DNA of 64,000 nucleotides from Bordetella parapertussis (lineage in GTDB: Bacteria; Pseudomonadota; Gammaproteobacteria; Burkholderiales; Burkholderiaceae_C), in the NCBI GenBank assembly GCA_945878065.1, contig CAMDXA010000007.1:15799-79798 (forward strand), given 5' to 3'. The notes under the pieces are model-generated. The model was not told where the DNA came from and searched no databases. It was given only the letters and a program-made list of their open reading frames with translations. The translations under genes and the position numbers were made by a program. Of the stretch, positions 1-64,000 are shown piece after piece; the stretch's first letter is position 1, and every line of letters starts with the position of its first letter.

Positions 1-1549
1 CAGTGAGCATGTGCTGGATGCCACTGACGCATGGTCCTTGACCATCGCAAAAGATGAGACCGCTGGTATTCCGGATGATGTGCTGGAAACGGCACATGCA
101 CTGGCCAAGGCTGAGGGGCAAACCGGCTACAAATTGACCCTGAAAATGCCTTGTTATTTGCCAGTCATGCAATATGCCCACAGCAGTACTGTTCGAGAAA
201 AAATGTACCGCGCGTATGCCACCCGTGCGTCTGATTTGTCCGAGCATGCGCAATTCGACAACAGCGCCTTGTTGATTGAAATACTGCAACTCAGACAGGA
301 AGAAGCCCGACTGCTGGGTTATGACAACCATGCGCAGGTTTCTTTGGCCAGCAAAATGGCCGAGTCGCCCGAGCATGTGGTGGGTTTTTTGCGCGACTTA
401 GCGGATCGTGCCAAGCCTTATGCCGTCAATGATCTGGCTGAAATGCGCCAATTCGCCGCCGAATATTTGCAACTGCCCAACCCTCAGGCGTGGGACTGGA
501 CTTTTGTTGGCGAAAAACTCAAACAAGCACGCTATGCTTTTAGCGATCTGGAGGTCAAAGCGTATTTCACCGCGCCCAAAGTGCTTGAAGGCTTGTTCAA
601 AATTGTTGAAACATTGTTCGAAGTGGCTATCCGGCAAGACAGTGCCCCCGTCTGGCACCCCGGCGTTTTGTTTTACCGGATAGAACGTCAAGGCCAATTG
701 GTGGGCCAGTTTTATCTAGACCCGGGCGCCAGACAAGGCAAACGCGGTGGCGCTTGGATGGACGACGTACGCGCACGTTGGCTACGCCCTGACACCGGGC
801 ATTTGCAAACGCCTGTGGCGCATTTGGTCTGCAACTTTGCAGAGGGCATCAACGGACAGCCGCCTTTGCTCACGCATGACGATGTGATCACCTTGTTTCA
901 TGAATGCGGCCATGGCCTGCACCACATGCTCACCCAAGTCAATGAGCGCGATGTTTCTGGCATCAGCGGGGTGGAATGGGACGCGGTGGAATTGCCAAGC
1001 CAGTTCATGGAAAACTTTTGTTGGGAATGGTCTGTCCTCAAACACATGACTGCGCATGTGGACACCGGCGAACCCCTGCCACGCGGGTTGTTTGACAAGA
1101 TGCTGGCTGCCAAAAATTTTCAAAGCGGCTTGCAAACTTTGCGTCAAATAGAGTTTTCTCTGTTGGACATGTATTTGCACACCTTACCGGCCCAAGACAT
1201 CCAAGTATTGGATGTCTTGCAACAAGTGCGTGAAGAAGTGGCGGTCATGCACCCGCCCGCGTTCAACCGAATGCCCCATTCGTTCAGCCACATATTTGCA
1301 GGTGGTTACGCTGCGGGTTACTACAGCTACAAATGGGCCGAGGTGCTGAGTGCGGATGCTTATGCTGCATTTGAGGAAACCAGTGCAGCAGACGGCCAAC
1401 ACAGCGTCGAAACGGGCAGACGCTACAGGCGTGCGATTTTGGAAGCTGGCGGCAGTCGCCCCGCCATGGCATCATTCAAAGCATTTCGTGGCCGCGAGCC
1501 CAGCTTAGATGCATTGCTGCGGCACCAAGGCATGGCGCATCAGTCGTAG
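1..1549 (+). CDS. prlC: Oligopeptidase A (M3 zinc metallopeptidase), 5' end cut by the window
   Basis: This is a cytoplasmic zinc metallopeptidase of family M3, which degrades short peptides such as cleaved signal peptides. The frame is already open at base 2, so the real start lies upstream. About 515 residues are visible against roughly 680 in full-length relatives, so about a quarter is missing at the N terminus. The zinc-binding and catalytic motif HECGH is encoded at 899-913, and the third metal ligand region VELPSQ follows at the expected distance. The C-terminal part ([19 protein letters not shown]) is typical of the OpdA/Dcp branch. The last ten bases overlap the end of convergent rpiA. 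The assignment to OpdA rather than Dcp rests on overall sequence resemblance. Confidence 0.93.
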
Positions 1550-2229
1550 ACCAAGGTTTGCACACCTTGTGCAGTGCCCAGCAGACACACATGCGCGCTT
1601 TGGTGCGCAAACACACCCACCGTCACCACGCCGGGCCATTGGCTGACTGTGTTTTCAAAACCCAGCGGGTCGTTGATGCGCAAGCCCACCACATCTAACA
1701 AATACTGGCCGTTGTCAGTGACAAAAGCTTGGCCGTTGGCCATGCGCAATTTGGCTTGCCCGCCCAGCAGCGCAAATTGCCGCATCAATTCAGGTGCGGC
1801 CATAGGAATAATTTCTACCGGAAGTGGAAATCTGCCCAACACTTCCACCCGCTTGGATGCATCGGCGATGCACACAAAACGGTCAGCCTGCGACGCCACT
1901 ATTTTTTCGCGGGTCAAAGCAGCGCCCCCTCCTTTGACCATATATCCCTTGGCGTCAATTTCATCAGCGCCATCGATGTAAACAGCCATACGCTCGACTT
2001 GTGTCAGGTCCACAACGGGCAGTCCCAATGACTGCATTCTTTGGGTAGACGCCACAGAACTCGACACCGCCGCTTTGATGGCAATGCCGCTGGCAGCCAA
2101 GGCATCGATGAACAGATTCACGGTAGAGCCGGTTCCTACACCCAAATATTCGCCAGGCACCACATAGTCCAGCGCAGCTCGCGCCACCAGCGTTTTCAAT
2201 TCGTCCTGCGTTTGGCCAGTTTGGTTCAT
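1540..2229 (-). CDS. rpiA: Ribose-5-phosphate isomerase A
   Basis: It interconverts ribose 5-phosphate and ribulose 5-phosphate in the non-oxidative pentose phosphate pathway, in the cytoplasm. The phosphate-binding [15 protein letters not shown] motif is near the N terminus, followed by the DGADEID and [12 protein letters not shown] motifs that carry the catalytic Asp, Lys and Glu residues of the family. I chose the ATG at 2229 because the resulting start ([12 protein letters not shown]) lines up with the Escherichia coli protein start and an AAGGA sequence lies upstream. In-frame ATG codons at 2250 and 2268 would also work, but the longest would overlap the divergent pyrD start. The product is 229 residues, close to the family norm. 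Confidence 0.94.
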
Positions 2230-2266
2230 CGGTGACAATTCCTTATTCATCTTTGCCGGATTATCC

Positions 2267-3358
2267 ATGTCAGTGTTGCCCTACCCATTGCTTCGCCCCT
2301 TGTTGTTTGCCGCCGACCCAGAAGTGGTGCATGACCATACCTTGCAATGTCTGGCCGCTACCCAACACACCCCGCTTCGGCATGCCTATGCGCAAGAAAA
2401 AATCAGCGATCCTGTGCAACTGTGCGGGCTGACGTTTCCCAACCGGATTGGCTTGGCGGCAGGCCTGGACAAAAACGCCCGTTGCATTGATGCGTGGCAA
2501 CACATGGGCTTTGGATTTGTCGAAGTGGGAACCGTCACGCCTGTGGCGCAACCGGGCAATCCCAAGCCGCGCATGTTTCGCTTACCCAAAGCCCATGCCT
2601 TGATCAACCGGCTGGGTTTTAACAACGGGGGGTTAGACAGTTTTCTGTCGCACGTAACACAGGCGCGGTTCAGACAATCCGCCAACTCGCCCATGTTGTT
2701 GGGTTTGAACATCGGCAAAAATGCCGCCACACCCATCGCCGACGCCACCCATGATTACCGCTTATGCCTAGAGGCGGTGTACCCGCACGCAGACTACATC
2801 ACGGTCAATATCTCCAGCCCCAACACCCAAAATTTGCGCCAACTTCAAACCGATCAAGCCTTTGTGCAATTGCTTGAGATGCTGCAAACCCAGCGACAAA
2901 CACTTGCGCTCAAACACCAACGCCATGTCCCGGTCTTCATCAAAATCGCACCCGACCTAGACGATTTTCAGCTGGAGCAACTGTGCAATACCTTGCGCCA
3001 ATACTGTATGAATAACGGTGCCCCTGCCGACAATGCTTGGGGCGTGATTGCCACCAACACCACCTTGTCTCGGGATGCGGTTCAAGGCATGAAACACGCC
3101 AACGAAACCGGAGGCTTGTCTGGTGCACCGGTGCGCGAAGCCAGTAACCGGGTGATCCGTTACATCAGGGCGCATCTGGGGCCGCAATTTCCCATCATTG
3201 GCGTGGGCGGCGTGATGCAACCCGAGGATGCGGTGGAAAAAATCCAAGCCGGTGCCGATCTGGTTCAGATTTACACCGGTTTGATTTATGCCGGACCGGC
3301 TTTGGTACCCGCGTGCGCCTTGGCCATCAAGCGCATGGGTCAAGCAGCTAATGTTTGA
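2267..3358 (+). CDS. pyrD: Dihydroorotate dehydrogenase (quinone), class 2
   Basis: This membrane-associated flavoprotein oxidises dihydroorotate to orotate in pyrimidine synthesis and passes electrons to quinone. The short hydrophobic N terminus ([16 protein letters not shown]) is the class 2 membrane-association segment. FMN-site motifs [23 protein letters not shown] and NRLGFNNGG are present, as is the NISSPNT segment with the class 2 catalytic serine region. The C-terminal [19 protein letters not shown] and [10 protein letters not shown] close the phosphate-binding site. Its 363 residues are slightly longer than the E. coli enzyme. It is transcribed divergently from rpiA, with only 37 bases between the chosen starts, so promoters of the two genes must overlap. 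Confidence 0.95.
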
Positions 3359-3485
3359 TGGCTTGGGTTAACGGTTGTGGTTGTCACGGGCGTGCAAGCC
3401 ACGGACCACTGCGTTGGCCAAACCAAATCTGCCCAGCGCTTACACTTTGTTGTTGACTATTTGTAGTTTTCACGCAGCTGATTTT

Positions 3486-4415
3486 ATGAATCCCAATATT
3501 CCCGACGACAGTCAGGCCGCCGACATGGCTTTCACACTGGCCTTGCACCCTGATTACCGCATACTTCGCAGGCTGCAACCCAAGCAAGTGTTTGCTGATG
3601 CACCAGACGGTCGGCGACTGCTCAAGGGCATTGTGCTTGACACTGAAACCACTGGGCTCAATACCTCGCTGTGCAAAGTGATTGAGTTGGGCATGATTTT
3701 GTTTGAGTTCGATCCGGAAACGGGGCAACTGCACCGCGTATTGAAAGTATTTGATGAACTCGAAGACCCGGGTGTTCCTATTCCGCCGGAAACCACCGCA
3801 GTTCACCACATCACCGATGACATGGTGCGCGGCAAACGCATCAACGACCATGAGGTGCAATCCATGGTGGCTGAGGCCGCGGTGGTGATCGCACACAACG
3901 CACCCTTTGATCGCCCGTTTGTCGAGCAACGCTGGCCCGCATTTGAAGACAAACATTGGGCCTGCAGCATCAAAGACATTGACTGGAAAGCTGAAGGTCT
4001 GGGCTCAGCCAAATTGGAATATTTGCTGCAAACGCAGGGCTACTTTTATGACGCGCACCGGGCAGAAATGGACTGCTGGGCGTTGTTGGAATTGCTCAAT
4101 ATGGTGTTGCCACAAAGTCAACAACCCGTGCTGCTGCATTTGCTTGAAACACTCAACCAACCGCAAGTACGCTTGTCTGCCCTGGGCTCACCTTTCGATA
4201 CAAAAGACCTGTTGAAAGCCCGTGGCTACCGTTGGGACGGCGACAGAAAAACCTGGTACCGAAGTTTGTCGTCTGAAAAAGTGTTGGAAGAGGAAATCAA
4301 CTGGTTGAAACAAAAAGTTTATGCAGGCAAGCGAGCCAGTGTTGAAGTGGAAAAGCTCGGGGGAACCCTGCGTCATTCGCAACGCCAAGGTGAAAAATCT
4401 ATCGTGTCTTTGTGA
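3486..4415 (+). CDS. DEDDh-type 3'-5' exonuclease (DnaQ/epsilon-like)
   Basis: The exonuclease domain begins with LDTETTGLN (motif ExoI, Asp and Glu), continues with HHITDDM and AHNAPFDRPFVE (ExoII), and ends with HRAEMDCWALLELL, where His and Asp form ExoIII of the DEDDh class. Such proteins remove nucleotides from DNA 3' ends. The gene is not part of a polymerase operon, so it is probably an accessory exonuclease rather than the replicative proofreading subunit. A C-terminal extension of about 90 residues (KARGYRWDGDRKTWYRSL) resembles the small domain seen in other Burkholderiales proteins of this type. The frame is open back to 3375, but ATG 3486 is the more natural start; ATG 3525 (MAFTLALHPDY) is also possible. 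Confidence 0.85.
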   Translation: MNPNIPDDSQAADMAFTLALHPDYRILRRLQPKQVFADAPDGRRLLKGIVLDTETTGLNTSLCKVIELGMILFEFDPETGQLHRVLKVFDELEDPGVPIPPETTAVHHITDDMVRGKRINDHEVQSMVAEAAVVIAHNAPFDRPFVEQRWPAFEDKHWACSIKDIDWKAEGLGSAKLEYLLQTQGYFYDAHRAEMDCWALLELLNMVLPQSQQPVLLHLLETLNQPQVRLSALGSPFDTKDLLKARGYRWDGDRKTWYRSLSSEKVLEEEINWLKQKVYAGKRASVEVEKLGGTLRHSQRQGEKSIVSL

Positions 4416-4418
4416 ATT

Positions 4419-4823
4419 TCAGTAGTTCACCATTTGCCAAGGCACCTGACACACCGGAACGACCGGGTAATACTGCTGGCTGGTCTGGCAAAAATACGCC
4501 ACCCTTGGAGGGCTGTAAACGACGGAAGGTGTCACGACAACGGCAGTGACCGATGGCTGCGAATAGGTATTGGCCCAATAAACCGCTGAGCCCAAAATGG
4601 CGACGGTTGCCAAGGGTGACCATCCCGACCCCCGGTGTCCATCCCGATAACCGCTATGCCCATGCCTATATCCACCGCCATATCCATGCCTGTAGCCGCC
4701 ACCATGCGTTTCCAGTTTGATCACGGTGCGTTCACGGTGTTGCCAACGCGGCTTATCCGCCCAAGCGCCGGACATAAAAGAAACAAAAACTACCAAAAAA
4801 ACAAGAGGCGTGAATCGTTTCAT
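4419..4823 (-). CDS. Secreted Gly/His/Tyr-rich small protein, unknown function
   Basis: The 134-residue product starts with a clear signal peptide (MKRFTPLVFLVVFVSFMSG, cleavage probably after AWA). A positively charged patch leads into a low-complexity stretch of about 30 residues rich in Gly, His, Tyr and Arg (GGGYRHGYGGGYRHGHSG). A second hydrophobic segment (LATVAILGSAVYW) and a Pro/Val-rich tail with two cysteines follow. Similar small exported proteins are common in Burkholderiales and are annotated only as hypothetical. The His-rich repeat could bind metal, but nothing nearby supports that directly. It is convergent with the exonuclease gene, with only three bases between the stops. 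Confidence 0.7.
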   Translation of the reverse strand: MKRFTPLVFLVVFVSFMSGAWADKPRWQHRERTVIKLETHGGGYRHGYGGGYRHGHSGYRDGHRGSGWSPLATVAILGSAVYWANTYSQPSVTAVVVTPSVVYSPPRVAYFCQTSQQYYPVVPVCQVPWQMVNY

Positions 4824-4925
4824 ACAGTCTCCTTGGGGTTAGCGATTGGAAATTACTGAGCAACAACAAAACAACGCGGGCCACTGTCAGTTGGATGACA
4901 TGTGGTGTGGCTTAAGATTGACCGT

Positions 4926-5255
4926 ATGAAAAAATTTTTACGCCTCGTTTTTTATGCGTCACTGTTCACGTTGACCACCACATCAATTGCTGAGCCCTAC
5001 GTCTACCCTTCTGTGCATTTGCACGATTTACCAGGGGCGCTACAAGAGGCGTACCGACATGAAAAACCCAACCTGGGCGAGATAGGCCGCTGTGTGACCA
5101 GTTATGACAGCAACATGGACCAAGAAAAAATGATCTTCACCTGCTCTATTTACGTCAAGATGTCAGCAGTGGCAGAGCGCAAGGCGATGGAACGCTGCGA
5201 GCAAATGAAAGGAAAAAGAAATATCAAAGGCCCCTGCAAAGTCATCAAAGAATAA
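4926..5255 (+). CDS. Small secreted protein with C-terminal three-cysteine motif, unknown
   Basis: The product is 109 residues from the ATG at 4926 (MKKFLRLVFYASLF), chosen because it begins a good signal peptide; the frame stays open to 4902. The mature part ends in a Cys-x17-Cys-Glu-x11-Pro-Cys pattern (MERCEQMKG ... GPCKV). The same arrangement, with the identical 12-residue gap between the last two cysteines, closes the unrelated-looking gene at 16945-17475, so I infer a shared small extracytoplasmic module. No enzyme or binding family is recognised. The gene stands alone between the divergent 4419-4823 gene and the convergent MAPEG gene. Confidence 0.65.
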   Translation: MKKFLRLVFYASLFTLTTTSIAEPYVYPSVHLHDLPGALQEAYRHEKPNLGEIGRCVTSYDSNMDQEKMIFTCSIYVKMSAVAERKAMERCEQMKGKRNIKGPCKVIKE

Positions 5256-5269
5256 GGGGCAGGCTTTGG

Positions 5270-5650
5270 TCACTGAACCAACAATTGCACATAAATGGCC
5301 AGGCAGCTGGCATAAGCCACCACCCAACACAAGGTTCTGACGCTGGCCAAGTCCATTAAATAAGCCACCAAATACAGGACACGTGCCGCCACGAATATGA
5401 GGCAATAACGGGTCAATACAGTTTCATCCAAGGACAAGCCCAACCCGAGAATAACCGCGACAGCGAAAAAGGGAAATGCTTCAAACGCATTGTGCTGTGC
5501 TGCATTTGCGCGGGCGCGAAAACCGGTTTGGCGAGACAACCATTCGCGCGGGTTGTGGTTGTCGAATTCACGAAACCCCCATTTGGCGATGGCAGTGCTG
5601 AGAAGTGGCAACACACCAGCGATCAATAGACATAAAACAGGCAGGTTCAT
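5270..5650 (-). CDS. MAPEG family integral membrane protein
   Basis: The 126-residue protein has about four hydrophobic helices and the MAPEG core [18 protein letters not shown], followed by [23 protein letters not shown] proteins in eukaryotes are glutathione-dependent eicosanoid enzymes; the bacterial relatives mostly have no proven substrate. Its ATG overlaps the stop of aroQ in an ATGA arrangement, so the two are probably translated from one mRNA, with no obvious metabolic link. Confidence 0.82.
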
Positions 5651-6093
5651 TGTGAGACCGCCACCAGGCCGCGGATGGCCAATTCATAGCCATGGATACC
5701 TAAGCCCATCACAGTGCCTCGCGCGACAGGAGAGACAAAGGACTGGTGTCGAAAACTTTCGCGGGCGTGAATGTTTGAAATATGGACTTCAATCACAGGC
5801 AATCCGCAACCCTTGATGGCGTCATGCAAAGCCACAGACGTATGGGTCAGCGCCCCAGGGTTGAACACAGCGCCAAGTGCCGCACCTTCTTTGTGCAACT
5901 TGCCGTATGCATGGATTTTGTCGATCAACTCGCCCTCGTGGTTGCTCTGAAAGCAGTCGGCCTCAAACCCCAGTGCCCGAGCAGTTTGTACACACAACGC
6001 ATGAACATCATCAAGCGTGCTGGCCCCATACAGCTCGGGTTCACGGGTGCCCAGCAAGTTCAAATTGGGGCCATTGAGTACAAGAATTTTCAT
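5647..6093 (-). CDS. aroQ: Type II 3-dehydroquinate dehydratase
   Basis: This enzyme converts 3-dehydroquinate to 3-dehydroshikimate in the shikimate pathway. The start [15 protein letters not shown] and the REPELYG segment form the lid loop region with the catalytic tyrosine and arginine. [16 protein letters not shown] and [14 protein letters not shown] contain the conserved substrate-binding Asn, His and Ser residues. Length from ATG 6093 is 148 residues, the normal size of the dodecameric enzyme; the open frame runs back to 6159 but the extension lacks family similarity. The gene is the first of a two-gene unit with the MAPEG gene. Confidence 0.95.
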
Positions 6094-6182
6094 GGTTTGA
6101 GTATACGATGGGGCCTGCAAACGCGTGACTTCGCAACGGTTTACAAACTTTAAACGCACATGATTTCATTTTTGGAGCAGCC

Positions 6183-6869
6183 ATGATTCGACTGGTGGTG
6201 TTTGATGCCTACGGGACACTTTTTGATGTGTATTCTGTGGGAGCGATGGCCGAGTCGTTATTTCCCGGGCAAGGGGCGTCCTTGTCTATTCTTTGGCGTG
6301 ACAAGCAAATTGAATACAGCCGTCTGATTTCCTTGAGCGATCCACTCAATCCGCTGGGAAGCCGACATTACCAATCATTTTGGGACATCACAAGATTGGC
6401 CCTGCAATACAGCTGTCAGCGCCTGCAACTTGAGTTGACGCCCGCCAAACAAAAACAGCTGATGGACCAGTATTCCCACTTGCAACCGTTTGAGGAAAAT
6501 TTAGAAGTGCTGCAATCGCTGAAAAAAGCAGGCATGCGATGCGCCATCCTCTCAAACGGCAGCCCAGACATGCTCAATTCAGCGGTCAGCAGCGCGGGCA
6601 TGACGGGATTGATAGACAAAGTGTTGTCTGTAGATGAAGTCAGGCAATTCAAAACCTCACCGCAAAGCTATGGCTTGGTCGCCCACCACTACCCGACCGA
6701 TATTCGCGAGGTGCTGTTTGTATCCAGCAACAGCTGGGATGCCTTGGGCGCGACTTGGTTTGGTTTTAAAAGTTTTTGGGTCAACCGACAAGGTCTGCCT
6801 TTTGAAACATTGGGGCCACGCCCCAGTCACAGTGGCGCTAACTTAAGGGATATCTTGCCGTTGCTCTAG
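6183..6869 (+). CDS. (S)-2-haloacid dehalogenase type II (HAD superfamily)
   Basis: The product belongs to the HAD hydrolases that replace the halogen of short 2-haloalkanoic acids with a hydroxyl group. The nucleophile Asp lies in VFDAYGTLFDVYS at the start. SNGSPDML, the Lys of FKTSPQSYGL, and SSNSWDALGA follow in the order and form typical of L-2-haloacid dehalogenases rather than phosphatases. Length is 228 residues, as expected. A GGAG ribosome-binding site precedes the ATG. No dehalogenation pathway genes are nearby, so the natural substrate is uncertain. Confidence 0.88.
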   Translation: MIRLVVFDAYGTLFDVYSVGAMAESLFPGQGASLSILWRDKQIEYSRLISLSDPLNPLGSRHYQSFWDITRLALQYSCQRLQLELTPAKQKQLMDQYSHLQPFEENLEVLQSLKKAGMRCAILSNGSPDMLNSAVSSAGMTGLIDKVLSVDEVRQFKTSPQSYGLVAHHYPTDIREVLFVSSNSWDALGATWFGFKSFWVNRQGLPFETLGPRPSHSGANLRDILPLL

Positions 6870-6894
6870 CGAACGGCTCGTAAAATTTGCGGCA

Positions 6895-7323
6895 ATGATG
6901 CGTAGAACTACCAGCGGCTTTGCCAAATATTTAGTGTGTGCAACGGCGATCAGTGTTTGCGGTCCGCTGTTTGCCATGGCTTGGTTTTCCAAGCAGCCAA
7001 CGCTTCGTCAAACTGAATTAACACCGACAGAACTTCAGCAACTGGATATTCGGTCGGGATGGTCCAGCGACGACGCCAGCTTGATGTTATTTGAGGTCAG
7101 CAACCAAAACAGCGGCCCGGTTTTTTGTGTGGGCGCAAATTTTGAATTCCAAAATGGAAAAAAACGCTCGCAAGCGTTTGATCCTAAGCTCTACATACCT
7201 GCCAAAGCAGTGAAAAAAACATCAATACGTGGTATTGAAAAGAAAGAAGTGAAAACCTTCGGATTCAGCTGTCTGTGTATGAAAGCATCACCGGAAGGTC
7301 CGTGCGAAAACGCTTTCAAGTAG
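6895..7323 (+). CDS. Putative exported protein, unknown function
   Basis: The 142-residue product begins with a charged stretch (MMRRTTSGFAKY) and a hydrophobic segment ending near PLFAMA, consistent with a signal peptide or anchor. The rest has a mixed beta-like composition (LMLFEVSNQNSGPVFCVGANFEF) and ends with closely spaced cysteines (GFSCLCMKASPEGPCENAF). No family is recognised. It lies 25 bases after the dehalogenase gene and its end overlaps the convergent bactofilin gene by eight bases, which supports the stop but says nothing about function. Confidence 0.62.
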   Translation: MMRRTTSGFAKYLVCATAISVCGPLFAMAWFSKQPTLRQTELTPTELQQLDIRSGWSSDDASLMLFEVSNQNSGPVFCVGANFEFQNGKKRSQAFDPKLYIPAKAVKKTSIRGIEKKEVKTFGFSCLCMKASPEGPCENAFK

Positions 7324-7768
7324 ATGCGTCTTTGTTGCCCGAGGGTGTTGTGGCAGCAGCGCCGGAAGGTGTTGTCGGAGTCGCTGCACCTGGTTTGGCG
7401 GTACTTGGCGCACTGCCGGAGGGATAAACCGGGGTTGCGCCCACTTGCTGCATTTCACCGCGGAACTCACCACCACGCTCGATTTGGATTTGTGAATATT
7501 CCAATTTACCCGACACCTTGCCGGTGGCACGAATATGCAAATGGTCACGGCAATGGATCACTTGATGCAATTCGCCTTCAACTTCAATGCTGCGAGCAGT
7601 CACTTTGCCCGTGATTTTTCCGGATTGACCAATAAAAATTTCCTCAGCAGTCAGTTCGCCGTCAACAGTGCCATAGATGGTCGCTTTCTTGGGAACATTC
7701 AAAGTACCCTTGAAAGTCACGCCGTTACCGATCACGAGGTTATTGGATTGATCCATATTGGTTGCCAT
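7316..7768 (-). CDS. Bactofilin family polymer-forming cytoskeletal protein
   Basis: Bactofilins self-assemble without nucleotide into filaments or patches at the inner membrane and act in cell shape, polar localisation or envelope work. The core runs from about residue 10 to 110 as repeated short beta-strand rungs with glycine turns (VIGNGVTFKGTLNVP, GTVDGELTAEEI, GKITGKVTARSIEVEG, HIRATGKVSGKLEY). The tail is low complexity, rich in Pro, Ala and Thr. The 150-residue length is typical. A paralog lies at 16346-16720, and the two align along the whole core. No LmcA-like M23 peptidase partner is adjacent. Confidence 0.88.
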   Translation of the reverse strand: MATNMDQSNNLVIGNGVTFKGTLNVPKKATIYGTVDGELTAEEIFIGQSGKITGKVTARSIEVEGELHQVIHCRDHLHIRATGKVSGKLEYSQIQIERGGEFRGEMQQVGATPVYPSGSAPSTAKPGAATPTTPSGAAATTPSGNKDAST

Positions 7769-7905
7769 GTGCGTCTTTCATTCAAGAATTTCAGAAATAG
7801 GTTGCCATTGTTTGTCCGGCAAACTGGCCTTCAACAGGCTCACTCCCGCAAAAAATTGCAGTGAATGTTAACCCCTTATCAGCTCAGGCCAAATGCCATT
7901 GTAAG

Positions 7906-8484
7906 TCAGCGCTTGGCCGGCTTGGTTTCATAGGGAGCAATGCTGATGGCTTCGAGCAAATAGCCACTGACCCCTTGAGAGGTACTGACGCGGCCTTCTT
8001 TGAGTTCGCCCTCTACCCACAACACGTCCATTGACTCTGGCATTTTTTTAATTTTGCTTTGTGCGGTTGGTCGCACCAACACAATTTGGTTGGCAGGCGG
8101 CGGCGGTGTGTGTATGCAGGCCCCAAAATAAGGGACCAATAAAAACTCGCGCTTGTCTGAGCGGTCGGCGTCTAAGGGGACGGCATAGCCGGGAAGCCGC
8201 ACTTTTTTGTTGATCTGTGATTTCACGATGGGCGCTTCATCCAGTTTTTTTCGGATCGCGTTCATGGCTTTATTGGCCTCATCGCTGGTGTCTTGCAAAT
8301 AGGACAACTTGCTGATGGCGGCCATTTCCTTGGTCATTTCCTTGACCCAAGGATCTGGCATCAAATCATTCCAATCAATGGTTTTATAGCCCTCGGTTTC
8401 AGCAAGGGCTGGCCAAGACAGCGCCAGCGACCCCAAGAAAAAAGCAAATTCACGGCGCTTCATAAGTTCAACACTGGCCTTCAT
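7906..8484 (-). CDS. DUF3299 exported protein of the zinc-acquisition cluster
   Basis: The ATG at 8484 is preceded by GGGGAG at good spacing and lies 13 bases after the permease stop; ATG 8463 is the alternative. The N terminus (MKRREFAFFLGSLALSWPALA) is a signal peptide with adjacent arginines. The mature part contains the DUF3299 core, with TIDWNDLMP, RLPGYAVPLD, FLLVPYFGACIHTPPPPANQ and GYLLEAI. DUF3299 proteins accompany ABC permeases in zinc-starvation clusters (I recall PA4066 in Pseudomonas and the zrg genes in Vibrio). The biochemical role is not known; the single conserved Cys-Ile-His in the HTPPPP segment is a plausible metal contact. It is the last gene of the operon. Confidence 0.8.
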   Translation of the reverse strand: MKASVELMKRREFAFFLGSLALSWPALAETEGYKTIDWNDLMPDPWVKEMTKEMAAISKLSYLQDTSDEANKAMNAIRKKLDEAPIVKSQINKKVRLPGYAVPLDADRSDKREFLLVPYFGACIHTPPPPANQIVLVRPTAQSKIKKMPESMDVLWVEGELKEGRVSTSQGVSGYLLEAISIAPYETKPAKR

Positions 8485-8497
8485 GGCGACTCCCCAT

Positions 8498-9796
8498 TCA
8501 AACGGATGGCGGATGCAGTCCATCCATCAACGACAAACGATACGCACGCCATGCGGGCAACAAACTCGCCAGCACCGACACAAGAAACAAAGCACTCAAG
8601 CTGATGAGGCTGTCAATGGAAGGCAAACCGGGTTGCACCATCACCCCAAAACCGGTTCTGAGCATGTCTTGAGCGACCCACATCAGACCTTGGCACACGA
8701 TATAGCCACAAACTATACCGACCAAGCACACCAGCACAGACTCTAGCAGCACAAAACCCAACAAAGCACGTGGTGCTGCGCCCATGGCTCGCAAAATAGC
8801 CAGCTCTTTGCGCCGACCACTCATGGCCACGAGCAACACCGCGGCCACGCTCAGCATGGCGCTGACTGCCACCATGAAGCCGATCAACACCAAACTGTTT
8901 TCCACCACTTTGACCACTTGCCACAGCTCATCAAGGGCTACGCCCGGCAAGACCGCCATCAACGGGTCGCGGTTCATACTTTCAATTTTTCTGCGCACTG
9001 AAAATACTTCGGCACGGTTGTGCAAGCCCACCCATACGGCGGACAAACTCACGGGCTGTAATTCGCTGACGTTTTGCGTCTGTGGCAAGGCAGCGGCGGC
9101 AGACTTCAGCGACTTGGGTGAAATGCCCATGCCCCATCCTTGGTGCATGGCTTCAAAACCTTCCAAATTGATCAACACACTTCTGTCAATCGGTGCGCCT
9201 GTTGGTTTCAGTATCCCGACAACCATTAACGGATGGTCGTCATGGTCAGTGTCTTCAGGGCCGCCGCCGGCACCGTGGGTGAGCACCAGTTTGTCGCCCA
9301 CTTGGTGACCGAACCGCCGGGCCACCTCAGCACCCAATACCAATTCCGACATGGCTTGGGGACGCTCGGCCGGATTGCCAAAGGCATGACCTTGCGCCCA
9401 TTCGAGTCCCCTGCCCTGGCTTTTGAATTCCTTGAACAAGGTGGCGGTGGTGCCCAACACCGGATGCCCTTGGTAGGTGTCGCCCAGTTGTATGGGTACC
9501 GCCCAGCGAACCTGGGGCAAACGCTGTATGTCTTCAAAACCGGCAAAGCCCATGTTGCGGGAAGGACGCCCAATTTGAAACACGCTGTAGAGCATCAACT
9601 CGGTGGCGCTGCCACGCGGCCCGACAATCAAATCTACGCCGCTCAATGCATTGGAAAAACTGCGCCGGGCGTCTTCTCGCAACTGCTGAACGCCCAGCAA
9701 TATCAACACCGACACGCTGACCGACAGCATGACCAGCAACAATGCAAAACGACGCGACAACGCGCTGTTCCATGCCAAAGACAGCCACAGCCTCAT
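8498..9796 (-). CDS. ABC transporter permease, FtsX/MacB type (zinc cluster)
   Basis: The product has 432 residues from the ATG at 9796, which overlaps the ATPase stop as ATGA; the frame is open further upstream but that part is a shadow of the ATPase gene. One N-terminal membrane helix (FALLLVMLSVSVSVLILLG) is followed by a large periplasmic MacB-PCD-like domain of about 230 residues. Three C-terminal helices form the FtsX domain (GFMVAVSAMLSVAAVLLVAMSG, LLESVLVCLVGIVCGYIVC, LSALFLVSVLASLLPAW). This topology is that of mechanotransmission exporters or lipoprotein extractors rather than of classical importers. Together with DUF2796 and DUF3299 partners it forms the PA4063-4066/Zrg-type system. 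Confidence 0.86.
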   Translation of the reverse strand: MRLWLSLAWNSALSRRFALLLVMLSVSVSVLILLGVQQLREDARRSFSNALSGVDLIVGPRGSATELMLYSVFQIGRPSRNMGFAGFEDIQRLPQVRWAVPIQLGDTYQGHPVLGTTATLFKEFKSQGRGLEWAQGHAFGNPAERPQAMSELVLGAEVARRFGHQVGDKLVLTHGAGGGPEDTDHDDHPLMVVGILKPTGAPIDRSVLINLEGFEAMHQGWGMGISPKSLKSAAAALPQTQNVSELQPVSLSAVWVGLHNRAEVFSVRRKIESMNRDPLMAVLPGVALDELWQVVKVVENSLVLIGFMVAVSAMLSVAAVLLVAMSGRRKELAILRAMGAAPRALLGFVLLESVLVCLVGIVCGYIVCQGLMWVAQDMLRTGFGVMVQPGLPSIDSLISLSALFLVSVLASLLPAWRAYRLSLMDGLHPPSV

Positions 9797-10482
9797 GCGA
9801 CACCACCGGCTTGCATTTTGAATACCTGATGAAACCTTGAGGCCAGTCGGGCGTTGTGGCTGACCATCACCACGCTGGCGTTTTGTTGCTGCGCGGTAGC
9901 AAGCAGTAAATCGATGAATTCCAACTGGTTGTCGTCGTCCAGTGCAGAGGTGGGCTCGTCGGCAATCAACAAGCGCGGTGCACCCATCAATGCGCGGACC
10001 GCCGCCACGCGTTGCTGCTGCCCCACCGACAGCTGATGAACCGGTTGGTGCCACACATGAGGCGGCAGGTGCAAGGTATCGGCCAAGGCTTTGGCTTGCT
10101 GAATAGGACTGCCCCATTGCGCGGCAGATGCCTTGGCACGACTGGCAAACAAGCGCGTTGGCATCAAGGCGTTGCTTTCCACATCCAAATACGGCAACAA
10201 ATTGAATTGCTGAAACACAACGCCCATGTGCTCTCCACGCAAGCGGTCGCGTTCCATGGGCCCGAGCATTCCCATGTTGAAACCGAGCACTTCACATACA
10301 CCGGTTTGCGGGGCTTGAACCCCAGCGAGCAAAGACAACAAGGTACTTTTGCCGCAACCGCTGGGGCCTTGGATAAACAAATGCTCGCCTTGCGTCAAGG
10401 ACAAATGGGCAATATCAAACAATGCCGGGCGCCCCGGCCAAGCGTGTGACAGTTGCGACAGTGAAAGTGCGTGGGTGCTCAA
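9793..10482 (-). CDS. ABC transporter ATP-binding protein, LolD/MacB type (zinc cluster)
   Basis: The 229-residue cytoplasmic ATPase has Walker A GPSGCGKST, signature LSVGQQQRVAAVRAL, and Walker B LLIADEPTSAL with the catalytic region intact, followed by the H-loop MVSHN. It energises the adjacent FtsX-type permease; both junctions are ATGA overlaps (with the DUF2796 gene upstream and the permease downstream), implying stoichiometric translation. In sequence it is closest to the LolD/MacB family, but the gene context points to metal or metallophore handling instead of lipoprotein sorting. Confidence 0.9.
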   Translation of the reverse strand: MSTHALSLSQLSHAWPGRPALFDIAHLSLTQGEHLFIQGPSGCGKSTLLSLLAGVQAPQTGVCEVLGFNMGMLGPMERDRLRGEHMGVVFQQFNLLPYLDVESNALMPTRLFASRAKASAAQWGSPIQQAKALADTLHLPPHVWHQPVHQLSVGQQQRVAAVRALMGAPRLLIADEPTSALDDDNQLEFIDLLLATAQQQNASVVMVSHNARLASRFHQVFKMQAGGVA

Positions 10483-11000
10483 AAGCGTAAAACGGGATCT
10501 TTGGCGGTCAGGCTGAGCGATTTTTGTCCCTTGGGCCCCACCATGTCTACCTTTAGGGATTTCAATCGCGGATGCTTGGCAAACAGTGCAAAACGCAACT
10601 CAGTCAGTGCTGCCGGTTGAGCGCATTCAAATGCAACATCAATGTCCAAATCTGAATGCTCAGATTTTTTTCCCTCAAACATGCTGGAACTGGCTTTGAG
10701 AGAAATCTGCTTGCATTGTGCGGCAGCAGGCAAGGCCATGAAGTAATCAGCAGAGACCAAGCCGGATTGCAAATTGGCCATGGCTTTTTTCTGTGCTTCG
10801 GTGCGCGGCAAATGCTCGTGGCCCAACAAACTTTCCATGGGTATTTCAAAACTCCCGCTGACTTTGCCGCCTTGTACGCTGAGTTCCAACGAACCGACCC
10901 CATGGGAATGGGCAGCATGCGTATGTTTGTCTTGGGCAAAAGCAAATGGGGCAGCCATGCAAAAAAGTCCCAAACTGGCTGCCGTCAGAAAACGTTTCAT
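10479..11000 (-). CDS. DUF2796 periplasmic, His-rich putative zinc-binding protein (ZrgA-like)
   Basis: From ATG 11000 the product has 173 residues, with a signal peptide (MKRFLTAASLGLFCMAAPFAFA) followed at once by a His-rich mature N terminus (KHTHAAHSHGVG). The DUF2796 core continues with LELSVQGGKVSGSFEIP and ESLLGHEHLPRTEAQKKA. Family members are zinc-starvation-induced periplasmic proteins thought to capture or hand over zinc. Here the stop overlaps the ATPase start, and the gene follows a ZIP transporter gene, so I infer it delivers zinc from the outer membrane receptor to inner membrane transport. The open frame extends to 11114, but that extension lacks a signal peptide. Confidence 0.82.
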   Translation of the reverse strand: MKRFLTAASLGLFCMAAPFAFAQDKHTHAAHSHGVGSLELSVQGGKVSGSFEIPMESLLGHEHLPRTEAQKKAMANLQSGLVSADYFMALPAAAQCKQISLKASSSMFEGKKSEHSDLDIDVAFECAQPAALTELRFALFAKHPRLKSLKVDMVGPKGQKSLSLTAKDPVLRF

Positions 11001-11043
11001 ATCCACCTCTTTTGAAAAACCTCGCTTAGGCAATGACGAAAGC

Positions 11044-11796
11044 TTAATGCATAAATAAACCAAATGCGGGCACCCAAGCCAGCCCGAACAATAACAACAT
11101 GGTCTGCTTGGCAAAATTTTCCACGCGGTGCTGTTTGTGCAAAAACGGAAAAAGATCAGAGACTGAAATGTATATGAAACTTGCTGCGGTCACCATCAAT
11201 ACATACACGACCACGGGATCGTCGGCTTTCAACAACCACCATCCCATGACACCACCGGCGAATATGGGCAAGCCAGACAAACAGTTCATGAGCAAGGTAT
11301 GTCGCCGCGAGTACCCCGCAGCCAAGTACAAGGAAAAATCACCCAATTCTTGAGGGATTTCATGCACAAGAATCGCCAGCGTGGTGGTGATTCCAAGGGC
11401 GGGATCGGCTGCAAATGCCGCAGCAATCAGCAAGCCATCAACAAAGTTATGCACACCGTCCCCGAACCAAGATGCTTTGGTGGCGATGACCAGTGGCGCA
11501 TCAGCGTCAGGGATGCCGTGAACATGTTGATGGCGCCAAATAGCACCCCGCTCTAAAAAATAGAACCCCAACAAACCAACCAACAAGGCAGCCAGTAACC
11601 AGTGAACGTCAGCCTGCCCCGATTCCAAGGCCTCTGGTAAGACATCAAGTAATGCCGCTGACAACATGGTGCCCGCCGAAAAAGCCACCATCAAGTTCAA
11701 AGCACTTTGTGGTATTTTTTTGGCCAACCAAAATGAGGTCAGCAAGCTGAGTGTGAGGCTGGCAAAACAAGCCAACAAAATCCAAATCAAAGTCAT
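11044..11796 (-). CDS. ZIP family metal transporter (ZupT-like)
   Basis: This 250-residue inner-membrane protein has about eight hydrophobic helices. The ZIP signature in helices four and five is present: HNFVDGLLIAAAF and HEIPQELGDFSLYL, carrying the His, Asp and Glu residues of the binuclear metal site. LLDVLPEALESG precedes them. ZIP proteins bring zinc and other divalent cations into the cytoplasm. It sits 18 bases downstream of the TonB receptor stop and upstream of the DUF2796 gene, so it is the likely inner-membrane importer of the locus; no znuABC genes are present in the window. Confidence 0.9.
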   Translation of the reverse strand: MTLIWILLACFASLTLSLLTSFWLAKKIPQSALNLMVAFSAGTMLSAALLDVLPEALESGQADVHWLLAALLVGLLGFYFLERGAIWRHQHVHGIPDADAPLVIATKASWFGDGVHNFVDGLLIAAAFAADPALGITTTLAILVHEIPQELGDFSLYLAAGYSRRHTLLMNCLSGLPIFAGGVMGWWLLKADDPVVVYVLMVTAASFIYISVSDLFPFLHKQHRVENFAKQTMLLLFGLAWVPAFGLFMH

Positions 11797-11814
11797 TGAT
11801 ACTTTCTGTGTGGT

Positions 11815-13911
11815 TTAAAAAGACAACTGCAAACCAAGCTTGAAGGATCGGCCGGGCAAGGGTGCTTTGGGACGGCCTGAGGTTGCGTCCTGAGTGGTGG
11901 TGGTGAGGATGGAAGTGGCCGAGTAAGCCAGCGCGTCTGTCAGGTTGTCGACTCGGGCAAACCAAATGGCTTGCGAGGAAGCGATTTTCTGGCGGTAGCT
12001 CATATAGACATTCCACAAGGTATAGGCGCTGCTTGCCGCTTGGTTTTCACCACGGCGGGGCTTGGCGTTGTACTCGGCGCCCAAAGATGTACGCCATGGG
12101 CCGGACTCGCGCAGCAAGGTGGTGCCCAAGCGCGCAGCAGGAATGCGCGGCACAGCCAGCCCGCTGTCAAGGTAAGTGGCTCTGACCGCATCGGCACGCC
12201 ATTTCATTCGCCATACCGCATCACCCTCAGAGGGCAGCCAGCCGTTTTGTCCGATCACGCGCCAGTCGCCGACCGCCTCTATGCCTTTGAATTCAGCGCG
12301 GGCGGCGGTGAACTGGTACACATCGTAGGTGTCGGCACCATCCACAAATTCTTCACCATTGGCGATTAAGCCGATGTAGTTGTCAAACCGGTTTTGAAAA
12401 TAATTGAGCTGCGCAGTATGCGGCCCCTGCGCCCAGCCCAAACCGATGTCTGCCTGCCAAGCCTTTTCGGTAGCTAAAGTCGGTGTCCCTACTTCCACGG
12501 CAGAACTCGCCACATGCACACCGTTGGCGCGCAATTCATAGTCTTTCGGTGCTCTTTGGGTGCGTGCCAAATGACCGGTTAGTTTTAATGTTGGGCTGAG
12601 ATAAACCAAACTGCCTATCGACGCGCTAAAGGGGGTAAAGCGCTTCGAAGTGGCTGCTACATTGCCTGGATCGAAGCCGGCAGCAAATGCATCCCCCTTG
12701 ACCTTGACCTGTTCAGCACGCAAGCCCAGGCTGAACTTGCCCCAAGTCGGTGACAGTTCTTCCACCAGATAAAGCGCATATTCTTTGGTGTTGGTCGACG
12801 GCATGAAGGCTTCGTCGCCATCGGCCTCAAAATCAGAGCCATTGCTTTGCCAACCCAACACGCCTTCTAACTTGCCCATCGGGCTTTGCCATGCTTGGTG
12901 TTGCGCACTCAGCCTGAACTCATGGCCCGATTTTTTAAACACGGTGCCAGTACTGCCATCTTCATATTCAGTGTGCTGGTAATCCGTGCTGCTCCATTGG
13001 GTGCGAATGCGCTCAACAAAACCGGAAGGCCTCAACTCTGCATCCAAGGCATAGCGGTCCGATTGCATGCCAACGGTCACCGCGTCCTCTGCCACCGTGC
13101 CGTAATCGCTGCGGTAATTGTTCACCCCCAAGCCGACATGGCCGCTGTCCCAAAAAATAGAACTGCCAATCGCATATCCGTTGGCGCGGTTGCTGGAATT
13201 GCATATTTTTTTGGCGCTGCTGGCCGAACCGGATTTGCTGCATGCCATGGTGTCGGGTACCGACACATCGTCACTTTTTCGGCCAAAGGCATCAATATGC
13301 AGCCCAAAACTGGCATTGCCTGCCTCCAGCAACACCGCAGCACTTCTTTCCTTGTTGCCACTGGACCAACCCGCTTCGGTTCTGCCGCTGATGCCGTCCA
13401 TGGGTGCCGTTGGAATGCGGTTGTCGATCAAATTGACCACACCGCCTACCGCACTGCCTCCGTACATGATGGCAGATGGCCCCCGCAACACCTCGATGCG
13501 CTCAACACTCAACACATCATGTGGGACCGCATGGTCGTTGCTGAGTGAGGAAACATCTTGCGATTCCACGCTGTTGTTGAGGATTTTGATGCGGTCGCCG
13601 TCCATGCCGCGAATCACCGGCCGGCTGGAATTCGGTCCAAAGTAACTGCTGCTGACCCCAGGCAAATGGCCCAATGTTTCGCCCAGCGTGCTTTGCTGCT
13701 CTTGCCGCAAATCATCGCCTTGCAACACTTGCACAGCTTGTATGCCCTCTGCATTACCCAGTGGATTACCCGTCACGGTGATTTCATTGAGCCGCGTCGG
13801 CTCGGCTGACTGCTCAGATTGCGCCGATGCAATGCGGCAAACGCACACCAACAGCAAAAAAGCGCCTGCACGCCTCGCGTTCAAAGGGTTAAATTCGGGG
13901 GAAAATGCCAT
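11815..13911 (-). CDS. znuD: TonB-dependent outer membrane receptor, ZnuD-like
   Basis: The 698-residue protein has a signal peptide, then a plug domain with VQVLQGDDLRQEQ, GVSSSYFGPNSSRPVIRG and RIEVLRGPSAIMYGGSA, and a C-terminal beta barrel ending in aromatic LGLQLSF. The plug segment SSLSNDHAVPHD matches the Asp-His pair reported to bind zinc in the neisserial ZnuD plug. A barrel loop near residue 225 has two cysteines about 15 apart within a Ser/Lys-rich stretch, comparable to metal-capturing loops. It is divergent from the Fur-family regulator and preceded by a Fur-box-like repeat. Zinc specificity is inferred from the plug motif and the neighbouring ZIP and DUF2796 genes; a haem or siderophore role is less likely. 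Confidence 0.87.
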   Translation of the reverse strand: MAFSPEFNPLNARRAGAFLLLVCVCRIASAQSEQSAEPTRLNEITVTGNPLGNAEGIQAVQVLQGDDLRQEQQSTLGETLGHLPGVSSSYFGPNSSRPVIRGMDGDRIKILNNSVESQDVSSLSNDHAVPHDVLSVERIEVLRGPSAIMYGGSAVGGVVNLIDNRIPTAPMDGISGRTEAGWSSGNKERSAAVLLEAGNASFGLHIDAFGRKSDDVSVPDTMACSKSGSASSAKKICNSSNRANGYAIGSSIFWDSGHVGLGVNNYRSDYGTVAEDAVTVGMQSDRYALDAELRPSGFVERIRTQWSSTDYQHTEYEDGSTGTVFKKSGHEFRLSAQHQAWQSPMGKLEGVLGWQSNGSDFEADGDEAFMPSTNTKEYALYLVEELSPTWGKFSLGLRAEQVKVKGDAFAAGFDPGNVAATSKRFTPFSASIGSLVYLSPTLKLTGHLARTQRAPKDYELRANGVHVASSAVEVGTPTLATEKAWQADIGLGWAQGPHTAQLNYFQNRFDNYIGLIANGEEFVDGADTYDVYQFTAARAEFKGIEAVGDWRVIGQNGWLPSEGDAVWRMKWRADAVRATYLDSGLAVPRIPAARLGTTLLRESGPWRTSLGAEYNAKPRRGENQAASSAYTLWNVYMSYRQKIASSQAIWFARVDNLTDALAYSATSILTTTTQDATSGRPKAPLPGRSFKLGLQLSF

Positions 13912-13927
13912 AATGGGTCTCCAAATT

Positions 13928-13951
13928 TTGATAACGATAACTCATTATCAA
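13928..13951. promoter_or_regulatory. Fur/Zur-box-like inverted repeat between receptor and regulator genes
   Basis: Perfect 7-bp arms TTGATAA and TTATCAA are separated by 10 bp, with an inner GATAA-type half-site. It resembles the Fur box (GATAAT repeats) with one extra base at the centre. It lies 17 bases upstream of the receptor start and 22 bases upstream of the regulator start, so a bound Fur-family protein could block both. I infer autoregulation and zinc-dependent repression of the receptor operon. Confidence 0.7.
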
Positions 13952-13973
13952 TAAACCACAGAGCATTGTCAAC

Positions 13974-14348
13974 ATGGAACGAATCACCAAGCAAGGCACA
14001 GCCATATTGAACGCCATTGAAAAGGCACACCGTCCTTTGCTTGCTCAGGAAATACTGGAAGCCGCGGCTTGCGATTCGCCGGGCATTGGTCAAGCCACGG
14101 TTTACAGAAATATCAAAGCATTGGTAGAGGGCGGTTTATTGAGCACGGTGCATTTACCGGGGGAAAATCCACGGTACGAGGTGTCACACCTGCACCACCA
14201 CCACCACTTTCATTGCACGCTCTGCAATAAGGTCTATGACGTGCACGATTGCCCGGGCGATCTCAAACAATTAGCCCCTGCAGGCTTTCAAGTCGAACGC
14301 CACGAAGTCACTCTGTACGGAAGGTGTGCAGCCTGTATCCATCCATAA
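13974..14348 (+). CDS. zur: Fur-family transcriptional regulator, probably Zur
   Basis: The 124-residue repressor has an N-terminal winged helix (ILNAIEKAHRPLLAQEI, with recognition helix GIGQATVYRNIKALVEGGL) and a C-terminal metal and dimerisation domain. HLHHHHHFHCTLC supplies the His ligands and the first Cys pair, and RCAACIHP supplies the second Cys pair of the structural zinc site. It is short compared with iron Fur (about 145 residues). Divergent location next to a ZnuD-like receptor and ZIP transporter favours zinc sensing, although Fur or PerR cannot be excluded by sequence alone. Confidence 0.85.
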   Translation: MERITKQGTAILNAIEKAHRPLLAQEILEAAACDSPGIGQATVYRNIKALVEGGLLSTVHLPGENPRYEVSHLHHHHHFHCTLCNKVYDVHDCPGDLKQLAPAGFQVERHEVTLYGRCAACIHP

Positions 14349-14384
14349 GCCAGATTGCAGACACACCTTGGCGCCAAGTCGGCG

Positions 14385-15383
14385 TCAGCCACCCGCCACT
14401 TTGAGCATGATCTTCCCGATATGGGTGGAAGATTCCATCAACTCATGCGCTTGCGTCGCTTCACGCAAATCAAACACCTGATGCACCACAGGCAAGCACT
14501 TGCCCTGTTGCAACAAGGGCCAGACTTTTTCATGCAGTTCGTTCGCCATCTGCGCTTTGTCGGCCGCAGTGCGGGGACGTAATGTGGAACCCGTGAAAGT
14601 CAATCGCTTGACCATCAAGCCGATCCAATCCACTTCTGTTTTGGAGGGCTGCAAAAAAGCAATTTGCACCAACCGACCATCAACGGATAGGCAGTTGATA
14701 TTTCGCTGCATGTAGTCGCCGCCAACCATATCAAGAATAATGTTGACACCCTTTTGATCTGTGGCGTCCATCACTTCTTTGGCAAAGTCCTGGGTGCGGT
14801 AATTGATCGCCAGGTCTGCACCGGCGGCTAGGCAAGCGCGGATTTTTTCTTCGTTGCCCACTGTGCAGATCACACGTGCGCCAAATGCTTTGGCCAATTG
14901 AATCGCTGTCAAACCAATACCGGACGACCCCCCGTGCACCAGAAATGTTTCACCCGCTTGCAACTTGCCCCGCTGAAATACATTGGTCCACACCGTGAAA
15001 TAGTTTTCAGGCAATGCTGCCGCCTGCAGCAACGACAAACCCGGGGGCAAAGGCAAGACCTGACCTTGAGGAATACACACATACTCAGCATAGGCGCCAC
15101 CATTGGCCAAACCGCATACCCAATCCCCCTGCTTCCAACGTGTAACGCCTTCCCCCAAGGCCACCACTTGCCCTGAAGCCTCCAGACCCAAAATAGGTGA
15201 GGCACCGGGTGGCGGGGGATAGCGCCCGCTGCGCTGCAAACAATCTGGTCGGTTCACGCCTGCATAAGCCACTTTGATCAGCACTTCTGTGGCAGCGGGT
15301 TTTGGCACAGGCATTTGTGACAGGTGCATCACCTGCGGCGCACCACCCGCGCCATGGGCCACAAAGTTCATCGAATCGGACAT
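14385..15383 (-). CDS. NAD(P)H-quinone oxidoreductase, zinc-independent MDR family
   Basis: The 332-residue enzyme belongs to the QOR/PIG3 branch of medium-chain dehydrogenases, which reduce quinones or enones with NADPH. Features are the N-terminal VLIKVAYAGVNRPDCLQRSG, GLEASGQVVALGEGV, and the Rossmann motif HGGSSGIGLTAIQLAKAFGA, followed by CTVGNEEKIRACLAAGAD. The catalytic zinc cysteines of alcohol dehydrogenases are absent, as expected. It is convergent with the Zur gene; the gap holds a 12-bp palindrome (14367-14378) but no T-tract. Confidence 0.88.
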   Translation of the reverse strand: MSDSMNFVAHGAGGAPQVMHLSQMPVPKPAATEVLIKVAYAGVNRPDCLQRSGRYPPPPGASPILGLEASGQVVALGEGVTRWKQGDWVCGLANGGAYAEYVCIPQGQVLPLPPGLSLLQAAALPENYFTVWTNVFQRGKLQAGETFLVHGGSSGIGLTAIQLAKAFGARVICTVGNEEKIRACLAAGADLAINYRTQDFAKEVMDATDQKGVNIILDMVGGDYMQRNINCLSVDGRLVQIAFLQPSKTEVDWIGLMVKRLTFTGSTLRPRTAADKAQMANELHEKVWPLLQQGKCLPVVHQVFDLREATQAHELMESSTHIGKIMLKVAGG

Positions 15384-15421
15384 TGGAATTCCTCAGAAAA
15401 GTAATCGTGAATGAAAGCGTT

Positions 15422-15982
15422 TTATAGCCAACGCAAAGGCTCACAATGAACGCTGCCACGTTGACTGCTCAAGGTCATTTCGCCTTCTTGTATGGTGGCT
15501 TGTAACTGCATGCTGCGCTCTGCCATGCCGGCCATGGCCTGCGACGCTTCATGCGGTATGCGCATGACATGCAATTTTTTTTGCCGGTGCAATTTATTTT
15601 CAATGCCCTTCCACCACACCTCTGCCGCATAAGAAAAGGCGTACACCCACACTTCATCGGACTGACTGGCTGCGCGCTGTAAAGCTTTTTCTTCGGGTTG
15701 CCCCACCTCTATCCACAGGCGTTTGCGCCCGGTAAAATCGGTCAATGACACATCCGGATCATCAGGATTGGACAGGCCAGCGCCAAAGGCCAGCATGCCA
15801 TCACCCTGGCAGGTCGCTTGAAGTTGATAAGCGTGCAAAGACAAGGCCACCAAACGAACCATCATTCGTTCGTCTGTTTCGCTGGGATGTCGGGCAAGGG
15901 TTAAAGCGTGGTCTGCGTAGTAAGCGTGGTCAATGTCAGCAATTTGCAGTTGCGCTTTAAATACGGTGGATTTGAGTGCCAT
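15422..15982 (-). CDS. yaeQ: YaeQ family protein
   Basis: YaeQ proteins have a PD-(D/E)XK nuclease-like fold, but no activity is firmly established; E. coli YaeQ was first noted as a suppressor of an RfaH defect. The product is 186 residues with family segments STVFKAQLQIADIDHAYY, ALTLARHPSETDERMMVRL, WIEVGQPEEKALQRAASQ and VYAFSYAAEVWW. WIEVGQPE matches the position of the nuclease-like acidic motif. The ATG at 15982 gives the family start. It lies downstream of a tiny gene and 38 bases upstream of the quinone oxidoreductase gene on the same strand. Confidence 0.9.
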   Translation of the reverse strand: MALKSTVFKAQLQIADIDHAYYADHALTLARHPSETDERMMVRLVALSLHAYQLQATCQGDGMLAFGAGLSNPDDPDVSLTDFTGRKRLWIEVGQPEEKALQRAASQSDEVWVYAFSYAAEVWWKGIENKLHRQKKLHVMRIPHEASQAMAGMAERSMQLQATIQEGEMTLSSQRGSVHCEPLRWL

Positions 15983-16017
15983 GACGAATCATAGTCGTCA
16001 GGACTGGGAACCAGGAC

Positions 16018-16212
16018 TCAAGCTTTGATGGCGCGAAAATCAGAATAAAGGCGAGAGACAGGCCGGCTTTTTTGCTCGGCCTCTTGGGCGAGTTGCGTAC
16101 GAAGACGCTCGAAAGTATTTCGAATGGGTGTATGTTGATTAGGAACGTACTGATAGCGATGGTCAACTTCTGAAGTCTGTTGATCTGCGCTGATTTGGGT
16201 GGACTTGTTCAT
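16018..16212 (-). CDS. Small hypothetical protein (64 aa)
   Basis: The charged, soluble product starts MNKSTQISADQQTSEVD and ends SRLYSDFRAIKA. It contains VPNQHTPIRNTFERLRTQLAQEAEQ, broken here by its proline-rich beginning and a predicted helix rich in Arg, Glu and Gln. ATG 16212 is weakly supported by a GGA-containing upstream sequence; ATG 16224 is an alternative. It is on the same strand as yaeQ, 35 bases before it. The opposite strand frames look worse, so I keep it as a probable real small gene of unknown role. Confidence 0.42.
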   Translation of the reverse strand: MNKSTQISADQQTSEVDHRYQYVPNQHTPIRNTFERLRTQLAQEAEQKSRPVSRLYSDFRAIKA

Positions 16213-16345
16213 TCCAGGTTCCATTAACAATCTTGTTGTTCATAACGAACAAAATGGTGTCAAGGATGACAAACCCTCAATAAAATAATCAAAATCCCTG
16301 AAAAGAATTATTTGGTATTGCTTTATTCTTGGGCACCAGCCGCAG

Positions 16346-16720
16346 TTACTCAGCGGCTTGAGTGTCACTGCCAGCGGCATGCGATGTAGGTGGGTGCTGT
16401 ACCATCTTCCCTTCGAATTGCCCTCCTTTTTCGATTTCAATGTTTGTGTAATCGAGTTGCCCAAAAACACTGCCACTGCGGTGGATCAATATATGTTCAT
16501 GACACACGATTTTTTCTGAAAGTCTTCCATGTACATCGATCAATCTTGCTTCGATCTGGCCGGTGACATCTCCTGCGGGGCCAATTTGCAGCTCTGAAGC
16601 TTTTATTTCTCCTTTAATGATGCCGTTGATGCTGGCAACACCCGGGGCGTGAATGGTTCCAGTAAAGATCACCCCTTCACCCACAATCAAAGTATTTTGA
16701 ATAATCGCTGAGTCAGTCAT
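16346..16720 (-). CDS. Second bactofilin family protein
   Basis: The 124-residue protein aligns along its length with the bactofilin at 7316-7768: VGEGVIFTGTIHAPG, GIIKGEIKASELQIG, DVTGQIEARLIDVHGRL and HRSGSVFGQLDYTNIEIE. It has the same glycine-turn beta-rung pattern and the conserved Gly-Gln-Phe-Glu-Gly near the end. Its tail is shorter and lacks the long Pro/Ala/Thr extension of the first. It is likely a membrane-associated scaffold. It is divergent from a set of uncharacterised envelope and zinc-ribbon genes beginning at 16945, which could be its partners. Confidence 0.85.
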   Translation of the reverse strand: MTDSAIIQNTLIVGEGVIFTGTIHAPGVASINGIIKGEIKASELQIGPAGDVTGQIEARLIDVHGRLSEKIVCHEHILIHRSGSVFGQLDYTNIEIEKGGQFEGKMVQHPPTSHAAGSDTQAAE

Positions 16721-16944
16721 ATCAATTCTTTCAAAAAATCATCATTTATAGAACGCTTGTTGTCAAATTTTAATCTTTAAATATCTTAATACAAATCATA
16801 TTTACGTGTTAATTATTACTTAAAGTGACTCAATTTAAACACATCCCGCCGGCAAGACACCTCAAGTCTGTGCATGATCTTCCGATCCCAACCATGTAAG
16901 ACTTGCTTGCAACCCTTGGTCACTATTGATTTTTTTGAAAAACC
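16721..16944. other. AT-rich divergent intergenic region
   Basis: About 224 bases separate the second bactofilin gene from the 16945 gene. The stretch 16740-16830 is strongly AT-rich, with runs of A and T suitable for promoters in both directions. I could not pick out a convincing -35/-10 pair or an RNA structure, and no ORF is supported. Confidence 0.4.
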
Positions 16945-17475
16945 ATGACACATTTGAATAAATTTTTGGCATTGTCCATATTGATGACATTCATCAATGT
17001 GCCGATGTACTTTTATTCAAAGTCTTTGACTCAGTCACAGCTCCCTGACAAACAGGCCGCACAGCAGCAAAGCGCCCAGCCTGACTCTGAGATTGCTACC
17101 AACTTCAACGCTTCACCTGGTGAACAACAAGAGAACACCGCACTAGCCGCGCCAGAGCCCTTGTTCAATGAGCAGGTGCTCCAAGACATGGCCAATGAAA
17201 AGAAACCCGAGCGATTTCAATCTTTGGCAGACCTCTACAAACCGCCGCTTTATGGCAAATGCAAAAAATTGTTCGAACGCTTTAAACGTAAACACTTTGC
17301 GGATAAACCATACAAAGCTTTTGTCTACAGTTTTGACGGGGAAACGGCTTACTGTGCTGACGCTTACACGGACAAAAGCCAAGAAGCGGCTCGGGAAATT
17401 GTTATGCGTGAATGTGAAGCACACCACGCTGGCTCAGGTAAATACTCTCCGTGCCGAATTTATGCATCTGAATGA
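16945..17475 (+). CDS. Membrane-anchored protein with C-terminal three-cysteine motif, unknown
   Basis: The 176-residue product begins with an uncleaved-looking anchor (LALSILMTFINVPMYFYS), followed by about 60 residues of Gln/Ala/Glu-rich linker. A compact C-terminal domain starts at about residue 105 (LYGKCKKLFERFKRKHF). It ends with a Cys-x19-Cys-Glu-x11-Pro-Cys pattern (MRECEAHHAGSGKYSPCRI) like that of the secreted protein at 4926-5255. The stop is close to the next gene, whose upstream region overlaps it, suggesting an operon with the two zinc-ribbon genes. No known family is recognised. Confidence 0.65.
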   Translation: MTHLNKFLALSILMTFINVPMYFYSKSLTQSQLPDKQAAQQQSAQPDSEIATNFNASPGEQQENTALAAPEPLFNEQVLQDMANEKKPERFQSLADLYKPPLYGKCKKLFERFKRKHFADKPYKAFVYSFDGETAYCADAYTDKSQEAAREIVMRECEAHHAGSGKYSPCRIYASE

Positions 17476-17492
17476 AAGAGACAGGTAACAAC

Positions 17493-18644
17493 ATGGATTG
17501 CGTAGCTTGCGGTAAACCCATATCGATCACGGCCAAGTTTTGTGGCAAATGTGGTGCGCCCGTCAAACGCCAAGAAGCTGTCTTGGGCGATGCAGCCGTA
17601 CCTGAGGAACACACAGCGGCACCTGTTGAACATTCGAAGCTGCCCGAGACTGTGGCACCCATTCAAGCCACAAACTCCGTAGATGACTTGGTACTCACGA
17701 TGGGATTACCCGCTGATGTGGACCACGCATCCTTGCTGAAAATTGACTTAAACCTACCGACCGACAGCTCCCACATCAGTGAGTCTGTCGATAGCCCAGA
17801 TGCTTCACATGCGACTCCAGCCGTGCCCCACACAGTACCCGACGCAGTGGTCGATCCTGAGTCGCTAGCCCTGTGGCAAGCTGATCAGGCAGAGATCAAG
17901 CAACTGCTCGAAAAGCAGTCTCATTTATTGGACTACATTTCGCTGGCCTCACAGCAACAAGCCCATGTGCAATCGCAGCCCAGCCCGCTTGAGCCTGTGC
18001 TCAGAGATGTCTTAGCGCTACAAAATTCGCTTCTGGCAAAACTCGGTAAGGTGGAGGAATGCGTCAATAAACCGCAGGCTGAAGTCACCGTACGTATGCC
18101 TGAAGAATTCAAGTTGATGCTGGAAAAGCAAAAAATTGAATTGCTCAAAGCATTCAGCCAAAACGTTGCGCAAAACACCGCCAATATCGAGGCCGTTTAC
18201 AAAGACACCACTGCAAAAATTGAGTCGCTGTTGCAAGCCAATGCCGCGACAGCACAAGCCATGGAGAAAAACATGGCGCCCATCACGCAAACCGTGGCGG
18301 ACATGAAATCGCGACTATTAGCGGTTTCCAAAAAGATTGACGATGTTTCCACCCAATCCAAAAAGACCGCTGCTAGCACGGCTGGTGACAGCACTGAAGG
18401 CAGCGGCGGTTTCATACTTTTCATCATCGGTTTGCTTTGTGGCTTGACCGTGGTGCTGAGCTCGTTGGCCATTTATAACTTCTTAAGCAACGAAGTCAGT
18501 TCAAACGCTAAATCTGCCAATGAGGCGCCAGCCGCTGAACACAGTAAGCCCTTGTCTGGCCCTGACGAACCAGCAGCTGCATCAGGCGAACCAGCCTCTG
18601 CAGACAAAGCTGTCTCTGACAGCAGCAAATCTAAGAGCCATTGA
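17493..18644 (+). CDS. Zinc-ribbon, coiled-coil, single-span membrane protein, unknown
   Basis: From ATG 17493 (preceded by ACAGGT) the product has 383 residues. The N terminus is a zinc ribbon with two CxxC pairs (MDCVACGKP and FCGKCGAPV). A disordered acidic linker and a long helical region follow (about 130-290, heptad-like, e.g. KQLLEKQSHLLDYISLASQ and AKIESLLQANAATAQAM). One transmembrane helix (FILFIIGLLCGLTVVLSSLAI) is near residue 320, with a Ser/Ala/Glu-rich tail of about 50 residues. The ribbon would be cytoplasmic and the tail periplasmic. It sits between the 16945 gene and a second zinc-ribbon membrane gene; function is unknown. Confidence 0.68.
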   Translation: MDCVACGKPISITAKFCGKCGAPVKRQEAVLGDAAVPEEHTAAPVEHSKLPETVAPIQATNSVDDLVLTMGLPADVDHASLLKIDLNLPTDSSHISESVDSPDASHATPAVPHTVPDAVVDPESLALWQADQAEIKQLLEKQSHLLDYISLASQQQAHVQSQPSPLEPVLRDVLALQNSLLAKLGKVEECVNKPQAEVTVRMPEEFKLMLEKQKIELLKAFSQNVAQNTANIEAVYKDTTAKIESLLQANAATAQAMEKNMAPITQTVADMKSRLLAVSKKIDDVSTQSKKTAASTAGDSTEGSGGFILFIIGLLCGLTVVLSSLAIYNFLSNEVSSNAKSANEAPAAEHSKPLSGPDEPAAASGEPASADKAVSDSSKSKSH

Positions 18645-18669
18645 ATCCGATGAACAGCGAAAGCCTGAC

Positions 18670-19320
18670 ATGATTTGCACCAGCTGTTACTTCATCAACC
18701 CAAGCGAAAATGTGTTTTGCCAAAACTGTGGCGCACACTTGCCGCACGTACAAAATCAAAAACCCAGTATTTCGCCGTTGATTCTGGCCAATACCTTAGA
18801 CAACAGTTCATTGCTGATTTCACGCGGCCCTTGGCAAATGCGCATGGATTTGATGACGCCGTTTTTATGGCTGGCTGTCATAGTCTTTGTGTTTACTTTG
18901 AACAATACGTATGCGCTGGGTATTTTGGCTGTCGGGTTGGCATTTGCGCTTTATAAATCGCATGACACCCGACAAATTATTCAGCAGACCATCCCTGTCG
19001 AGTTGATCAACAAAACCATCATCGCTTACGGCCCAGCCAACACCACGAGCCGTTTTTCCTTACCCACTGGGGTCCTGTATTTGTTGTCTGATGGTTTGTA
19101 TTTCAAATCATTTGACAGCAATGAACAAATTTCATTCATACACATTGAAATCTCCTTCACCGACACCGCTGTTCGCAAAGGCGGGATCTCTGTATTTCCA
19201 CATTGGCATGAAATAGAGATGAACAACGGCATGAACGAGCGGTTCACATTTACCGTACAAAACGGCGGTGAATGGATGCTGTTGATGAAGATATTGCGCA
19301 GCGAATTGTCCAAACGCTGA
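18670..19320 (+). CDS. Zinc-ribbon membrane protein with PH-like C-terminal domain, unknown
   Basis: ATG 18670 starts a 216-residue protein with an N-terminal zinc ribbon (MICTSCYFINPS and FCQNCGAHL). Two adjacent hydrophobic helices follow near residues 70-105 (TPFLWLAVIVFVFTLNNTYA and LGILAVGLAFALY). The C-terminal 110 residues are beta-rich (GVLYLLSDGLYFKSFDSN, ISFTDTAVRKGGISVFP) and resemble a PH-like or bPH domain. It is 25 bases after the preceding zinc-ribbon gene and co-directional, so the pair likely works together. The frame is open to 18520, but that part is a shadow of the previous gene. Confidence 0.65.
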   Translation: MICTSCYFINPSENVFCQNCGAHLPHVQNQKPSISPLILANTLDNSSLLISRGPWQMRMDLMTPFLWLAVIVFVFTLNNTYALGILAVGLAFALYKSHDTRQIIQQTIPVELINKTIIAYGPANTTSRFSLPTGVLYLLSDGLYFKSFDSNEQISFIHIEISFTDTAVRKGGISVFPHWHEIEMNNGMNERFTFTVQNGGEWMLLMKILRSELSKR

Positions 19321-19331
19321 CCGCAAAATCT

Positions 19332-20672
19332 TCACAGTGTGAACAGTGCTTCCATTTCACGTCTGACTTTGTAGGCGGGAAGCGCAGCATCCATCGCGAC
19401 ATCCTCCCAGCAAAGTGATTGGCCTTTTTTGACATCGCGGATCAACTTGACTTGGTGTGCCAATCCCAGCGGCAAGCCTCCCATGCGGGCAGAAGTTTTC
19501 GCAGGCAACAACTTGCCCCAAACGGTATAGCCGCCCTCGCCGTCCAGCATTTCACCCGCACGAAGATCGCGCTTGGCCGTGGCCACCACATCTGCATGCC
19601 AGCCTTGTGCAACACCGGTGGCTTCACCACGCAAAGCCACGCTTGCTACTGACATCCCCACCTCTAATCCGATCAAGTGCCAACGCTTGTATAGCGTGAA
19701 ATAACGGCCAGAGGGATCGGTATGCGCGTTGTACTCTTCAAAACAATGTTTGATGTAATCGGTCTCGGCTTCGACCGTCACCCACACACCCATGCGGATG
19801 TCATAGGGAATGACTCGACCATCTGCCTCTAGCGAGGAAATCACTTCAACCATGCCTTTTTGTTCCAGCACACCGCCTTCGTTTTTCGGCCGGGTGACAT
19901 AAGGAATGTCCTCGACGCTGGCGGGCGGATACAACAATCCATTGGAAGGCACTTGCAAGCCCGTTGCATTCGCCACCGCCGTACATTCAATCGAGGGTTT
20001 AGAACCGTCTAAAAAACTGTTGAACATTTTGGGATTCAAACCGCCACGCGCGGCTTGCTCAGGGGTCAGTCCGTAATTGGCCCAAACAGTTTCAGGGGTC
20101 GATTCATTGAAATGCGGTAACCATTTATGACCACGCCCTGCAGCAGTCACGGGAAAGCCACAGGTCCTGGCCCAGTCCACCAAATCGCAAATGAGCGCCG
20201 GCTGATCGCCAAAAGCCAATGAATAAACCACACCGGCCGCTGCCGCTTTGCTGGCCAATAAGGGGCCGCAAAAAGCATCAGCTTCAACGGTGACATTCAC
20301 CACATGCTTGCCATGTGCAAAAGCTGCCAGGCAATGTTCAACCGCTGCGATGGGGTTTCCAGTGCATTCCACCACCACGTCCACCATTGGGTGAGCCACC
20401 AACATCTGCCAATCTTGCGTCAAATAGGTCAGACCGCGCTTGAAAGCATCGTCCAGACTCAGGGCACTGGCCTGGTGCTCAGGCCAGCCCACGCGTGCTA
20501 AGTTGGCGCGGGCGTTGTCCATGGACAAATCAGCAATGCCCACCAAATGCACCCCGGGGGTGCGCGGTACTTGTGACAAATACATGGCGCCAAATTTGCC
20601 AGCGCCAATCAACACCACCCGAACAGGTTTATTTTGTGCAGCGCGTTGCTGCAATTGCAGATGCAAACTCAT
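19332..20672 (-). CDS. NAD(P)-dependent oxidoreductase with C-terminal SAF domain
   Basis: The 446-residue protein has an N-terminal Rossmann fold (VRVVLIGAGKFGAMYLSQV), a DVVVECTGNP segment like homoserine and related dehydrogenases, and a catalytic-like middle domain. A C-terminal SAF domain (KRDLRAGEMLDGEGGYTVWG) precedes a tail with KLIRDVKKGQSLCWEDV. SAF modules also occur in sialic acid synthase and altronate dehydratase. The substrate is unknown. Its start overlaps the stop of the dioxygenase gene as ATGA, so both enzymes probably act on one metabolite, with the dioxygenase hydroxylating and this one oxidising or reducing. Confidence 0.8.
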   Translation of the reverse strand: MSLHLQLQQRAAQNKPVRVVLIGAGKFGAMYLSQVPRTPGVHLVGIADLSMDNARANLARVGWPEHQASALSLDDAFKRGLTYLTQDWQMLVAHPMVDVVVECTGNPIAAVEHCLAAFAHGKHVVNVTVEADAFCGPLLASKAAAAGVVYSLAFGDQPALICDLVDWARTCGFPVTAAGRGHKWLPHFNESTPETVWANYGLTPEQAARGGLNPKMFNSFLDGSKPSIECTAVANATGLQVPSNGLLYPPASVEDIPYVTRPKNEGGVLEQKGMVEVISSLEADGRVIPYDIRMGVWVTVEAETDYIKHCFEEYNAHTDPSGRYFTLYKRWHLIGLEVGMSVASVALRGEATGVAQGWHADVVATAKRDLRAGEMLDGEGGYTVWGKLLPAKTSARMGGLPLGLAHQVKLIRDVKKGQSLCWEDVAMDAALPAYKVRREMEALFTL

Positions 20673-21550
20673 GCGGCTTTTTGGGTTTGGTCAATCGGCA
20701 CATCGGTCGTTACCAAAGCGCTGGCAGGCAAGCCTTTGGCCCAGGGCAAGTCCACCGGGTAATGGCGCGTGAGGCAATCGTCAGGCAAACATTCGATAGG
20801 GCTGAAGTCGCGGTGTGCGATGTATTCGGGGCGTTTGTGTCTGCGGATGTGGTTAGACACTGCGCACAAACTCAAATAAACACTGACACGGTTCCAAGGT
20901 GACAAGTTACTCGCAGATGCATGCACCAAGCAACTGTGGAAAAGAATCATCGAGCCCGCAGGACCGGTGGGGCTGACGATGCCGCCCTTTTTGCCACCTG
21001 CGCGTTCGACCAATTGAGAAATCAAATCGTTGTCAACCGTCCAAAGGGGGTAACTGGTGGTGGTCAAGTCATGCTTGGCATCAATCACCCCTTTTTTGTG
21101 GCTGCCGGGAATGAACATCAGTGGGCCGTTGAATTCATTGACATCGTCTAAAAAGATAGCGACATTCATGGCGCGTTCCGTAGGCATCATGTCGTCATTG
21201 AGCCAAGTGCCATAGTCTTGGTGCCATTGCCAGACATCGCCTTCAAAAGCCATCTTGCCGTTGATTTTGAATTGGTGCATGTAGAGTTTTTCGCCAAACA
21301 AGTCTTCGACAGGCGAAATCATGCGCGGGTGGCGAGCCAGTTTGGCAAATGGCTCGGAATACATATGGGCAGCGAAATTGGTACGCACTGCGTCCTTGCC
21401 CTTTTCTCTCACGTTGTATGCCTCGCGACGACTGTACAGGTTGGGAACCTCTTGCACCAAGTTTTGAGTTTCCTCTGGGGTGAACAAACCCGGGAAAAAC
21501 AAATAACCTTCACTGTCAAATTCAGCGTGCTGCTCGGGTGTGAGTTTCAT
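20669..21550 (-). CDS. Phytanoyl-CoA dioxygenase family (Fe(II)/2-oxoglutarate) oxygenase
   Basis: The 293-residue enzyme has the family N terminus LTPEQHAEFDSEGYLFFPG, the metal-binding His-x-Asp motif in VWQWHQDYGTW, and the distal His in FHSCLVHASASNLSPWNR, together with the 2-oxoglutarate-binding Arg in WNRVSVYL. PLMFIPGSHKKG is a typical PhyH/EctD segment. It resembles ectoine hydroxylase but no ectABC genes are near, so another small substrate is more likely. It is the first gene of a two-gene operon with the SAF-domain oxidoreductase. Confidence 0.85.
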   Translation of the reverse strand: MKLTPEQHAEFDSEGYLFFPGLFTPEETQNLVQEVPNLYSRREAYNVREKGKDAVRTNFAAHMYSEPFAKLARHPRMISPVEDLFGEKLYMHQFKINGKMAFEGDVWQWHQDYGTWLNDDMMPTERAMNVAIFLDDVNEFNGPLMFIPGSHKKGVIDAKHDLTTTSYPLWTVDNDLISQLVERAGGKKGGIVSPTGPAGSMILFHSCLVHASASNLSPWNRVSVYLSLCAVSNHIRRHKRPEYIAHRDFSPIECLPDDCLTRHYPVDLPWAKGLPASALVTTDVPIDQTQKAA

Positions 21551-21682
21551 GGGAAACAGGCTCCAATTAGTGGGTAAACAGTTTTTTTCATCTTAGGTGA
21601 GCGATCTTCAAATCACTTGCTCAGCCCGAGATTATCTGCATAATTAAGAATTCTGAATTCAACCATGAGTAAATCAATCCCC

Positions 21683-22126
21683 ATGAAGAAGTTTTATTTC
21701 ATTAGTGTTGTGTTTTGTTTTCAAATTTTTAATGCGACTGCGGCTGATATTTCCGGTCCAGCCGAGGTGGGTTCTGACTTGGGTACAGCCAAAAGTCACA
21801 TCGAAAAAAAGGATTGGTCAGGTGCCATCGCCATGCTTGAAAAATTTGTCAAAGCCAACCCAAACAATGCAGACGGATACAACTTGCTCGGCTACAGCCT
21901 GCGCAATGCCAAACGCAATTCGGAAGCCATATTCAACTACAAAGAGGCTCTCAGAATCGACCCGCAACACCGTGGTGCGCTCGAATACTTGGGCATTGCA
22001 TATGTGCAGAACAAAGAACTGCCCAAAGCCAAAGAATTACTTATTTCCCTAGAGAAAATTTGTGGGCTTCAATGCGAGGAATACCAAGACTTGAAAAAAG
22101 CTATTGTTAAAGCAGAGAAGAAATAA
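21683..22126 (+). CDS. Exported TPR-repeat protein
   Basis: From ATG 21683 the 147-residue product has a signal peptide (MKKFYFISVVFCFQIFNATA) and three TPR-like helix pairs: IEKKDWSGAIAMLEKFVKANPN, here spanning the first unit, then DGYNLLGYSLRNAKRNSEAI and GALEYLGIAYVQNKELPKAK. A small end piece carries two cysteines (KICGLQCEEY). TPR proteins act as scaffolds for protein complexes; here that would be in the periplasm. An upstream in-frame ATG at 21665 is possible. It is monocistronic and convergent with the lipoprotein gene. Confidence 0.78.
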   Translation: MKKFYFISVVFCFQIFNATAADISGPAEVGSDLGTAKSHIEKKDWSGAIAMLEKFVKANPNNADGYNLLGYSLRNAKRNSEAIFNYKEALRIDPQHRGALEYLGIAYVQNKELPKAKELLISLEKICGLQCEEYQDLKKAIVKAEKK

Positions 22127-22166
22127 GTCCCATGCCCCATCTATCGGTGCATGGCTGCCTTAGACG

Positions 22167-22646
22167 CTAGCTCCACTCCCACCACGGTTTCTTTTGCCAT
22201 GTGGAACATGCATACGTCAGCAAGTCCGTATCTGTTTTATCCCTGCTTGCCGTCAAGACCAAGGTTTTTTTAGAAAATTTGAATCCCGATACCGCTGAAC
22301 GGGTGAATTCTTCGTTTGACTGCGACAACAACAACACCTCATGGCGGGTGATGGACAGATCAGCCAAATCATCTGTCATGCTGGCTTGATAAGACAGTTG
22401 TGCCTTTGTGCCCGTTGCATTGTTCACGATCCAAGGCGTGGTGGTTTCTTTGCCAAAAAGTCCGCAATGCATGACCTCGGCTTCCCAAGACACACATAAG
22501 CGATCTGCGCTGAGCTGCACGCTGTAATGCCGAATAAAACCATCGAATTGCCGAGATTGTTGCGCTTCACAAAAATACGCATTGCCGCTTGATGGCGCGC
22601 ATGCATACAAACACAACAACGTGATCACGCCAAAATATTTGATCAT
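22167..22646 (-). CDS. Putative lipoprotein, unknown function
   Basis: The 159-residue product has a lipoprotein signal with lipobox LYAC (MIKYFGVITLLCLYAC), giving an acylated Cys near residue 16. The mature domain of about 140 residues is beta-rich and holds several further cysteines (YFCEAQQ, RLCVSWEAEVMHCGLFG, LTYACSTW). The gene begins two bases after the stop of the TerB-domain protein gene, so the two are almost certainly cotranscribed. Its function is probably tied to the periplasmic C-terminal domain of that protein. Confidence 0.7.
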   Translation of the reverse strand: MIKYFGVITLLCLYACAPSSGNAYFCEAQQSRQFDGFIRHYSVQLSADRLCVSWEAEVMHCGLFGKETTTPWIVNNATGTKAQLSYQASMTDDLADLSITRHEVLLLSQSNEEFTRSAVSGFKFSKKTLVLTASRDKTDTDLLTYACSTWQKKPWWEWS

Positions 22647-22648
22647 GG

Positions 22649-25438
22649 TTAAAACCAGTCATTGGCGCATCGGCCAGTGAAAGAAGTGTTTTCTTCGACC
22701 CAGCCCACACGACCCTCTAAGGTACCCAACCCACTGGATTGCATATCAATGCGTAACTCTTGAATCGCCTGGTCGTAAACAAACGTGTACCGAGTTTTGG
22801 CGATGCCATGGGTATTGAAAGCACCTTTGATACCTGCAGATGTGGCTTCTGCGAAATGGCTGCTTTGGTTCAGCTCTTTGTAAAGCGGAAACCGCTGTCC
22901 ATCCAACAAAACGTGAGAAGGACTGAACTGAATACGGTGAGAAAGAGACGCCGATTCTTCATTGATCAATACTGCAGGATTGCCAGAGCCTTGCTCCATC
23001 CATTTTCTTTCCAATTGTCCTGTTCCCTGACATATTTGCGCGGGGTACAACAAACTGCGTCCAAACATCACAGCAGGCATGCTGAACACAACAATCAACA
23101 ACCACAGAATTCGCCAATCCACGCTGCCGTCAACCAACACGGGTTCTGCGGCGCTGACTGGGTCGGGGTTTGTCGCTTCATTGGCGACTGGGGGGATTTT
23201 TTTGAAAAAGGGGACCGCAGGTATGAATTGGATGGATGGCATTTCAACGAACGTCTGCGTTTGCACTAAGTTCAATGCCTGCGGTGGCAGTGAGTTCAAT
23301 GCCTGCGGTTGCACTGAGTTCAATGTCTGCGGTAGCAGTGAGTTCAATGCCTGAAGGGGCGTGTCAATGACATGCTGGTTTGAGCCGTTGTCTTTCATTG
23401 CCCAAACATCATCTGAATGAATAGCTTGGGTTAAGTTCGACAGCATCGTCGTGTCGTTCGCAATTTTTTCGCTTGGAATCTTTGCTGTATTGCCTGGATC
23501 TGTTGCTTTGGGAGGTGCTGAGTCAGACGATCTCAGCTGTTCATCTGCCAGCGACTGTAGATTTTTTTCAGAGGCGGGGAGCGCAATTGCTTGGCTAGCT
23601 TCAGGAAGGCTTACTGAAGGCTTTTGTCGCAATTGATGGTTTGGTGGCAAGCGTGTTTCCAGAACCAAGGAAGCAAATGCGAACGGAGGGGCTTTAGGGA
23701 GGGTGGCTGGAGCAAGCTTGTCCAGATTTGAATGCACCTTGTCAATTTGGGATTGCAAATCCTCCAAGGCTTGTGGGTCAACAAGCTTCAGCGCTGAGGC
23801 CTGGGCAATGGTTGAACCTAACTGTTGACGGTTGGGCAATTTGTCTTTGGGCAATTCAGCCTGAGACAGCATGCCTGCTCGGTCTGCTGCATTGCCCTTT
23901 TGCTGCGTCAAGGCCTCTGAAGGAAGGGATTGAATATTAGCAGCAACAACCGTTGCGGGGATGGCTTGTGGGTTAGCACTATCAGATGCCGGGGCAAGTA
24001 GCTGTGTATTTACAGAAGCAGCAACGCCAGCCAGTTTCTGGGCATTGGTCTTGATCGCATCATCACCCACTTGTTGGATATTTGCCGCCACGGCAGCACC
24101 CGCCAACTTTTGCGGATTGCTCTTGATCGCATCGTCGTCCACTTGTTGGATATTTGCCGCCACAGCAGCACCCGCCAACTTTTGCTGATTGGAATTAACT
24201 CCATTTGCATCGACTTGTTGGATGTTGTCTTTGACGGCGCCCTCTTGGGCTTTCTGCAAATTTTCATTCTTCTGCGAAGATTTTGAAAATCCAGCAGCAG
24301 GCATATTCACTGCATTGCTTTGTATATTTTCAACATCCGACTGCCCGGAAAAACTGTCATTGGCTTGCTTGATGTTGTCTTGCATGGTGCGATTCACCAC
24401 CGCACTCAATTGCTTTTGATCGACTTCAGAAACCCATTCACCCTCAGAGTTTGGTGCGGACGATGAACCTGTAGATTCAATAGCATCCGCAGATTTTTGG
24501 CGTCGAATCTTAAACGTGCCTGTATCGTTATTCTTCTTTTTGGCAGTGACACGCGAAAGGAAGGCGGTGGGAATACTTTCAGTGTCAAATGGTTTGATGC
24601 ATTTAATCTTGATGGTTTCGTAATATGACTTGAAAGCAGCAGTCGGGACGGAAAAAGCTGTCCGCATATTTTGAAACAAATTGTCTTCGATCACATCTAT
24701 CTTGCCGTCAGACATCATTGAGTCGCATACGTTGCTCAAAATCATGATCTTCTGATCCTGCGTCAACAACGGAGCAGCTTGCCTGAGGAATTCATTCATT
24801 TTTACAGAGCGGACGGTTGTCATGGCAGCTGCCTGCAAGCCATCAAACTCACCTAAAACCACCTGCAATTGACCAATTTCTTCATCAGCGATGTTGCCGT
24901 CAGCGGCCATCATGTATACCAAGCAACATGCCAGGGTCAAATGGGCTGATTCATCAGACAAGGTCAAACTTTTTTGTGAAAATTTGCCGAGTAACGATTT
25001 ATTATTTTTGAGACTTAAATTTGTGAAATGTGTTTTGAAACTCATCTGGCTGACGCCAAATGCATCAGAGATTTGATGAAACAACTGCAATTCATGGTCA
25101 TCTGCCAAACCATCAGAGAGTAAACAATCACACAGGTTTGTCAAAATGCAACCGTGGTCAGCTTGCACCAATATGCTTTGGGTGTCTTTTAAAAACTGTT
25201 CGACAGAATTTTCTTCAGCGTATGCGAAGGCAATGTCGAGTAGCTCGTTATGGCTACCCACCACCGCTTGTAATTGACTGGATTCATGTTCATCAATTGC
25301 GCCATCAGCAGTCAACATATAAATCAACGCAACCGCCAATGCCATGAACGGGGTGATTTCAAAATCCTCACCTCGTCCCGGCACAGAAACTGGCACGGGG
25401 GCTTCAGTGTCAGACTTTGCGGTTTTGCGCTTGTTCAT
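22649..25438 (-). CDS. Large membrane protein with two TerB-like domains and two repeat arrays
   Basis: From ATG 25438 the product has 929 residues. Two TerB/DjlA-type helical domains occupy roughly residues 30-150 and 175-280, each with the acidic signature (YMLTADGAIDEHESSQL and YMMAADGNIADEEIGQL) and a second LLSDG/MMSDGKID motif. A long disordered middle holds a 24-residue repeat (NIQQV...QKLAGAAVAA units) and later an 8-residue repeat (PQALNSLP units). One transmembrane helix (WLLIVVFSMPAVMFG) precedes a C-terminal periplasmic domain of about 125 residues with two cysteines. The frame is open to 25528. It is divergent from a histidine kinase and followed at once by a lipoprotein gene. 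No known family covers this architecture to my knowledge. Confidence 0.75.
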   Translation of the reverse strand: MNKRKTAKSDTEAPVPVSVPGRGEDFEITPFMALAVALIYMLTADGAIDEHESSQLQAVVGSHNELLDIAFAYAEENSVEQFLKDTQSILVQADHGCILTNLCDCLLSDGLADDHELQLFHQISDAFGVSQMSFKTHFTNLSLKNNKSLLGKFSQKSLTLSDESAHLTLACCLVYMMAADGNIADEEIGQLQVVLGEFDGLQAAAMTTVRSVKMNEFLRQAAPLLTQDQKIMILSNVCDSMMSDGKIDVIEDNLFQNMRTAFSVPTAAFKSYYETIKIKCIKPFDTESIPTAFLSRVTAKKKNNDTGTFKIRRQKSADAIESTGSSSAPNSEGEWVSEVDQKQLSAVVNRTMQDNIKQANDSFSGQSDVENIQSNAVNMPAAGFSKSSQKNENLQKAQEGAVKDNIQQVDANGVNSNQQKLAGAAVAANIQQVDDDAIKSNPQKLAGAAVAANIQQVGDDAIKTNAQKLAGVAASVNTQLLAPASDSANPQAIPATVVAANIQSLPSEALTQQKGNAADRAGMLSQAELPKDKLPNRQQLGSTIAQASALKLVDPQALEDLQSQIDKVHSNLDKLAPATLPKAPPFAFASLVLETRLPPNHQLRQKPSVSLPEASQAIALPASEKNLQSLADEQLRSSDSAPPKATDPGNTAKIPSEKIANDTTMLSNLTQAIHSDDVWAMKDNGSNQHVIDTPLQALNSLLPQTLNSVQPQALNSLPPQALNLVQTQTFVEMPSIQFIPAVPFFKKIPPVANEATNPDPVSAAEPVLVDGSVDWRILWLLIVVFSMPAVMFGRSLLYPAQICQGTGQLERKWMEQGSGNPAVLINEESASLSHRIQFSPSHVLLDGQRFPLYKELNQSSHFAEATSAGIKGAFNTHGIAKTRYTFVYDQAIQELRIDMQSSGLGTLEGRVGWVEENTSFTGRCANDWF
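23261..23356 (-). repeat. Four tandem 24-bp units coding an 8-residue repeat
   Basis: Four 24-bp units at 23261, 23285, 23309 and 23333 differ at a few positions and keep the phase of the reading frame. They encode PQALNSLP-like octapeptides between the disordered middle and the transmembrane helix of the TerB-domain protein. The regular length suggests replication slippage and possible copy-number variation among strains. Confidence 0.85.
24011..24226 (-). repeat. Three tandem 72-bp units coding a 24-residue repeat
   Basis: Units at 24155-24226, 24083-24154 and 24011-24082 each encode a 24-residue motif beginning NIQQV or similar and ending QKLAGAAVAA or a close variant. The second and third are nearly identical in DNA; weaker copies continue towards 23935. 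The reading frame is preserved. This lies in the disordered middle of the TerB-domain protein. Confidence 0.85.
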
Positions 25439-25565
25439 AGAGTTTGTTGTAAGCGGAAATGCATGCAAATCGCCCCGCAAAACTGGCAAATACTCAGGAA
25501 TACTCACGACAAATACTGCAGATAACAAGCTATCATTAAAAAACGATTCCTCAGAGGAAAAATAG

Positions 25566-27479
25566 TTGTTTTATAAAAAATTCATAAGCATATTTATTGT
25601 CGTATCTATAGCAGTATGCATGCACATAAACGCAAGTGCTGCCAGCTTTAGCCAAAGTTTTCACTTGGATGCTTCAGACAGCTTAACGGTCAATGAGGTC
25701 ATACAGAAACCTTTTCGTCACTACAAAGACAATCTGCATTTAGGCTTCATTGATGGCGCAGTATGGATAAAAATTGAGATAGATAAATTCGACAATTTAT
25801 CGCGCACACAAAAACTAAACGAAGACCATGTGCTCATACTTAGTCCATTTGTTCTTGAGGACATCACGGTTTTCGAAAAAATTGGGCAAGATTGGCTTGC
25901 CCAAAGCGGCGGAAGTCTGGCCAACACAGCCACCAGAATTTGTCCGTACGGTATGCATTGCTTTATTTTGAAAAATGAAGAAGGTGCCTCCAAAAAAAAA
26001 TTTTTTATCAAGTTAAAGCACACCGGTTACTTGACGCTTAAATCAGAAATAACGTCTATCTCTGCTCTTGCCACCATCACTGCGGTCTACACAGAAAGCA
26101 TCACATTTGCGCAATCCATTGCGCTCAGTCTGTTCTTTGTTTCGTTAGTTTTGATCTTGATAGACCGGTCTATGTTTATTTTGGTTTACAGCCTGATGCA
26201 ATTCAGTATTTTTCTGTACATTATTTTTGCATCGGGGAAAATGTACATGCATTTTCCGTTCATGCAGGTAGAAAACTTCAGTTACCTGAATTATCAATTT
26301 GTCAATATCCGGATATTTTTGATCATCCTTTTGGGGTATGCATTTACGAAAAATTATGGTGTAAACAACACCTATAAACAATTGGTTTATTGGCTGTTAG
26401 GTACCTGCTTATTCGCTTGTCTCCTCATTGCGATAGGTTATCTTCGTTTAGGTATTTACACGTATGTGATCGCTATTGCGTTGAACTTGCCAGTGCAATT
26501 TTATGGTTTGCGACATTCTATAAATATTCCATTGAACATAAAAAGATTGCTAAAGTTTTCATACATCATTTTCACCTCCGTAGTTATTTATGGCTATATC
26601 AATATCTTTACGGGCAGCGAAATTTTGTCAGACCGAGGGGCTGAGTTGATCTTTTTTACGAATTACCGCTTGAATGGTTTGGCATTTGGCGTGGTAGTTT
26701 TTTTGGTTTTGATATTCAAACATTACGATGAAAGAATAAAAAGTATTTTGCGAGAAAAGGATTTACAACTCGATGCAGAGACATCTCGTATCAACAGTGA
26801 AAAACTCAAAGAACGCCAAACTTTGATAGATATCTTGACACACGAATTGAAAAATCCATTGACGACGTTACGCTTTGCCACGTATTCATTGAACCAAAAA
26901 AATGCGACGGATACCGAAACCCAATCACGCTCACACCGTATCAATGCGACACTTGACCGAATGGACCAGTTAATCACACAAGTGGCAAACTCCAACAAAA
27001 TTGACCGGTTTCAAATTGAGGAATCCCCGACCCATAACAATGCAAAAGCATTGATCACCCAGATCATTGAGGATTTACTGCCATCAAATGAGTCTGTTGA
27101 AAACAAATTTTCTCTGCTTTTGCCTGATGACATCGATTTTTATGGCAATCAACAAATGTTGCTCTTGATCATTGAAAATTTAATTTCTAATGCACTCAAA
27201 TACTCTGAAGCGCATACCTTGATTCATGTTCATGCATCTGTGGACGCGCTTGCATCTGTGCTGAGTATTTCCAACCAATTTCCTGTCAACGCCAGGCCTG
27301 ATCCGGACAAGTTGTTTCAACGGTATTACCGGCACGATGCATTCCAGCCGTTGGCGGGCATGGGGATTGGCTTGTCCTTGATCAAAGAGGCTGTCGAAAA
27401 AATTGGTTCGGAAATTTCTTTCGAACAAGACGAAAAACTCATCACTTTCACCTTAAGGGTGCCACTATGCAAAGCGTGA
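25566..27479 (+). CDS. 7TMR-DISM-type membrane sensor histidine kinase
   Basis: The 637-residue kinase has a signal peptide, an extracytoplasmic 7TMR-DISMED2-like beta domain (about residues 28-165), seven hydrophobic helices (about 178-385), and a short coiled coil. The HisKA helix carries the phosphoacceptor His426 in ILTHELKNPLTTLRF. The ATPase domain has the N box ENLISNALKYSE and a G box GMGIGLSL. The DISM sensor typically binds carbohydrate-like ligands. Its end overlaps the response regulator by 13 bases. Composition is visibly more AT-rich than in flanking genes, which may indicate acquisition from elsewhere. Its target may be the divergent TerB-domain gene. Confidence 0.88.
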   Translation: MFYKKFISIFIVVSIAVCMHINASAASFSQSFHLDASDSLTVNEVIQKPFRHYKDNLHLGFIDGAVWIKIEIDKFDNLSRTQKLNEDHVLILSPFVLEDITVFEKIGQDWLAQSGGSLANTATRICPYGMHCFILKNEEGASKKKFFIKLKHTGYLTLKSEITSISALATITAVYTESITFAQSIALSLFFVSLVLILIDRSMFILVYSLMQFSIFLYIIFASGKMYMHFPFMQVENFSYLNYQFVNIRIFLIILLGYAFTKNYGVNNTYKQLVYWLLGTCLFACLLIAIGYLRLGIYTYVIAIALNLPVQFYGLRHSINIPLNIKRLLKFSYIIFTSVVIYGYINIFTGSEILSDRGAELIFFTNYRLNGLAFGVVVFLVLIFKHYDERIKSILREKDLQLDAETSRINSEKLKERQTLIDILTHELKNPLTTLRFATYSLNQKNATDTETQSRSHRINATLDRMDQLITQVANSNKIDRFQIEESPTHNNAKALITQIIEDLLPSNESVENKFSLLLPDDIDFYGNQQMLLLIIENLISNALKYSEAHTLIHVHASVDALASVLSISNQFPVNARPDPDKLFQRYYRHDAFQPLAGMGIGLSLIKEAVEKIGSEISFEQDEKLITFTLRVPLCKA

Positions 27480-28210
27480 TTCAAAACGATATCTCTTCAA
27501 AAATCCACCAATGTGTGGTAGCCATCGTGGAAGACGATGTGTTGCTTAGACAGGAAATTGTTTCTCACCTTAACGCCAATCATTTTGAAACACATGGCGT
27601 TTCAAGTGCCGCAGCACTGGATGATTTGGTCACGCTTCGCCCCATTGATATCTACATCATCGATTTGAATTTACCTGGCGAATCTGGCATCAGTTTGTGC
27701 AAACGCTTGCGCGAACGCACGCCCAATGTAGGCATTGTGATCATGACTGCACGTGTGGCTTTGCATGATCGCTTGACAGGCTATAGCCACGGTGGCGCTG
27801 ATTTTTACCTGACCAAACCTGTCTCTCCAGAAGAGTTAACCATGGTGGTCCAGAATTTGGGCAAGCGTGTCAAAAAATTGAATAACGTGAACGATTGGCA
27901 ACTGAGTCTGCGTGACCGCACGCTTCAGTCACCCGGTCTGATTGAAAAGATTCGTTTGACCAACCGCGAAAAAATACTTCTCGTGGCGTTAAGCCAAGCC
28001 AACGATTTCACACTTGAATCCGGCGTGCTGTGTGATTTGTTTTCCGAGGAAGACTCGGACGAAGGCATGAGCAAGCATGCCCTTGAGGAATTGATTGCAC
28101 GGTTTAGAAAAAAAATCAAAGGCATTGATTCAAGCAGCACGGAATCTGCCATCAAATCCGTCTGGGGCGTTGGCTATCAATTGTGTATTCCCATCAGCTT
28201 GGTGTACTGA
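27467..28210 (+). CDS. Response regulator with C-terminal winged helix, partner of the kinase
   Basis: The receiver domain (about 16-135) has the acidic pair in IVEDD, the phosphorylation site Asp66 in IIDLNLPGESG, Thr94 in VIMTAR and Lys117 in YLTKPVS. The C terminus (about 150-247) looks like an OmpR-type winged helix (KHALEELIARFRKKI and SVWGVGYQL), although the first part is diverged. Length is 247 residues. The start overlaps the kinase gene by 13 bases, so the pair is translationally coupled. It likely regulates the divergent TerB-domain gene and lipoprotein, or its own operon. Confidence 0.87.
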   Translation: MQSVIQNDISSKIHQCVVAIVEDDVLLRQEIVSHLNANHFETHGVSSAAALDDLVTLRPIDIYIIDLNLPGESGISLCKRLRERTPNVGIVIMTARVALHDRLTGYSHGGADFYLTKPVSPEELTMVVQNLGKRVKKLNNVNDWQLSLRDRTLQSPGLIEKIRLTNREKILLVALSQANDFTLESGVLCDLFSEEDSDEGMSKHALEELIARFRKKIKGIDSSSTESAIKSVWGVGYQLCIPISLVY

Positions 28211-28228
28211 CCTGGGCCATGAGTGGAT

Positions 28229-28705
28229 TCAATGCGAAACAGCTTGCTTGAGAGGTAATGCTGTTTTGTACCGCACTTGCTTGAGTGCAAAGCTGCTGCG
28301 GATTTTTTCCACCCCTGGAATGGGCGTGAGTTGTTCAAGAATAAATTTCTCCAGTGCGGCCATGTCAGCGATGGCCACACGAATCAAATAATCGGAGTCA
28401 CCCGTCATCAAATAGCATTCCATCACTTCGTCGTGTTCAGCGATTCTTTGTTCAAACTCAGCCAACGCCGATTTAGATTGCTCTTTTAAACTGATGGAGA
28501 TAAACACGTTCAAGCCCAATCCCAAAGACTGCGGGTGGAAGAGCGCCACATAGCGCTGTATCACGCCGGCGGCCTCTAGCGCTTTGACGCGACTCAGGCA
28601 CGGAGATGGTGACAAATGCACCCGCTTGGCAAGTTCAACATTGGTCAATGACGCGTCGTCTTGCAATTGCGCTAATATTTTATAATCCATCGAGTCCATC
28701 AGCAT
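28229..28705 (-). CDS. Lrp/AsnC family transcriptional regulator (MdeR-like)
   Basis: The 158-residue regulator has the Lrp N-terminal HTH (DYKILAQLQDDASLTNVELAKRV, here over residues 7-29, and LSPSPCLSRVKALEAAGVIQ) and a C-terminal RAM ligand-binding domain (VMECYLMTGDSDYLIRVAIADM). Such proteins bind amino acids as octamers. It is divergent from an AceE/MdeB-type E1 gene; in Pseudomonas putida the Lrp-type MdeR controls mdeA and mdeB, so I infer control of the neighbour by a methionine- or branched-chain-related effector. ATG 28699 is an alternative start. Confidence 0.88.
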   Translation of the reverse strand: MLMDSMDYKILAQLQDDASLTNVELAKRVHLSPSPCLSRVKALEAAGVIQRYVALFHPQSLGLGLNVFISISLKEQSKSALAEFEQRIAEHDEVMECYLMTGDSDYLIRVAIADMAALEKFILEQLTPIPGVEKIRSSFALKQVRYKTALPLKQAVSH

Positions 28706-28839
28706 AAATCGCCTTTATTTTCAATATTTACACTATTTTATATCGTATATTAACGTTTTATAGGTATGAATAAATAGCCTATTTGGGGTGTTTTTTTCTA
28801 TATTTATCACCCACTCATTTCATTCGAGCTCTGCGATCC
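28706..28839. promoter_or_regulatory. AT-rich divergent control region between Lrp-type regulator and E1 gene
   Basis: The 134 bases are strongly AT-rich and contain short imperfect inverted repeats, such as ATAGG at 28760-28764 with CCTAT further downstream, and CTATTTTATA facing TTTTATAG around 28733-28763. This is what an Lrp-type binding region looks like, but no single operator is certain. Confidence 0.4.
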
Positions 28840-31440
28840 ATGCTGCCACCAACCTCTGACCTTGACCCTGTTGAAACCACAGAATGGCGCGATGCATTCG
28901 CCAGTGTTGTGCAGCTCCATGGCCCTGACCGCGCACGTTATTTGTTGGACCAATTGGTCGTGCTGGCACATCAGCAACACATTGGATGGTCACCCGAACT
29001 CGTCACGCCTTATGTCAACACGATTGCTGTACAAGCGCAACAGCCCTACCCTGGGGACTTGGCCATTGAAGAAAAGCTCGCTTCATTGATGCGTTGGAAC
29101 GCCTTGGCGATGGTGGCACGGGCCAACAGCGCATACGGTGAACTAGGTGGACATATCGCCAGTTACGCCAGCGCCGCTGATTTGTTTGAAGTGGGCTACA
29201 ACCACTTTTTTCACGCGCGGGATTCACATCACCAAGGTGACTTGGTATTTTTTCAACCGCACAGTGCGCCGGGTGTCTATGCACGGGCTTATTTGGAAGG
29301 CCGTTTGAGCGAAGAAGATTTGTCGCACTACAGGCAAGAGTTGAAAGCGCCGCGTCTGGCAGCACGCGGTTTATCCAGCTACCCGCATCCTTGGTTGATG
29401 CCAGACTTTTGGCAATTTCCCACCGGATCTATGGGCCTGGGCCCCATCAGCGCCATCTACCACGCGCGTTTCATGCGTTACTTGACTCACCGCGGTTTGC
29501 TCAACTGCGAAGGTCGAAAAGTTTGGGGGGTTTTTGGTGACGGCGAAATGGATGAACCCGAGAGCATGAGCGCACTCACGCTGGCTTCACGCGAGCGGTT
29601 GGATAACTTGGTCTGGGTAGTGAACTGCAATTTACAACGTCTGGATGGCCCAGTGCGCGGTAACGGTCGCATCATCGATGAACTTGAAAAATTGTTTCGT
29701 GGTGCCGGATGGAATGTCATCAAATTGATTTGGGGCAGTGATTGGGATGGCCTATTTGCACGCGACACCAGCAATGCATTGGTCAAAGCATTTGCCAACA
29801 CGGTGGATGGCCAAATGCAAACCTTCGCCGCCAAAGATGGACAATTCAACAGAGAAACTTTTTTTGGACAAAACCCCGCATTGGCACAACTTGCTCAAGG
29901 CTTGACCGATGAGCAAATTGACAGGCTTAAACGCGGCGGACACGATCTGGTGAAAATCCACGCAGCCTATGCGGCAGCAAGTGCACACCGGGGGCAACCC
30001 ACAGTCATATTGGCTCACACCAAAAAAGGATACGGCATGGGCCAAGCCGGTCAAGGCAAGATGACCACGCACAGCCAGAAAAAATTGGATGAGTCGGCAT
30101 TGCTAGCGTTTCGTAACCGGTTCAACTTGCCTTTGTCTGACGAGCAAACCACACAACTGGCATTTTTCAAGCCAGCGTCAGACAGCCCTGAAATGCAATA
30201 TTTGCACGCCAAGCGTGAAGCGCTGGGTGGCTATTTGCCTAAACGACATACCGACTGCGAACCACTGACTGTGCCTGCCTTGAATAGCTATGCCGGTTTT
30301 GCATTGCAGGCCGACGGCAAAGAGATGTCCACCACGATGGCATTTGTGCGCATGTTGGGGCAATTGTTAAAAGACTCCGAGTTGGGGCCGCGTGTGGTTC
30401 CTATCGTGGCAGATGAAGCGCGTACTTTCGGTATGGCCAATTTGTTCAAGCAGGTGGGTATTTATTCCAGCGTCGGCCAGCAATACGAACCGGAAGATAT
30501 CGGTTCAGTGCTGAGTTACCGGGAGGCCATGGATGGCCAAATTTTGGAAGAAGGCATAAGTGAGGCTGGCGCCATCGCCAGTTGGACCGCGGCAGCCACC
30601 AGTTACAGCGTGCACGGATTGGCCATGCTGCCTTTTTATATTTATTACTCGATGTTTGGGTTTCAACGTGTGGGCGACGCCATATGGGCCGCCGCAGATC
30701 AACGTGCGCGTGGTTTCTTGATGGGCGCCACATCAGGCAGAACCACACTTGGCGGAGAAGGCTTGCAACACCAAGACGGCAGCAGCCATTTGATTGCGGC
30801 AACCATCCCCAATTGCAAAGCCTATGACCCGGCTTTCGCCGGAGAAATGGCCGTGATCGTGGACCACGGCATGCGCGAAATGTTGATCGAACAAAAAGAT
30901 GTGTTTTATTACGTCACGCTGATGAATGAAAACTATGCCCAACCGGATCTGCCCGCATCGGTCCACGACCAGTTGCTCAAAGGCGGCTACTTGTATGCAA
31001 CCGCTCCATTGGGCTTAGGACCAAAAGCCCCTAGCGTCAGTTTGCTCGGTTCAGGCGCCATTCTGTGTGAAGTTGTCAAAGCGGCGGCCTTGCTGGCAGA
31101 ACAAGGTATCGCAGCGGAAGTGTTCAGCATCACCAGTTGGAGTGAACTTGCCAGAGACGGACTGCGCACCGAGCAAGCTGCAATGGCCCATGAAAAGTCG
31201 CCCGTGGCATTTGTCACAAGCCTGCTTGCTGAGCACAAAGGGCCGGTGATTGCCGCCACTGACTATGTTCGGGCTGTGCCTGAAAGTATTCGTGCCTATT
31301 TGCCACAGAGCCGTCGCTACATCACTTTGGGAACAGATGGCTTTGGCAGAAGCGATACGCGCCAAGAGTTGCGCTCGTTTTTCAATGTAGATGCTGCCAG
31401 CATTGTGAGCGCCGCGATATTTGCACTAGAAAAAAACTGA
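28840..31440 (+). CDS. Homodimeric 2-oxoacid dehydrogenase E1 (AceE/MdeB family)
   Basis: The product has 866 residues from ATG 28840, the size of homodimeric pyruvate dehydrogenase E1. The thiamine diphosphate site is GDGEMDEPESMSALTLAS followed by NCNLQRLDGPVRGNG. HARDSHHQGDLVFFQPHS contains the conserved active-site His region, and the C-terminal domain has FAYLPQ-like and RRYITLGTDGFGRSDTR segments. The E1 decarboxylates a 2-oxoacid and acetylates an E2 lipoyl domain. No E2 or E3 genes follow. The divergent Lrp-type regulator resembles the mdeR-mdeB arrangement, so 2-oxobutyrate is a plausible substrate; a second pyruvate E1 is the alternative. Confidence 0.87.
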   Translation: MLPPTSDLDPVETTEWRDAFASVVQLHGPDRARYLLDQLVVLAHQQHIGWSPELVTPYVNTIAVQAQQPYPGDLAIEEKLASLMRWNALAMVARANSAYGELGGHIASYASAADLFEVGYNHFFHARDSHHQGDLVFFQPHSAPGVYARAYLEGRLSEEDLSHYRQELKAPRLAARGLSSYPHPWLMPDFWQFPTGSMGLGPISAIYHARFMRYLTHRGLLNCEGRKVWGVFGDGEMDEPESMSALTLASRERLDNLVWVVNCNLQRLDGPVRGNGRIIDELEKLFRGAGWNVIKLIWGSDWDGLFARDTSNALVKAFANTVDGQMQTFAAKDGQFNRETFFGQNPALAQLAQGLTDEQIDRLKRGGHDLVKIHAAYAAASAHRGQPTVILAHTKKGYGMGQAGQGKMTTHSQKKLDESALLAFRNRFNLPLSDEQTTQLAFFKPASDSPEMQYLHAKREALGGYLPKRHTDCEPLTVPALNSYAGFALQADGKEMSTTMAFVRMLGQLLKDSELGPRVVPIVADEARTFGMANLFKQVGIYSSVGQQYEPEDIGSVLSYREAMDGQILEEGISEAGAIASWTAAATSYSVHGLAMLPFYIYYSMFGFQRVGDAIWAAADQRARGFLMGATSGRTTLGGEGLQHQDGSSHLIAATIPNCKAYDPAFAGEMAVIVDHGMREMLIEQKDVFYYVTLMNENYAQPDLPASVHDQLLKGGYLYATAPLGLGPKAPSVSLLGSGAILCEVVKAAALLAEQGIAAEVFSITSWSELARDGLRTEQAAMAHEKSPVAFVTSLLAEHKGPVIAATDYVRAVPESIRAYLPQSRRYITLGTDGFGRSDTRQELRSFFNVDAASIVSAAIFALEKN

Positions 31441-31486
31441 CACACACTGCGTGACTTTTATGCAGTGCGTCGGTAACGGCTTCGAA

Positions 31487-32569
31487 TCACGTATGGGATT
31501 GTTCAAACCGGTGCATGTAATCACGAAGGCGCTCGACATGGACCAAAGGCATGGCGTTGTAAATGGAAGCGCGCATACCGCCGGCAGAGCGATGGCCGCG
31601 CAATTGCACCATGCCCTCTTTTTCCGCCCCTTGCAAGAACGCATCGTTAAGGGATGCATCGCGCAAAAAGAAAGTGACATTCATGCGCGAACGGTCTGCA
31701 TGCTGGACCTTGTTAAAAAATAAACGGCTATGGTCTAAGTAGTCATACAACATATCGGCTTTGCGCTGGTTTAGCGATTGCATAGCTTGCAAACCGCCTT
31801 GTTGTTGGATGTGCTGCAGCACCAAGCCCATGATGTAGATGGCGTAGGTAGGTGGCGTGTTGTACATAGATGACTGTTCATCCTGCAATTGGTAATTGAA
31901 GGCCGATGGCGTGACAGGCAATGCATGGCCAAACAAGTCGCGACGCACGATGACCAAGGTCACGCCGGAAGGCCCCATGTTTTTTTGCGCGCCGGCATAA
32001 ATCACGCCGTAGCGAGCCACATCCAGTGGTGCAGACATGATGTTGGAAGACATGTCTGCCACCAACGGTATGCCACCGGTGTCGGGTATCCAGTGGCACT
32101 CCACCCCACCGATGGTTTCATTGCTGCACATGTGCACATACGACGCATGGGGAGATATCTGCCATTGGTCTTCTTGCGGCACGGATAAAAATCCGTTGTC
32201 GCTGCTGCTGGCCGCGACATTTACCTGCCCATACTTGCCCGCTTCCTTCATGGATTTTTCGGACCACACGCCGCTCACCACATAGTCGGCAACACCGGTT
32301 TTAGCGATCAGGTTCATGGGCAATATGGCATTTTGCGCAATCGCCCCGCCTTGCATGAACAGCACCGCATAGTTGTCTGGCACCTGCAGCAATTGGCGAG
32401 CCAATGAATGCGTGTTTGCCAATATTTCACTGAATTCCGGGCCGCGGTGGCTCATTTCCATCACCGACATGCCACTGCCTCGCCAATCAAGCATGTCAGT
32501 GGCCGCCAGTCGCAGCACCTCCTCCGGCAAAGTGGCTGGACCAGAGCTAAAGTTGATCACACGTGACAT
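31487..32569 (-). CDS. serC: Phosphoserine aminotransferase
   Basis: This PLP enzyme makes phosphoserine from 3-phosphohydroxypyruvate in serine synthesis and also serves pyridoxine synthesis. The start MSRVINFSSGPATLPEEVL matches the family, so ATG 32569 is preferred over the open TTG at 32575. MSVMEMSHRGPEF and the PLP-lysine segment YAGAQKNMGPSG are intact. The C terminus has GMRASIYNAMPLVHVERL. Length is 360 residues, as in E. coli. It is convergent with the E1 gene and stands alone, not next to gyrA, pheA or aroA as in many proteobacteria. Confidence 0.95.
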   Translation of the reverse strand: MSRVINFSSGPATLPEEVLRLAATDMLDWRGSGMSVMEMSHRGPEFSEILANTHSLARQLLQVPDNYAVLFMQGGAIAQNAILPMNLIAKTGVADYVVSGVWSEKSMKEAGKYGQVNVAASSSDNGFLSVPQEDQWQISPHASYVHMCSNETIGGVECHWIPDTGGIPLVADMSSNIMSAPLDVARYGVIYAGAQKNMGPSGVTLVIVRRDLFGHALPVTPSAFNYQLQDEQSSMYNTPPTYAIYIMGLVLQHIQQQGGLQAMQSLNQRKADMLYDYLDHSRLFFNKVQHADRSRMNVTFFLRDASLNDAFLQGAEKEGMVQLRGHRSAGGMRASIYNAMPLVHVERLRDYMHRFEQSHT

Positions 32570-32674
32570 GAACAATTGGCTTTCAAAAAATGAATTAAGT
32601 ATATGGAGTTAAAGACTTATTCTTGAAAAATAGGCATAATGAAACATCTTTCTACTGGGTTCGCCCTGATTTAT

Positions 32675-33091
32675 ATGAATGGTTCGAAAGCTTGTATTTT
32701 GCTGGTAGGCAGTCTGTTGCTTGGGGCATGTGCCAGCCAATCTTCAAAAGCAATTGCCAAACTCGACAGTAGCAGCCCTGAATTCAGCTCTGCTCCTTGC
32801 CAAAACGCCAGGCAGAATGCCTGGCTTTACGATGAAGCGAATAAAACCAAACTATGGGCAGGTCCTTCAGTCATTTTTCTTGCTGGACCCTTGGCGGTCA
32901 TCCCTGTTCTGGCCACCAACATCGGTTTGAATTCGGCAGACCACATACAAGCCAATGATATTTCCACGCAATGTGGCGGACAACCCTTGACACAAAAAGC
33001 ACTGAGCCAAAACATAGCACTGGATGCCACGATTTCAGTGGCAGTGGGCGGCATTGCACCTGCCATCGCGCCCAAAGTCACCGCCCCCTGA
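32675..33091 (+). CDS. Putative lipoprotein, unknown function
   Basis: From ATG 32675 (MNGSKACILLVGSLLLGACAS) the product has a lipobox LGAC, with 138 residues in the precursor. A hydrophobic segment (SVIFLAGPLAVIPVLATNIGL, here a little over 20 residues in total) and a Gly/Ala-rich tail (ISVAVGGIAPAIAPKV) follow, with two further cysteines (APCQNARQ and STQCGGQP). The frame is open to 32639. It ends two bases before the convergent MerR gene. No family is recognised. Confidence 0.65.
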   Translation: MNGSKACILLVGSLLLGACASQSSKAIAKLDSSSPEFSSAPCQNARQNAWLYDEANKTKLWAGPSVIFLAGPLAVIPVLATNIGLNSADHIQANDISTQCGGQPLTQKALSQNIALDATISVAVGGIAPAIAPKVTAP

Positions 33092-33093
33092 AA

Positions 33094-34092
33094 CTATTCG
33101 GTCAAATCGATTTTTTCATGCGTAGCAATACGCTCTAGCGCTTGCTCAAACAAAGCCCTGGCTGAACCGGACACTGCCGTCAAATAACTGTGCAAGCGTG
33201 CATCTTCGGTTGTTCTGCTCAAGCATTCTTGGCTGTAGGCTTCAAAACTGTTGAGCATGCCGAGCAAGTCTGCGACATGACGAGGGCATTCACACAGGAC
33301 ATTGGTAGAGATGCCCGCCATGCGTTGCAACACGCGGTCGCTGTATTTGCGAGCGGGAATAATGCCAGTGCTGCTGGTTGCCGGCAAACTCCAACTGTTG
33401 TCTACATAAGCAATAGACTGGATGATGTCGCTCAACTCCAGATCGGAGACCGGCTCGCGCCGGGCAATCACGCCGGCAGTGTGCAGAAACTGCAACACCG
33501 CAACCGTAGCGAAATGGTAGATGAGGACACATCGCTTGACACCCAGTTGCTGCCTGAGTCGCTGTAAATCTTGCTGAATGGACACTTGCACCGAACCCAT
33601 TTGCACCAACAAAATATCAGGGGTGGCGCTCACCGGTGTGGCCAAAGCTTGCTTGATGTCCGCAAACATGTGGTCTACCTTTAGCGTGGTTTGCCGCCCA
33701 AACACTTGGGCAAATTTTTCTGTTTCAATCCGACTTGCCAGCGGAAAACCCACCACAGCCAATGAGATAAAGGCGGGGATAGAAGTTTTGTCGCTTTGCA
33801 TGGACTTCGCTGCACGATGGTCATTCAACATGGACTGCAATTGCGGCACCGCGAAAGCGCCCATGGTGCTGATGGCGTGGCCATGCTGTGTCAATGTTTT
33901 CAACAGCGTCAGCTTCAACACATCATGGTCACTGTAAAGCCGCTGCCCGCCCTCGGTCTTTGGCGGGGCAACCACGCCATATCGACGCTCCCACACCCGC
34001 AGGGTTGCCACGGGCACTCCGCATAAGTTGGCCACGGCACCAATACGGTGGACAGGAATAAATGCGGGGTCTGTGGCGGTAATTGTTTGCAT
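33094..34092 (-). CDS. MerR family regulator with C-terminal Rossmann-like (B12-type) domain
   Basis: The 332-residue protein has a MerR winged helix at the N terminus (RIGAVANLCGVPVATLRVWERRYG, with TEGGQRLYSDHDVLKLTLL). The effector region of about 200 residues has a helical part and a beta/alpha part (PDILLVQMGSVQVSIQQDL, CVLIYHFATVAVLQF). The layout resembles CarH/LitR-type light or B12 sensors, but I see no cobalamin-binding His motif (ExHxxG/DxHxxG). It is divergent from an Rrf2-type regulator gene. The ATG follows GGAGG at short spacing. The effector is unknown. Confidence 0.78.
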   Translation of the reverse strand: MQTITATDPAFIPVHRIGAVANLCGVPVATLRVWERRYGVVAPPKTEGGQRLYSDHDVLKLTLLKTLTQHGHAISTMGAFAVPQLQSMLNDHRAAKSMQSDKTSIPAFISLAVVGFPLASRIETEKFAQVFGRQTTLKVDHMFADIKQALATPVSATPDILLVQMGSVQVSIQQDLQRLRQQLGVKRCVLIYHFATVAVLQFLHTAGVIARREPVSDLELSDIIQSIAYVDNSWSLPATSSTGIIPARKYSDRVLQRMAGISTNVLCECPRHVADLLGMLNSFEAYSQECLSRTTEDARLHSYLTAVSGSARALFEQALERIATHEKIDLTE

Positions 34093-34245
34093 AAGCCTCC
34101 ATGATGAATAGGTTTTGTTAAGTTATTCTACAGAAATTCCCCAGTAAAACCTAGATTTATTTCTCAAATGTCTAGCATCCTATACATTACTCATCAAGAC
34201 ACCTGAACAACACAAACAGGGTGCAACCACAACCGGGAGAAATAC

Positions 34246-34764
34246 ATGTTTTCCAGCTTGACAAGAAATGCCGTGAACACAGTGTTGTTGGTATGTAAAA
34301 ACCAACTCAATGGCCCAGTTACCACGCTGACCATCAGCAAGCGTTTGGGTTTGTCAATTTCCTACCTTGAAGCCTTGTTGTCCAAATTGAAAAAGTCTGG
34401 CTTTGTGGTGTCTTACCGCGGCCCCGGTGGCGGCTACTGCTCAAACGGCAAACCCTCCGAGCTCAAACTGATTGATATTGTTCGTGCATTTGATTTTGTC
34501 GACACCACAAAAAGCAAGTCAACGCTCAAGCCGCAGGAATTCGACAAAGACTTGATCAAGTGGATGATGCAAGAGTTTTTAGAAAACCATTTGCAACATA
34601 TGAACCTGGAGGAAGTCATGGCTCAGATGCCCGAGGAAATTTGGGGCGCTGAACCACAAAGAACCGCGACCTCAGAGCCGCGCAGATTCAAGCCATTGCA
34701 AATCCATCGTTTGCCCAGTGGACCAAATTCGGTCTTCAATCTGGCGTCTTCCATGGCGGCTTGA
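34246..34764 (+). CDS. Rrf2 family transcriptional regulator without the Fe-S cysteines
   Basis: The 172-residue protein has the Rrf2 winged helix (TTLTISKRLGLSISYLEAL, LLSKLKKSGFVVSYRGPGGGY), with the typical wing containing the Gly-Pro-Gly-Gly-Gly turn. The three clustered cysteines of IscR, NsrR and RsrR are missing; only isolated cysteines occur, so it does not appear to carry their cluster. The helix and tail (DLIKWMMQEFLENHLQHM) are unlike IscR. GGGAG precedes the ATG. It is followed 40 bases later by an MpaB-type oxygenase gene, probably as one operon. Confidence 0.83.
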   Translation: MFSSLTRNAVNTVLLVCKNQLNGPVTTLTISKRLGLSISYLEALLSKLKKSGFVVSYRGPGGGYCSNGKPSELKLIDIVRAFDFVDTTKSKSTLKPQEFDKDLIKWMMQEFLENHLQHMNLEEVMAQMPEEIWGAEPQRTATSEPRRFKPLQIHRLPSGPNSVFNLASSMAA

Positions 34765-34804
34765 CCGCATCATTAATTTCTTCTCGTTAATTCAACCACG
34801 ACAT

Positions 34805-35695
34805 ATGACAGCACCAGAGATGCCGCCCTTTGTGCGACGTCTCATTGGCCTTCGCATCAAACAACTGACTGGCTCAACCAGTTCCCCTGACGCATTTGCA
34901 CAACCGGCTGGAGACCCAGGTTTGCTGGGCCCAGACGCTGTGTCTTGGCGGGTTCACGCCCATTTCGTGGGCATGATGGTGGGTGGCCTGTCATCCTTGA
35001 TGTTGCAAGCCCTGCATCCGCGCGCACTGGCGGCGGTGTGGGACCACTCCAATTTCAGAAGCAACCTCAAAGGCAGATTGGGAAGAACCGCATTTTTTGT
35101 GGCCGTTACCACTTACGGCGCAAAAGCAGATGCACTGTCAGCGATTGAACGTGTCAACCATATTCATGCGCATGTGAAAGGCCAAATGCCGGACGGCAAC
35201 CCCTACGTTGCGAATGAACCCGAGTTATTGCGCTGGGTACATCTGGCTGAAGTCACCAGTTTTTTAAAGGGCTACCAATGGTTGTCCACCCGACCACTAA
35301 GCGCTTTTGAAGAGAACACCTACATCGCAGAAATGGCAACCATCGGACAACGCCTAGGAGCGGACCCATTGCCGACAGATGCGCTGCGCAGTGATGAAGC
35401 TTTGAAGACATTTCAACCTGACTTGCGATTCGATGACCGAACCCAAGAAATTTTGCGTGTGATTGAAAACTATCCGGTCGACCTGTGGGATCTGCCGTTC
35501 ATGAAATTGGTGATACAAGCCAGTTTTCACATATTGCCCGATTGGGCGATTCATATGTTGCGTAAACCGGTCGCCTGCGAATGGGAAAAGCAAATTGTTC
35601 GCCAGGCCTTACGCATCGCGTCAGCGCCAGTTCAAGCGACCTTGGATATCGATGGAGTCGCTGCCCATGCCAGACGCCGGGCTCAAGCCTGTTAA
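34805..35695 (+). CDS. MpaB-type oxygenase family protein (DUF2236)
   Basis: The 296-residue protein from ATG 34805 has the DUF2236/MpaB features: SLMLQALHPRALAAVWDHSNF, here cited in part, followed by RTAFFVAVTTYG, RVNHIHAHVKGQMPDG and LLRWVHLAEVTSFLKGYQ. The conserved histidines of those segments bind haem in characterised relatives such as latex-clearing protein. The product is probably a haem-dependent oxygenase with an unknown substrate. Its end overlaps the convergent 35692 gene by four bases. Its operon neighbour is the Rrf2-type regulator. Confidence 0.82.
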   Translation: MTAPEMPPFVRRLIGLRIKQLTGSTSSPDAFAQPAGDPGLLGPDAVSWRVHAHFVGMMVGGLSSLMLQALHPRALAAVWDHSNFRSNLKGRLGRTAFFVAVTTYGAKADALSAIERVNHIHAHVKGQMPDGNPYVANEPELLRWVHLAEVTSFLKGYQWLSTRPLSAFEENTYIAEMATIGQRLGADPLPTDALRSDEALKTFQPDLRFDDRTQEILRVIENYPVDLWDLPFMKLVIQASFHILPDWAIHMLRKPVACEWEKQIVRQALRIASAPVQATLDIDGVAAHARRRAQAC

Positions 35696-36471
35696 GTCGA
35701 TTGCGTCCACACCTGCTGACAAGTCGGGCATTTGATCTCCATCCGTTTGTAGACATCAATGCGGCACTTCTGGCCACATGAAGGACAACTGACAATCGCC
35801 TTTCCATGACTGATCTGTGGCCTTTCCAACTCTTGGTCTGTCAATGTGATCGGTACGCGCAAATCGAATATTTGACTGGCCTTGAAGCTAACCTGATAAG
35901 CGGGACGGGGCAAATCTACTCTGGCGAAATCACCGGCTTGCACCGTGAGCGGATACAGCTTGTCTCCGATATGGCTTTCTGCGGCATACCAGCGCCTTGA
36001 ATTCGGAGGCTTCATCAATTGCAAAATGCTGGGGTCTTGAGACACGCGACTGGATTCATCCACCAAAAAACGGATGGCATCTAATTGCTGCCTGACTTCG
36101 TGTTCCGACGCGCTTTTGTGGGTGTAGTAGTAATAACCAAAATACACGCACGCTTTCAAGTCATTGCCAAAGGAATACCACTTGAGCACCAAAATGCGCA
36201 AAGCGTCAATGAATTTCAGCAGATCAGCGTTCACACCGATCACCCGGTCATTGACCATGGCCACCAGCAAAAGATTGAGTGAACTGGTCAAGCCCGTGCT
36301 TTGATGTATGCCTTGGGGCTGGTTAAACATATTTTTTTGTTCGATGCTGTGGTGTGCCACCGAAAGTGCGCGAAAGTATTCTGGCAAGGCAGCGCTGACA
36401 TGGGGTAACAACTTTAAAAAAGCTTCCTTGTCACGGCTCGTCGAACGGTACTTCTCAAACGGGTATTCCAT
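35692..36471 (-). CDS. Zinc-ribbon protein of a four-gene unknown operon
   Basis: The 259-residue soluble protein has an alpha-helical N-terminal half (EKYRSTSRDKEAFLKLLPHV, FIDALRILVLKWYSFGNDLK) and a beta-like middle (HIGDKLYPLTVQAGDFARV). A C-terminal zinc ribbon has two CxxC pairs (SCPSCGQKCR and IKCPTCQQVW). The ribbon could bind nucleic acid or a partner protein. It is the last gene of an operon beginning at 39203, and the spacing to the J-domain gene is nine bases. No family is recognised; the function must be tied to the J-domain and membrane proteins before it. Confidence 0.68.
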   Translation of the reverse strand: MEYPFEKYRSTSRDKEAFLKLLPHVSAALPEYFRALSVAHHSIEQKNMFNQPQGIHQSTGLTSSLNLLLVAMVNDRVIGVNADLLKFIDALRILVLKWYSFGNDLKACVYFGYYYYTHKSASEHEVRQQLDAIRFLVDESSRVSQDPSILQLMKPPNSRRWYAAESHIGDKLYPLTVQAGDFARVDLPRPAYQVSFKASQIFDLRVPITLTDQELERPQISHGKAIVSCPSCGQKCRIDVYKRMEIKCPTCQQVWTQST

Positions 36472-36480
36472 ATAGCGCGC

Positions 36481-36984
36481 CTAACTTGCGTTTAATTTTT
36501 CGATGATCAGATTTTTCAATTCAGTGAAGCTGTACCTGACCTCCTTGCCGTCGAGTTTATTGACATAGTGATTGGTCCACCCGTACTGAATGGTCAATGA
36601 GTTACCAAATAACTCCTCATACAAATGAAGCATTTGAAATTCATCAATCTTGTTGCTCGCCAAATGAGACAACACTGTTTCGTGTTTATCTGAGGACTTA
36701 ACAGGCTGCGCTTCGTGCACAGGGGATGACTGCGGCGAAGGTTCTTCGGGGCGCTTGTGCTTGTCGGTAAATTTCTTCCAAGCTGCATCAAATTCTTTGC
36801 GCTTGCGGGCGGTGCCAAGCATGGCGTGCGCGTGATTGAGCTCAGCCATGATTTCCGTATAAAGGAATTTCTTCTCGGGATGCCGATCCGGGTGGTATTT
36901 TTGTGCCAACGCTTTGTAAGCTGCTTTTATCACCTCGTTTTCAGCGGTATGCAGCAACCCCAAGACTTGGTACAAATCCTTCAT
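36481..36984 (-). CDS. J-domain (DnaJ-like) protein of a four-gene unknown operon
   Basis: The 167-residue protein has an N-terminal J domain (MKDLYQVLGLLHTAENEVIK), with the HPD motif at residues 31-33 in KYHPDRHPEKK, which stimulates an Hsp70 ATPase. Helix IV with KRKEFDAAWKKF follows. The C-terminal 80 residues are not the DnaJ Gly/Phe, zinc finger or substrate domains but a unique helical region (IDEFQMLHLYEELFGN, LKNLIIEKLNAS). It is a dedicated co-chaperone, probably directing DnaK to the membrane proteins encoded beside it. It lies three bases after the preceding gene. Confidence 0.83.
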   Translation of the reverse strand: MKDLYQVLGLLHTAENEVIKAAYKALAQKYHPDRHPEKKFLYTEIMAELNHAHAMLGTARKRKEFDAAWKKFTDKHKRPEEPSPQSSPVHEAQPVKSSDKHETVLSHLASNKIDEFQMLHLYEELFGNSLTIQYGWTNHYVNKLDGKEVRYSFTELKNLIIEKLNAS

Positions 36985-36987
36985 ACG

Positions 36988-37791
36988 TCAACCAGCCAGC
37001 GCATGAAAACTGAGGGATTTGACACGGGCGTTTTCAAAGTACGCCTTCCAGAAATCTAACAACATAGGGTCCAAGGTGCGGGGACTGCTATTGACCAAAT
37101 ACACTTCTACATGAACTTGTGAAAAATCAACAAACAATTTGCTGGCCGCATAACTGCTGGCGTATGCTTCAAAACCAACAGGCTTGCCATACATGGTCAG
37201 AGACTTGCTGTTTTGCAGCATATCCGAGAGCACGTATAAGCGCACTTCACCGTTGATTTTTTGTTTTTGTATGGAATTGAGATTGACCAGTTGCAGCATT
37301 TCCAAAATAGGCGATTCATTGGCAGCTTGCACATTCATCATGCCCTCAGTAACGGACAACATGGGCTCAATGAAGTGTTTGATGTATTGCTGCTTGAGTG
37401 CTTTGAGATTGGCCGTCAATTCACTTTTGTCATGGCCGTCACCGGGATTGCACAGCTCAAAAAGTGGCTTGGTGTTGGCCTGGAAATCGTCACCCAGGGC
37501 ATACACCGACAACAATTGGCCAGGGGGTGTTGAGTCGACCAACTTTTTGATAAAAATGTCCAGCGATGTCTTTTGCGCCAAATTAAACGGGTCGGTTCTA
37601 TCTATCAACACCACCCGTTGACCGCCCGGGCCTTCAGCGGGGCACATCGTCACCGGGTCCAAGCCGGGCTTGCGTTGCAGATTCCACCAAAACGCAGAGG
37701 CAATACCTGCCAGCACCAAAGAAACAAAGAACACGCTGAAAAGTATGTTGCTTCTTGTTTTGCGCTTTTGCGATCTGGTTTGACGTGCCAT
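36988..37791 (-). CDS. Membrane-anchored VWA-like protein of a four-gene unknown operon
   Basis: The 267-residue product has a basic N terminus (MARQTRSQKRKTRS), one transmembrane helix (FSVFFVSLVLAGIASAFWW) and an extracytoplasmic domain. That domain opens with RVVLIDRTDPFNLAQ, and continues QLLSVYALGDDFQ, VRLYVLSDMLQNS and VHVEVYLVNSS. The order of strands resembles a von Willebrand A fold, but the metal motif reads DRTDP rather than DxSxS, so metal binding is uncertain. It lies 11 bases downstream of the coiled-coil membrane gene. The gene is otherwise unknown. Confidence 0.68.
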   Translation of the reverse strand: MARQTRSQKRKTRSNILFSVFFVSLVLAGIASAFWWNLQRKPGLDPVTMCPAEGPGGQRVVLIDRTDPFNLAQKTSLDIFIKKLVDSTPPGQLLSVYALGDDFQANTKPLFELCNPGDGHDKSELTANLKALKQQYIKHFIEPMLSVTEGMMNVQAANESPILEMLQLVNLNSIQKQKINGEVRLYVLSDMLQNSKSLTMYGKPVGFEAYASSYAASKLFVDFSQVHVEVYLVNSSPRTLDPMLLDFWKAYFENARVKSLSFHALAG

Positions 37792-37802
37792 AACAAAAAT
37801 GC

Positions 37803-39203
37803 TCAGTGGTATTTCAAATGGTTCAAGCGCGAAATTGATTGCTCGTACAAGGCATAGACATTTTCACGCTGTGTAGTCACATTGCTTTCGTAGGTTTTGA
37901 TGTCTTGCTCCAACGCAGCAAGCAAAGCATTTTCTTTGACGTTGTCCAAACGCGGCATGCTGACTGGCTTGAGCGAGGGCAAGCTGTCAAAGTAACTGGG
38001 GCGCAAACCATCTTCACGCGCGATTTCATTTTCAATGCGAAATTTCCTGATAACCGCGTAAAGCACCACCTCGGTTTGGCTGACCTTATCCGTGCATTCA
38101 CGGACCAAGGCTTCTTTTTCCAACAAGAGTTTTTTCAAGGAGGCTGAGAGCTCATGCAAGGTCTTGAAACCTTGGTTGATCAGATCGAGTTTTTCCTGCT
38201 TTAAATCTTCGAGTTCTTCTTTGACTTCTTCAAATTCAGCGTCAAACTCGTCGCGTGTTTGGTGACATCGTCGCACCATGGCACCATACCCCGGATAGAT
38301 ATCGTCGATGGTCAATCCATCAAAGATGGCGGCAATCGCAAAACCCAAAGATATAGCCACCAAAAACCAAGACACCAAGTCATTCAAACCAAAAAAATGC
38401 GTTTGCATCGCCGCCCAAGCTTGTTGTGTCGGATTGGCGGCGCCCGCCATCAACTGCTCTCGGATATGGCCAATGGACATGGCCACCAGCAACATGAAAC
38501 ACAACGCAAATACCACGGAAATAGCGCCGAATAATTTTCCGGCGATGGGTTTGCTCACGATCCAAGGCACAGTAAATCGTCCCAAGAAAAAACAACCCAA
38601 CACATTGATACCTGCCAGCAAGGCGGCGTAGACAAAACCACCGATCAATCCTGAGCTCAAGCCTTCGGCAAAAAAATTGGCGTTCAACACGCCTTCAATA
38701 CCTACCAAAAAAACCAACACCGAGTAACGCAATATCAATCCGGAGGAGGATGGGTAGTTGGCCTCGCGCTCCAAACCATTTTTCTTCTTAAATACTTCTA
38801 ATTCTTTGAACCTGACCATGGCGTTGTAAGCCAATTTTTTCAGCCAATCACCCTGCTCGTCCATGAGTTTGCGGGTTTGCCGTTCAAACTCGGCATTCAA
38901 AACATCTGATTGCAAGGCTTTGTAGGTAAGTTCCATGCCCACCACTTTGGCATGGAGGTCTTCTGTTTGCCGAATGTAATCGCGCTGAACCTCTTCACGC
39001 ATCAGATTCAAATGCTCGACCACTTCTGTTTCTTTTTGCGTGGGTTTTTTTTCATGAAAGGACGGCAAGCCAAGTCCAGCCAATCGTTTGGCTTCTTTAA
39101 CAAGTTGAAACTTGTCAACAATCGAATCAATTTCAAGTGACAAGTTTTCAGGCCGCGCAGGTCGCCCGGAAAAAAACTGCTTGAACCACGCCATGACCCG
39201 CAT
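37803..39203 (-). CDS. Coiled-coil, four-helix membrane protein of a four-gene unknown operon
   Basis: The 466-residue protein starts at ATG 39203, which has GAGGT upstream at good spacing. An N-terminal coiled coil runs from about residue 20 to 140 (EVVEHLNLMREEVQRDYIRQ). Four hydrophobic helices lie at roughly 155-290 (LILRYSVLVFLVGIEGVL, FVYAALLAGINVLGCFFLG, KLFGAISVVFALCFMLLVAM, LVSWFLVAISLGFAIAAIF), here as short excerpts. A second coiled coil runs to the end (EFEEVKEELEDLKQEKLDLI). Both coiled coils are probably cytoplasmic. The layout recalls MotA-like or stator-scaffold proteins only superficially. First gene of the operon. Confidence 0.7.
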   Translation of the reverse strand: MRVMAWFKQFFSGRPARPENLSLEIDSIVDKFQLVKEAKRLAGLGLPSFHEKKPTQKETEVVEHLNLMREEVQRDYIRQTEDLHAKVVGMELTYKALQSDVLNAEFERQTRKLMDEQGDWLKKLAYNAMVRFKELEVFKKKNGLEREANYPSSSGLILRYSVLVFLVGIEGVLNANFFAEGLSSGLIGGFVYAALLAGINVLGCFFLGRFTVPWIVSKPIAGKLFGAISVVFALCFMLLVAMSIGHIREQLMAGAANPTQQAWAAMQTHFFGLNDLVSWFLVAISLGFAIAAIFDGLTIDDIYPGYGAMVRRCHQTRDEFDAEFEEVKEELEDLKQEKLDLINQGFKTLHELSASLKKLLLEKEALVRECTDKVSQTEVVLYAVIRKFRIENEIAREDGLRPSYFDSLPSLKPVSMPRLDNVKENALLAALEQDIKTYESNVTTQRENVYALYEQSISRLNHLKYH

Positions 39204-39407
39204 GCGATTAACCTCAATTCATACTTGTCATTGTGAAAATTTTGAACCAGCGCCGAGGTCTGTGTTCAACGCAACTCGTAGAGATATGTTGGTTTCATTC
39301 TACTGATTTTGAATTTATCTTAGCCAGCAAAAGTCAATTCAAAAGTTCTCATGCTACAAAGCCAACCGCTTAAAACAGGGGCAATCGCCGGGGACCCAAA
39401 GATAGGC
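39204..39407. other. Intergenic region between BLUF gene end and four-gene operon start
   Basis: The 204 bases must contain the promoter for the leftward operon starting at 39203. The part near 39290-39360 is AT-rich. A G-rich stretch at 39376-39414 superficially resembles part of a c-di-GMP-I riboswitch but does not precede a gene in that direction. No ORF is supported. Confidence 0.4.
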
Positions 39408-39863
39408 TTAGCTGACTAATCCGCCAGACTCGATTTCCAACAGCATGAGTGACAGCATGCGCTTTTGCTTGTCATCAGAAGATTGGTTCAGCGCATCGTC
39501 AAGCACTTCGCGGATATCAGCTGCTTCCACCCATTCCATGTCCCATTCAGGAAACAGTCGATCGCGAATTTCATCTTCTTGGCTTAACACCACCACATTG
39601 GTATGGCGCGGGTCGGCAGAAATACGGGCCAACAATTGGCTGACGTTGTCATGCGGCCCTTCGAGCCATTGAAAAAAAATACCTTGGCCGTACACCAACA
39701 AACCGGTGATACCCAGCCTGGGGTTATGGTGTCTTGCCGTGGCAATGATGCTGGCGATGGCGTCTTTGTCCAGGGCCGCTGATGCTTGACTGCAATACAC
39801 CAAGTTGTGAATTGAGCGGCCAGACTGGCCCTCGTCATTTTGCGAGGCGTAAATGGGGCTCAC
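39408..39863 (-). CDS. BLUF-domain blue-light photoreceptor
   Basis: The BLUF domain covers roughly residues 18-110 of 151 and binds FAD for blue-light sensing. The three key residues are Tyr23 (LVYCSQ), Asn47 (ARHHNPRLGITGLL) and Gln65 (GIFFQWLEG). Their spacing of 24 and 18 residues is identical to AppA (Tyr21, Asn45, Gln63). The tail (RLFPEWDMEW) carries a tryptophan in the usual place. No effector domain is fused, so it acts through a partner. The start is a GTG overlapping the stop of a 28-codon upstream ORF, so translation is probably coupled. A promoter-like repeat upstream is shared with the flavin reductase gene. Confidence 0.9.
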   Translation of the reverse strand: MSPIYASQNDEGQSGRSIHNLVYCSQASAALDKDAIASIIATARHHNPRLGITGLLVYGQGIFFQWLEGPHDNVSQLLARISADPRHTNVVVLSQEDEIRDRLFPEWDMEWVEAADIREVLDDALNQSSDDKQKRMLSLMLLEIESGGLVS

Positions 39864-39946
39864 GAATTCAACGGCACCGCCGCCTTGCAGTCACCGCCTG
39901 CGCAGGCCAGCGCTTGTTTGTCCAATGTAAGGATGTGTTCAATCAT
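39860..39946 (-). CDS. 28-codon upstream ORF coupled to the BLUF gene
   Basis: ATG 39946 opens a 28-residue peptide (MIEHILTLDKQALACAG, then a second cysteine in GGDC, ending PLNS). Its TGA overlaps the GTG start of the BLUF gene as GTGA, a translational-coupling arrangement. Its ATG sits at the same distance from the conserved 77-bp repeat as the flavin reductase ATG does from the other copy, which supports that it is really translated. It could be a leader peptide or a tiny protein; there is no close family I recognise. Confidence 0.55.
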   Translation of the reverse strand: MIEHILTLDKQALACAGGDCKAAVPLNS

Positions 39947-39960
39947 GAATAAAGAGAAGG

Positions 39961-40037
39961 TGATGGGCAGTGCGATATGACACCAAAGCGCATATTGTCG
40001 TTGATATGAAAAAACGGCTTTCTATTGCGCTCAACAA
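39961..40037 (-). repeat. Copy A of a 77-bp upstream repeat (BLUF side)
   Basis: This sequence matches 41464-41540 at 65 of 77 positions without gaps; the first 19 bases are identical (TGATGGGCAGTGCGATATG on the plus strand). Read on the minus strand it ends about 15 bases before the start codon of the 28-codon ORF leading into the BLUF gene. It probably carries a promoter and 5' untranslated region. Confidence 0.82.
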
Positions 40038-40133
40038 CGCCTTGGCTTGGAGCCGCCATGGCGACATGAAGATATGGGGTCGAAAAGTTGCTAGGCCTTA
40101 TGTGTTTGTCAAGGCTTGAGCGCCAAGCGCCGC

Positions 40134-40883
40134 TTAATCCCGAAACAACTCTCTGAGCATGCGCTGCGGGTTGACCAAAAAATCGCGTGTGACCTGAAAG
40201 TGTTCTGTGTCTTCATATGTCACCGGTGAAATGCCTTGATTGCTGCATTGGTAAATGCTGGCATCCGGGTAGGCCATGAGTATGGGTGAATGCGTAGCGA
40301 TGATGAACTGCGAACCGTCCCGCACCAGGTCATGCATGCGGGACAGCACCGCCAACTGGCGCTGCGGCGATAGCGCCGCTTCCGGTTCGTCCAGAATGTA
40401 CAAGCCCTGCCCTTTGAATCGCTGCGTCAGCAATGTCATGAATGATTCACCGTGCGATTGATGGTGCAAGGACACCCCGCCGTAACCATCAATGATGCGC
40501 GGCGCACTCACCGGCTCGGCATCGAGTTTGTCAATTTCGCTGGCAACGTTGTAAAAACTTTCTGCCCGCAAAAAATAACCGGTGCGCGGTTTGCGAAAAC
40601 CTTTGGCGATGCGCAAATAGCGGTGCAAGTCTGAATGCGTGCGGTTGGTGCCGAAGTTGAAATTTTTGGAGCCGCCTTCGGCGTTGAAACCGATGGACAC
40701 GGCAATGGCTTCTAGCAAAGTAGATTTGCCCGAGCCGTTTTCGCCCACCACATAGGTTATTTTGGGGTGCATCTCCAGGTAGTCGAGCATGCGCACCGCA
40801 GGCAAGCAAAACGGGTAGCTGTCGAATGATTCAACGATGTCGCGGCGCAAACTGATGCGGCTGATGAATTGGGGTGAGATCAT
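40134..40883 (-). CDS. Small AAA/ABC-type ATPase (RecF/SMC-like fold), unknown role
   Basis: The 249-residue ATPase has Walker A GENGSGKSTLLEA, a signature-like SHGESFMTLL and Walker B LYILDEPEAALSP with a D-loop and switch His (IATHSP). This arrangement is that of RecF/SMC-type head domains joined without a long coiled coil, as in the ATP-binding proteins of some toxin-antitoxin or defence pairs. No nuclease or other partner gene is adjacent. ATG 40883 is preferred. It lies between a flavin reductase gene and the BLUF gene on the same strand, with its own palindrome in front. Confidence 0.83.
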   Translation of the reverse strand: MISPQFISRISLRRDIVESFDSYPFCLPAVRMLDYLEMHPKITYVVGENGSGKSTLLEAIAVSIGFNAEGGSKNFNFGTNRTHSDLHRYLRIAKGFRKPRTGYFLRAESFYNVASEIDKLDAEPVSAPRIIDGYGGVSLHHQSHGESFMTLLTQRFKGQGLYILDEPEAALSPQRQLAVLSRMHDLVRDGSQFIIATHSPILMAYPDASIYQCSNQGISPVTYEDTEHFQVTRDFLVNPQRMLRELFRD

Positions 40884-40884
40884 G

Positions 40885-40897
40885 GCTATTAAATAGC
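40885..40897. repeat. 13-bp palindrome just upstream of the AAA ATPase start
   Basis: GCTATT and AATAGC arms around one central A lie immediately before the ATG at 40883. Similar GCTATT-type palindromes are frequent in comamonad intergenic regions, so it may be a family-specific repeat rather than an operator. Confidence 0.45.
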
Positions 40898-40928
40898 TTC
40901 TCAAATAACAGGGGCCGTGAATCAGGGA

Positions 40929-41450
40929 CTAAACAACATCCAGCGGCTGCACCGATAAATAGCCGCCATTACCGTAGGCCAAGGGCTTGCAGTCATTGAC
41001 CCGGATACGCTGAACTCGGCCGATAAACAGCACGTGGTCTCCACCAGGGTGTGAAGCTTCCAAACTGCATTCCAAATAAGACGCACAACCGTCTATCAAT
41101 GGCACGTCGCACAAGCCTGCACGATGACTGATGCCTTCAAAGCGGTTGATACCCGATGAAGCAAAACGGTTCGATACATTGACTTGGTCTTGTGCCAGTA
41201 TGTTGACCGCAAAGTGCTTGGCGTTTTGGTAGGTGTTGAAGCTGCGAGAACTCAAACGCAGGCTCCAGACAATCAATGGCGGGTCAAGCGACAGCGAGCT
41301 GAACGAATTGGCAGTGATGCCTTCGGGCTGCCCGTTGGCATCTAACGCAGTGACCACGGTCACGCCGGTGACGAAAGAGCCCAGGCAGCGGCGCAGTTCC
41401 AAAGAATCCACTGCAGGCAATCCCGCTTGGTTGTCTATCGTTACGGTCAT
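40929..41450 (-). CDS. Flavin reductase family protein
   Basis: The 173-residue protein from ATG 41450 has the flavin reductase-like FMN-binding split barrel: RCLGSFVTGVTVVTALDANG, GITANSFSSLSLDPPLIVWS, FAVNILAQDQVNVSNRFAS and FIGRVQRIRV, here as partial excerpts. Such enzymes reduce free FMN or FAD with NAD(P)H, often for a partner monooxygenase. None is adjacent. The open frame extends to 41537. The 77-bp repeat copy B lies just upstream of its start; it shares this element with the leader of the BLUF gene. Confidence 0.88.
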   Translation of the reverse strand: MTVTIDNQAGLPAVDSLELRRCLGSFVTGVTVVTALDANGQPEGITANSFSSLSLDPPLIVWSLRLSSRSFNTYQNAKHFAVNILAQDQVNVSNRFASSGINRFEGISHRAGLCDVPLIDGCASYLECSLEASHPGGDHVLFIGRVQRIRVNDCKPLAYGNGGYLSVQPLDVV

Positions 41451-41463
41451 GGATAAAAGAGTG

Positions 41464-41540
41464 TGATGGGCAGTGCGATATGGCACCAAAGCGCTTATTG
41501 TCGGCGATGTAACAAAACCGCTTTCTTTGGCGATCAACCA
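41464..41540 (-). repeat. Copy B of a 77-bp upstream repeat (flavin reductase side)
   Basis: It matches 39961-40037 at 65 of 77 positions with no gaps, and sits in the same direction 13 bases before the ATG of the flavin reductase gene. The most conserved 19 bases are nearest the gene. It overlaps nothing else in the window and lies 61 bases from the divergent lyase gene. Confidence 0.82.
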
Positions 41541-41601
41541 CCCCGAATCCCCGCTGCATAGGGTTTGTTAGCATGCAATCCCCATTGAAGGATCACCATC
41601 C

Positions 41602-42474
41602 ATGACGCTCAAATCCCTGCTGTTTGTCCCCGGCGACAGTGAGAAAAAATTGGCCAAAGCCGCAAGCACCGGCGCGGATGCCTTGTTGTTGGACCTGGAA
41701 GATGCAGTGTCGCAAGACCGCTTGCCCATCGCACGCGGATTGGTGTTGGACTATTTGAAAAGCCACGACCGTTCGAGCCAACAAGTCTGGGTGCGCATCA
41801 ATCCGCTGAACACGCCACTGTCGTTACCGGACTTGGTGGCTGTCATGCCCGGAAAACCTGATGGCATTGTGTTGCCCAAGCCACTCAATGCCAGTGATGT
41901 GTTGCAACTCGACCATTTTTTAAGCGCACTTGAACAACGCGAAGGCATCAAAGCTGGACACACACGCATTCTGCCCGTGGCCACTGAAGTCGCAGGTGCT
42001 TTGTTTTCTTTGAACACCTATGCCGGTTGCTCGGCTCGACTGGCCGGCCTGACCTGGGGCGCGGAAGATTTGGCCACCGCAGTGGGTGCGAGTACCAACA
42101 AAAAAGACAATGGCGAATTTGACGACACCTTTGTGCTGGCACGTTCATTGTGTTTGCTCGCGGCCGCTCACGCCGGTGTGCAAGCGATTGACACGCTGAG
42201 CGTGGACTTTCGCCATGCCGACAGTTTGCAAGCCGATGTGCAACGTGCCAAGCGCCAAGGCTTCAGCGGCAAGTTGGCAATTCACCCGGACCAGGTGGCC
42301 ATCATCAACGCGGGTTTCACTGCCACACCTGAAGAACTGCAACACGCACAACGCATTGTGGATGCGTTCGCCCAATCGGGTGGTGCAGGGGCTGTGCAAC
42401 TGGACGGCAAAATGGTCGATAAACCGCACCTGACACAGGCACTTCGCCTGCTCTCAACAAGAAACGGACACTGA
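41602..42474 (+). CDS. HpcH/HpaI-CitE family CoA ester lyase
   Basis: The 290-residue protein starts LKSLLFVPGDSEKKLAKAA and has the CitE-like core ADALLLDLEDAV, WVRINPLNTPL, ILPVATEVAGALFSL, GLTWGAEDLATAVGA and KLAIHPDQVAIINAGF. Members cleave or form malyl-CoA, citramalyl-CoA or related beta-hydroxyacyl-CoA esters with a metal ion. A MaoC-type dehydratase follows after one base, which is the pairing seen in mesaconyl/citramalyl-CoA pathways; I infer a C5-dicarboxylate or related role, but the substrate is not shown by sequence. Confidence 0.88.
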   Translation: MTLKSLLFVPGDSEKKLAKAASTGADALLLDLEDAVSQDRLPIARGLVLDYLKSHDRSSQQVWVRINPLNTPLSLPDLVAVMPGKPDGIVLPKPLNASDVLQLDHFLSALEQREGIKAGHTRILPVATEVAGALFSLNTYAGCSARLAGLTWGAEDLATAVGASTNKKDNGEFDDTFVLARSLCLLAAAHAGVQAIDTLSVDFRHADSLQADVQRAKRQGFSGKLAIHPDQVAIINAGFTATPEELQHAQRIVDAFAQSGGAGAVQLDGKMVDKPHLTQALRLLSTRNGH

Positions 42475-42475
42475 C

Positions 42476-42937
42476 ATGGCAGGCCTTTATTTCGAAGAAT
42501 TTTTTGTCGGGCAAGTGTTCAAGCATGCCATCCGGCGCACGGTTTCTGAAATGGACAACATCATGTTTTCCGCGTTGACGCACAACCCTGCTGCGCTGCA
42601 TCTGGATGAGGAATATTGCAAGCACCACACGGAATACGGGCAGCGTATTGTCAACAGCGTTTTCACGCTGGGATTGATCGTGGGCGTGTCAGTCGGAGAC
42701 ACCACGCTTGGCACCACCGTAGCCAATTTGGGCTGGGACGACGTACGCTTTCCCAAGCCGTTGTTTCACGGCGACACGGTGCACGTTGAAACCGAAGTGG
42801 TGGAGTTGCGCGACAGCAAATCCAGGCCTGGCAATGGGATCGTGATTTTTGAACACCGAGGATATAACCAGCACAACGTGTTAGTGGCCACTTGCAAGCG
42901 CTCTGCACTGATGTTGAGAAAACCTGAAAATCTTTGA
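42476..42937 (+). CDS. MaoC family dehydratase (hot-dog fold)
   Basis: The 153-residue protein has the hydratase 2 motif around ALTHNPAALHLDEEY, with the catalytic Asp and His region, and FEEFFVGQVFKHAI at the start. It ends with VLVATCKRSALML. MaoC proteins hydrate enoyl-CoA substrates or dehydrate the reverse. It is one base after the CitE-like lyase gene, so the two form an operon; the pair could interconvert mesaconyl-CoA and citramalyl-CoA type compounds. Confidence 0.87.
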   Translation: MAGLYFEEFFVGQVFKHAIRRTVSEMDNIMFSALTHNPAALHLDEEYCKHHTEYGQRIVNSVFTLGLIVGVSVGDTTLGTTVANLGWDDVRFPKPLFHGDTVHVETEVVELRDSKSRPGNGIVIFEHRGYNQHNVLVATCKRSALMLRKPENL

Positions 42938-42942
42938 ATTGA

Positions 42943-42971
42943 TTGACGCAAAATAGATTAGCTGCCTTATT
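42943..42971 (+). promoter_or_regulatory. Possible sigma-70 promoter for the sorbosone-dehydrogenase-like gene
   Basis: TTGACG at 42943 is followed after 17 bases by CTTATT, in an AT-rich stretch upstream of the 43098 gene. The -10 match is poor, so this is tentative. Confidence 0.3.
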
Positions 42972-43097
42972 TTTTTAATATTAAGTAATCAAATTTAAAG
43001 GACCTTAATCACTGGGGTTTTTGGTTTTTTGATTTCCCAACGAATCGCTAACATCATTGCAGGCTATGTTGCCTTTTTTTCTGCTTGAGGAATCTAA

Positions 43098-44375
43098 GTG
43101 ATCTTTAAAAATATCTCTGCCATCACCTTGGCCGTTACAGCGTTGGTCGCTACAACAACTTTTGCCCAGGACAAAAACCTGTCCACCCTGCAACGCATGG
43201 GCAACACTGACACCAACATGAACATTCCAACCATTCCACAAGAAGGTAAGAATGCTGACGCCATCCGCGCTAACTTGAAAAAAGTCAAGTTGCCAGACGG
43301 TTTCAAAATTGATTTGTATGCTGTCGTGCCTGATGCGCGTTACATGGCTGTTGCACCTTCTACCAACATGTTGTTCGTTGGTACCCGCAAAACCACCGTA
43401 TGGGCCGTGACAAACCGTAACAACGGTGACGCTGCTACTGAAGTCAAGCCTTTCGCTCCCGCCATCAAATTCAGCAACCCCAACGGTGTGTGTTTCACCA
43501 AAGACGGTTTCTTGGTTGTGGCTGAGTCAAACCGCATGTTGCACTTCCCTGCCGCTGAATACTTCTATGAAGGCCCGGACGTCGCAGTGGGCGTCGTGGT
43601 TCCTGAAGGCAAAATGATCCCTGTTGAAGAGCAATCTTTCAACCACACAGGTCGCGTTTGCAAAATCGACAACGAAGGAAAAATCTACGTCACATTGGGC
43701 CAGCCTTACAACGTTCAGCCCAAAGACAAAGTTGCTTTGTATGAAGAAGTCGGTATCGGTGGCGTGATTCGCTACAACGGTCTCGACGGTACAGGCCGCA
43801 TGGTCTATGCCAAAGGCATGCGTAACCCAGCTGGTATCACCATCGGCACAAAGGGTGACATCTGGACCACCGACAACCAAGTTGACGGATTGGGCGATGA
43901 CATTCCTCCCGGCGAGTTGAACAAACTGTCCAAGGCTGGCGAACACTTCGGTTTCCCCTTCTACAACGGCCGCTTCAAAGTGGCAGGTTCTGCTGCTGCG
44001 CCAGACTTGGCCAACATGCCTGAACCAGAAGGCATGATCGTTCCTCAAGTGGAATTTCCTGCTCACCAAGCACAGCTGGGCATTACCCACTACAACGGCA
44101 CAGCTTTCCCCGCAAAATACCGCGGCGGCATGTTTGTGGCAGCACACGGCTCATGGAACCGTTCAACACCTAGCGGTTACCTGATCAACTTCGTGCCAAT
44201 CAATGCCGATGGCAATGCAGGCGCTTCTGAAGTGTTTGCTGACGGTTTCCTCGACAAGAACACCAACCGCGCGTTGGGCCGTCCTGTTGACGTGGCAAAC
44301 CTGCCTGATGGTTCTATCCTCGTGTCTGACGACTACGCTGGTGCCATCTACCGCATCAGCTACACAGGCAACTGA
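43098..44375 (+). CDS. Exported PQQ/sorbosone-dehydrogenase-like protein (six-blade propeller)
   Basis: The start is GTG with TGAGGAA upstream. The 425-residue precursor has a signal peptide (MIFKNISAITLAVTALVAT, cleavage near TFA). The mature protein contains LKKVKLPDGFKIDLYAVVPD, FVGTRKTTVWAVTNRN, GVIRYNGLDGTGR, RNPAGITIGTKGDIWTTDNQ (excerpt), HFGFPFYNGRF and AHGSWNRSTPSGY, which are typical of soluble L-sorbosone or aldose dehydrogenase propellers. The oxidation would pass electrons to a cytochrome c, and a cytochrome c gene follows. Codon use is biased towards high expression. The substrate is inferred, not proven. Confidence 0.85.
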   Translation: MIFKNISAITLAVTALVATTTFAQDKNLSTLQRMGNTDTNMNIPTIPQEGKNADAIRANLKKVKLPDGFKIDLYAVVPDARYMAVAPSTNMLFVGTRKTTVWAVTNRNNGDAATEVKPFAPAIKFSNPNGVCFTKDGFLVVAESNRMLHFPAAEYFYEGPDVAVGVVVPEGKMIPVEEQSFNHTGRVCKIDNEGKIYVTLGQPYNVQPKDKVALYEEVGIGGVIRYNGLDGTGRMVYAKGMRNPAGITIGTKGDIWTTDNQVDGLGDDIPPGELNKLSKAGEHFGFPFYNGRFKVAGSAAAPDLANMPEPEGMIVPQVEFPAHQAQLGITHYNGTAFPAKYRGGMFVAAHGSWNRSTPSGYLINFVPINADGNAGASEVFADGFLDKNTNRALGRPVDVANLPDGSILVSDDYAGAIYRISYTGN

Positions 44376-44387
44376 TTCAGTTCGTAG

Positions 44388-44406
44388 CACGGGTGAACAA
44401 CCCGTG
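44388..44406 (+). terminator. Stem-loop with CACGGGT/ACCCGTG arms after the dehydrogenase gene
   Basis: A perfect 7-bp stem with a 5-base loop, 12 bases after the stop codon at 44375. It has no T-tract itself and lies just ahead of the stronger hairpin, so it may stabilise the mRNA 3' end. Confidence 0.6.
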
Positions 44407-44426
44407 TTCAATTGAAGAAAAAACAG

Positions 44427-44454
44427 TGGGGCCTCTTCGGAGGCCCCATTTTTT
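44427..44454 (+). terminator. Strong intrinsic terminator with UUCG loop
   Basis: A 9-bp GC-rich stem (TGGGGCCTC and GAGGCCCCA) with a TTCG loop is followed by six T residues. It is a textbook Rho-independent terminator. It ends 11 bases before the cytochrome c start. Confidence 0.92.
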
Positions 44455-44465
44455 ACGAGAACACT

Positions 44466-44780
44466 ATGAAAAAAACCATTGCTTTGCTTTTTTTATCTGC
44501 CAGCGCGTGCTTTGCAGACGATATTGCTGCCGGGCGGGCCAAAGCCGACAACGCTTGTGCACTTTGCCATGGCGTCAACGGTATTGCCAGCATGCCCAGT
44601 GCCCCCAATCTTGCGGGTCAACAAGCCATTTATTTGAGCGAGCAGTTGAAGAACTACCGCAGTGGTAAACGCCACCATGAAGTCATGGGTGTGATTGCCA
44701 AGCCGCTCACAGACGCAGAAATTGCGCAATTGGCCGCTTGGTACAGCAGCATGAAAGTCACGGTTGAAGCAGCGCCTTAA
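44466..44780 (+). CDS. Small periplasmic class I cytochrome c
   Basis: The 104-residue precursor has a signal peptide (MKKTIALLFLSASACFA). The haem c motif CALCH is at residues 31-35, and a Met ligand is likely in HHEVMGVIAKPL. The end (LAAWYSSMKV) is the C-terminal helix. It could accept electrons from the neighbouring propeller dehydrogenase. Its ATG comes directly after a strong terminator, so it must rely on read-through or a separate start; the short gap leaves little room for a promoter. Confidence 0.9.
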   Translation: MKKTIALLFLSASACFADDIAAGRAKADNACALCHGVNGIASMPSAPNLAGQQAIYLSEQLKNYRSGKRHHEVMGVIAKPLTDAEIAQLAAWYSSMKVTVEAAP

Positions 44781-45120
44781 ATTTCAGGGCATTGCATGCT
44801 TGGCAGGCCTGCTGATCAGCGTTCTGTCTGCTCAAGCGTTTGCTGCCAAAAGCACTCGCTTCTTAACTGCCTCAGAATTGCAGGCCAGTCTATTGTCTGA
44901 CTCAGAAACCATCCGTTTCAATGGACGCAACTACATCATGGGCGTGGTGGATAGCTTGATGTTGACGAAGTCCTCACCCGTTTGTATGGATGAAAAAACC
45001 GAGATAAACACCATCACTGACTTGGTTCGCTTGCAAATGCAACAACGTCCTGACCTGCTTCGCTACAACGCGGCAAGCGTAGTGCGCGAGGTGATGGCAG
45101 CCAATTTTCCTTGTGTCTGA
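44764..45120 (+). CDS. Exported Rap1a/Tai-like small protein
   Basis: A TTG start at 44764 gives a 118-residue protein with a good signal peptide (IACLAGLLISVLSAQAFA). The mature part resembles the Rap1a/Tai fold: RFNGRNYIMGVVDSLML, SPVCMDEKTE, TITDLVRLQMQQRPDLL and a final NFPCV, with two cysteines likely paired. It overlaps the cytochrome c gene by 17 bases. Rap1a/Tai proteins are known as type VI immunity proteins, but many relatives stand alone like this one with no effector gene. A later start would lose the signal peptide. Confidence 0.7.
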   Translation: MKQRLKFQGIACLAGLLISVLSAQAFAAKSTRFLTASELQASLLSDSETIRFNGRNYIMGVVDSLMLTKSSPVCMDEKTEINTITDLVRLQMQQRPDLLRYNAASVVREVMAANFPCV

Positions 45121-45144
45121 TACGGTAATGGGGGCCATTCACCC

Positions 45145-45369
45145 ATGATGTATATCGTTGCGATTGCCTGGATGTTCGTGGTCACCTTGATGGCCGTGGT
45201 GGAAGCCGTGGCCAGCAATGGCAGTTTGCTGGGCGCCATCATCACATTTGTGTTCTACGGCATATTGCCGCTGGGTCTGGTGCTGTACTTGCTGGGTACC
45301 CCTTTGCGAATGCGGCACAACAAGGCGAAGGAAGCTGCTGAACAGGAAAAGGACTCGGGCATCGGGTAG
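45145..45369 (+). CDS. Small two-helix membrane protein, unknown
   Basis: The 74-residue product has two hydrophobic helices (MMYIVAIAWMFVVTLMAVVE and LLGAIITFVFYGILPLGL) and a charged, Lys/Glu-rich C-terminal tail. Small proteins of this type are common in Burkholderiales with no assigned function. It precedes allantoinase by eight bases, so it may be cotranscribed. Confidence 0.65.
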   Translation: MMYIVAIAWMFVVTLMAVVEAVASNGSLLGAIITFVFYGILPLGLVLYLLGTPLRMRHNKAKEAAEQEKDSGIG

Positions 45370-45377
45370 TATTTGGC

Positions 45378-46325
45378 ATGACTTACGATGCCACGCTGCC
45401 CTACCCCAGAGACCTGATTGGCTACGGGCGCAACCCGCCTAATGCCAACTGGCCGGGTGGCGCCAAAATCGCGCTTCAATTTGTTCTGAATTACGAGGAA
45501 GGCGCAGAAAACGCCACCCTACATGGCGACCCTGGCTCCGAACAATTTCTGTCAGAAATGTTCAATCCACCCAGCTTTGCCGACCGACATCTGACCATGG
45601 AAAGCATTTACGAATACGGCTCGCGTGTCGGGGTCTGGCGTCTGTTGAAAGAATTTGAAAAAAGACATTTGCCGTTGACTGTGTTTGGTGTGAGCATGGC
45701 ATTGCAGCGTCACCCTGAATTGACCGCGGCCTTTATGGAACTCGGTCATGAGATCACTTGTCATGGCTTGCGCTGGATCAACTACCAGCACGTGGACGAA
45801 GCCACCGAGCGACAACACATGCAAACCGGTATAGAGATTATTCGGCAGATGACAGGACAAGCACCAACGGGTTGGTACACCGGCCGTGATAGCCCCAACA
45901 CACGCCGTTTATTGCTCGACCATGGCGGTTTTGAATACGACAGCGATTACTACGGCGACGACTTACCCTTTTGGATGAAAGTGCGCAAGTCCGATGGGCA
46001 AGTGCTGCCGCACCTGGTGGTGCCCTATACGCTTGACGTCAACGATATGCGTTTTGCACTGCCACAGGGGTACTCGCAAGCCGAAGATTTTTTTGTCTAT
46101 CTGCGTGACAGCTTTGATGTGCTGTACGCTGAAGGCGAGACGACTCCCAAAATGATGAGTGTGGGCATGCATTGCAGACTGCTGGGCCGACCTGGTCGTA
46201 TGCTGGCGTTGCAAAAATTTTTGGACCATGTACAAAAGCACGACAAAGTATGGATATGCAAACGCATAGACATCGCTCGCCATTGGAAAGTCCAGCACCC
46301 CTTCATTCCGACCAGTCAACCCTGA
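45378..46325 (+). CDS. puuE: Allantoinase PuuE (polysaccharide deacetylase fold)
   Basis: The 315-residue enzyme hydrolyses allantoin to allantoate with a deacetylase-like fold unrelated to classical allantoinase. Family segments are YPRDLIGYGRNPPNANWPGG, ALQFVLNYEEGAE, HEITCHGLRW and TGWYTGRDSPNTRRLL. YYGDDLPFW and GMHCRLLGRPGRM follow. No urate oxidase, transthyretin-like or allantoate-hydrolysing genes are in the window, although the next gene encodes an M20 hydrolase. It begins eight bases after the small membrane protein gene. Confidence 0.9.
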   Translation: MTYDATLPYPRDLIGYGRNPPNANWPGGAKIALQFVLNYEEGAENATLHGDPGSEQFLSEMFNPPSFADRHLTMESIYEYGSRVGVWRLLKEFEKRHLPLTVFGVSMALQRHPELTAAFMELGHEITCHGLRWINYQHVDEATERQHMQTGIEIIRQMTGQAPTGWYTGRDSPNTRRLLLDHGGFEYDSDYYGDDLPFWMKVRKSDGQVLPHLVVPYTLDVNDMRFALPQGYSQAEDFFVYLRDSFDVLYAEGETTPKMMSVGMHCRLLGRPGRMLALQKFLDHVQKHDKVWICKRIDIARHWKVQHPFIPTSQP

Positions 46326-46332
46326 ATATTCC

Positions 46333-47580
46333 ATGAACACTTACGAGCGCATTGACCAATGGATTGACCAGCACTTTGACGAACAAGTGAAGTTTTTACA
46401 AGCGCTGGTGCGCGTGCCGACAGACACACCACCCGGCAACAACACGCCCCACGCGGTTCGCACCGCAGAGTTGCTGCAACACATGGGCATGCAAGCCGAA
46501 CAATTTGAAATTCCACAAGCGCTGGTGCAAGCACATGGTTTGACCTCTGTCACCAACCTGATCGTTCGCAGGCGTTACGGCGATGGCCTGGTAGTGGCTT
46601 TGAATGCGCACGGTGATGTGGTGCCCCCAGGTGATGGTTGGACGCACGATCCCTATGGGGCAGAGATTGTTGACGGCAAATTATTTGGCCGCGCTTCTGC
46701 TGTCAGCAAATGTGATTTTTCTACCTTTACATTTGCGGTTCGCGCATTGGAAGCTGTGGCAAAACCCAGCAAAGGCTCGGTCGAACTGCACTTCACCTAC
46801 GACGAAGAATTTGGCGGTGAGTTGGGCCCCGGTTGGTTGCTGGCCAACGGTCACACCCGTCCGGATTTGATGATTGCCGCGGGATTCAGCTACCAAGTGG
46901 TCACCGCCCATAACGGTTGTTTGCAAATGGAAGTCACCGTCCACGGTCGCATGGCACATGCCGCCATACCCGACAGCGGCGTTGACGCCTTGCAAGCTGC
47001 CGTGGCTTTGCTCAACGCTTTGTATGCACAAAATATTTTTTACAAATCTATTCGCTCACAAGTGGAAGGTATCAGTCACCCCTACCTCAATATTGGGCTG
47101 ATCGAGGGCGGCACCAACACCAATGTGATACCGGGCAAGGTCATGTTCAAACTTGACAGACGCATGATTCCGGAGGAAAACCCCGCAGAAGTGGAAGCGC
47201 AAATTCGCGAACTGCTGGCCAATACCCTGCGCGAACACAACGCCAAACGCGACCCGCAAGATGCGGTGCGCATTGATATCAAGCGCATGTTGATGGCCCA
47301 TGCCATGAAACCGTTGGCAGGCAATAAACCGCTGGTAGATGCGTTGCAAAAGCACGGCAGCGAAGTCTTTGGCGAACCCATGCCTGCCCTCGGAACGCCG
47401 CTCTACACCGATGTGCGTTTGTACGTGGAACGCGGCATTCCCGGCGTGATTTATGGCGCAGGTCCGCGCACCGTACTGGAGTCGCACGCAAAGCGCGCTG
47501 ACGAACGTATTGACTTAGAAGATTTGCGCCGCGCCACCAAAGTGGTCGCGCGTAGCCTGAGCGATTTGTTGTCAGCTTGA
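46333..47580 (+). CDS. M20 family metallopeptidase (ArgE/DapE type)
   Basis: The 415-residue enzyme has the metal-binding ALNAHGDVVPPGDGW segment and LFGRASAVSKCDFSTF, where the usual Asp follows a Ser-Lys-Cys rather than Met-Lys. EEFGGELGPGW carries the catalytic Glu pair. The dimerisation domain (HGRMAHAAIPDSGVDAL) and the last metal His (VIYGAGPRTVLESHAKRADE) are present. M20 members cut acyl or amide bonds of small amino-acid derivatives. Location seven bases after puuE suggests it acts on a ureide, allantoate or N-acyl amino acid; the substrate is inferred. Confidence 0.86.
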   Translation: MNTYERIDQWIDQHFDEQVKFLQALVRVPTDTPPGNNTPHAVRTAELLQHMGMQAEQFEIPQALVQAHGLTSVTNLIVRRRYGDGLVVALNAHGDVVPPGDGWTHDPYGAEIVDGKLFGRASAVSKCDFSTFTFAVRALEAVAKPSKGSVELHFTYDEEFGGELGPGWLLANGHTRPDLMIAAGFSYQVVTAHNGCLQMEVTVHGRMAHAAIPDSGVDALQAAVALLNALYAQNIFYKSIRSQVEGISHPYLNIGLIEGGTNTNVIPGKVMFKLDRRMIPEENPAEVEAQIRELLANTLREHNAKRDPQDAVRIDIKRMLMAHAMKPLAGNKPLVDALQKHGSEVFGEPMPALGTPLYTDVRLYVERGIPGVIYGAGPRTVLESHAKRADERIDLEDLRRATKVVARSLSDLLSA

Positions 47581-47687
47581 CGGGAAACGTCCTTGCTGTG
47601 TGCCTTGATGCCATAGTGGAATCAATATCCATACAAAGAGTGAGAGAGTTGCGGTTTCTATCGCCTGTCAACTGCCTCGTTCCAGGG

Positions 47688-48293
47688 TCAAGCTTGCGTT
47701 AAGAACTCAACCACGCTGGCCATGCGTTGGCGCGGGTCGGTTTGTGCCAGCAGCAGTTGTTTGTGCTCATGCGCCATCGGCAAAACTTCTGCCAAACGGT
47801 TGGCCAACCAACCACAATCGTCCAACTGGTAAGGAGCAAACAATGGCAATTTGTTTTCTACCCCTTGTTGCTGAGCATTCGCAATCCATTGCCCCAAACG
47901 GTCTGCGTGCATTTGCCACTCGGCAGGCAGTGGCGATATCGGGTCTTGCGGCATATATGTGACATGGCCTTGCCACACCCCATAGGGGCCCGGTGTCACA
48001 TCATGCAGTTCAAACCGCAGCCCACCCTGACACACCACACGCAGTAACGCGGGCTGGATTTGTTCAAATTCACGGATATGCGCCATGCAGCCATGCACAT
48101 GCATCAACGGTTGTTCTCCAGGCACCAGCACCTCGCGGCCTGTTTTGATCCAAGTCACGCCAAAAGGTGTGTGCTCGCGGTGACAACGTTTGATCAGATC
48201 CAAATAGCGGACTTCAAATATTTGCAACTGCAACATGCCGTCGGGAAACACCCCGTGAGACAGAGGGAACAAAGGAATCGTGTCAGTGTTCAT
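47688..48293 (-). CDS. LON peptidase N-terminal (substrate-binding) domain protein
   Basis: The 201-residue product consists of the Lon N-domain alone: IPLFPLSHGVFPDGMLQLQI, RYLDLIKRCHREHTPFGVTW, MHVHGCMAHIREFEQIQP and LLRVVCQGGLRFEL, here as excerpts. No ATPase or protease domain is attached. Stand-alone LON-domain proteins are thought to bind unfolded substrates or partners. It is convergent with the M20 gene, with about 107 bases between them, which show no terminator. Confidence 0.88.
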   Translation of the reverse strand: MNTDTIPLFPLSHGVFPDGMLQLQIFEVRYLDLIKRCHREHTPFGVTWIKTGREVLVPGEQPLMHVHGCMAHIREFEQIQPALLRVVCQGGLRFELHDVTPGPYGVWQGHVTYMPQDPISPLPAEWQMHADRLGQWIANAQQQGVENKLPLFAPYQLDDCGWLANRLAEVLPMAHEHKQLLLAQTDPRQRMASVVEFLTQA

Positions 48294-48440
48294 GGCGTCA
48301 ATTGCGAAGCGGTGTTGGTGGTGAAGTGGTCAGTTGCCGAGAAAACGCGTCCAAGCCCAAACCTTGAAGTGGGGCCAAGGTGTGACGGCTGAATGACGTG
48401 CGACGCCCCAACTCCACATAAATTTCTCCCAAAGGCTTTA

Positions 48441-48463
48441 CATACATATGTGACAAGTGTATG
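48441..48463. promoter_or_regulatory. Candidate operator upstream of the TRAP transporter operon
   Basis: Arms CATACA and TGTATG face each other with an 11-bp spacer inside the 48294-48529 gap. They overlap an ACATATGT palindrome. The inverted repeat fits a regulator of the tetronate operon (for instance GntR type), but no regulator gene for it is in the window, so it is tentative. Confidence 0.4.
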
Positions 48464-48529
48464 GCTATCAAGCAAATGTGCGGGTACCCATGAAAATATC
48501 CGCGTGGTTATGGTGTCAAAATCGCAGCT

Positions 48530-49534
48530 ATGTCTCTGTTTTTCCCCCGACACTTTCATGCCGCAGCATTCAGCTTGCTGATGCTGGCCCTGATGCCTTT
48601 GCCTGGCGGTGCCCAAAGCAAAACCACTTTACGTATTTCTTCACCGGCAGTTGCGCAGGACTGGCACGCCAAGATGTGGACGGTGTTCAAAGACAAACTG
48701 CAGGCCACTGCTCCCGGCGAGTTCGATGTGCAGATTTACCTCAACAGCAGTTTGTTCAAGCAAGCCGCAGAGGCCGCCGCCATGGCGCGGGGCAACTTGG
48801 AAGTCAGCGCCTTATCCCCAGCCGATTTGTCGCGTCAGGTGCCTTATTTTTCGGTGTTCACCGCTGGCTATGTATTGCGCGATTTGCCCCACCAACAAAA
48901 AGTTTTCAACGGCCCCATTGGTGCAGAAGGTTTTCAGCAAGTCTACGAACGCATGGGCATCAAAATTTTGGCCACTGCTTACTTGGGTACTCGACAATTG
49001 GTGTTGCGACAAGCGCGAGACGTGAAAACCCCGGCCGATCTCAAGGGTCTGAAGCTGCGCATGCCAGCCTCCAAAGAATGGTTGTTCTTGGGTGAATCAC
49101 TGGGTGCCACAGCCACCCCACTGTCATTTGCAGAGGTCTACATGGCCCTCAAAACAGGCACCATTGATGCGCAAGACAATCCCTTGCCTACCGTGCGTGC
49201 GGCACGCTTTCACGAGGTCAGTCAGCAAGTGGTGTTAACCGGCCATTTGGTTGATGCCTTGTTTATCGCGATCAGCCAAAAGACCTGGGAGACATTGACC
49301 CCTACACAGCGCGAAAAAGTACAACAGGCTGCGCAAGCGGCTGCCCTCTACAACAACGAACAACGCTTGGCAGAAGAAAAAAATATCTTGGCATACATGA
49401 AGCAACAAGGCCTGCGCATCACCACTCCTGATGTTGCCGCGTTCAAACAGCAAGTTGCACAGCGTTACAAAACCTCTGAATTGGCCGCCACCTGGCCGCC
49501 GGGTTTGTTGGCTCGGATTGAAGCGGTCCGCTGA
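48530..49534 (+). CDS. TRAP transporter periplasmic solute-binding protein (DctP type)
   Basis: The 334-residue precursor has a signal peptide (FHAAAFSLLMLALMPLPGGA) and the TRAP SBP pattern: TLRISSPAVAQDWHAKM, QIYLNSSLFKQAAEAAA, LKGLKLRMPASKEWLFLG (excerpt) and FAEVYMALKTGTIDAQDN, which contains the carboxylate-binding Arg region nearby. It captures an organic acid in the periplasm. Downstream enzymes for four-carbon sugar acids suggest an erythronate, threonate or related substrate. Three bases separate it from the small permease gene. Confidence 0.9.
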   Translation: MSLFFPRHFHAAAFSLLMLALMPLPGGAQSKTTLRISSPAVAQDWHAKMWTVFKDKLQATAPGEFDVQIYLNSSLFKQAAEAAAMARGNLEVSALSPADLSRQVPYFSVFTAGYVLRDLPHQQKVFNGPIGAEGFQQVYERMGIKILATAYLGTRQLVLRQARDVKTPADLKGLKLRMPASKEWLFLGESLGATATPLSFAEVYMALKTGTIDAQDNPLPTVRAARFHEVSQQVVLTGHLVDALFIAISQKTWETLTPTQREKVQQAAQAAALYNNEQRLAEEKNILAYMKQQGLRITTPDVAAFKQQVAQRYKTSELAATWPPGLLARIEAVR

Positions 49535-49537
49535 GAC

Positions 49538-50002
49538 ATGGCATATTTAAAGCGTTGGCTCGAGCACCTGGGCGGCTTGCTTTTTTTGGCATTGTTTGTG
49601 GTGTTTATTTTGCAAATCGGGGCCCGGTTTTTATTCAACCAACCCCTGCCTTGGACCGACGAACTGGCGGTGGTGCTTTACCTGTGGGTGATTTTTTGGG
49701 CCTGCGCATTCATGGTACCCGCGTCAAGCCACGTGTCGATTGATGTCTTGGTCATGCAATTGCCCCCGGCACTGCGGGTCTGGTTCCACACGGCAGGCCA
49801 TCTGATGCTGGGTGGACTGGCACTGCTGGCGTTGCCAGCCAGTTGGGACTATCTGTGGTTCATGCGGCGTGAAGCGACTGCAGTCATGGGTCTGCCCTTG
49901 TTCTGGGTGTTCTTGCCTTTGCTGGTGGCTTTGTCAATGATGGTGGTGAACGCATTGCACAGTGTTTGGCAACTGATCCAAACTTGGAAGAGACCCACAT
50001 GA
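49538..50002 (+). CDS. TRAP transporter small permease (DctQ type)
   Basis: The 154-residue protein has four hydrophobic helices (FLALFVVFILQIGARFLF, VVLYLWVIFWACAFMVPA, AGHLMLGGLALLALPASW, VFLPLLVALSMMVVNAL) and the family segment PWTDELAVVLYLWVIFW. It forms the membrane complex with the large subunit. Its stop overlaps the large permease start as ATGA. Confidence 0.9.
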   Translation: MAYLKRWLEHLGGLLFLALFVVFILQIGARFLFNQPLPWTDELAVVLYLWVIFWACAFMVPASSHVSIDVLVMQLPPALRVWFHTAGHLMLGGLALLALPASWDYLWFMRREATAVMGLPLFWVFLPLLVALSMMVVNALHSVWQLIQTWKRPT

Positions 50003-51297
50003 GCTTGGCATTGTTGGCCATGGTGGCAGTCATTGTCATTGGCATGCTGCTGGGCATGCCGGTGGGTTTGGCCATGTGGATGTCGGGCGCGGCTTACTTG
50101 GCCGTCAAAGGACAGGACATGGCATTGGTGGTCGAACAGGTCGGACAAGGTCTGTTCAACAGCTATGTGTTGCTGGCGGTGCCGTTGTTTGTGTTTGCTG
50201 CCAACCTGATGAACGCCGGCACAGTGAGCGAGCGCATTTTTGATTTTTGCCGACTGCTGGTGGGGCGCTTACGCGGCGGCTTGGCACAAGTGGACATTTT
50301 GGTGAGTGTGGTGTTCTCGGGCATGAGTGGCAGCGCCTTGGCGGATGCGGCCGGACCGGGTTTGGTGACCATCCGTCAAATGCTGAAAAAGCCCGAATAT
50401 TCGCCCGGCTTTGCAGGCGCGGTGGTGGTGGCCAGTGCCACGCTGGGGCCCATGATTCCGCCGTCTATTCCCATGGTGATTTATGGCTTGGTCTCGGGTG
50501 CATCTGTGGGCGCGCTGTTTTTAGGTGGTGTGCTGCCCGGCGTACTGATGACTTTGTTGATGATGCTCACGGTGCACATCATTGCCACAAGGCGCGGTAT
50601 GCCGAGGGACGAGCCCGTGCCACGCGGTGAATGGTGGGGCATTGTGTGGCGCGGCGCAGCGCCCTTATCGTTACCGGTGGTGCTGTTGGGCGGCATTTAT
50701 TCGGGTGTGTTCACCCCGACCGAAGCCGCTGCAGTGGCAGCCCTGCATGCCTTGGTGTTATCGGCTTGGGTATTCAAGGCACTGAACTTGCGGGCGTTTT
50801 GGGCCGTGGTGATTGAGTCAGCCAGAGCCAGTGCGGTGATCACCATCATCTTGGCGGGTTCGTTCATGCTGCAATATGCGTTCACCGCCGAGGGTGTGCC
50901 TCAAGCCCTGGCACTGTGGGTGGAGCAACAACAGCTGCAACCCGTGGCGTTTTTGTTCATGGTCAACGCTTTGTTTTTGTTGCTCGGATGCTTTCTGGAT
51001 GTGTCTGTTTTGCTGCTGGTGTTTGTGCCCATGCTGCTACCCGCAGTAGATTTGCTGGGCATCGACAAAGTGCACTTCGGCGTGCTGGTGGTGCTCAACA
51101 TGATGATCGGATTGATACATCCACCATTTGGCATGCTGCTGTTTGTCACCAAAGCACTGACTGGCATTCCCATCATGGCGATGGTGCGCGAGGGCTGGCT
51201 GTTTCTGTTGATGCTTTTGGCCTTATTGATGGCGATGACTTTGTTTCCATCCATCGTGTTGTGGCTGCCCATGCAAATGGGTTATGTGCCGGGGTAA
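49999..51297 (+). CDS. TRAP transporter large permease (DctM type)
   Basis: The 432-residue protein from ATG 49999 has many hydrophobic helices, GMLLGMPVGLAMWMSG at the start, VFSGMSGSALADAAGPG, and SATLGPMIPPSIPMVIYG, a DctM sodium- and substrate-site pattern. LFVTKALTGIPI and HPPFGMLLF complete the family features. It is the sodium-driven importer of the organic acid bound by the DctP protein upstream. ATGA overlap with the small permease gene. Confidence 0.92.
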   Translation: MSLALLAMVAVIVIGMLLGMPVGLAMWMSGAAYLAVKGQDMALVVEQVGQGLFNSYVLLAVPLFVFAANLMNAGTVSERIFDFCRLLVGRLRGGLAQVDILVSVVFSGMSGSALADAAGPGLVTIRQMLKKPEYSPGFAGAVVVASATLGPMIPPSIPMVIYGLVSGASVGALFLGGVLPGVLMTLLMMLTVHIIATRRGMPRDEPVPRGEWWGIVWRGAAPLSLPVVLLGGIYSGVFTPTEAAAVAALHALVLSAWVFKALNLRAFWAVVIESARASAVITIILAGSFMLQYAFTAEGVPQALALWVEQQQLQPVAFLFMVNALFLLLGCFLDVSVLLLVFVPMLLPAVDLLGIDKVHFGVLVVLNMMIGLIHPPFGMLLFVTKALTGIPIMAMVREGWLFLLMLLALLMAMTLFPSIVLWLPMQMGYVPG

Positions 51298-51325
51298 CGG
51301 GCCACACTGAAATAAGGGTGTTCGT

Positions 51326-52030
51326 TCAAACCACTGCCACCTCAATAGGCGTCAAACCCGAAATATGGCCGCGCATGGTGTCAGTGGGTTTGACGGGACC
51401 CACACCTTCAGGGGTGCCGCTGAAAATCAAATCGCCCGTTTGCAATTCAAACAAAGTAGACAGGTTCGCAATGGTCTCGTTGACGGACCAAATCAGGTGA
51501 CTGAGATTGCTTTGCTGACGGACCTGTCCATTGACGTGCAGCGATATGTCGGCATGCAACAGTTCACCGACTTCGGATTTGGGATGCAACACACCGACGG
51601 GTGCGCCAAAATCAAACGCTTTGCCGATTTCCCATGGACGGCCCTGCTCTCGCATCTTGATTTGTAAATCGCGCCGAGTCATGTCTAAGCCCACGGCATA
51701 CCCATATATGTGGGAGGCCGCTTGATCCAACGCGATATTTTTTCCACCGACGCCAATCGCCACAACCAGCTCAACTTCGTAATGAAAATTGGTGGTCAAT
51801 GAAGGATAAGGAATCGCCAATGTCTGGCCTGTGGGAACCGCCACCACCGATTGCGCGTCGCCGGGCTTGCAAAAAAAGAACGGTGGCTCACGGTCTGGGT
51901 CAAAGCCCATTTCCCTGGCATGCGCAGCATAGTTGCGGCCCACACAGTAAACACGTCGGACAGGAAAAAATTTATCACTGCCTGCCACAGGCAAGACATT
52001 TACTGATGGGGGTTGAAACACATAGTTCAT
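51326..52030 (-). CDS. Fumarylacetoacetate hydrolase family protein
   Basis: From ATG 52030 (GAGGA upstream) the 234-residue product contains the family core RRVYCVGRNYAAHAREMG, PFFFCKPGDAQSV, LVVAIGVGGKN, GLDMTRRDLQIKMREQGRPW (excerpt) and TGDLIFSGTPEGVGPV. Such metal-dependent enzymes hydrolyse acylpyruvates or hydrate 2-keto-4-pentenoates. It is divergent from the otnK gene but convergent with the TRAP operon. FAH-type genes often accompany sugar-acid pathways; here the product may act on a 2-oxo intermediate. Confidence 0.88.
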   Translation of the reverse strand: MNYVFQPPSVNVLPVAGSDKFFPVRRVYCVGRNYAAHAREMGFDPDREPPFFFCKPGDAQSVVAVPTGQTLAIPYPSLTTNFHYEVELVVAIGVGGKNIALDQAASHIYGYAVGLDMTRRDLQIKMREQGRPWEIGKAFDFGAPVGVLHPKSEVGELLHADISLHVNGQVRQQSNLSHLIWSVNETIANLSTLFELQTGDLIFSGTPEGVGPVKPTDTMRGHISGLTPIEVAVV

Positions 52031-52202
52031 TCGCAGATCCTCGTTTGAAAGCGAAGCAAGTGTAAGAGACGCAGCAAGATGCCAGATTGCGCAGTCGCCT
52101 CTGACAAAGCCATGAACACCCATCATAAATGCGAAGCAAACGTGGGCACGCTTTTTCATTGGGTATGCTTGGGCAGTTCCTCAATCTCTCAAAGGCAATG
52201 AC

Positions 52203-53507
52203 ATGGGTCTGCTGCTTGGCTGTATCGCCGATGATTTCACCGGCGCCACCGATCTGGCCAACAACCTGGTTCGCGCAGGCATGCGGGTGGTTCAAACCAT
52301 CGGGGTGCCGGACACAGCGTTGCCCCCAGATTGCAATGCCGTGGTGATCGCCTTGAAGTCGCGCACGATTGCGCCAGAATTGGCCGTCGCTCAGTCACTT
52401 GCAGCCTTGCAATGGTTGCAAACCCAGCATGTGGAGCAGGTGTATTTCAAGTATTGCTCCACCTTTGACAGTTGGTACAGCGGGGATGTCCGAGGAAATA
52501 TCGGCCCTGTGACAGAGGCGCTGATGCAAGCGATGGGCTGCGAATTCACCATCGCCACACCTGCCTTTCCAGACAACCAACGCACTGTATTCAAAGGCCA
52601 TTTGTTTGTAGGCGACCAGTTGCTGAGCGATAGCGGGATGAAACATCATCCGCTGACACCCATGAATGACGCCAATTTGGTTAGTGTTTTGCAATCACAA
52701 TGCCAACGCAAAGTGGGGCTGATCGATTACCGGTGTGTGGCCAAAGGCGAACACGCCATCTCTGAGCGCATCACTGAACTCAAATCCGAAGGCATCAGCA
52801 TTGCTGTGGTGGATGCGTTATCGAACGACGACTTGCTGCGACTCGGTCCCGCCTTGGCGGGTATGCCATTGGTGACAGCTGGCTCTGGTGTGGCAATTGG
52901 CTTGCCCGGCAATTGGGGAATTAAGCCCGCAGCAGACAGCGCCAGACTGCCGTCTGCACATGGCTTGCAAGCCATCATCAGCGGCAGCTGTTCTTTGGCC
53001 ACACAAAGCCAAGTTGCCCATTTTGTGGCGCATGGCGGTGCTGTTTACCAGCTTGATCCACTGGCTTGGCCCACCGATACAGCGCCCGCAGACATTGCGG
53101 CACAGGTAGTTCAGTGGGCTGCAGTGCATCTGAAAACATCACCTGTGTTGGTGTATTCCACGGCAGATACCGAACAAGTTAAATTGGTACAGGGACAACG
53201 CGGCAAGCAACAAGCGGGCGAGCACACTGAACAGGTATTGGCCCAGATTGCACTGGGACTGGTAAAGCATGGGGTGTCGCAGTTGGTGGTGGCAGGTGGT
53301 GAAACTTCTGGTGCCTGTGTGGGGGCATTGGGCATTTCGCAAATGGCCATCGGTGCACAAATTGACCCTGGCGTTCCGTGGTGCTATGCCCCCAGCCGAT
53401 TTGCCAAAGAAGGCGGTTTGCACATCGCTCTCAAGTCAGGTAACTTTGGCAGTGCCGATTTCTTTGCCAAAGCATTTCACGCCTTACAAAAGGCGCACAA
53501 CACATGA
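52203..53507 (+). CDS. otnK: 3-oxo-tetronate kinase (OtnK, four-carbon acid sugar kinase)
   Basis: The 434-residue kinase starts GCIADDFTGATDLANNLV, the family N-terminal signature, with substrate residues later in STFDSWYSGDVRGNIGPV and AGSGVAIGLPGNW. The C-terminal nucleotide-binding domain has VVAGGETSGACVGALG and KSGNFGSADFF. The family phosphorylates 3-oxo-tetronate (from D-threonate or erythronate) at O4. It overlaps the next gene by four bases (ATGA). The pathway was described for bacterial tetronate degradation by Zhang and colleagues, as I recall. Confidence 0.9.
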   Translation: MGLLLGCIADDFTGATDLANNLVRAGMRVVQTIGVPDTALPPDCNAVVIALKSRTIAPELAVAQSLAALQWLQTQHVEQVYFKYCSTFDSWYSGDVRGNIGPVTEALMQAMGCEFTIATPAFPDNQRTVFKGHLFVGDQLLSDSGMKHHPLTPMNDANLVSVLQSQCQRKVGLIDYRCVAKGEHAISERITELKSEGISIAVVDALSNDDLLRLGPALAGMPLVTAGSGVAIGLPGNWGIKPAADSARLPSAHGLQAIISGSCSLATQSQVAHFVAHGGAVYQLDPLAWPTDTAPADIAAQVVQWAAVHLKTSPVLVYSTADTEQVKLVQGQRGKQQAGEHTEQVLAQIALGLVKHGVSQLVVAGGETSGACVGALGISQMAIGAQIDPGVPWCYAPSRFAKEGGLHIALKSGNFGSADFFAKAFHALQKAHNT

Positions 53508-54199
53508 CACAGCTGCACTTAAACAAAGCATGGGGCCACGCCCGTGAAGAAATATGCCGTGTTGGAAAAAGCTTGTTTGATCGCGGCTATGTGCATGCGA
53601 CTGCAGGCAATATCAGCATGCGAGTAGACGACGGATTTTTGATCACACCCACCGATGCTTGTTTGGGGTTTTTAGATCCCAACGATTTAGCTCACCTGGA
53701 TGCACATGGTGTGCAACTGAGCGGCGCAAAAGCCAGCAAAACATTGACGCTGCATCGACGGATTTACAGCGCTGCGCAATCGCTCTCACCACACACTTGC
53801 TGCGTTATTCACAGCCACAGTACCCACTTGGTCGCACTCAGTTTGAAAGACTCGTCTTTACACACCCATCTGGGAAAAGAGTTGCTGGCTCCTGTCACGC
53901 CCTACTTTGTGATGAAGGTCGGTCATGTGCCGCTGATTGCCTACCATCGCCCGGGCGATGTGGCTGCTGCGGATGCGGTTGCGCAAACCATCACGCATTA
54001 CGCTCAGCACGGCCTGCCATTGCACGCGGTGATGTTGTCGCGGCTCGGCCCGAATGTTTGGCATGACAGTCCGGCGCAGGCCATGGCCACCTTGGAAGAG
54101 CTCGAAGAAACCGCTCGGCTGACACTATTGACCAACCCCAGTGCCTTGACAGAACCACAGATTGAAGAATTGCGCCAAAACTTTGGTGCGTATTGGTAA
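53504..54199 (+). CDS. otnC: 3-oxo-tetronate 4-phosphate decarboxylase (OtnC, class II aldolase fold)
   Basis: The 231-residue protein has the class II aldolase/adducin fold: HATAGNISMRVDDGFLITPT, CCVIHSHSTHLVALSLKD (metal His pair), PLIAYHRPGD with a further His, and GLPLHAVMLSRLGPNVW. It decarboxylates 3-oxo-tetronate 4-phosphate to dihydroxyacetone phosphate. ATGA overlap with otnK and 24 bases before otnI make a single unit. Fuculose-phosphate aldolase is the family alternative, but the neighbours favour OtnC. Confidence 0.88.
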   Translation: MTQLHLNKAWGHAREEICRVGKSLFDRGYVHATAGNISMRVDDGFLITPTDACLGFLDPNDLAHLDAHGVQLSGAKASKTLTLHRRIYSAAQSLSPHTCCVIHSHSTHLVALSLKDSSLHTHLGKELLAPVTPYFVMKVGHVPLIAYHRPGDVAAADAVAQTITHYAQHGLPLHAVMLSRLGPNVWHDSPAQAMATLEELEETARLTLLTNPSALTEPQIEELRQNFGAYW

Positions 54200-54223
54200 C
54201 CACGCCTTGATGAAAGCATCCGT

Positions 54224-55120
54224 ATGTTGAAATTTGCTGCCAATCTCTCTTTTTTGTACAACGAACTGCCATTCATGGAGCGCTTTGCCGCAGCGGCCAA
54301 CGACGGCTTCAAAGGCGTTGAGTACTTGTTTCCCTATGCGGTCAGCGCCCAAGAAATTGCGGCAGCGCTTAGAGACACAGGTTTGCAACAGGTGCTGTTC
54401 AATGCGCCGCCTGCCGGCCATGACCGTGACAGCGCACAAGCCGCATGGGACCAAGGTGTTCGCGGCACCACTTGCTTGCCAGGGCGCGAAGAAGAGTTCA
54501 AAAGCGGTTTTATGCTGGCTCTGGAATACGCCGACATATTGCAATGCCCTCGCATCCACGTGATGGCCGGATTGGTTCCGGAATCCTTTCGGCTACCCAG
54601 CGAATTGCCCCCGCTGTTGAGCACCAGCGCACCTCATGCCTCTAAGCCAGGTCCGATGCGCGACACGTATTTGCGTAACTTACGCTGGGCAGCTGAAACC
54701 GCAGCCAGCGCAGACCGAGAGGTATTGATTGAACCCATCAACACGCGGGACATTCCCCATTTCTTTTTAAACCGACAAGACGACGCACATGCAATCGTTC
54801 AAGAAGTGAATTTGCCCAACTTAAAAGTCCAGTTCGACCTTTATCATTGCCAAATTGTGGAGGGCGATGTGCAGAACAAGATTCGCCACTATTTACCCAC
54901 TGGCAAAGTAGCGCACTTACAAATCGCTGGCGTGCCACAACGCCACGAGCCCAATACGGGTGAATTGCATTACGAGACCTTGTTTGACACGATTGAACAA
55001 GTGTCAGCGCAGTGCAACTGGGACGGTTGGTTGGGTTGTGAATACCGCCCTGCTTTGGGGTCGGTGGCCGCAGGCACCTCGGGCGGCCTGGGCTGGATGA
55101 AAAACCGAATTATTTGCTGA
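54224..55120 (+). CDS. otnI: 2-oxo-tetronate isomerase (OtnI, hydroxypyruvate isomerase family)
   Basis: The 298-residue protein has the TIM-barrel family starts KFAANLSFLYNELPFMERFA, GFKGVEYLFPY, and the metal and substrate segments LIEPINTRDIPHFFL, VQFDLYHCQIVEGD and GCEYRP. It isomerises 2-oxo-tetronate to the 3-oxo form that OtnK phosphorylates. Most relatives have about 260 residues; an extra Ser/Pro-rich stretch of roughly 30 residues follows VMAGLVP (PESFRLPSELPPLLSTSA and beyond). Its stop overlaps the convergent 55110 gene by 11 bases. Confidence 0.87.
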   Translation: MLKFAANLSFLYNELPFMERFAAAANDGFKGVEYLFPYAVSAQEIAAALRDTGLQQVLFNAPPAGHDRDSAQAAWDQGVRGTTCLPGREEEFKSGFMLALEYADILQCPRIHVMAGLVPESFRLPSELPPLLSTSAPHASKPGPMRDTYLRNLRWAAETAASADREVLIEPINTRDIPHFFLNRQDDAHAIVQEVNLPNLKVQFDLYHCQIVEGDVQNKIRHYLPTGKVAHLQIAGVPQRHEPNTGELHYETLFDTIEQVSAQCNWDGWLGCEYRPALGSVAAGTSGGLGWMKNRIIC

Positions 55121-55370
55121 CGGCTACTGTGTCGTGGGCGTGATAAGCCACATCAAATGTTTTGGCCTTGCCCATGTAATGCCTGTCTATGCGCCATTCT
55201 TTCAATATTTCCAAGGCAAAATCAAAATCGTCAAGGGGTAATTCGTACAACTGTCGCATCGGGAATTCATTGTTTGTTTCCAAGGACAAAATCAACGATG
55301 TTAAAAACTTGGCAAGAGGAAGCGCTGGGTCTTTTTCGATGATTCGCTTGGCTTTTTTGATGGCACGCAT
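55110..55370 (-). CDS. Small hypothetical protein (86 aa)
   Basis: The soluble 86-residue product (KKAKRIIEKDPALPLAKFLT, LYELPLDDFDFALEILKEW, MGKAKTFDVAYHAHD) is rich in Lys, Asp and Leu with predicted helices. GGAG lies ahead of its ATG at acceptable spacing. Similar short proteins occur in other Burkholderiales. It overlaps otnI convergently and is divergent from the HTH gene at 55612. Function unknown. Confidence 0.6.
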   Translation of the reverse strand: MRAIKKAKRIIEKDPALPLAKFLTSLILSLETNNEFPMRQLYELPLDDFDFALEILKEWRIDRHYMGKAKTFDVAYHAHDTVAVSK

Positions 55371-55422
55371 TCTAAAAATTCTCCATGGATTTGGACAAAA
55401 ACAACCTTTCTATAACTTATCA

Positions 55423-55462
55423 CATAAACCCCCTTCAAATATGACATAAATCAAGGTTTATG
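55423..55462. repeat. Inverted repeat in the gap before the HTH gene
   Basis: CATAAACC at 55423-55430 faces GGTTTATG at 55455-55462, 24 bases apart, in an AT-rich 241-base gap. It may be an operator for the divergent genes, possibly for the HTH protein itself, or a weak hairpin. Confidence 0.4.
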
Positions 55463-55611
55463 ACAGAGGGTTTCGCTTGAACAATGATTCATGCGATGAA
55501 ACAAAATTCTTTTCAATAGCTATTTCGCATAATATCTATACGAATGAATTGGCCGCATTCAAAATCTGTCAAAATAATTACATCAAATCTTCATATTTAC
55601 CGAAAGTTTTC

Positions 55612-56040
55612 ATGAGCACCTTTGCCAACCAATTGAAGTCTGAAATCGCCCGTATTTCAAAAAAAGAGATCAAGGCTGAAAACGCCGCATTGAAAAAAGC
55701 ATCCTCGAATTACCGTTCAGAAATTGCCGCGTTAAAGCGTCGCTTATCTTCGCTTGAAGCAAGCATGGCACGCCTTGCAAAAAACAATGTAGCGGCTTCT
55801 TCCGTTGAAGCAGAAGAAGACAACGAAAAAGCATTGCGTTTTCGCCCAGCCGGTTTTACGAAGTTACGCCAAAAACTGGGCGTTACCGCTAATGAAATGG
55901 GCACTTTATTGGGCGTCACCGGGCAATCCGTTTACAAATGGGAAAAAGGCACGGCTCGACCGCGTGCCAGCCAACTTCAGGCCATTTCAGCTGTTCGAAA
56001 AATGGGAAAACGACAAGTCATGGAGTTGCTGGCGGGCTAA
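55612..56040 (+). CDS. Coiled-coil DNA-binding protein with C-terminal HTH
   Basis: From ATG 55612 the product has 142 residues. The first half is a charged coiled coil (FANQLKSEIARISKKEIKAE, KRRLSSLEASMARLAKNN). The C-terminal 55 residues are an XRE-type HTH (KLRQKLGVTANEMGTLLGVT, GQSVYKWEKGTARPRASQL), with the TxxSVYxWE recognition helix. The frame is open back to 55477 but the extra part lacks similarity. Similar helix-plus-HTH proteins bind DNA as nucleoid- or promoter-associated factors. An inverted repeat lies upstream. Confidence 0.75.
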   Translation: MSTFANQLKSEIARISKKEIKAENAALKKASSNYRSEIAALKRRLSSLEASMARLAKNNVAASSVEAEEDNEKALRFRPAGFTKLRQKLGVTANEMGTLLGVTGQSVYKWEKGTARPRASQLQAISAVRKMGKRQVMELLAG

Positions 56041-56056
56041 CCTGGCAAAACTAAAT

Positions 56057-57754
56057 TTGGATACCCCAGACCAAGCAGACCTCCTCGTTCGCCAAGCCTT
56101 GGTATACGACGGCAGTGGCAACGACCCATTGATACAAGACGTAGCGGTGCGCCAAGGTCGCATCCTTGCCGTGGGTGCAAACCTGTCTTTCACCGCCAGT
56201 CGTGAGATTGACGCGACCGGACTGGCGATGATGCCAGGCATCATCGATTCGCATACCCACTTTGACGCACAAATCACGTGGGATTCTTATGTCAGGCCCT
56301 CGCCTGCCATGGGTGTGACCACAGCCGTCATTGGCAACTGCGGCTTCACGATTGCGCCATGCCGTTCCGGCGACCGTGAATTGACCATGCGCAATTTGAC
56401 CCAAGTCGAAGGCATGTCGTTGGATGTGTTGCAACAAGGCATTGACTGGGACTTTGAAACCTTTCCTGAATATTTGGCCATGCTCAGGCGCAAAGCTTGC
56501 GTGATCAATGTTGCTGCGTACATCGGTCATTCTTCGGTACGCACATGGGTGATGGGTGACCAGGCCAACAAGCGGGCCGCGACTGAACAAGAGATTCAAG
56601 CCATGGCGGCCATCGTGCGTGAGGCCATGGCCGCCGGTGCGGTGGGTTTTGCCACCAGTACCAGTCCGGCGCACAACGGCGAAGGTGGGCTGCCCATGCC
56701 ATCGCGCTTGGCAAGCGATGAAGAAATGATGCAACTCACTTTGGCCATGGGCAGTCAAGGTGGCGGCGTCTACATGGTCACCAAAGGCGGTCAAATGCCT
56801 ATGGCGTTTTTGCAATCCTTGTCGCAGGCCAGCGGCAGACCGGTGATGGTGGCAGCTCTTTTACACAACAGTACCAATCCACAGGCCGTGTTCAACGATT
56901 TACAAGCCATCAGCGACGCCAACGCCCAGAACATCCCCTTGGTCGGGCAAGTGTCATGTTGCCCATTGACCATGGATTTCACATTTGCCTCGGCCTACCC
57001 GGTTGAAGGATTGGCCAGTTGGAAACCTGCCATGGGTTTGGCACACGACGCACTGAAAACATGTTTGCGTGATTCTGCATTTCGACAGGCCGTGAAACAA
57101 GAATTACTGCAAGCCACCACCTTTCGTTTGTTCAACAACGAATGGGACAAAGTGCATGTGGTGCAAACTTTTCATCCTGCACACCTTGCGTATGAACAGC
57201 ACAGCGTGGCAGAACTGGCCACCCAACAGGGGGTAGACCCGTTGGATTTTGCGCTCAACCTAGCGCTGGCCGAAGATTTACAAACCGTATTCACTGCTCA
57301 ATTGCTCAACAGTGACACCGAGGCGGTGGCCAAATTACTCACCCACCCGCACAGTTTGGTTTCCCTCAGTGACGCCGGTGCGCATCTGACTTTTTTCAAT
57401 GATGCCGGGTTCGGTCTGCATTTGCTGGGTCACTGGGCGCGAGACCTCGGCATCATGACTATGTCGCAAGCAGTGCACAAACTCACCGCCCAACCGGCGC
57501 GTATTTTGGGATTGAAAGACCGCGGATGGCTTCGCGAAAACCACGCCGCCGATTTGTTGTTGTTTGATCCAAAGACTGTGGGGCGTGGACCCAAGCACCG
57601 CGTGTTTGACCTGCCAGGTGGCGCGCCACGGCTCAATACCCAAGCCAATGGTGTGCACGCAGTGTGGGTCAACGGCCATTTGGTCGCCGACCAGCACGGC
57701 ATGTGCGAAGGCGCCGATTTGGCCGGCGAACTGCTGACCGACTTCGCCCGTTGA
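56057..57754 (+). CDS. N-acyl-D-amino-acid deacylase-like amidohydrolase
   Basis: TTG 56057 (17 bases after the HTH gene stop) is the most reasonable start; the in-frame ORF extends left through the HTH gene but that part is an out-of-frame shadow. The 565-residue protein has the amidohydrolase fold: GIIDSHTHFDAQITWD, VIGNCGFTIAPCRSGDR, AYIGHSSVRTWVMG and LVSLSDAGAHLTFFNDAGF, with metal His and Asp residues. The family includes D-aminoacylases and related hydantoin- or carbamoyl-cleaving enzymes. A Liv-type importer and a monooxygenase follow, suggesting uptake of the substrate. A CTG at 56042 is an alternative start. Confidence 0.82.
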   Translation: MDTPDQADLLVRQALVYDGSGNDPLIQDVAVRQGRILAVGANLSFTASREIDATGLAMMPGIIDSHTHFDAQITWDSYVRPSPAMGVTTAVIGNCGFTIAPCRSGDRELTMRNLTQVEGMSLDVLQQGIDWDFETFPEYLAMLRRKACVINVAAYIGHSSVRTWVMGDQANKRAATEQEIQAMAAIVREAMAAGAVGFATSTSPAHNGEGGLPMPSRLASDEEMMQLTLAMGSQGGGVYMVTKGGQMPMAFLQSLSQASGRPVMVAALLHNSTNPQAVFNDLQAISDANAQNIPLVGQVSCCPLTMDFTFASAYPVEGLASWKPAMGLAHDALKTCLRDSAFRQAVKQELLQATTFRLFNNEWDKVHVVQTFHPAHLAYEQHSVAELATQQGVDPLDFALNLALAEDLQTVFTAQLLNSDTEAVAKLLTHPHSLVSLSDAGAHLTFFNDAGFGLHLLGHWARDLGIMTMSQAVHKLTAQPARILGLKDRGWLRENHAADLLLFDPKTVGRGPKHRVFDLPGGAPRLNTQANGVHAVWVNGHLVADQHGMCEGADLAGELLTDFAR

Positions 57755-57901
57755 TCCAGTTTTTTGCGCGGCCCAACCCGCCAAAATTAACCGCCTTATT
57801 CAATGAAACCCCCTAGAGTCAACGGTCTTTTTTTCGCATAGACTGCCCCTTGCTCAGCTTTACAAGCTTCAACTGTGTGTGCTTCAACATTGAGACCTGA
57901 C

Positions 57902-59155
57902 ATGTCAAAAAATACCTCGTCCGATCGCAGAACCCTGCTCAAACTCGGCGCCATCGCCGGTGCCGGATTGGCCGCACCATTTGTGTCCCGTGCGCAAAAC
58001 AAACCGATACGCATCGGTATGCCCACCATTTTGTCGGGGCGCGTGGCCATGCTCGGTCAAGCCTCCAGCAATGCGGCCACCTTGGAAGTGGAAAAATTCA
58101 ACGCCGCCGGCGGCTTGAACGGTCGGAAAATTGAATTGGTGATCCGCGACTCCAAAGGCCAACCGCAAGAAGCCGCACGTGTGGCACGCGAATTGGTTAC
58201 CTCGGAAAATTGCGAAATCCTTCTGGATGCTGAAGCATCGTCCGGTGCATTTGCTGTCCATGAAGTTGCGCGCGATCTCGGTGTGTTGGTGATGCACAGT
58301 GTTTCTGAAACATCGTCTTTGAGTGCCGATCCGAAAGTACGCACCCCTTTGGGTTTTCGATGTGCCCGCCAAGGCATTCACGATGCCATCGTCGGCGGCG
58401 CCTATGCGGCACAAGTGGCAAAAGCCAAAAACCTCAAACGTTGGATGACCGTGTCACCAGACTACGCCTATGGTCGCGACACCACCAACGAATTCATCGA
58501 ATACCTGAAATTTTTCAACCCCTCCGTAGAAGTCATTGGGGATGTCTGGCCAAAATTATTCCAAGCCGACTACACCGAATCGGTCACCCGCTTGTTGCAA
58601 GGCAAGCCGCAGGCGATTTACTCCGCCCTGTGGGGAGGCGATCTGACCTCTTTCATCGACCAAGCCAGCATTTATGGCTTGTTCAAAGACCGTGAATTTT
58701 TCGCGGTCAACATGGCTGACTATGCGGTACTGACCGCTGTAAAAAATGTGCCCAACGGCTTGCATTCAGGCAACCGCTATCTCAAGAGTTTTCCCAACAC
58801 CCCCGCCAACACCAACTGGTGCAATGCCTACCAAGCCCGATTCAAAGACTTGCCGCTCAATTGGGCTTGGCAAAACGCGGCAGCTGTGCAGTTCTTGACC
58901 ACGGCCATGAAAAAAACCAACAGTTCCGATGGCAAAAAAATGGCCGACGCATTGCGCGGCATGTCCATCGATTCGCCCTTCGGCAACAATGGCAAGCTGA
59001 CCATGCGGGCAGATGACAACACAGTTGTCGATTACGCGGTGGGCTGGGGCGCGCTTGAACCGAAAGAACCGTTCATGGCCAAGCCCAACCCCGGCAACTG
59101 GAAGCAGATTGCCGAGTTGGAATTGCAATGGAAAAAACGCAAGTCCTTTGCCTGA
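57902..59155 (+). CDS. Liv-type ABC transporter substrate-binding protein (Tat-exported)
   Basis: From ATG 57902 the 417-residue precursor has a Tat-like signal: SSDRRTLLKLGAIAGAGLAAP with the twin arginine, cleaved near SRAQ. The mature protein is a Peripla_BP_6-type binding fold (IRIGMPTILSGRVAMLGQ, KFNAAGGLNGRKIELVIRD, QEAARVARELVTSENCEIL, WMTVSPDYAYGRDTTNEF). Such proteins bind amino acids, amides or aromatic compounds. Nineteen bases separate it from the permease, first of a five-gene transporter operon. The substrate may be linked to the amidohydrolase upstream. Confidence 0.9.
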   Translation: MSKNTSSDRRTLLKLGAIAGAGLAAPFVSRAQNKPIRIGMPTILSGRVAMLGQASSNAATLEVEKFNAAGGLNGRKIELVIRDSKGQPQEAARVARELVTSENCEILLDAEASSGAFAVHEVARDLGVLVMHSVSETSSLSADPKVRTPLGFRCARQGIHDAIVGGAYAAQVAKAKNLKRWMTVSPDYAYGRDTTNEFIEYLKFFNPSVEVIGDVWPKLFQADYTESVTRLLQGKPQAIYSALWGGDLTSFIDQASIYGLFKDREFFAVNMADYAVLTAVKNVPNGLHSGNRYLKSFPNTPANTNWCNAYQARFKDLPLNWAWQNAAAVQFLTTAMKKTNSSDGKKMADALRGMSIDSPFGNNGKLTMRADDNTVVDYAVGWGALEPKEPFMAKPNPGNWKQIAELELQWKKRKSFA

Positions 59156-59173
59156 ATTTTTAAAAGTTAACTG

Positions 59174-60076
59174 ATGGAACTCACTGCGCTGCTTGAATGC
59201 CTGGGGTCGATGTCGTGCATCGTGACCCAAAGCAGCACCGGTCTCATCATCGGTGCCTTGTTATTTTTGGTCGCCGCCGGCCTCACGCTCATATTTGGCG
59301 TCTTGGGCGTGATCAATTTTGCCCACGGCTCGTTTTACATGTTGGGCGCTTATATCGCACTGACTGCCTACCGCTTGACTGACAGTTATGCTTTGGCCGC
59401 ACTGGCCGCTGGCGTGGGAGTGGGTATGTTCGCTTGGGTGTTTGAGCGCTTCTTCATGCGGCGTGTCTACCAATCGGATGTGCTGTTACAGCTCCTCGTG
59501 TGCTATGCGTTTATTTTGATCTTGGACGATGTGGTCAAAATTGTGTGGGGCGCTGAATTCCAATCCATGGGCATGCCTCCAGCATTTCAAATGCCGCCCT
59601 TGTTCATTGGCGGCGGCGTGGTTCCAGTGTTCTATCTTTATTTGATGAGTGCGGCGGGTTTGATTGCCTTTCTCTTGTGGTTCACCTTGACCCGAACACG
59701 CATGGGAAAAATCATCCGTGCTGCGGCGCAAAACCCATCCATGACCTCTGCGCTGGGCCTCAACACCCGTCTGATTTACGCCTTGGTGTTCAGCTTTGGC
59801 GGCTTGCTGGCTGGCTTGGCGGGCGGCTTGGCCGCACCAGTGCGGTCGATGTCACCAGGCATGGGCTTCTCCATCCTGATCGAGTCTTTCATCGTGACGG
59901 TGATTGGCGGCATGGGGTCGGTCAGCGGTGCCTTGCTAGGGGCAATTCTGATCGGTTTGATTCGCTCGTTCGGCTCCATCGGTTTTCCACTGTTTGTTGA
60001 AGGCCTGATGTTTTTATCGATGGTGCTGATTCTGGTGTTCAGGCCCAGCGGCATCATGGGCAAGGCGCAATCGTGA
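59174..60076 (+). CDS. Liv-type ABC permease (LivH-like)
   Basis: The 300-residue protein has about eight hydrophobic helices and the family core AAGLTLIFGVLGVINFAHGS and GALLGAILIGLIRSFGSIGFP, here excerpted. It pairs with the downstream LivM-like permease, whose GTG start overlaps its stop. ATG 59210 (MSCIVTQS) is a possible shorter start. Confidence 0.92.
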   Translation: MELTALLECLGSMSCIVTQSSTGLIIGALLFLVAAGLTLIFGVLGVINFAHGSFYMLGAYIALTAYRLTDSYALAALAAGVGVGMFAWVFERFFMRRVYQSDVLLQLLVCYAFILILDDVVKIVWGAEFQSMGMPPAFQMPPLFIGGGVVPVFYLYLMSAAGLIAFLLWFTLTRTRMGKIIRAAAQNPSMTSALGLNTRLIYALVFSFGGLLAGLAGGLAAPVRSMSPGMGFSILIESFIVTVIGGMGSVSGALLGAILIGLIRSFGSIGFPLFVEGLMFLSMVLILVFRPSGIMGKAQS

Positions 60077-61047
60077 ACCATTTGCGTGATTGGCAAAAAG
60101 ACAGCCTGTGGGCTTTGCTGGCTTTGCTGCTTTTGTTGGCCTTGCCATTGACCTCACCTTCACGCGTGGTGGTCGACTTCATCATCCGCTTGTGCGCCAT
60201 GGGCTTGCTGGCCACTTCTTTGAACATGCTGGTGGGATACGGCGGCATGGTGTCCTTCGGACACGCCATGTTTTTTGGCAGCGGCGCGTATGTGTTTGCC
60301 CTGATGCTGCAAAAAGCCTCGGTGTCGGTGCCGGTGGCATTGTTGACGGCCATGCTGGCTTGTGCCCTGCTGGCTGCCGTCATTGGGGCCATCTGCGTTC
60401 GTCTCAAAGGCATTTATTTTTCATTTTTGACGCTGGCATTTCAAATGCTGCTCCACAGCATCATCATCACGTGGACCAGCATGACCGGCGGCGACCAAGG
60501 ACTCACTGGCGGTATCCCGCGCCCTGTTTTTTGGGGCATTGACCTGAGCCAAACCCAGCACATGTACGTGTTTTGCTGTGTGCTGGCAGTAGGCGGTTTA
60601 CTGGCCATGCGCCTGTTGATGCAGTCACCCTTTGGCTACACGCTTCGCATGCTGCGCGACAACGAAGACCGTGCGGCCTATTTGGGCGTGCATGTCTGGC
60701 GGGTGCGTTTGTATGCGTTTGTTTTGGCAGGTATGTTTGCCGGCCTGGGCGGCGTGGTCATGTCATTGTTTGTCTCGGGCGCATTCCCCGATTTCAGTTA
60801 CTGGACCATGTCAGGCGAAGCCGTGTTCATGATCATGATGGGCGGCATACACGTGTTCATCGGCCCGTTGGTGGGTGCCGGTTTGTTACAAATTTTCAAT
60901 GACACCGTGACCCGCTTCACCCCGTACCATGGCTTGGCGCTGGGTGTGGTCATTTTGTTGTTCACCTTGGGTTTTCAACGCGGCGTCACCGATGTGTTCA
61001 GGCTTTTTCGCAAATCATCTGCTGCAGTTGGCAAGGAGTCGTCCTGA
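60073..61047 (+). CDS. Liv-type ABC permease (LivM-like)
   Basis: The 324-residue membrane protein starts GTG in a GTGA overlap with the LivH-like gene. It has the family segments SLNMLVGYGGMVSFGHAMFF, ITWTSMTGGDQGLTGGIP, MLRDNEDRAAYLGVHVWRVR (excerpt) and GPLVGAGLLQIFNDTV. It completes the membrane channel with LivH. Its stop TGA shares the last base with the ATPase start. Confidence 0.92.
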   Translation: MNHLRDWQKDSLWALLALLLLLALPLTSPSRVVVDFIIRLCAMGLLATSLNMLVGYGGMVSFGHAMFFGSGAYVFALMLQKASVSVPVALLTAMLACALLAAVIGAICVRLKGIYFSFLTLAFQMLLHSIIITWTSMTGGDQGLTGGIPRPVFWGIDLSQTQHMYVFCCVLAVGGLLAMRLLMQSPFGYTLRMLRDNEDRAAYLGVHVWRVRLYAFVLAGMFAGLGGVVMSLFVSGAFPDFSYWTMSGEAVFMIMMGGIHVFIGPLVGAGLLQIFNDTVTRFTPYHGLALGVVILLFTLGFQRGVTDVFRLFRKSSAAVGKESS

Positions 61048-61802
61048 TGCTGCGTATTGAAAACCTCAACAAATCATTTGGCGGCGTGCATGCCATCGAA
61101 AATTTATCTATCGACTTTGCACCCGGCACACTCAGCGCCGTTATTGGGCCCAATGGCGCAGGCAAAACCACATTTTTCAATCTGATCTCCGGCGGCTTGC
61201 AACCTGACAGCGGCAACATTTTGCTGGCCGGTGAAAACATGGTGGGACTGTCGCGCAATGCGATTGTCCACAAAGGCATTGGGCGTGCGTTTCAAGTCGC
61301 CAAACTGTTCAAAAGCCTGACGGTTGAAGAAAGCCTTCGCGCTGCCTTGCAATCAGCATTGGGACGTGCCGCTCAGATGCACGGCAACTTTCCCTTGATG
61401 GCCACGCGAGATCGCGCCCATGAGGTCATGGCGCAACTCGGTCTGCAACACAAAGCCGATACGGTCAGCGGCAACTTGTCGCATGGCGACCAAAAATTGC
61501 TAGACATGGCCTTGGCCTTGGTGCTGCGCCCCAAAGTGTTGCTGTTGGACGAACCCGTGGCTGGCATGGGTCCAGATGAGCGCACACAAATGATGGACAC
61601 GGTGCAACAACTGTGGCGCCAAGGCGGCCTGACGATTGTGCTGATCGAGCATGACATGGAACTGGTGTTCAGAGTGGCGCAAAGCATCCACGTGCTGTCC
61701 TACGGCAAGCTGTTGGCCCAAGGCACTGCCGAAGAAATCCGCCATCACCCCAAAGTCATCGAAGCTTATTTGGGCAAAGCGGTGGAGCATGCCCATGAGT
61801 GA
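61047..61802 (+). CDS. Liv-type ABC ATPase (LivG-like)
   Basis: The 251-residue ATPase has Walker A GPNGAGKTTFFNLI, signature LSHGDQKLLDMALAL, and Walker B VLLLDEPVAGM, with the LivG C terminus (EEIRHHPKVIEAYLG). It forms the nucleotide-binding pair with LivF; stop overlaps the LivF start by eight bases. TGATG overlap with the LivM gene upstream. Confidence 0.92.
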   Translation: MLRIENLNKSFGGVHAIENLSIDFAPGTLSAVIGPNGAGKTTFFNLISGGLQPDSGNILLAGENMVGLSRNAIVHKGIGRAFQVAKLFKSLTVEESLRAALQSALGRAAQMHGNFPLMATRDRAHEVMAQLGLQHKADTVSGNLSHGDQKLLDMALALVLRPKVLLLDEPVAGMGPDERTQMMDTVQQLWRQGGLTIVLIEHDMELVFRVAQSIHVLSYGKLLAQGTAEEIRHHPKVIEAYLGKAVEHAHE

Positions 61803-62505
61803 CATATTGCGCGTCAACCAACTAGAGGTGCTGTATGACACCAGCCAAGTATTGTTTGGACTGAATTTGCAATTGCAAAAAGGCGAAACGTTGGCTTTGC
61901 TTGGTCGCAATGGCGCGGGCAAAAGCACCACCATGAAAGCGGTTGCAGGCATGATTTCCTCTCGCGGTGGTGATATCGCCATGAAATCGCAATCCATCAA
62001 ACACATGCCGGCGCATTTGATCGCGCGTGCCGGTCTGGCCTATGTGCCGGAGGACCGGCAAATTTTTTCTGAACTGAGTGTGGAAGACAACTTAGACATT
62101 GCATACAAGCGTGGTCCTGCGGGAGAAGACAAGTGGCCTATCGAACGTGTCTACGACATGCTGCCCTTGCTCAAACCCTTGCGTAAACGGCTGGGTGGTT
62201 TGCTCTCAGGTGGCGAACAACAAATGTTGACGGTGGGCCGCGCCCTGATGGGCAACCCCAGCGTTTTGTTGTTGGACGAACCGAGCGAAGGCCTGGCACC
62301 GATCATGGTGCAAAAAATCGGTGATTTGATTCATGCATTGAAAGCCACTGGCACCAGTATTGTGTTGGCCGAACAAAATTTGCATTTCTGTTTGGGCTTG
62401 GCCGATCGCGCTGTGGTGATTGACAAAGGGCGTGATGTTTTCACAGGCAGCATTGAGGCACTGAACGCCGACGCACAAATCAAACAACGTTATCTGTCGG
62501 TTTGA
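61795..62505 (+). CDS. Liv-type ABC ATPase (LivF-like)
   Basis: From ATG 61795 the 236-residue ATPase has Walker A LGRNGAGKSTTMKAV, the LivF-specific YVPEDRQIFSELSVEDNL (excerpt), signature LLSGGEQQMLTVGRAL and Walker B VLLLDEPSEGL. It is the last gene of the transporter operon and is convergent with the monooxygenase gene, whose stop is one base away. Confidence 0.92.
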   Translation: MSDILRVNQLEVLYDTSQVLFGLNLQLQKGETLALLGRNGAGKSTTMKAVAGMISSRGGDIAMKSQSIKHMPAHLIARAGLAYVPEDRQIFSELSVEDNLDIAYKRGPAGEDKWPIERVYDMLPLLKPLRKRLGGLLSGGEQQMLTVGRALMGNPSVLLLDEPSEGLAPIMVQKIGDLIHALKATGTSIVLAEQNLHFCLGLADRAVVIDKGRDVFTGSIEALNADAQIKQRYLSV

Positions 62506-62506
62506 A

Positions 62507-64000
62507 TCACGCCAGCAAATGAAAACCTCGGTAGCCTTGCGCTGCCACTTCATCACAAATTCCACGGTAACGCGCAAACCCGCCCGCATACGGCATAAAC
62601 ACGCGGGGCTTACCCGGCACATTCGCGCCCAAATACCAGCTGTGCCGCACTTGCGGCAACAGTGTGGCATTGGCTGCGTCATTGACTTGTTGAACCCAGT
62701 CGTCACTGGCAGCGGAGTCCGCCTCCATTTGCTGGATGCCGTGGGTTTGCAAATACGCGATGCAATCGGTGATCCAGTTGACATGTTGCTCGATTTGCGG
62801 CGGCAAGTTGCACAACACCGAAGGGCTTCCCGGTCCGGTGATGGTGAACATGTTGGGAAAGCCGGGGACCTGTAAACCGAGGTAAGTGCGTGGGCCAGCA
62901 TGCCACGCATCGTTGAGCGAAAGTCCATCGCGTCCACGGATATTCATTCGCAACAAACTGCCTGTCATGGCATCAAACCCCGTGGCGAACACAATAATGT
63001 CCAACGGATAGTGCGCGTGCGTGGTTTGAATACCAGTGGCATCTATGCATTCAATCGGGTGATGGCGAATGTCAACCAGTTGCACGTTGTCGCGGTTGAA
63101 GGTTTCAAAATAATGGCTGTCGATGGGCGGGCGTTTGGCTGCAAACGGGTGGTCAATGTCCGAGAGCAATGCCGCCACTTCAGGGTCCTGCACCACTTGC
63201 CGAATTTTGTGTTTGATGAACGTTGCAGCCGTGTCGTTGGCCGCTTTGTCACGCAGCAAATCGTCGAACGTGGCGCGGAATTGCAAACCGCCCTTGTCCC
63301 ATGCCGCTTGGTAAATGGCTTGGCGTTCTTCATCGCTGACTTCAAGTGCGGATCGCTGTTCAATGCGAAAACAATGCGCGTTTGGCGTCTCTTGCATCAA
63401 GGCACGAATCTCATCGGCATTTTGTTTGACATGCCGCTTGAAGTCGTCACTCAAGGGGGCATTTCGGGCGGGGATGCTGTAGTTGGCGGTGCGTTGAAAC
63501 ACCGTCAAATGGGCGGCTTGCTCGGCAATCACCGGAATGGCTTGGATGCCGGTTGAACCCGTGCCAACCACTCCTACACGCTTGCCACGCATATCCACGC
63601 CTTCTTTCGGCCACGCACTGGTGTGTACCCATTGCCCTTGAAAACTGTCCAAACCTTGGATGGCCGGCACATTGGCGCTGGACAAACAACCCACCGCAGT
63701 GATGAGGTATTTGGCTTGCCACACTTGCCCGTCTGAAGTGGTGACCCGCCAGAGATTACGGGGCCCATCAAATTGGGCAGCGGCCACCCGTGTGTTGAAC
63801 ACCATGTCAGGAAGTAACTTGAGAAAGTCAGCCACATTGTTCATGTAGCGCAAAATTTCCGGTTGCTGCGGATAGCGCTCCGACCATTCCCAGGATTGCA
63901 CCAACTCGGGAGAAAAATAAAACATGTAGGAATGACTCTCCGAGTCGCAGCGCGCCCCCGGATAACGGTTGTGGTGCCAAGTTCCACCGACTCCTTCAGC
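62507..64000 (-). CDS. Flavin-containing (Baeyer-Villiger-type) monooxygenase, 5' end beyond the window
   Basis: About 497 residues are visible; the frame is open to the right edge. The window edge residues GVGGTWHHNRYPGARCD, then SES, are the classic NADPH-FAD monooxygenase start region after the first FAD Rossmann motif, so about 50 residues are missing. The Baeyer-Villiger fingerprint FxGxxxHTxxWP is present as FQGQWVHTSAWP, with a second Rossmann motif VGVVGTGSTGIQ. VFATGFDAMTGSLL and GLQVPGFPNMFTITG follow. Such enzymes convert ketones into esters or lactones. The adjacent Liv importer and amidohydrolase may supply its substrate. Confidence 0.9.
   Translation of the reverse strand, partial: AEGVGGTWHHNRYPGARCDSESHSYMFYFSPELVQSWEWSERYPQQPEILRYMNNVADFLKLLPDMVFNTRVAAAQFDGPRNLWRVTTSDGQVWQAKYLITAVGCLSSANVPAIQGLDSFQGQWVHTSAWPKEGVDMRGKRVGVVGTGSTGIQAIPVIAEQAAHLTVFQRTANYSIPARNAPLSDDFKRHVKQNADEIRALMQETPNAHCFRIEQRSALEVSDEERQAIYQAAWDKGGLQFRATFDDLLRDKAANDTAATFIKHKIRQVVQDPEVAALLSDIDHPFAAKRPPIDSHYFETFNRDNVQLVDIRHHPIECIDATGIQTTHAHYPLDIIVFATGFDAMTGSLLRMNIRGRDGLSLNDAWHAGPRTYLGLQVPGFPNMFTITGPGSPSVLCNLPPQIEQHVNWITDCIAYLQTHGIQQMEADSAASDDWVQQVNDAANATLLPQVRHSWYLGANVPGKPRVFMPYAGGFARYRGICDEVAAQGYRGFHLLA

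Follow-up and report, generated by a model that had tools for sequence, protein, structure and literature searches.

The window, a stretch of 64,000 nucleotides from Bordetella parapertussis, contains four adjacent genes, here called A, B, J and Z, which all lie on the reverse strand (-) together with the features described for them. Gene A (37803..39203) encodes a protein of 466 aa, in which helical N- and C-terminal regions flank four membrane helices, placed by a Kyte-Doolittle scan at about residues 155-294 (38322..38741). Gene B (36988..37791, 267 aa) encodes a single N-terminal membrane helix followed by a predicted periplasmic VWA domain (residues 55-267, 36991..37629), with a degenerate MIDAS-like loop, DRTDP, at residues 64-68 (37588..37602). 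The product of gene J (36481..36984, 167 aa) consists of an N-terminal J-domain with an HPD motif at residues 31-33 (36886..36894), a variable linker and a conserved C-terminal domain (about residues 105-165). Gene Z (35692..36471, 259 aa) specifies a helical N-terminal domain at about residues 10-140 (36052..36444), a beta-rich middle part and a C-terminal zinc ribbon with the pattern CPxCxQKCR...CPxCxxxW (residues 219-259, 35695..35817). The first-pass annotation had described four adjacent leftward genes for a 466-residue protein with coiled coils on either side of four membrane helices, a membrane-anchored VWA-like protein with DRTDP as its metal motif, a 167-residue J-domain protein with an intact HPD and its own C-terminus, and a zinc-ribbon protein; this description holds, with the metal-site loop of B being degenerate.

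Immediately upstream of A lies a gene with the same orientation, which encodes a BLUF blue-light photoreceptor (39408-39863, by Pfam). A BLUF-similar ORF also precedes A in locus L009, and an opposite-strand ORF of 474 or 475 residues takes this place in L010, L012, L013 and L015. Upstream of the BLUF-like ORF of L009 are two further ORFs (L009:4374-5891 and 6484-6861), which we take to resemble an OLD-type ATPase and a MazF-type toxin. On the other side of the operon, a gene for an MPAB/Lcp-type oxygenase (34718-35695) is convergent with Z and overlaps it by four bases, and the gene after Z in L009 and L013 starts with a sequence similar to it.

A belongs to no Pfam or PADLOC family, and its matches in NCBIfam and PHROGs are at chance level only. 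Its terminal helical regions are taken as cytoplasmic coiled coils. In 23 aligned sequences, E170, N174, N200, H246, R248, D301, P304 and G305 are invariant, and the invariant polar residues sit in or near the membrane helices. B has the VWA fold. The canonical MIDAS pattern DxSxS...T/S...D is not found in it, and metal binding is putative: D64, T/S66, S160 and D190 are each present in 40/40 aligned sequences, and position 68 is a proline in 30/40, the window included.

Relatives of A were collected by a motif-based contig scan, which is a sample (59 loci), and by a scan of IMG/VR (one locus). In addition, tblastn with A matched 24 of 72,556 plasmid records, seven of which were inspected. With HMMs built for this study, B was found next to A in 65 of 68 loci (59 contig loci, one from IMG/VR, seven from plasmids and the window). 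The three exceptions are an A without B (L025) and two contigs that end just past A (L032 and L055). In these comparisons A and B behave as an evolutionary unit, one that is real, conserved and apparently undescribed. Five draft assemblies have two A loci on separate contigs (L010/L028, L023/L042, L024/L040, L025/L035 and L032/L034). In L041, which has A and B only, a gene for surface-adhesin protein E (L041:7256-7630; Pfam Adhesin_E, E 6.2e-22) lies directly upstream of A, and in three Campylobacteraceae MAGs (L061, L062 and L064) an ORF 511 or 512 residues long is found just upstream of A-B; the one in L062 may be BatD-like.

The J-domain of J is recognized by Pfam with an E-value of 8.6e-16, and the HPD is kept in 47 of the 48 ORFs of the family (some loci overlap), the remaining one being a contig-end fragment. 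In having a full J-domain with HPD, J resembles the DnaJ-family co-chaperones, but it differs from them by its own conserved C-terminal domain and by being seen only alongside A in the genomes searched; besides the J-domain, Pfam detects no further DnaJ domain in it. The ribbon of Z likewise resembles MJ0042/ZitP-type zinc ribbons, as it has four cysteines and superposes on the zinc finger of ZitP (rmsd 1.5 over 35 residues). It differs from these in scoring below the Pfam and NCBIfam cut-offs and in being joined to a helical domain for which no PDB match was found at a Foldseek E-value of 0.001 or lower.

Recurrence of the same four genes, which had been proposed as a check on the locus, is found in 19 loci. 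The order A-B-J-(Z) is co-directional in 14/59 contig loci (L008-L019, L021 and L026, with Z cut off in L014), and five others (L027-L031) have the divergent arrangement Z-J/A-B. Another 16/59 carry A-B-C-(D), with two genes, C and D, in place of J and Z; D was not detected in L056 and L058. The A-B-C-D arrangement also occurs in all seven inspected plasmid loci and on the IMG/VR viral contig, and no match to J or Z was obtained in any C-D locus. In the remaining 24/59 loci, neither module was found adjacent to A, or the locus was cut off. J and Z are frequently unlinked from the A-B genes, and their co-occurrence with A in trans gives Fisher p-values of 1.4e-12 (J) and 1.6e-9 (Z), uncorrected for relatedness. 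That the four genes are neighbors by chance, or a degenerate remnant, is scarcely credible in view of this co-occurrence, of the recurrence in both orientations and of the purifying selection that acts on A, B, J and Z alike.

Among 37 A-bearing genomes, J (E <= 1e-20) is present in 26, all of which belong to the clade in which J and Z occur (26/29 genomes); it was found in 0/3 genomes with C-D and in 0/5 Campylobacteraceae. Z is distributed in the same way (24/29, and 0/8 for the three C-D and five Campylobacteraceae genomes together). Within the J-Z clade, Z is missing from five genomes and J from three, G009 and G033 being without both; as these are drafts, either loss or incompleteness may account for this. 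C, which served as the genome-level marker of the motor-like pair, is absent from 29/29 genomes of the J-Z clade and present in 3/37, exactly those with C-D beside A-B. No genome among the 37 combines C with J or Z, an exclusion for which the whole-genome search for J and Z covered three C carriers. The five Campylobacteraceae genomes have A-B, and neither C, J nor Z was found in them, suggesting that A-B may need neither module. In a control set of 150 genomes of the family, A, Z and J each occur once, in the same genome throughout. J is a dedicated family, as it is absent from 149/149 family genomes without A (E <= 1e-20). These counts are phylogenetically non-independent, and about 10 of the 29 clade genomes contributed rows to each query alignment.

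A possible fifth component, E, is a small exported protein of about 145 aa with two conserved cysteines. Its gene adjoins B in L028-L030 (e.g., L028:10256-10681) and an unlinked J in L095 and L097-L099 (e.g., L095:3589-4029), the copy in L098 being broken by an internal stop. The E profile detects the protein in 27/29 J-Z-clade genomes, six of these 27 having contributed to the profile, and in 0/8 others. In the family control it occurs in 2/150, one of which (G117) has no A. E is not present in the window.

C and D show similarity to known motor proteins. MotA_ExbB matches C in 6/15 members, with a best E-value of 3.6e-4 that lies under the curated cut-off, and one PADLOC ZorA model matches 10/15 (best E 1.6e-6). 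The latter match counts for little, because in the one member shown it covers residues 129-346, beyond the channel-like part, and the link between C and ZorA is weak. C also contains a conserved stretch, YYLGFLFTL...FGxALxSTIxG, which presumably resembles the channel helices of ExbB and TolQ, with threonines at like places. For D, the PADLOC ZorB models PDLC00609 and PDLC00641 match 5/13 and 2/13 proteins, respectively (best E 2.9e-25), no individual ZorB model matching more than 5/13. OmpA exceeds the Pfam cut-off in L001 and falls slightly short of it in L005, and D of L033 matches neither ZorB nor OmpA. An acid at the start of the membrane helix of D, E15, is invariant (13/13). By these matches C-D is classed as a pair of a MotA/ExbB/ZorA-like and a ZorB/OmpA-like protein, encoded with A-B in several groups. 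According to the record titles, its carriers include Alphaproteobacteria, Thiomicrospira, SAR86, Thermodesulfovibrionia, Helicobacteraceae, Rokubacteriota, Caballeronia and one beta-proteobacterial MAG.

It could be supposed that A-B is itself an ion-driven motor, with B as a rotating axle, like the pairs of TolQ and a transpore-helix vWA protein (PMC12204202). Like the VWA proteins of that paper, B is membrane-tethered and periplasmic, and its gene goes together with motor-like genes; its partner A is polytopic, invariant polar residues lying within or close to the membrane helices, and the two genes are adjacent at nearly all loci. However, the membrane helix of B (columns 17-37) contains 0 acids across the 40-sequence alignment, in contrast to the transpore-helix acid of that account, and B thus does not resemble a proton-binding axle. 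The window's B also lacks SHLS, the motif that the paper gives for its first family, and no TolQ-like gene lies beside it. Moreover, A has no MotA_ExbB Pfam match and is unlike C (hhalign probability 1% against the C profile), and many A-B loci have C-D as a separate motor-like pair. Altogether, a motor formed by A-B itself is very unlikely.

A FastTree phylogeny of A+B (731 columns, midpoint rooted) was built from 60 of the 68 loci, leaving out L014, L025, L027, L032, L048, L055, L060 and L065, which are short or without B. In this tree, 32 Burkholderiales loci without C-D, the window included, form one clade with a support of 1.0. The C-D loci L033, L044 and L047 are next to it, and the five Campylobacteraceae loci, with neither module, form a separate branch. 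In this one Burkholderiales clade, the genomic evidence indicates, J and Z accompany A-B in cis or in trans and C is not found. As the exchange is seen in one clade, it counts as one event, and a single loss of C-D with gain of J-Z would be the simplest reading. Among motor-associated VWA envelope systems, the window operon represents a variant that no longer has the motor-like pair and carries a J-domain/zinc-ribbon module. This architecture and the exchange of modules, leaving mechanism aside, are held with high confidence.

Closest in the literature are the tethered vWA proteins with TolQ-like motors considered above (PMC12204202), work on the diversity of MotAB (PMC12505986), the Zorya anti-phage system and the FtsZl1/vWA/OmpA system. 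The ZorAB complex of Zorya, which acts with effectors, is described as an ion-driven 5:2 motor that has a tail in the cytoplasm and domains binding peptidoglycan (PMC11890865). The likeness to Zorya lies in the ZorA and ZorB matches of some C-D members and in the formation, predicted for A-B, of an inner-membrane complex that has coiled coils in the cytoplasm and domains in the periplasm (PMC11890865). The window operon differs from it by having no ZorA or ZorB genes, C being absent from 29/29 genomes of its clade, and a PADLOC scan of A, B, J and Z gave 0 matches. The FtsZl1/vWA/OmpA membrane-remodelling system likewise has operons with VWA, OmpA-family and membrane proteins, and some of its GTPases carry a domain like the cysteine-rich one of DnaJ (PMC2875224). 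In contrast, Tubulin_2 (PF13809) occurs in 1/23 A-bearing genomes searched and not in the window operon. No description of this gene set was found in searches of the open-licence PMC literature (subscription papers lie outside this scope), in agreement with the first-pass annotation, which knew of no named system with this exact gene set.

The matches of C and D to ZorA and ZorB models suggest a further possibility, i.e., defence against phages or plasmids derived from a Zorya-like ancestor, in which B or D would sense envelope disturbance and the rest would signal to a cytoplasmic effector. A relative of A occurs on the 24 plasmid records, and A is sparse within the family (1/150). At five of the seven inspected plasmid loci (L001-L003, L006 and L007), from Rhizobium, Sinorhizobium and Microvirga, A-B-C-D has as a neighbor a gene annotated as thermonuclease family, possibly an effector. 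However, PADLOC matches none of the four window proteins, a Pfam scan of the window operon's proteins detected no nuclease, and the window, L009, L010 and L013 share the same ordinary genes downstream of the operon, to judge from their position and from how their sequences begin. J and Z are scattered in trans, unlike a defence cassette; A-B-C-D is found on one IMG/VR contig, and tblastn with A gave no match among phage records. A role in defence is therefore considered improbable.

For the mechanism, the reading put forward is that A-B forms an envelope core, which C-D drives elsewhere and for which J-Z does this job in the window's clade. A would serve as a scaffold in the inner membrane, its large helical arms lying in the cytoplasm, and B, tethered to the membrane, would bind a partner in the periplasm or at the surface through its periplasmic VWA domain. 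C-D may act on A-B as an ion-driven 5:2 motor, either moving or gating it. In the clade of the window, J and Z would act from the cytoplasm instead: J may recruit DnaK through its HPD J-domain, Z may provide an adaptor for the cytoplasmic arms of A, and ATP hydrolysis by Hsp70 would assemble, disassemble or re-set the A-B complex. Of the earlier proposal, a membrane machine that recruits Hsp70, the conserved association of A-B with J and Z is supported, and the mechanism remains conjectural. Taken whole, with mechanism included, this reading is tentative and stays short of probable. A bolder form of it is speculative and rather doubtful: an ancestral motor driven by proton-motive force (C-D, ZorAB/ExbBD-like) would have been lost in the Burkholderiales clade and the envelope machine re-powered by J and its zinc-ribbon adaptor via Hsp70, so that ATP hydrolysis by DnaK, on the other side of the inner membrane, operates a VWA device in the periplasm, with E as a fifth, periplasmic component.

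Alternatively, J and Z may be a client-specific co-chaperone and its adaptor, acting in assembly or quality control of A-B without replacing C-D, in which case A-B would be a passive tether or receptor. As a large coiled-coil membrane protein, A would be a plausible chaperone client; the frequent separation of J and Z from A-B would suit housekeeping factors, and both modules are missing from the A-B of Campylobacteraceae. However, the absence of any genome with C plus J or Z is not predicted for a folding factor, although only three of the 37 carry C, and the dedication of J to A-bearing genomes of the family also speaks against such a role, which is possible but somewhat unlikely.

If the reading of J-Z doing the job of C-D is right, A-B would define an unnamed envelope system that spans several phyla, and its Burkholderiales form would amount to a natural experiment, the exchange of a membrane-motor-like pair for a chaperone module. 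The role of accessory 5:2 motors beyond flagella, Ton, Tol and Zorya could then be approached through two versions of one machine, and J would be an example of a bacterial J-domain protein dedicated to a defined client in the membrane.
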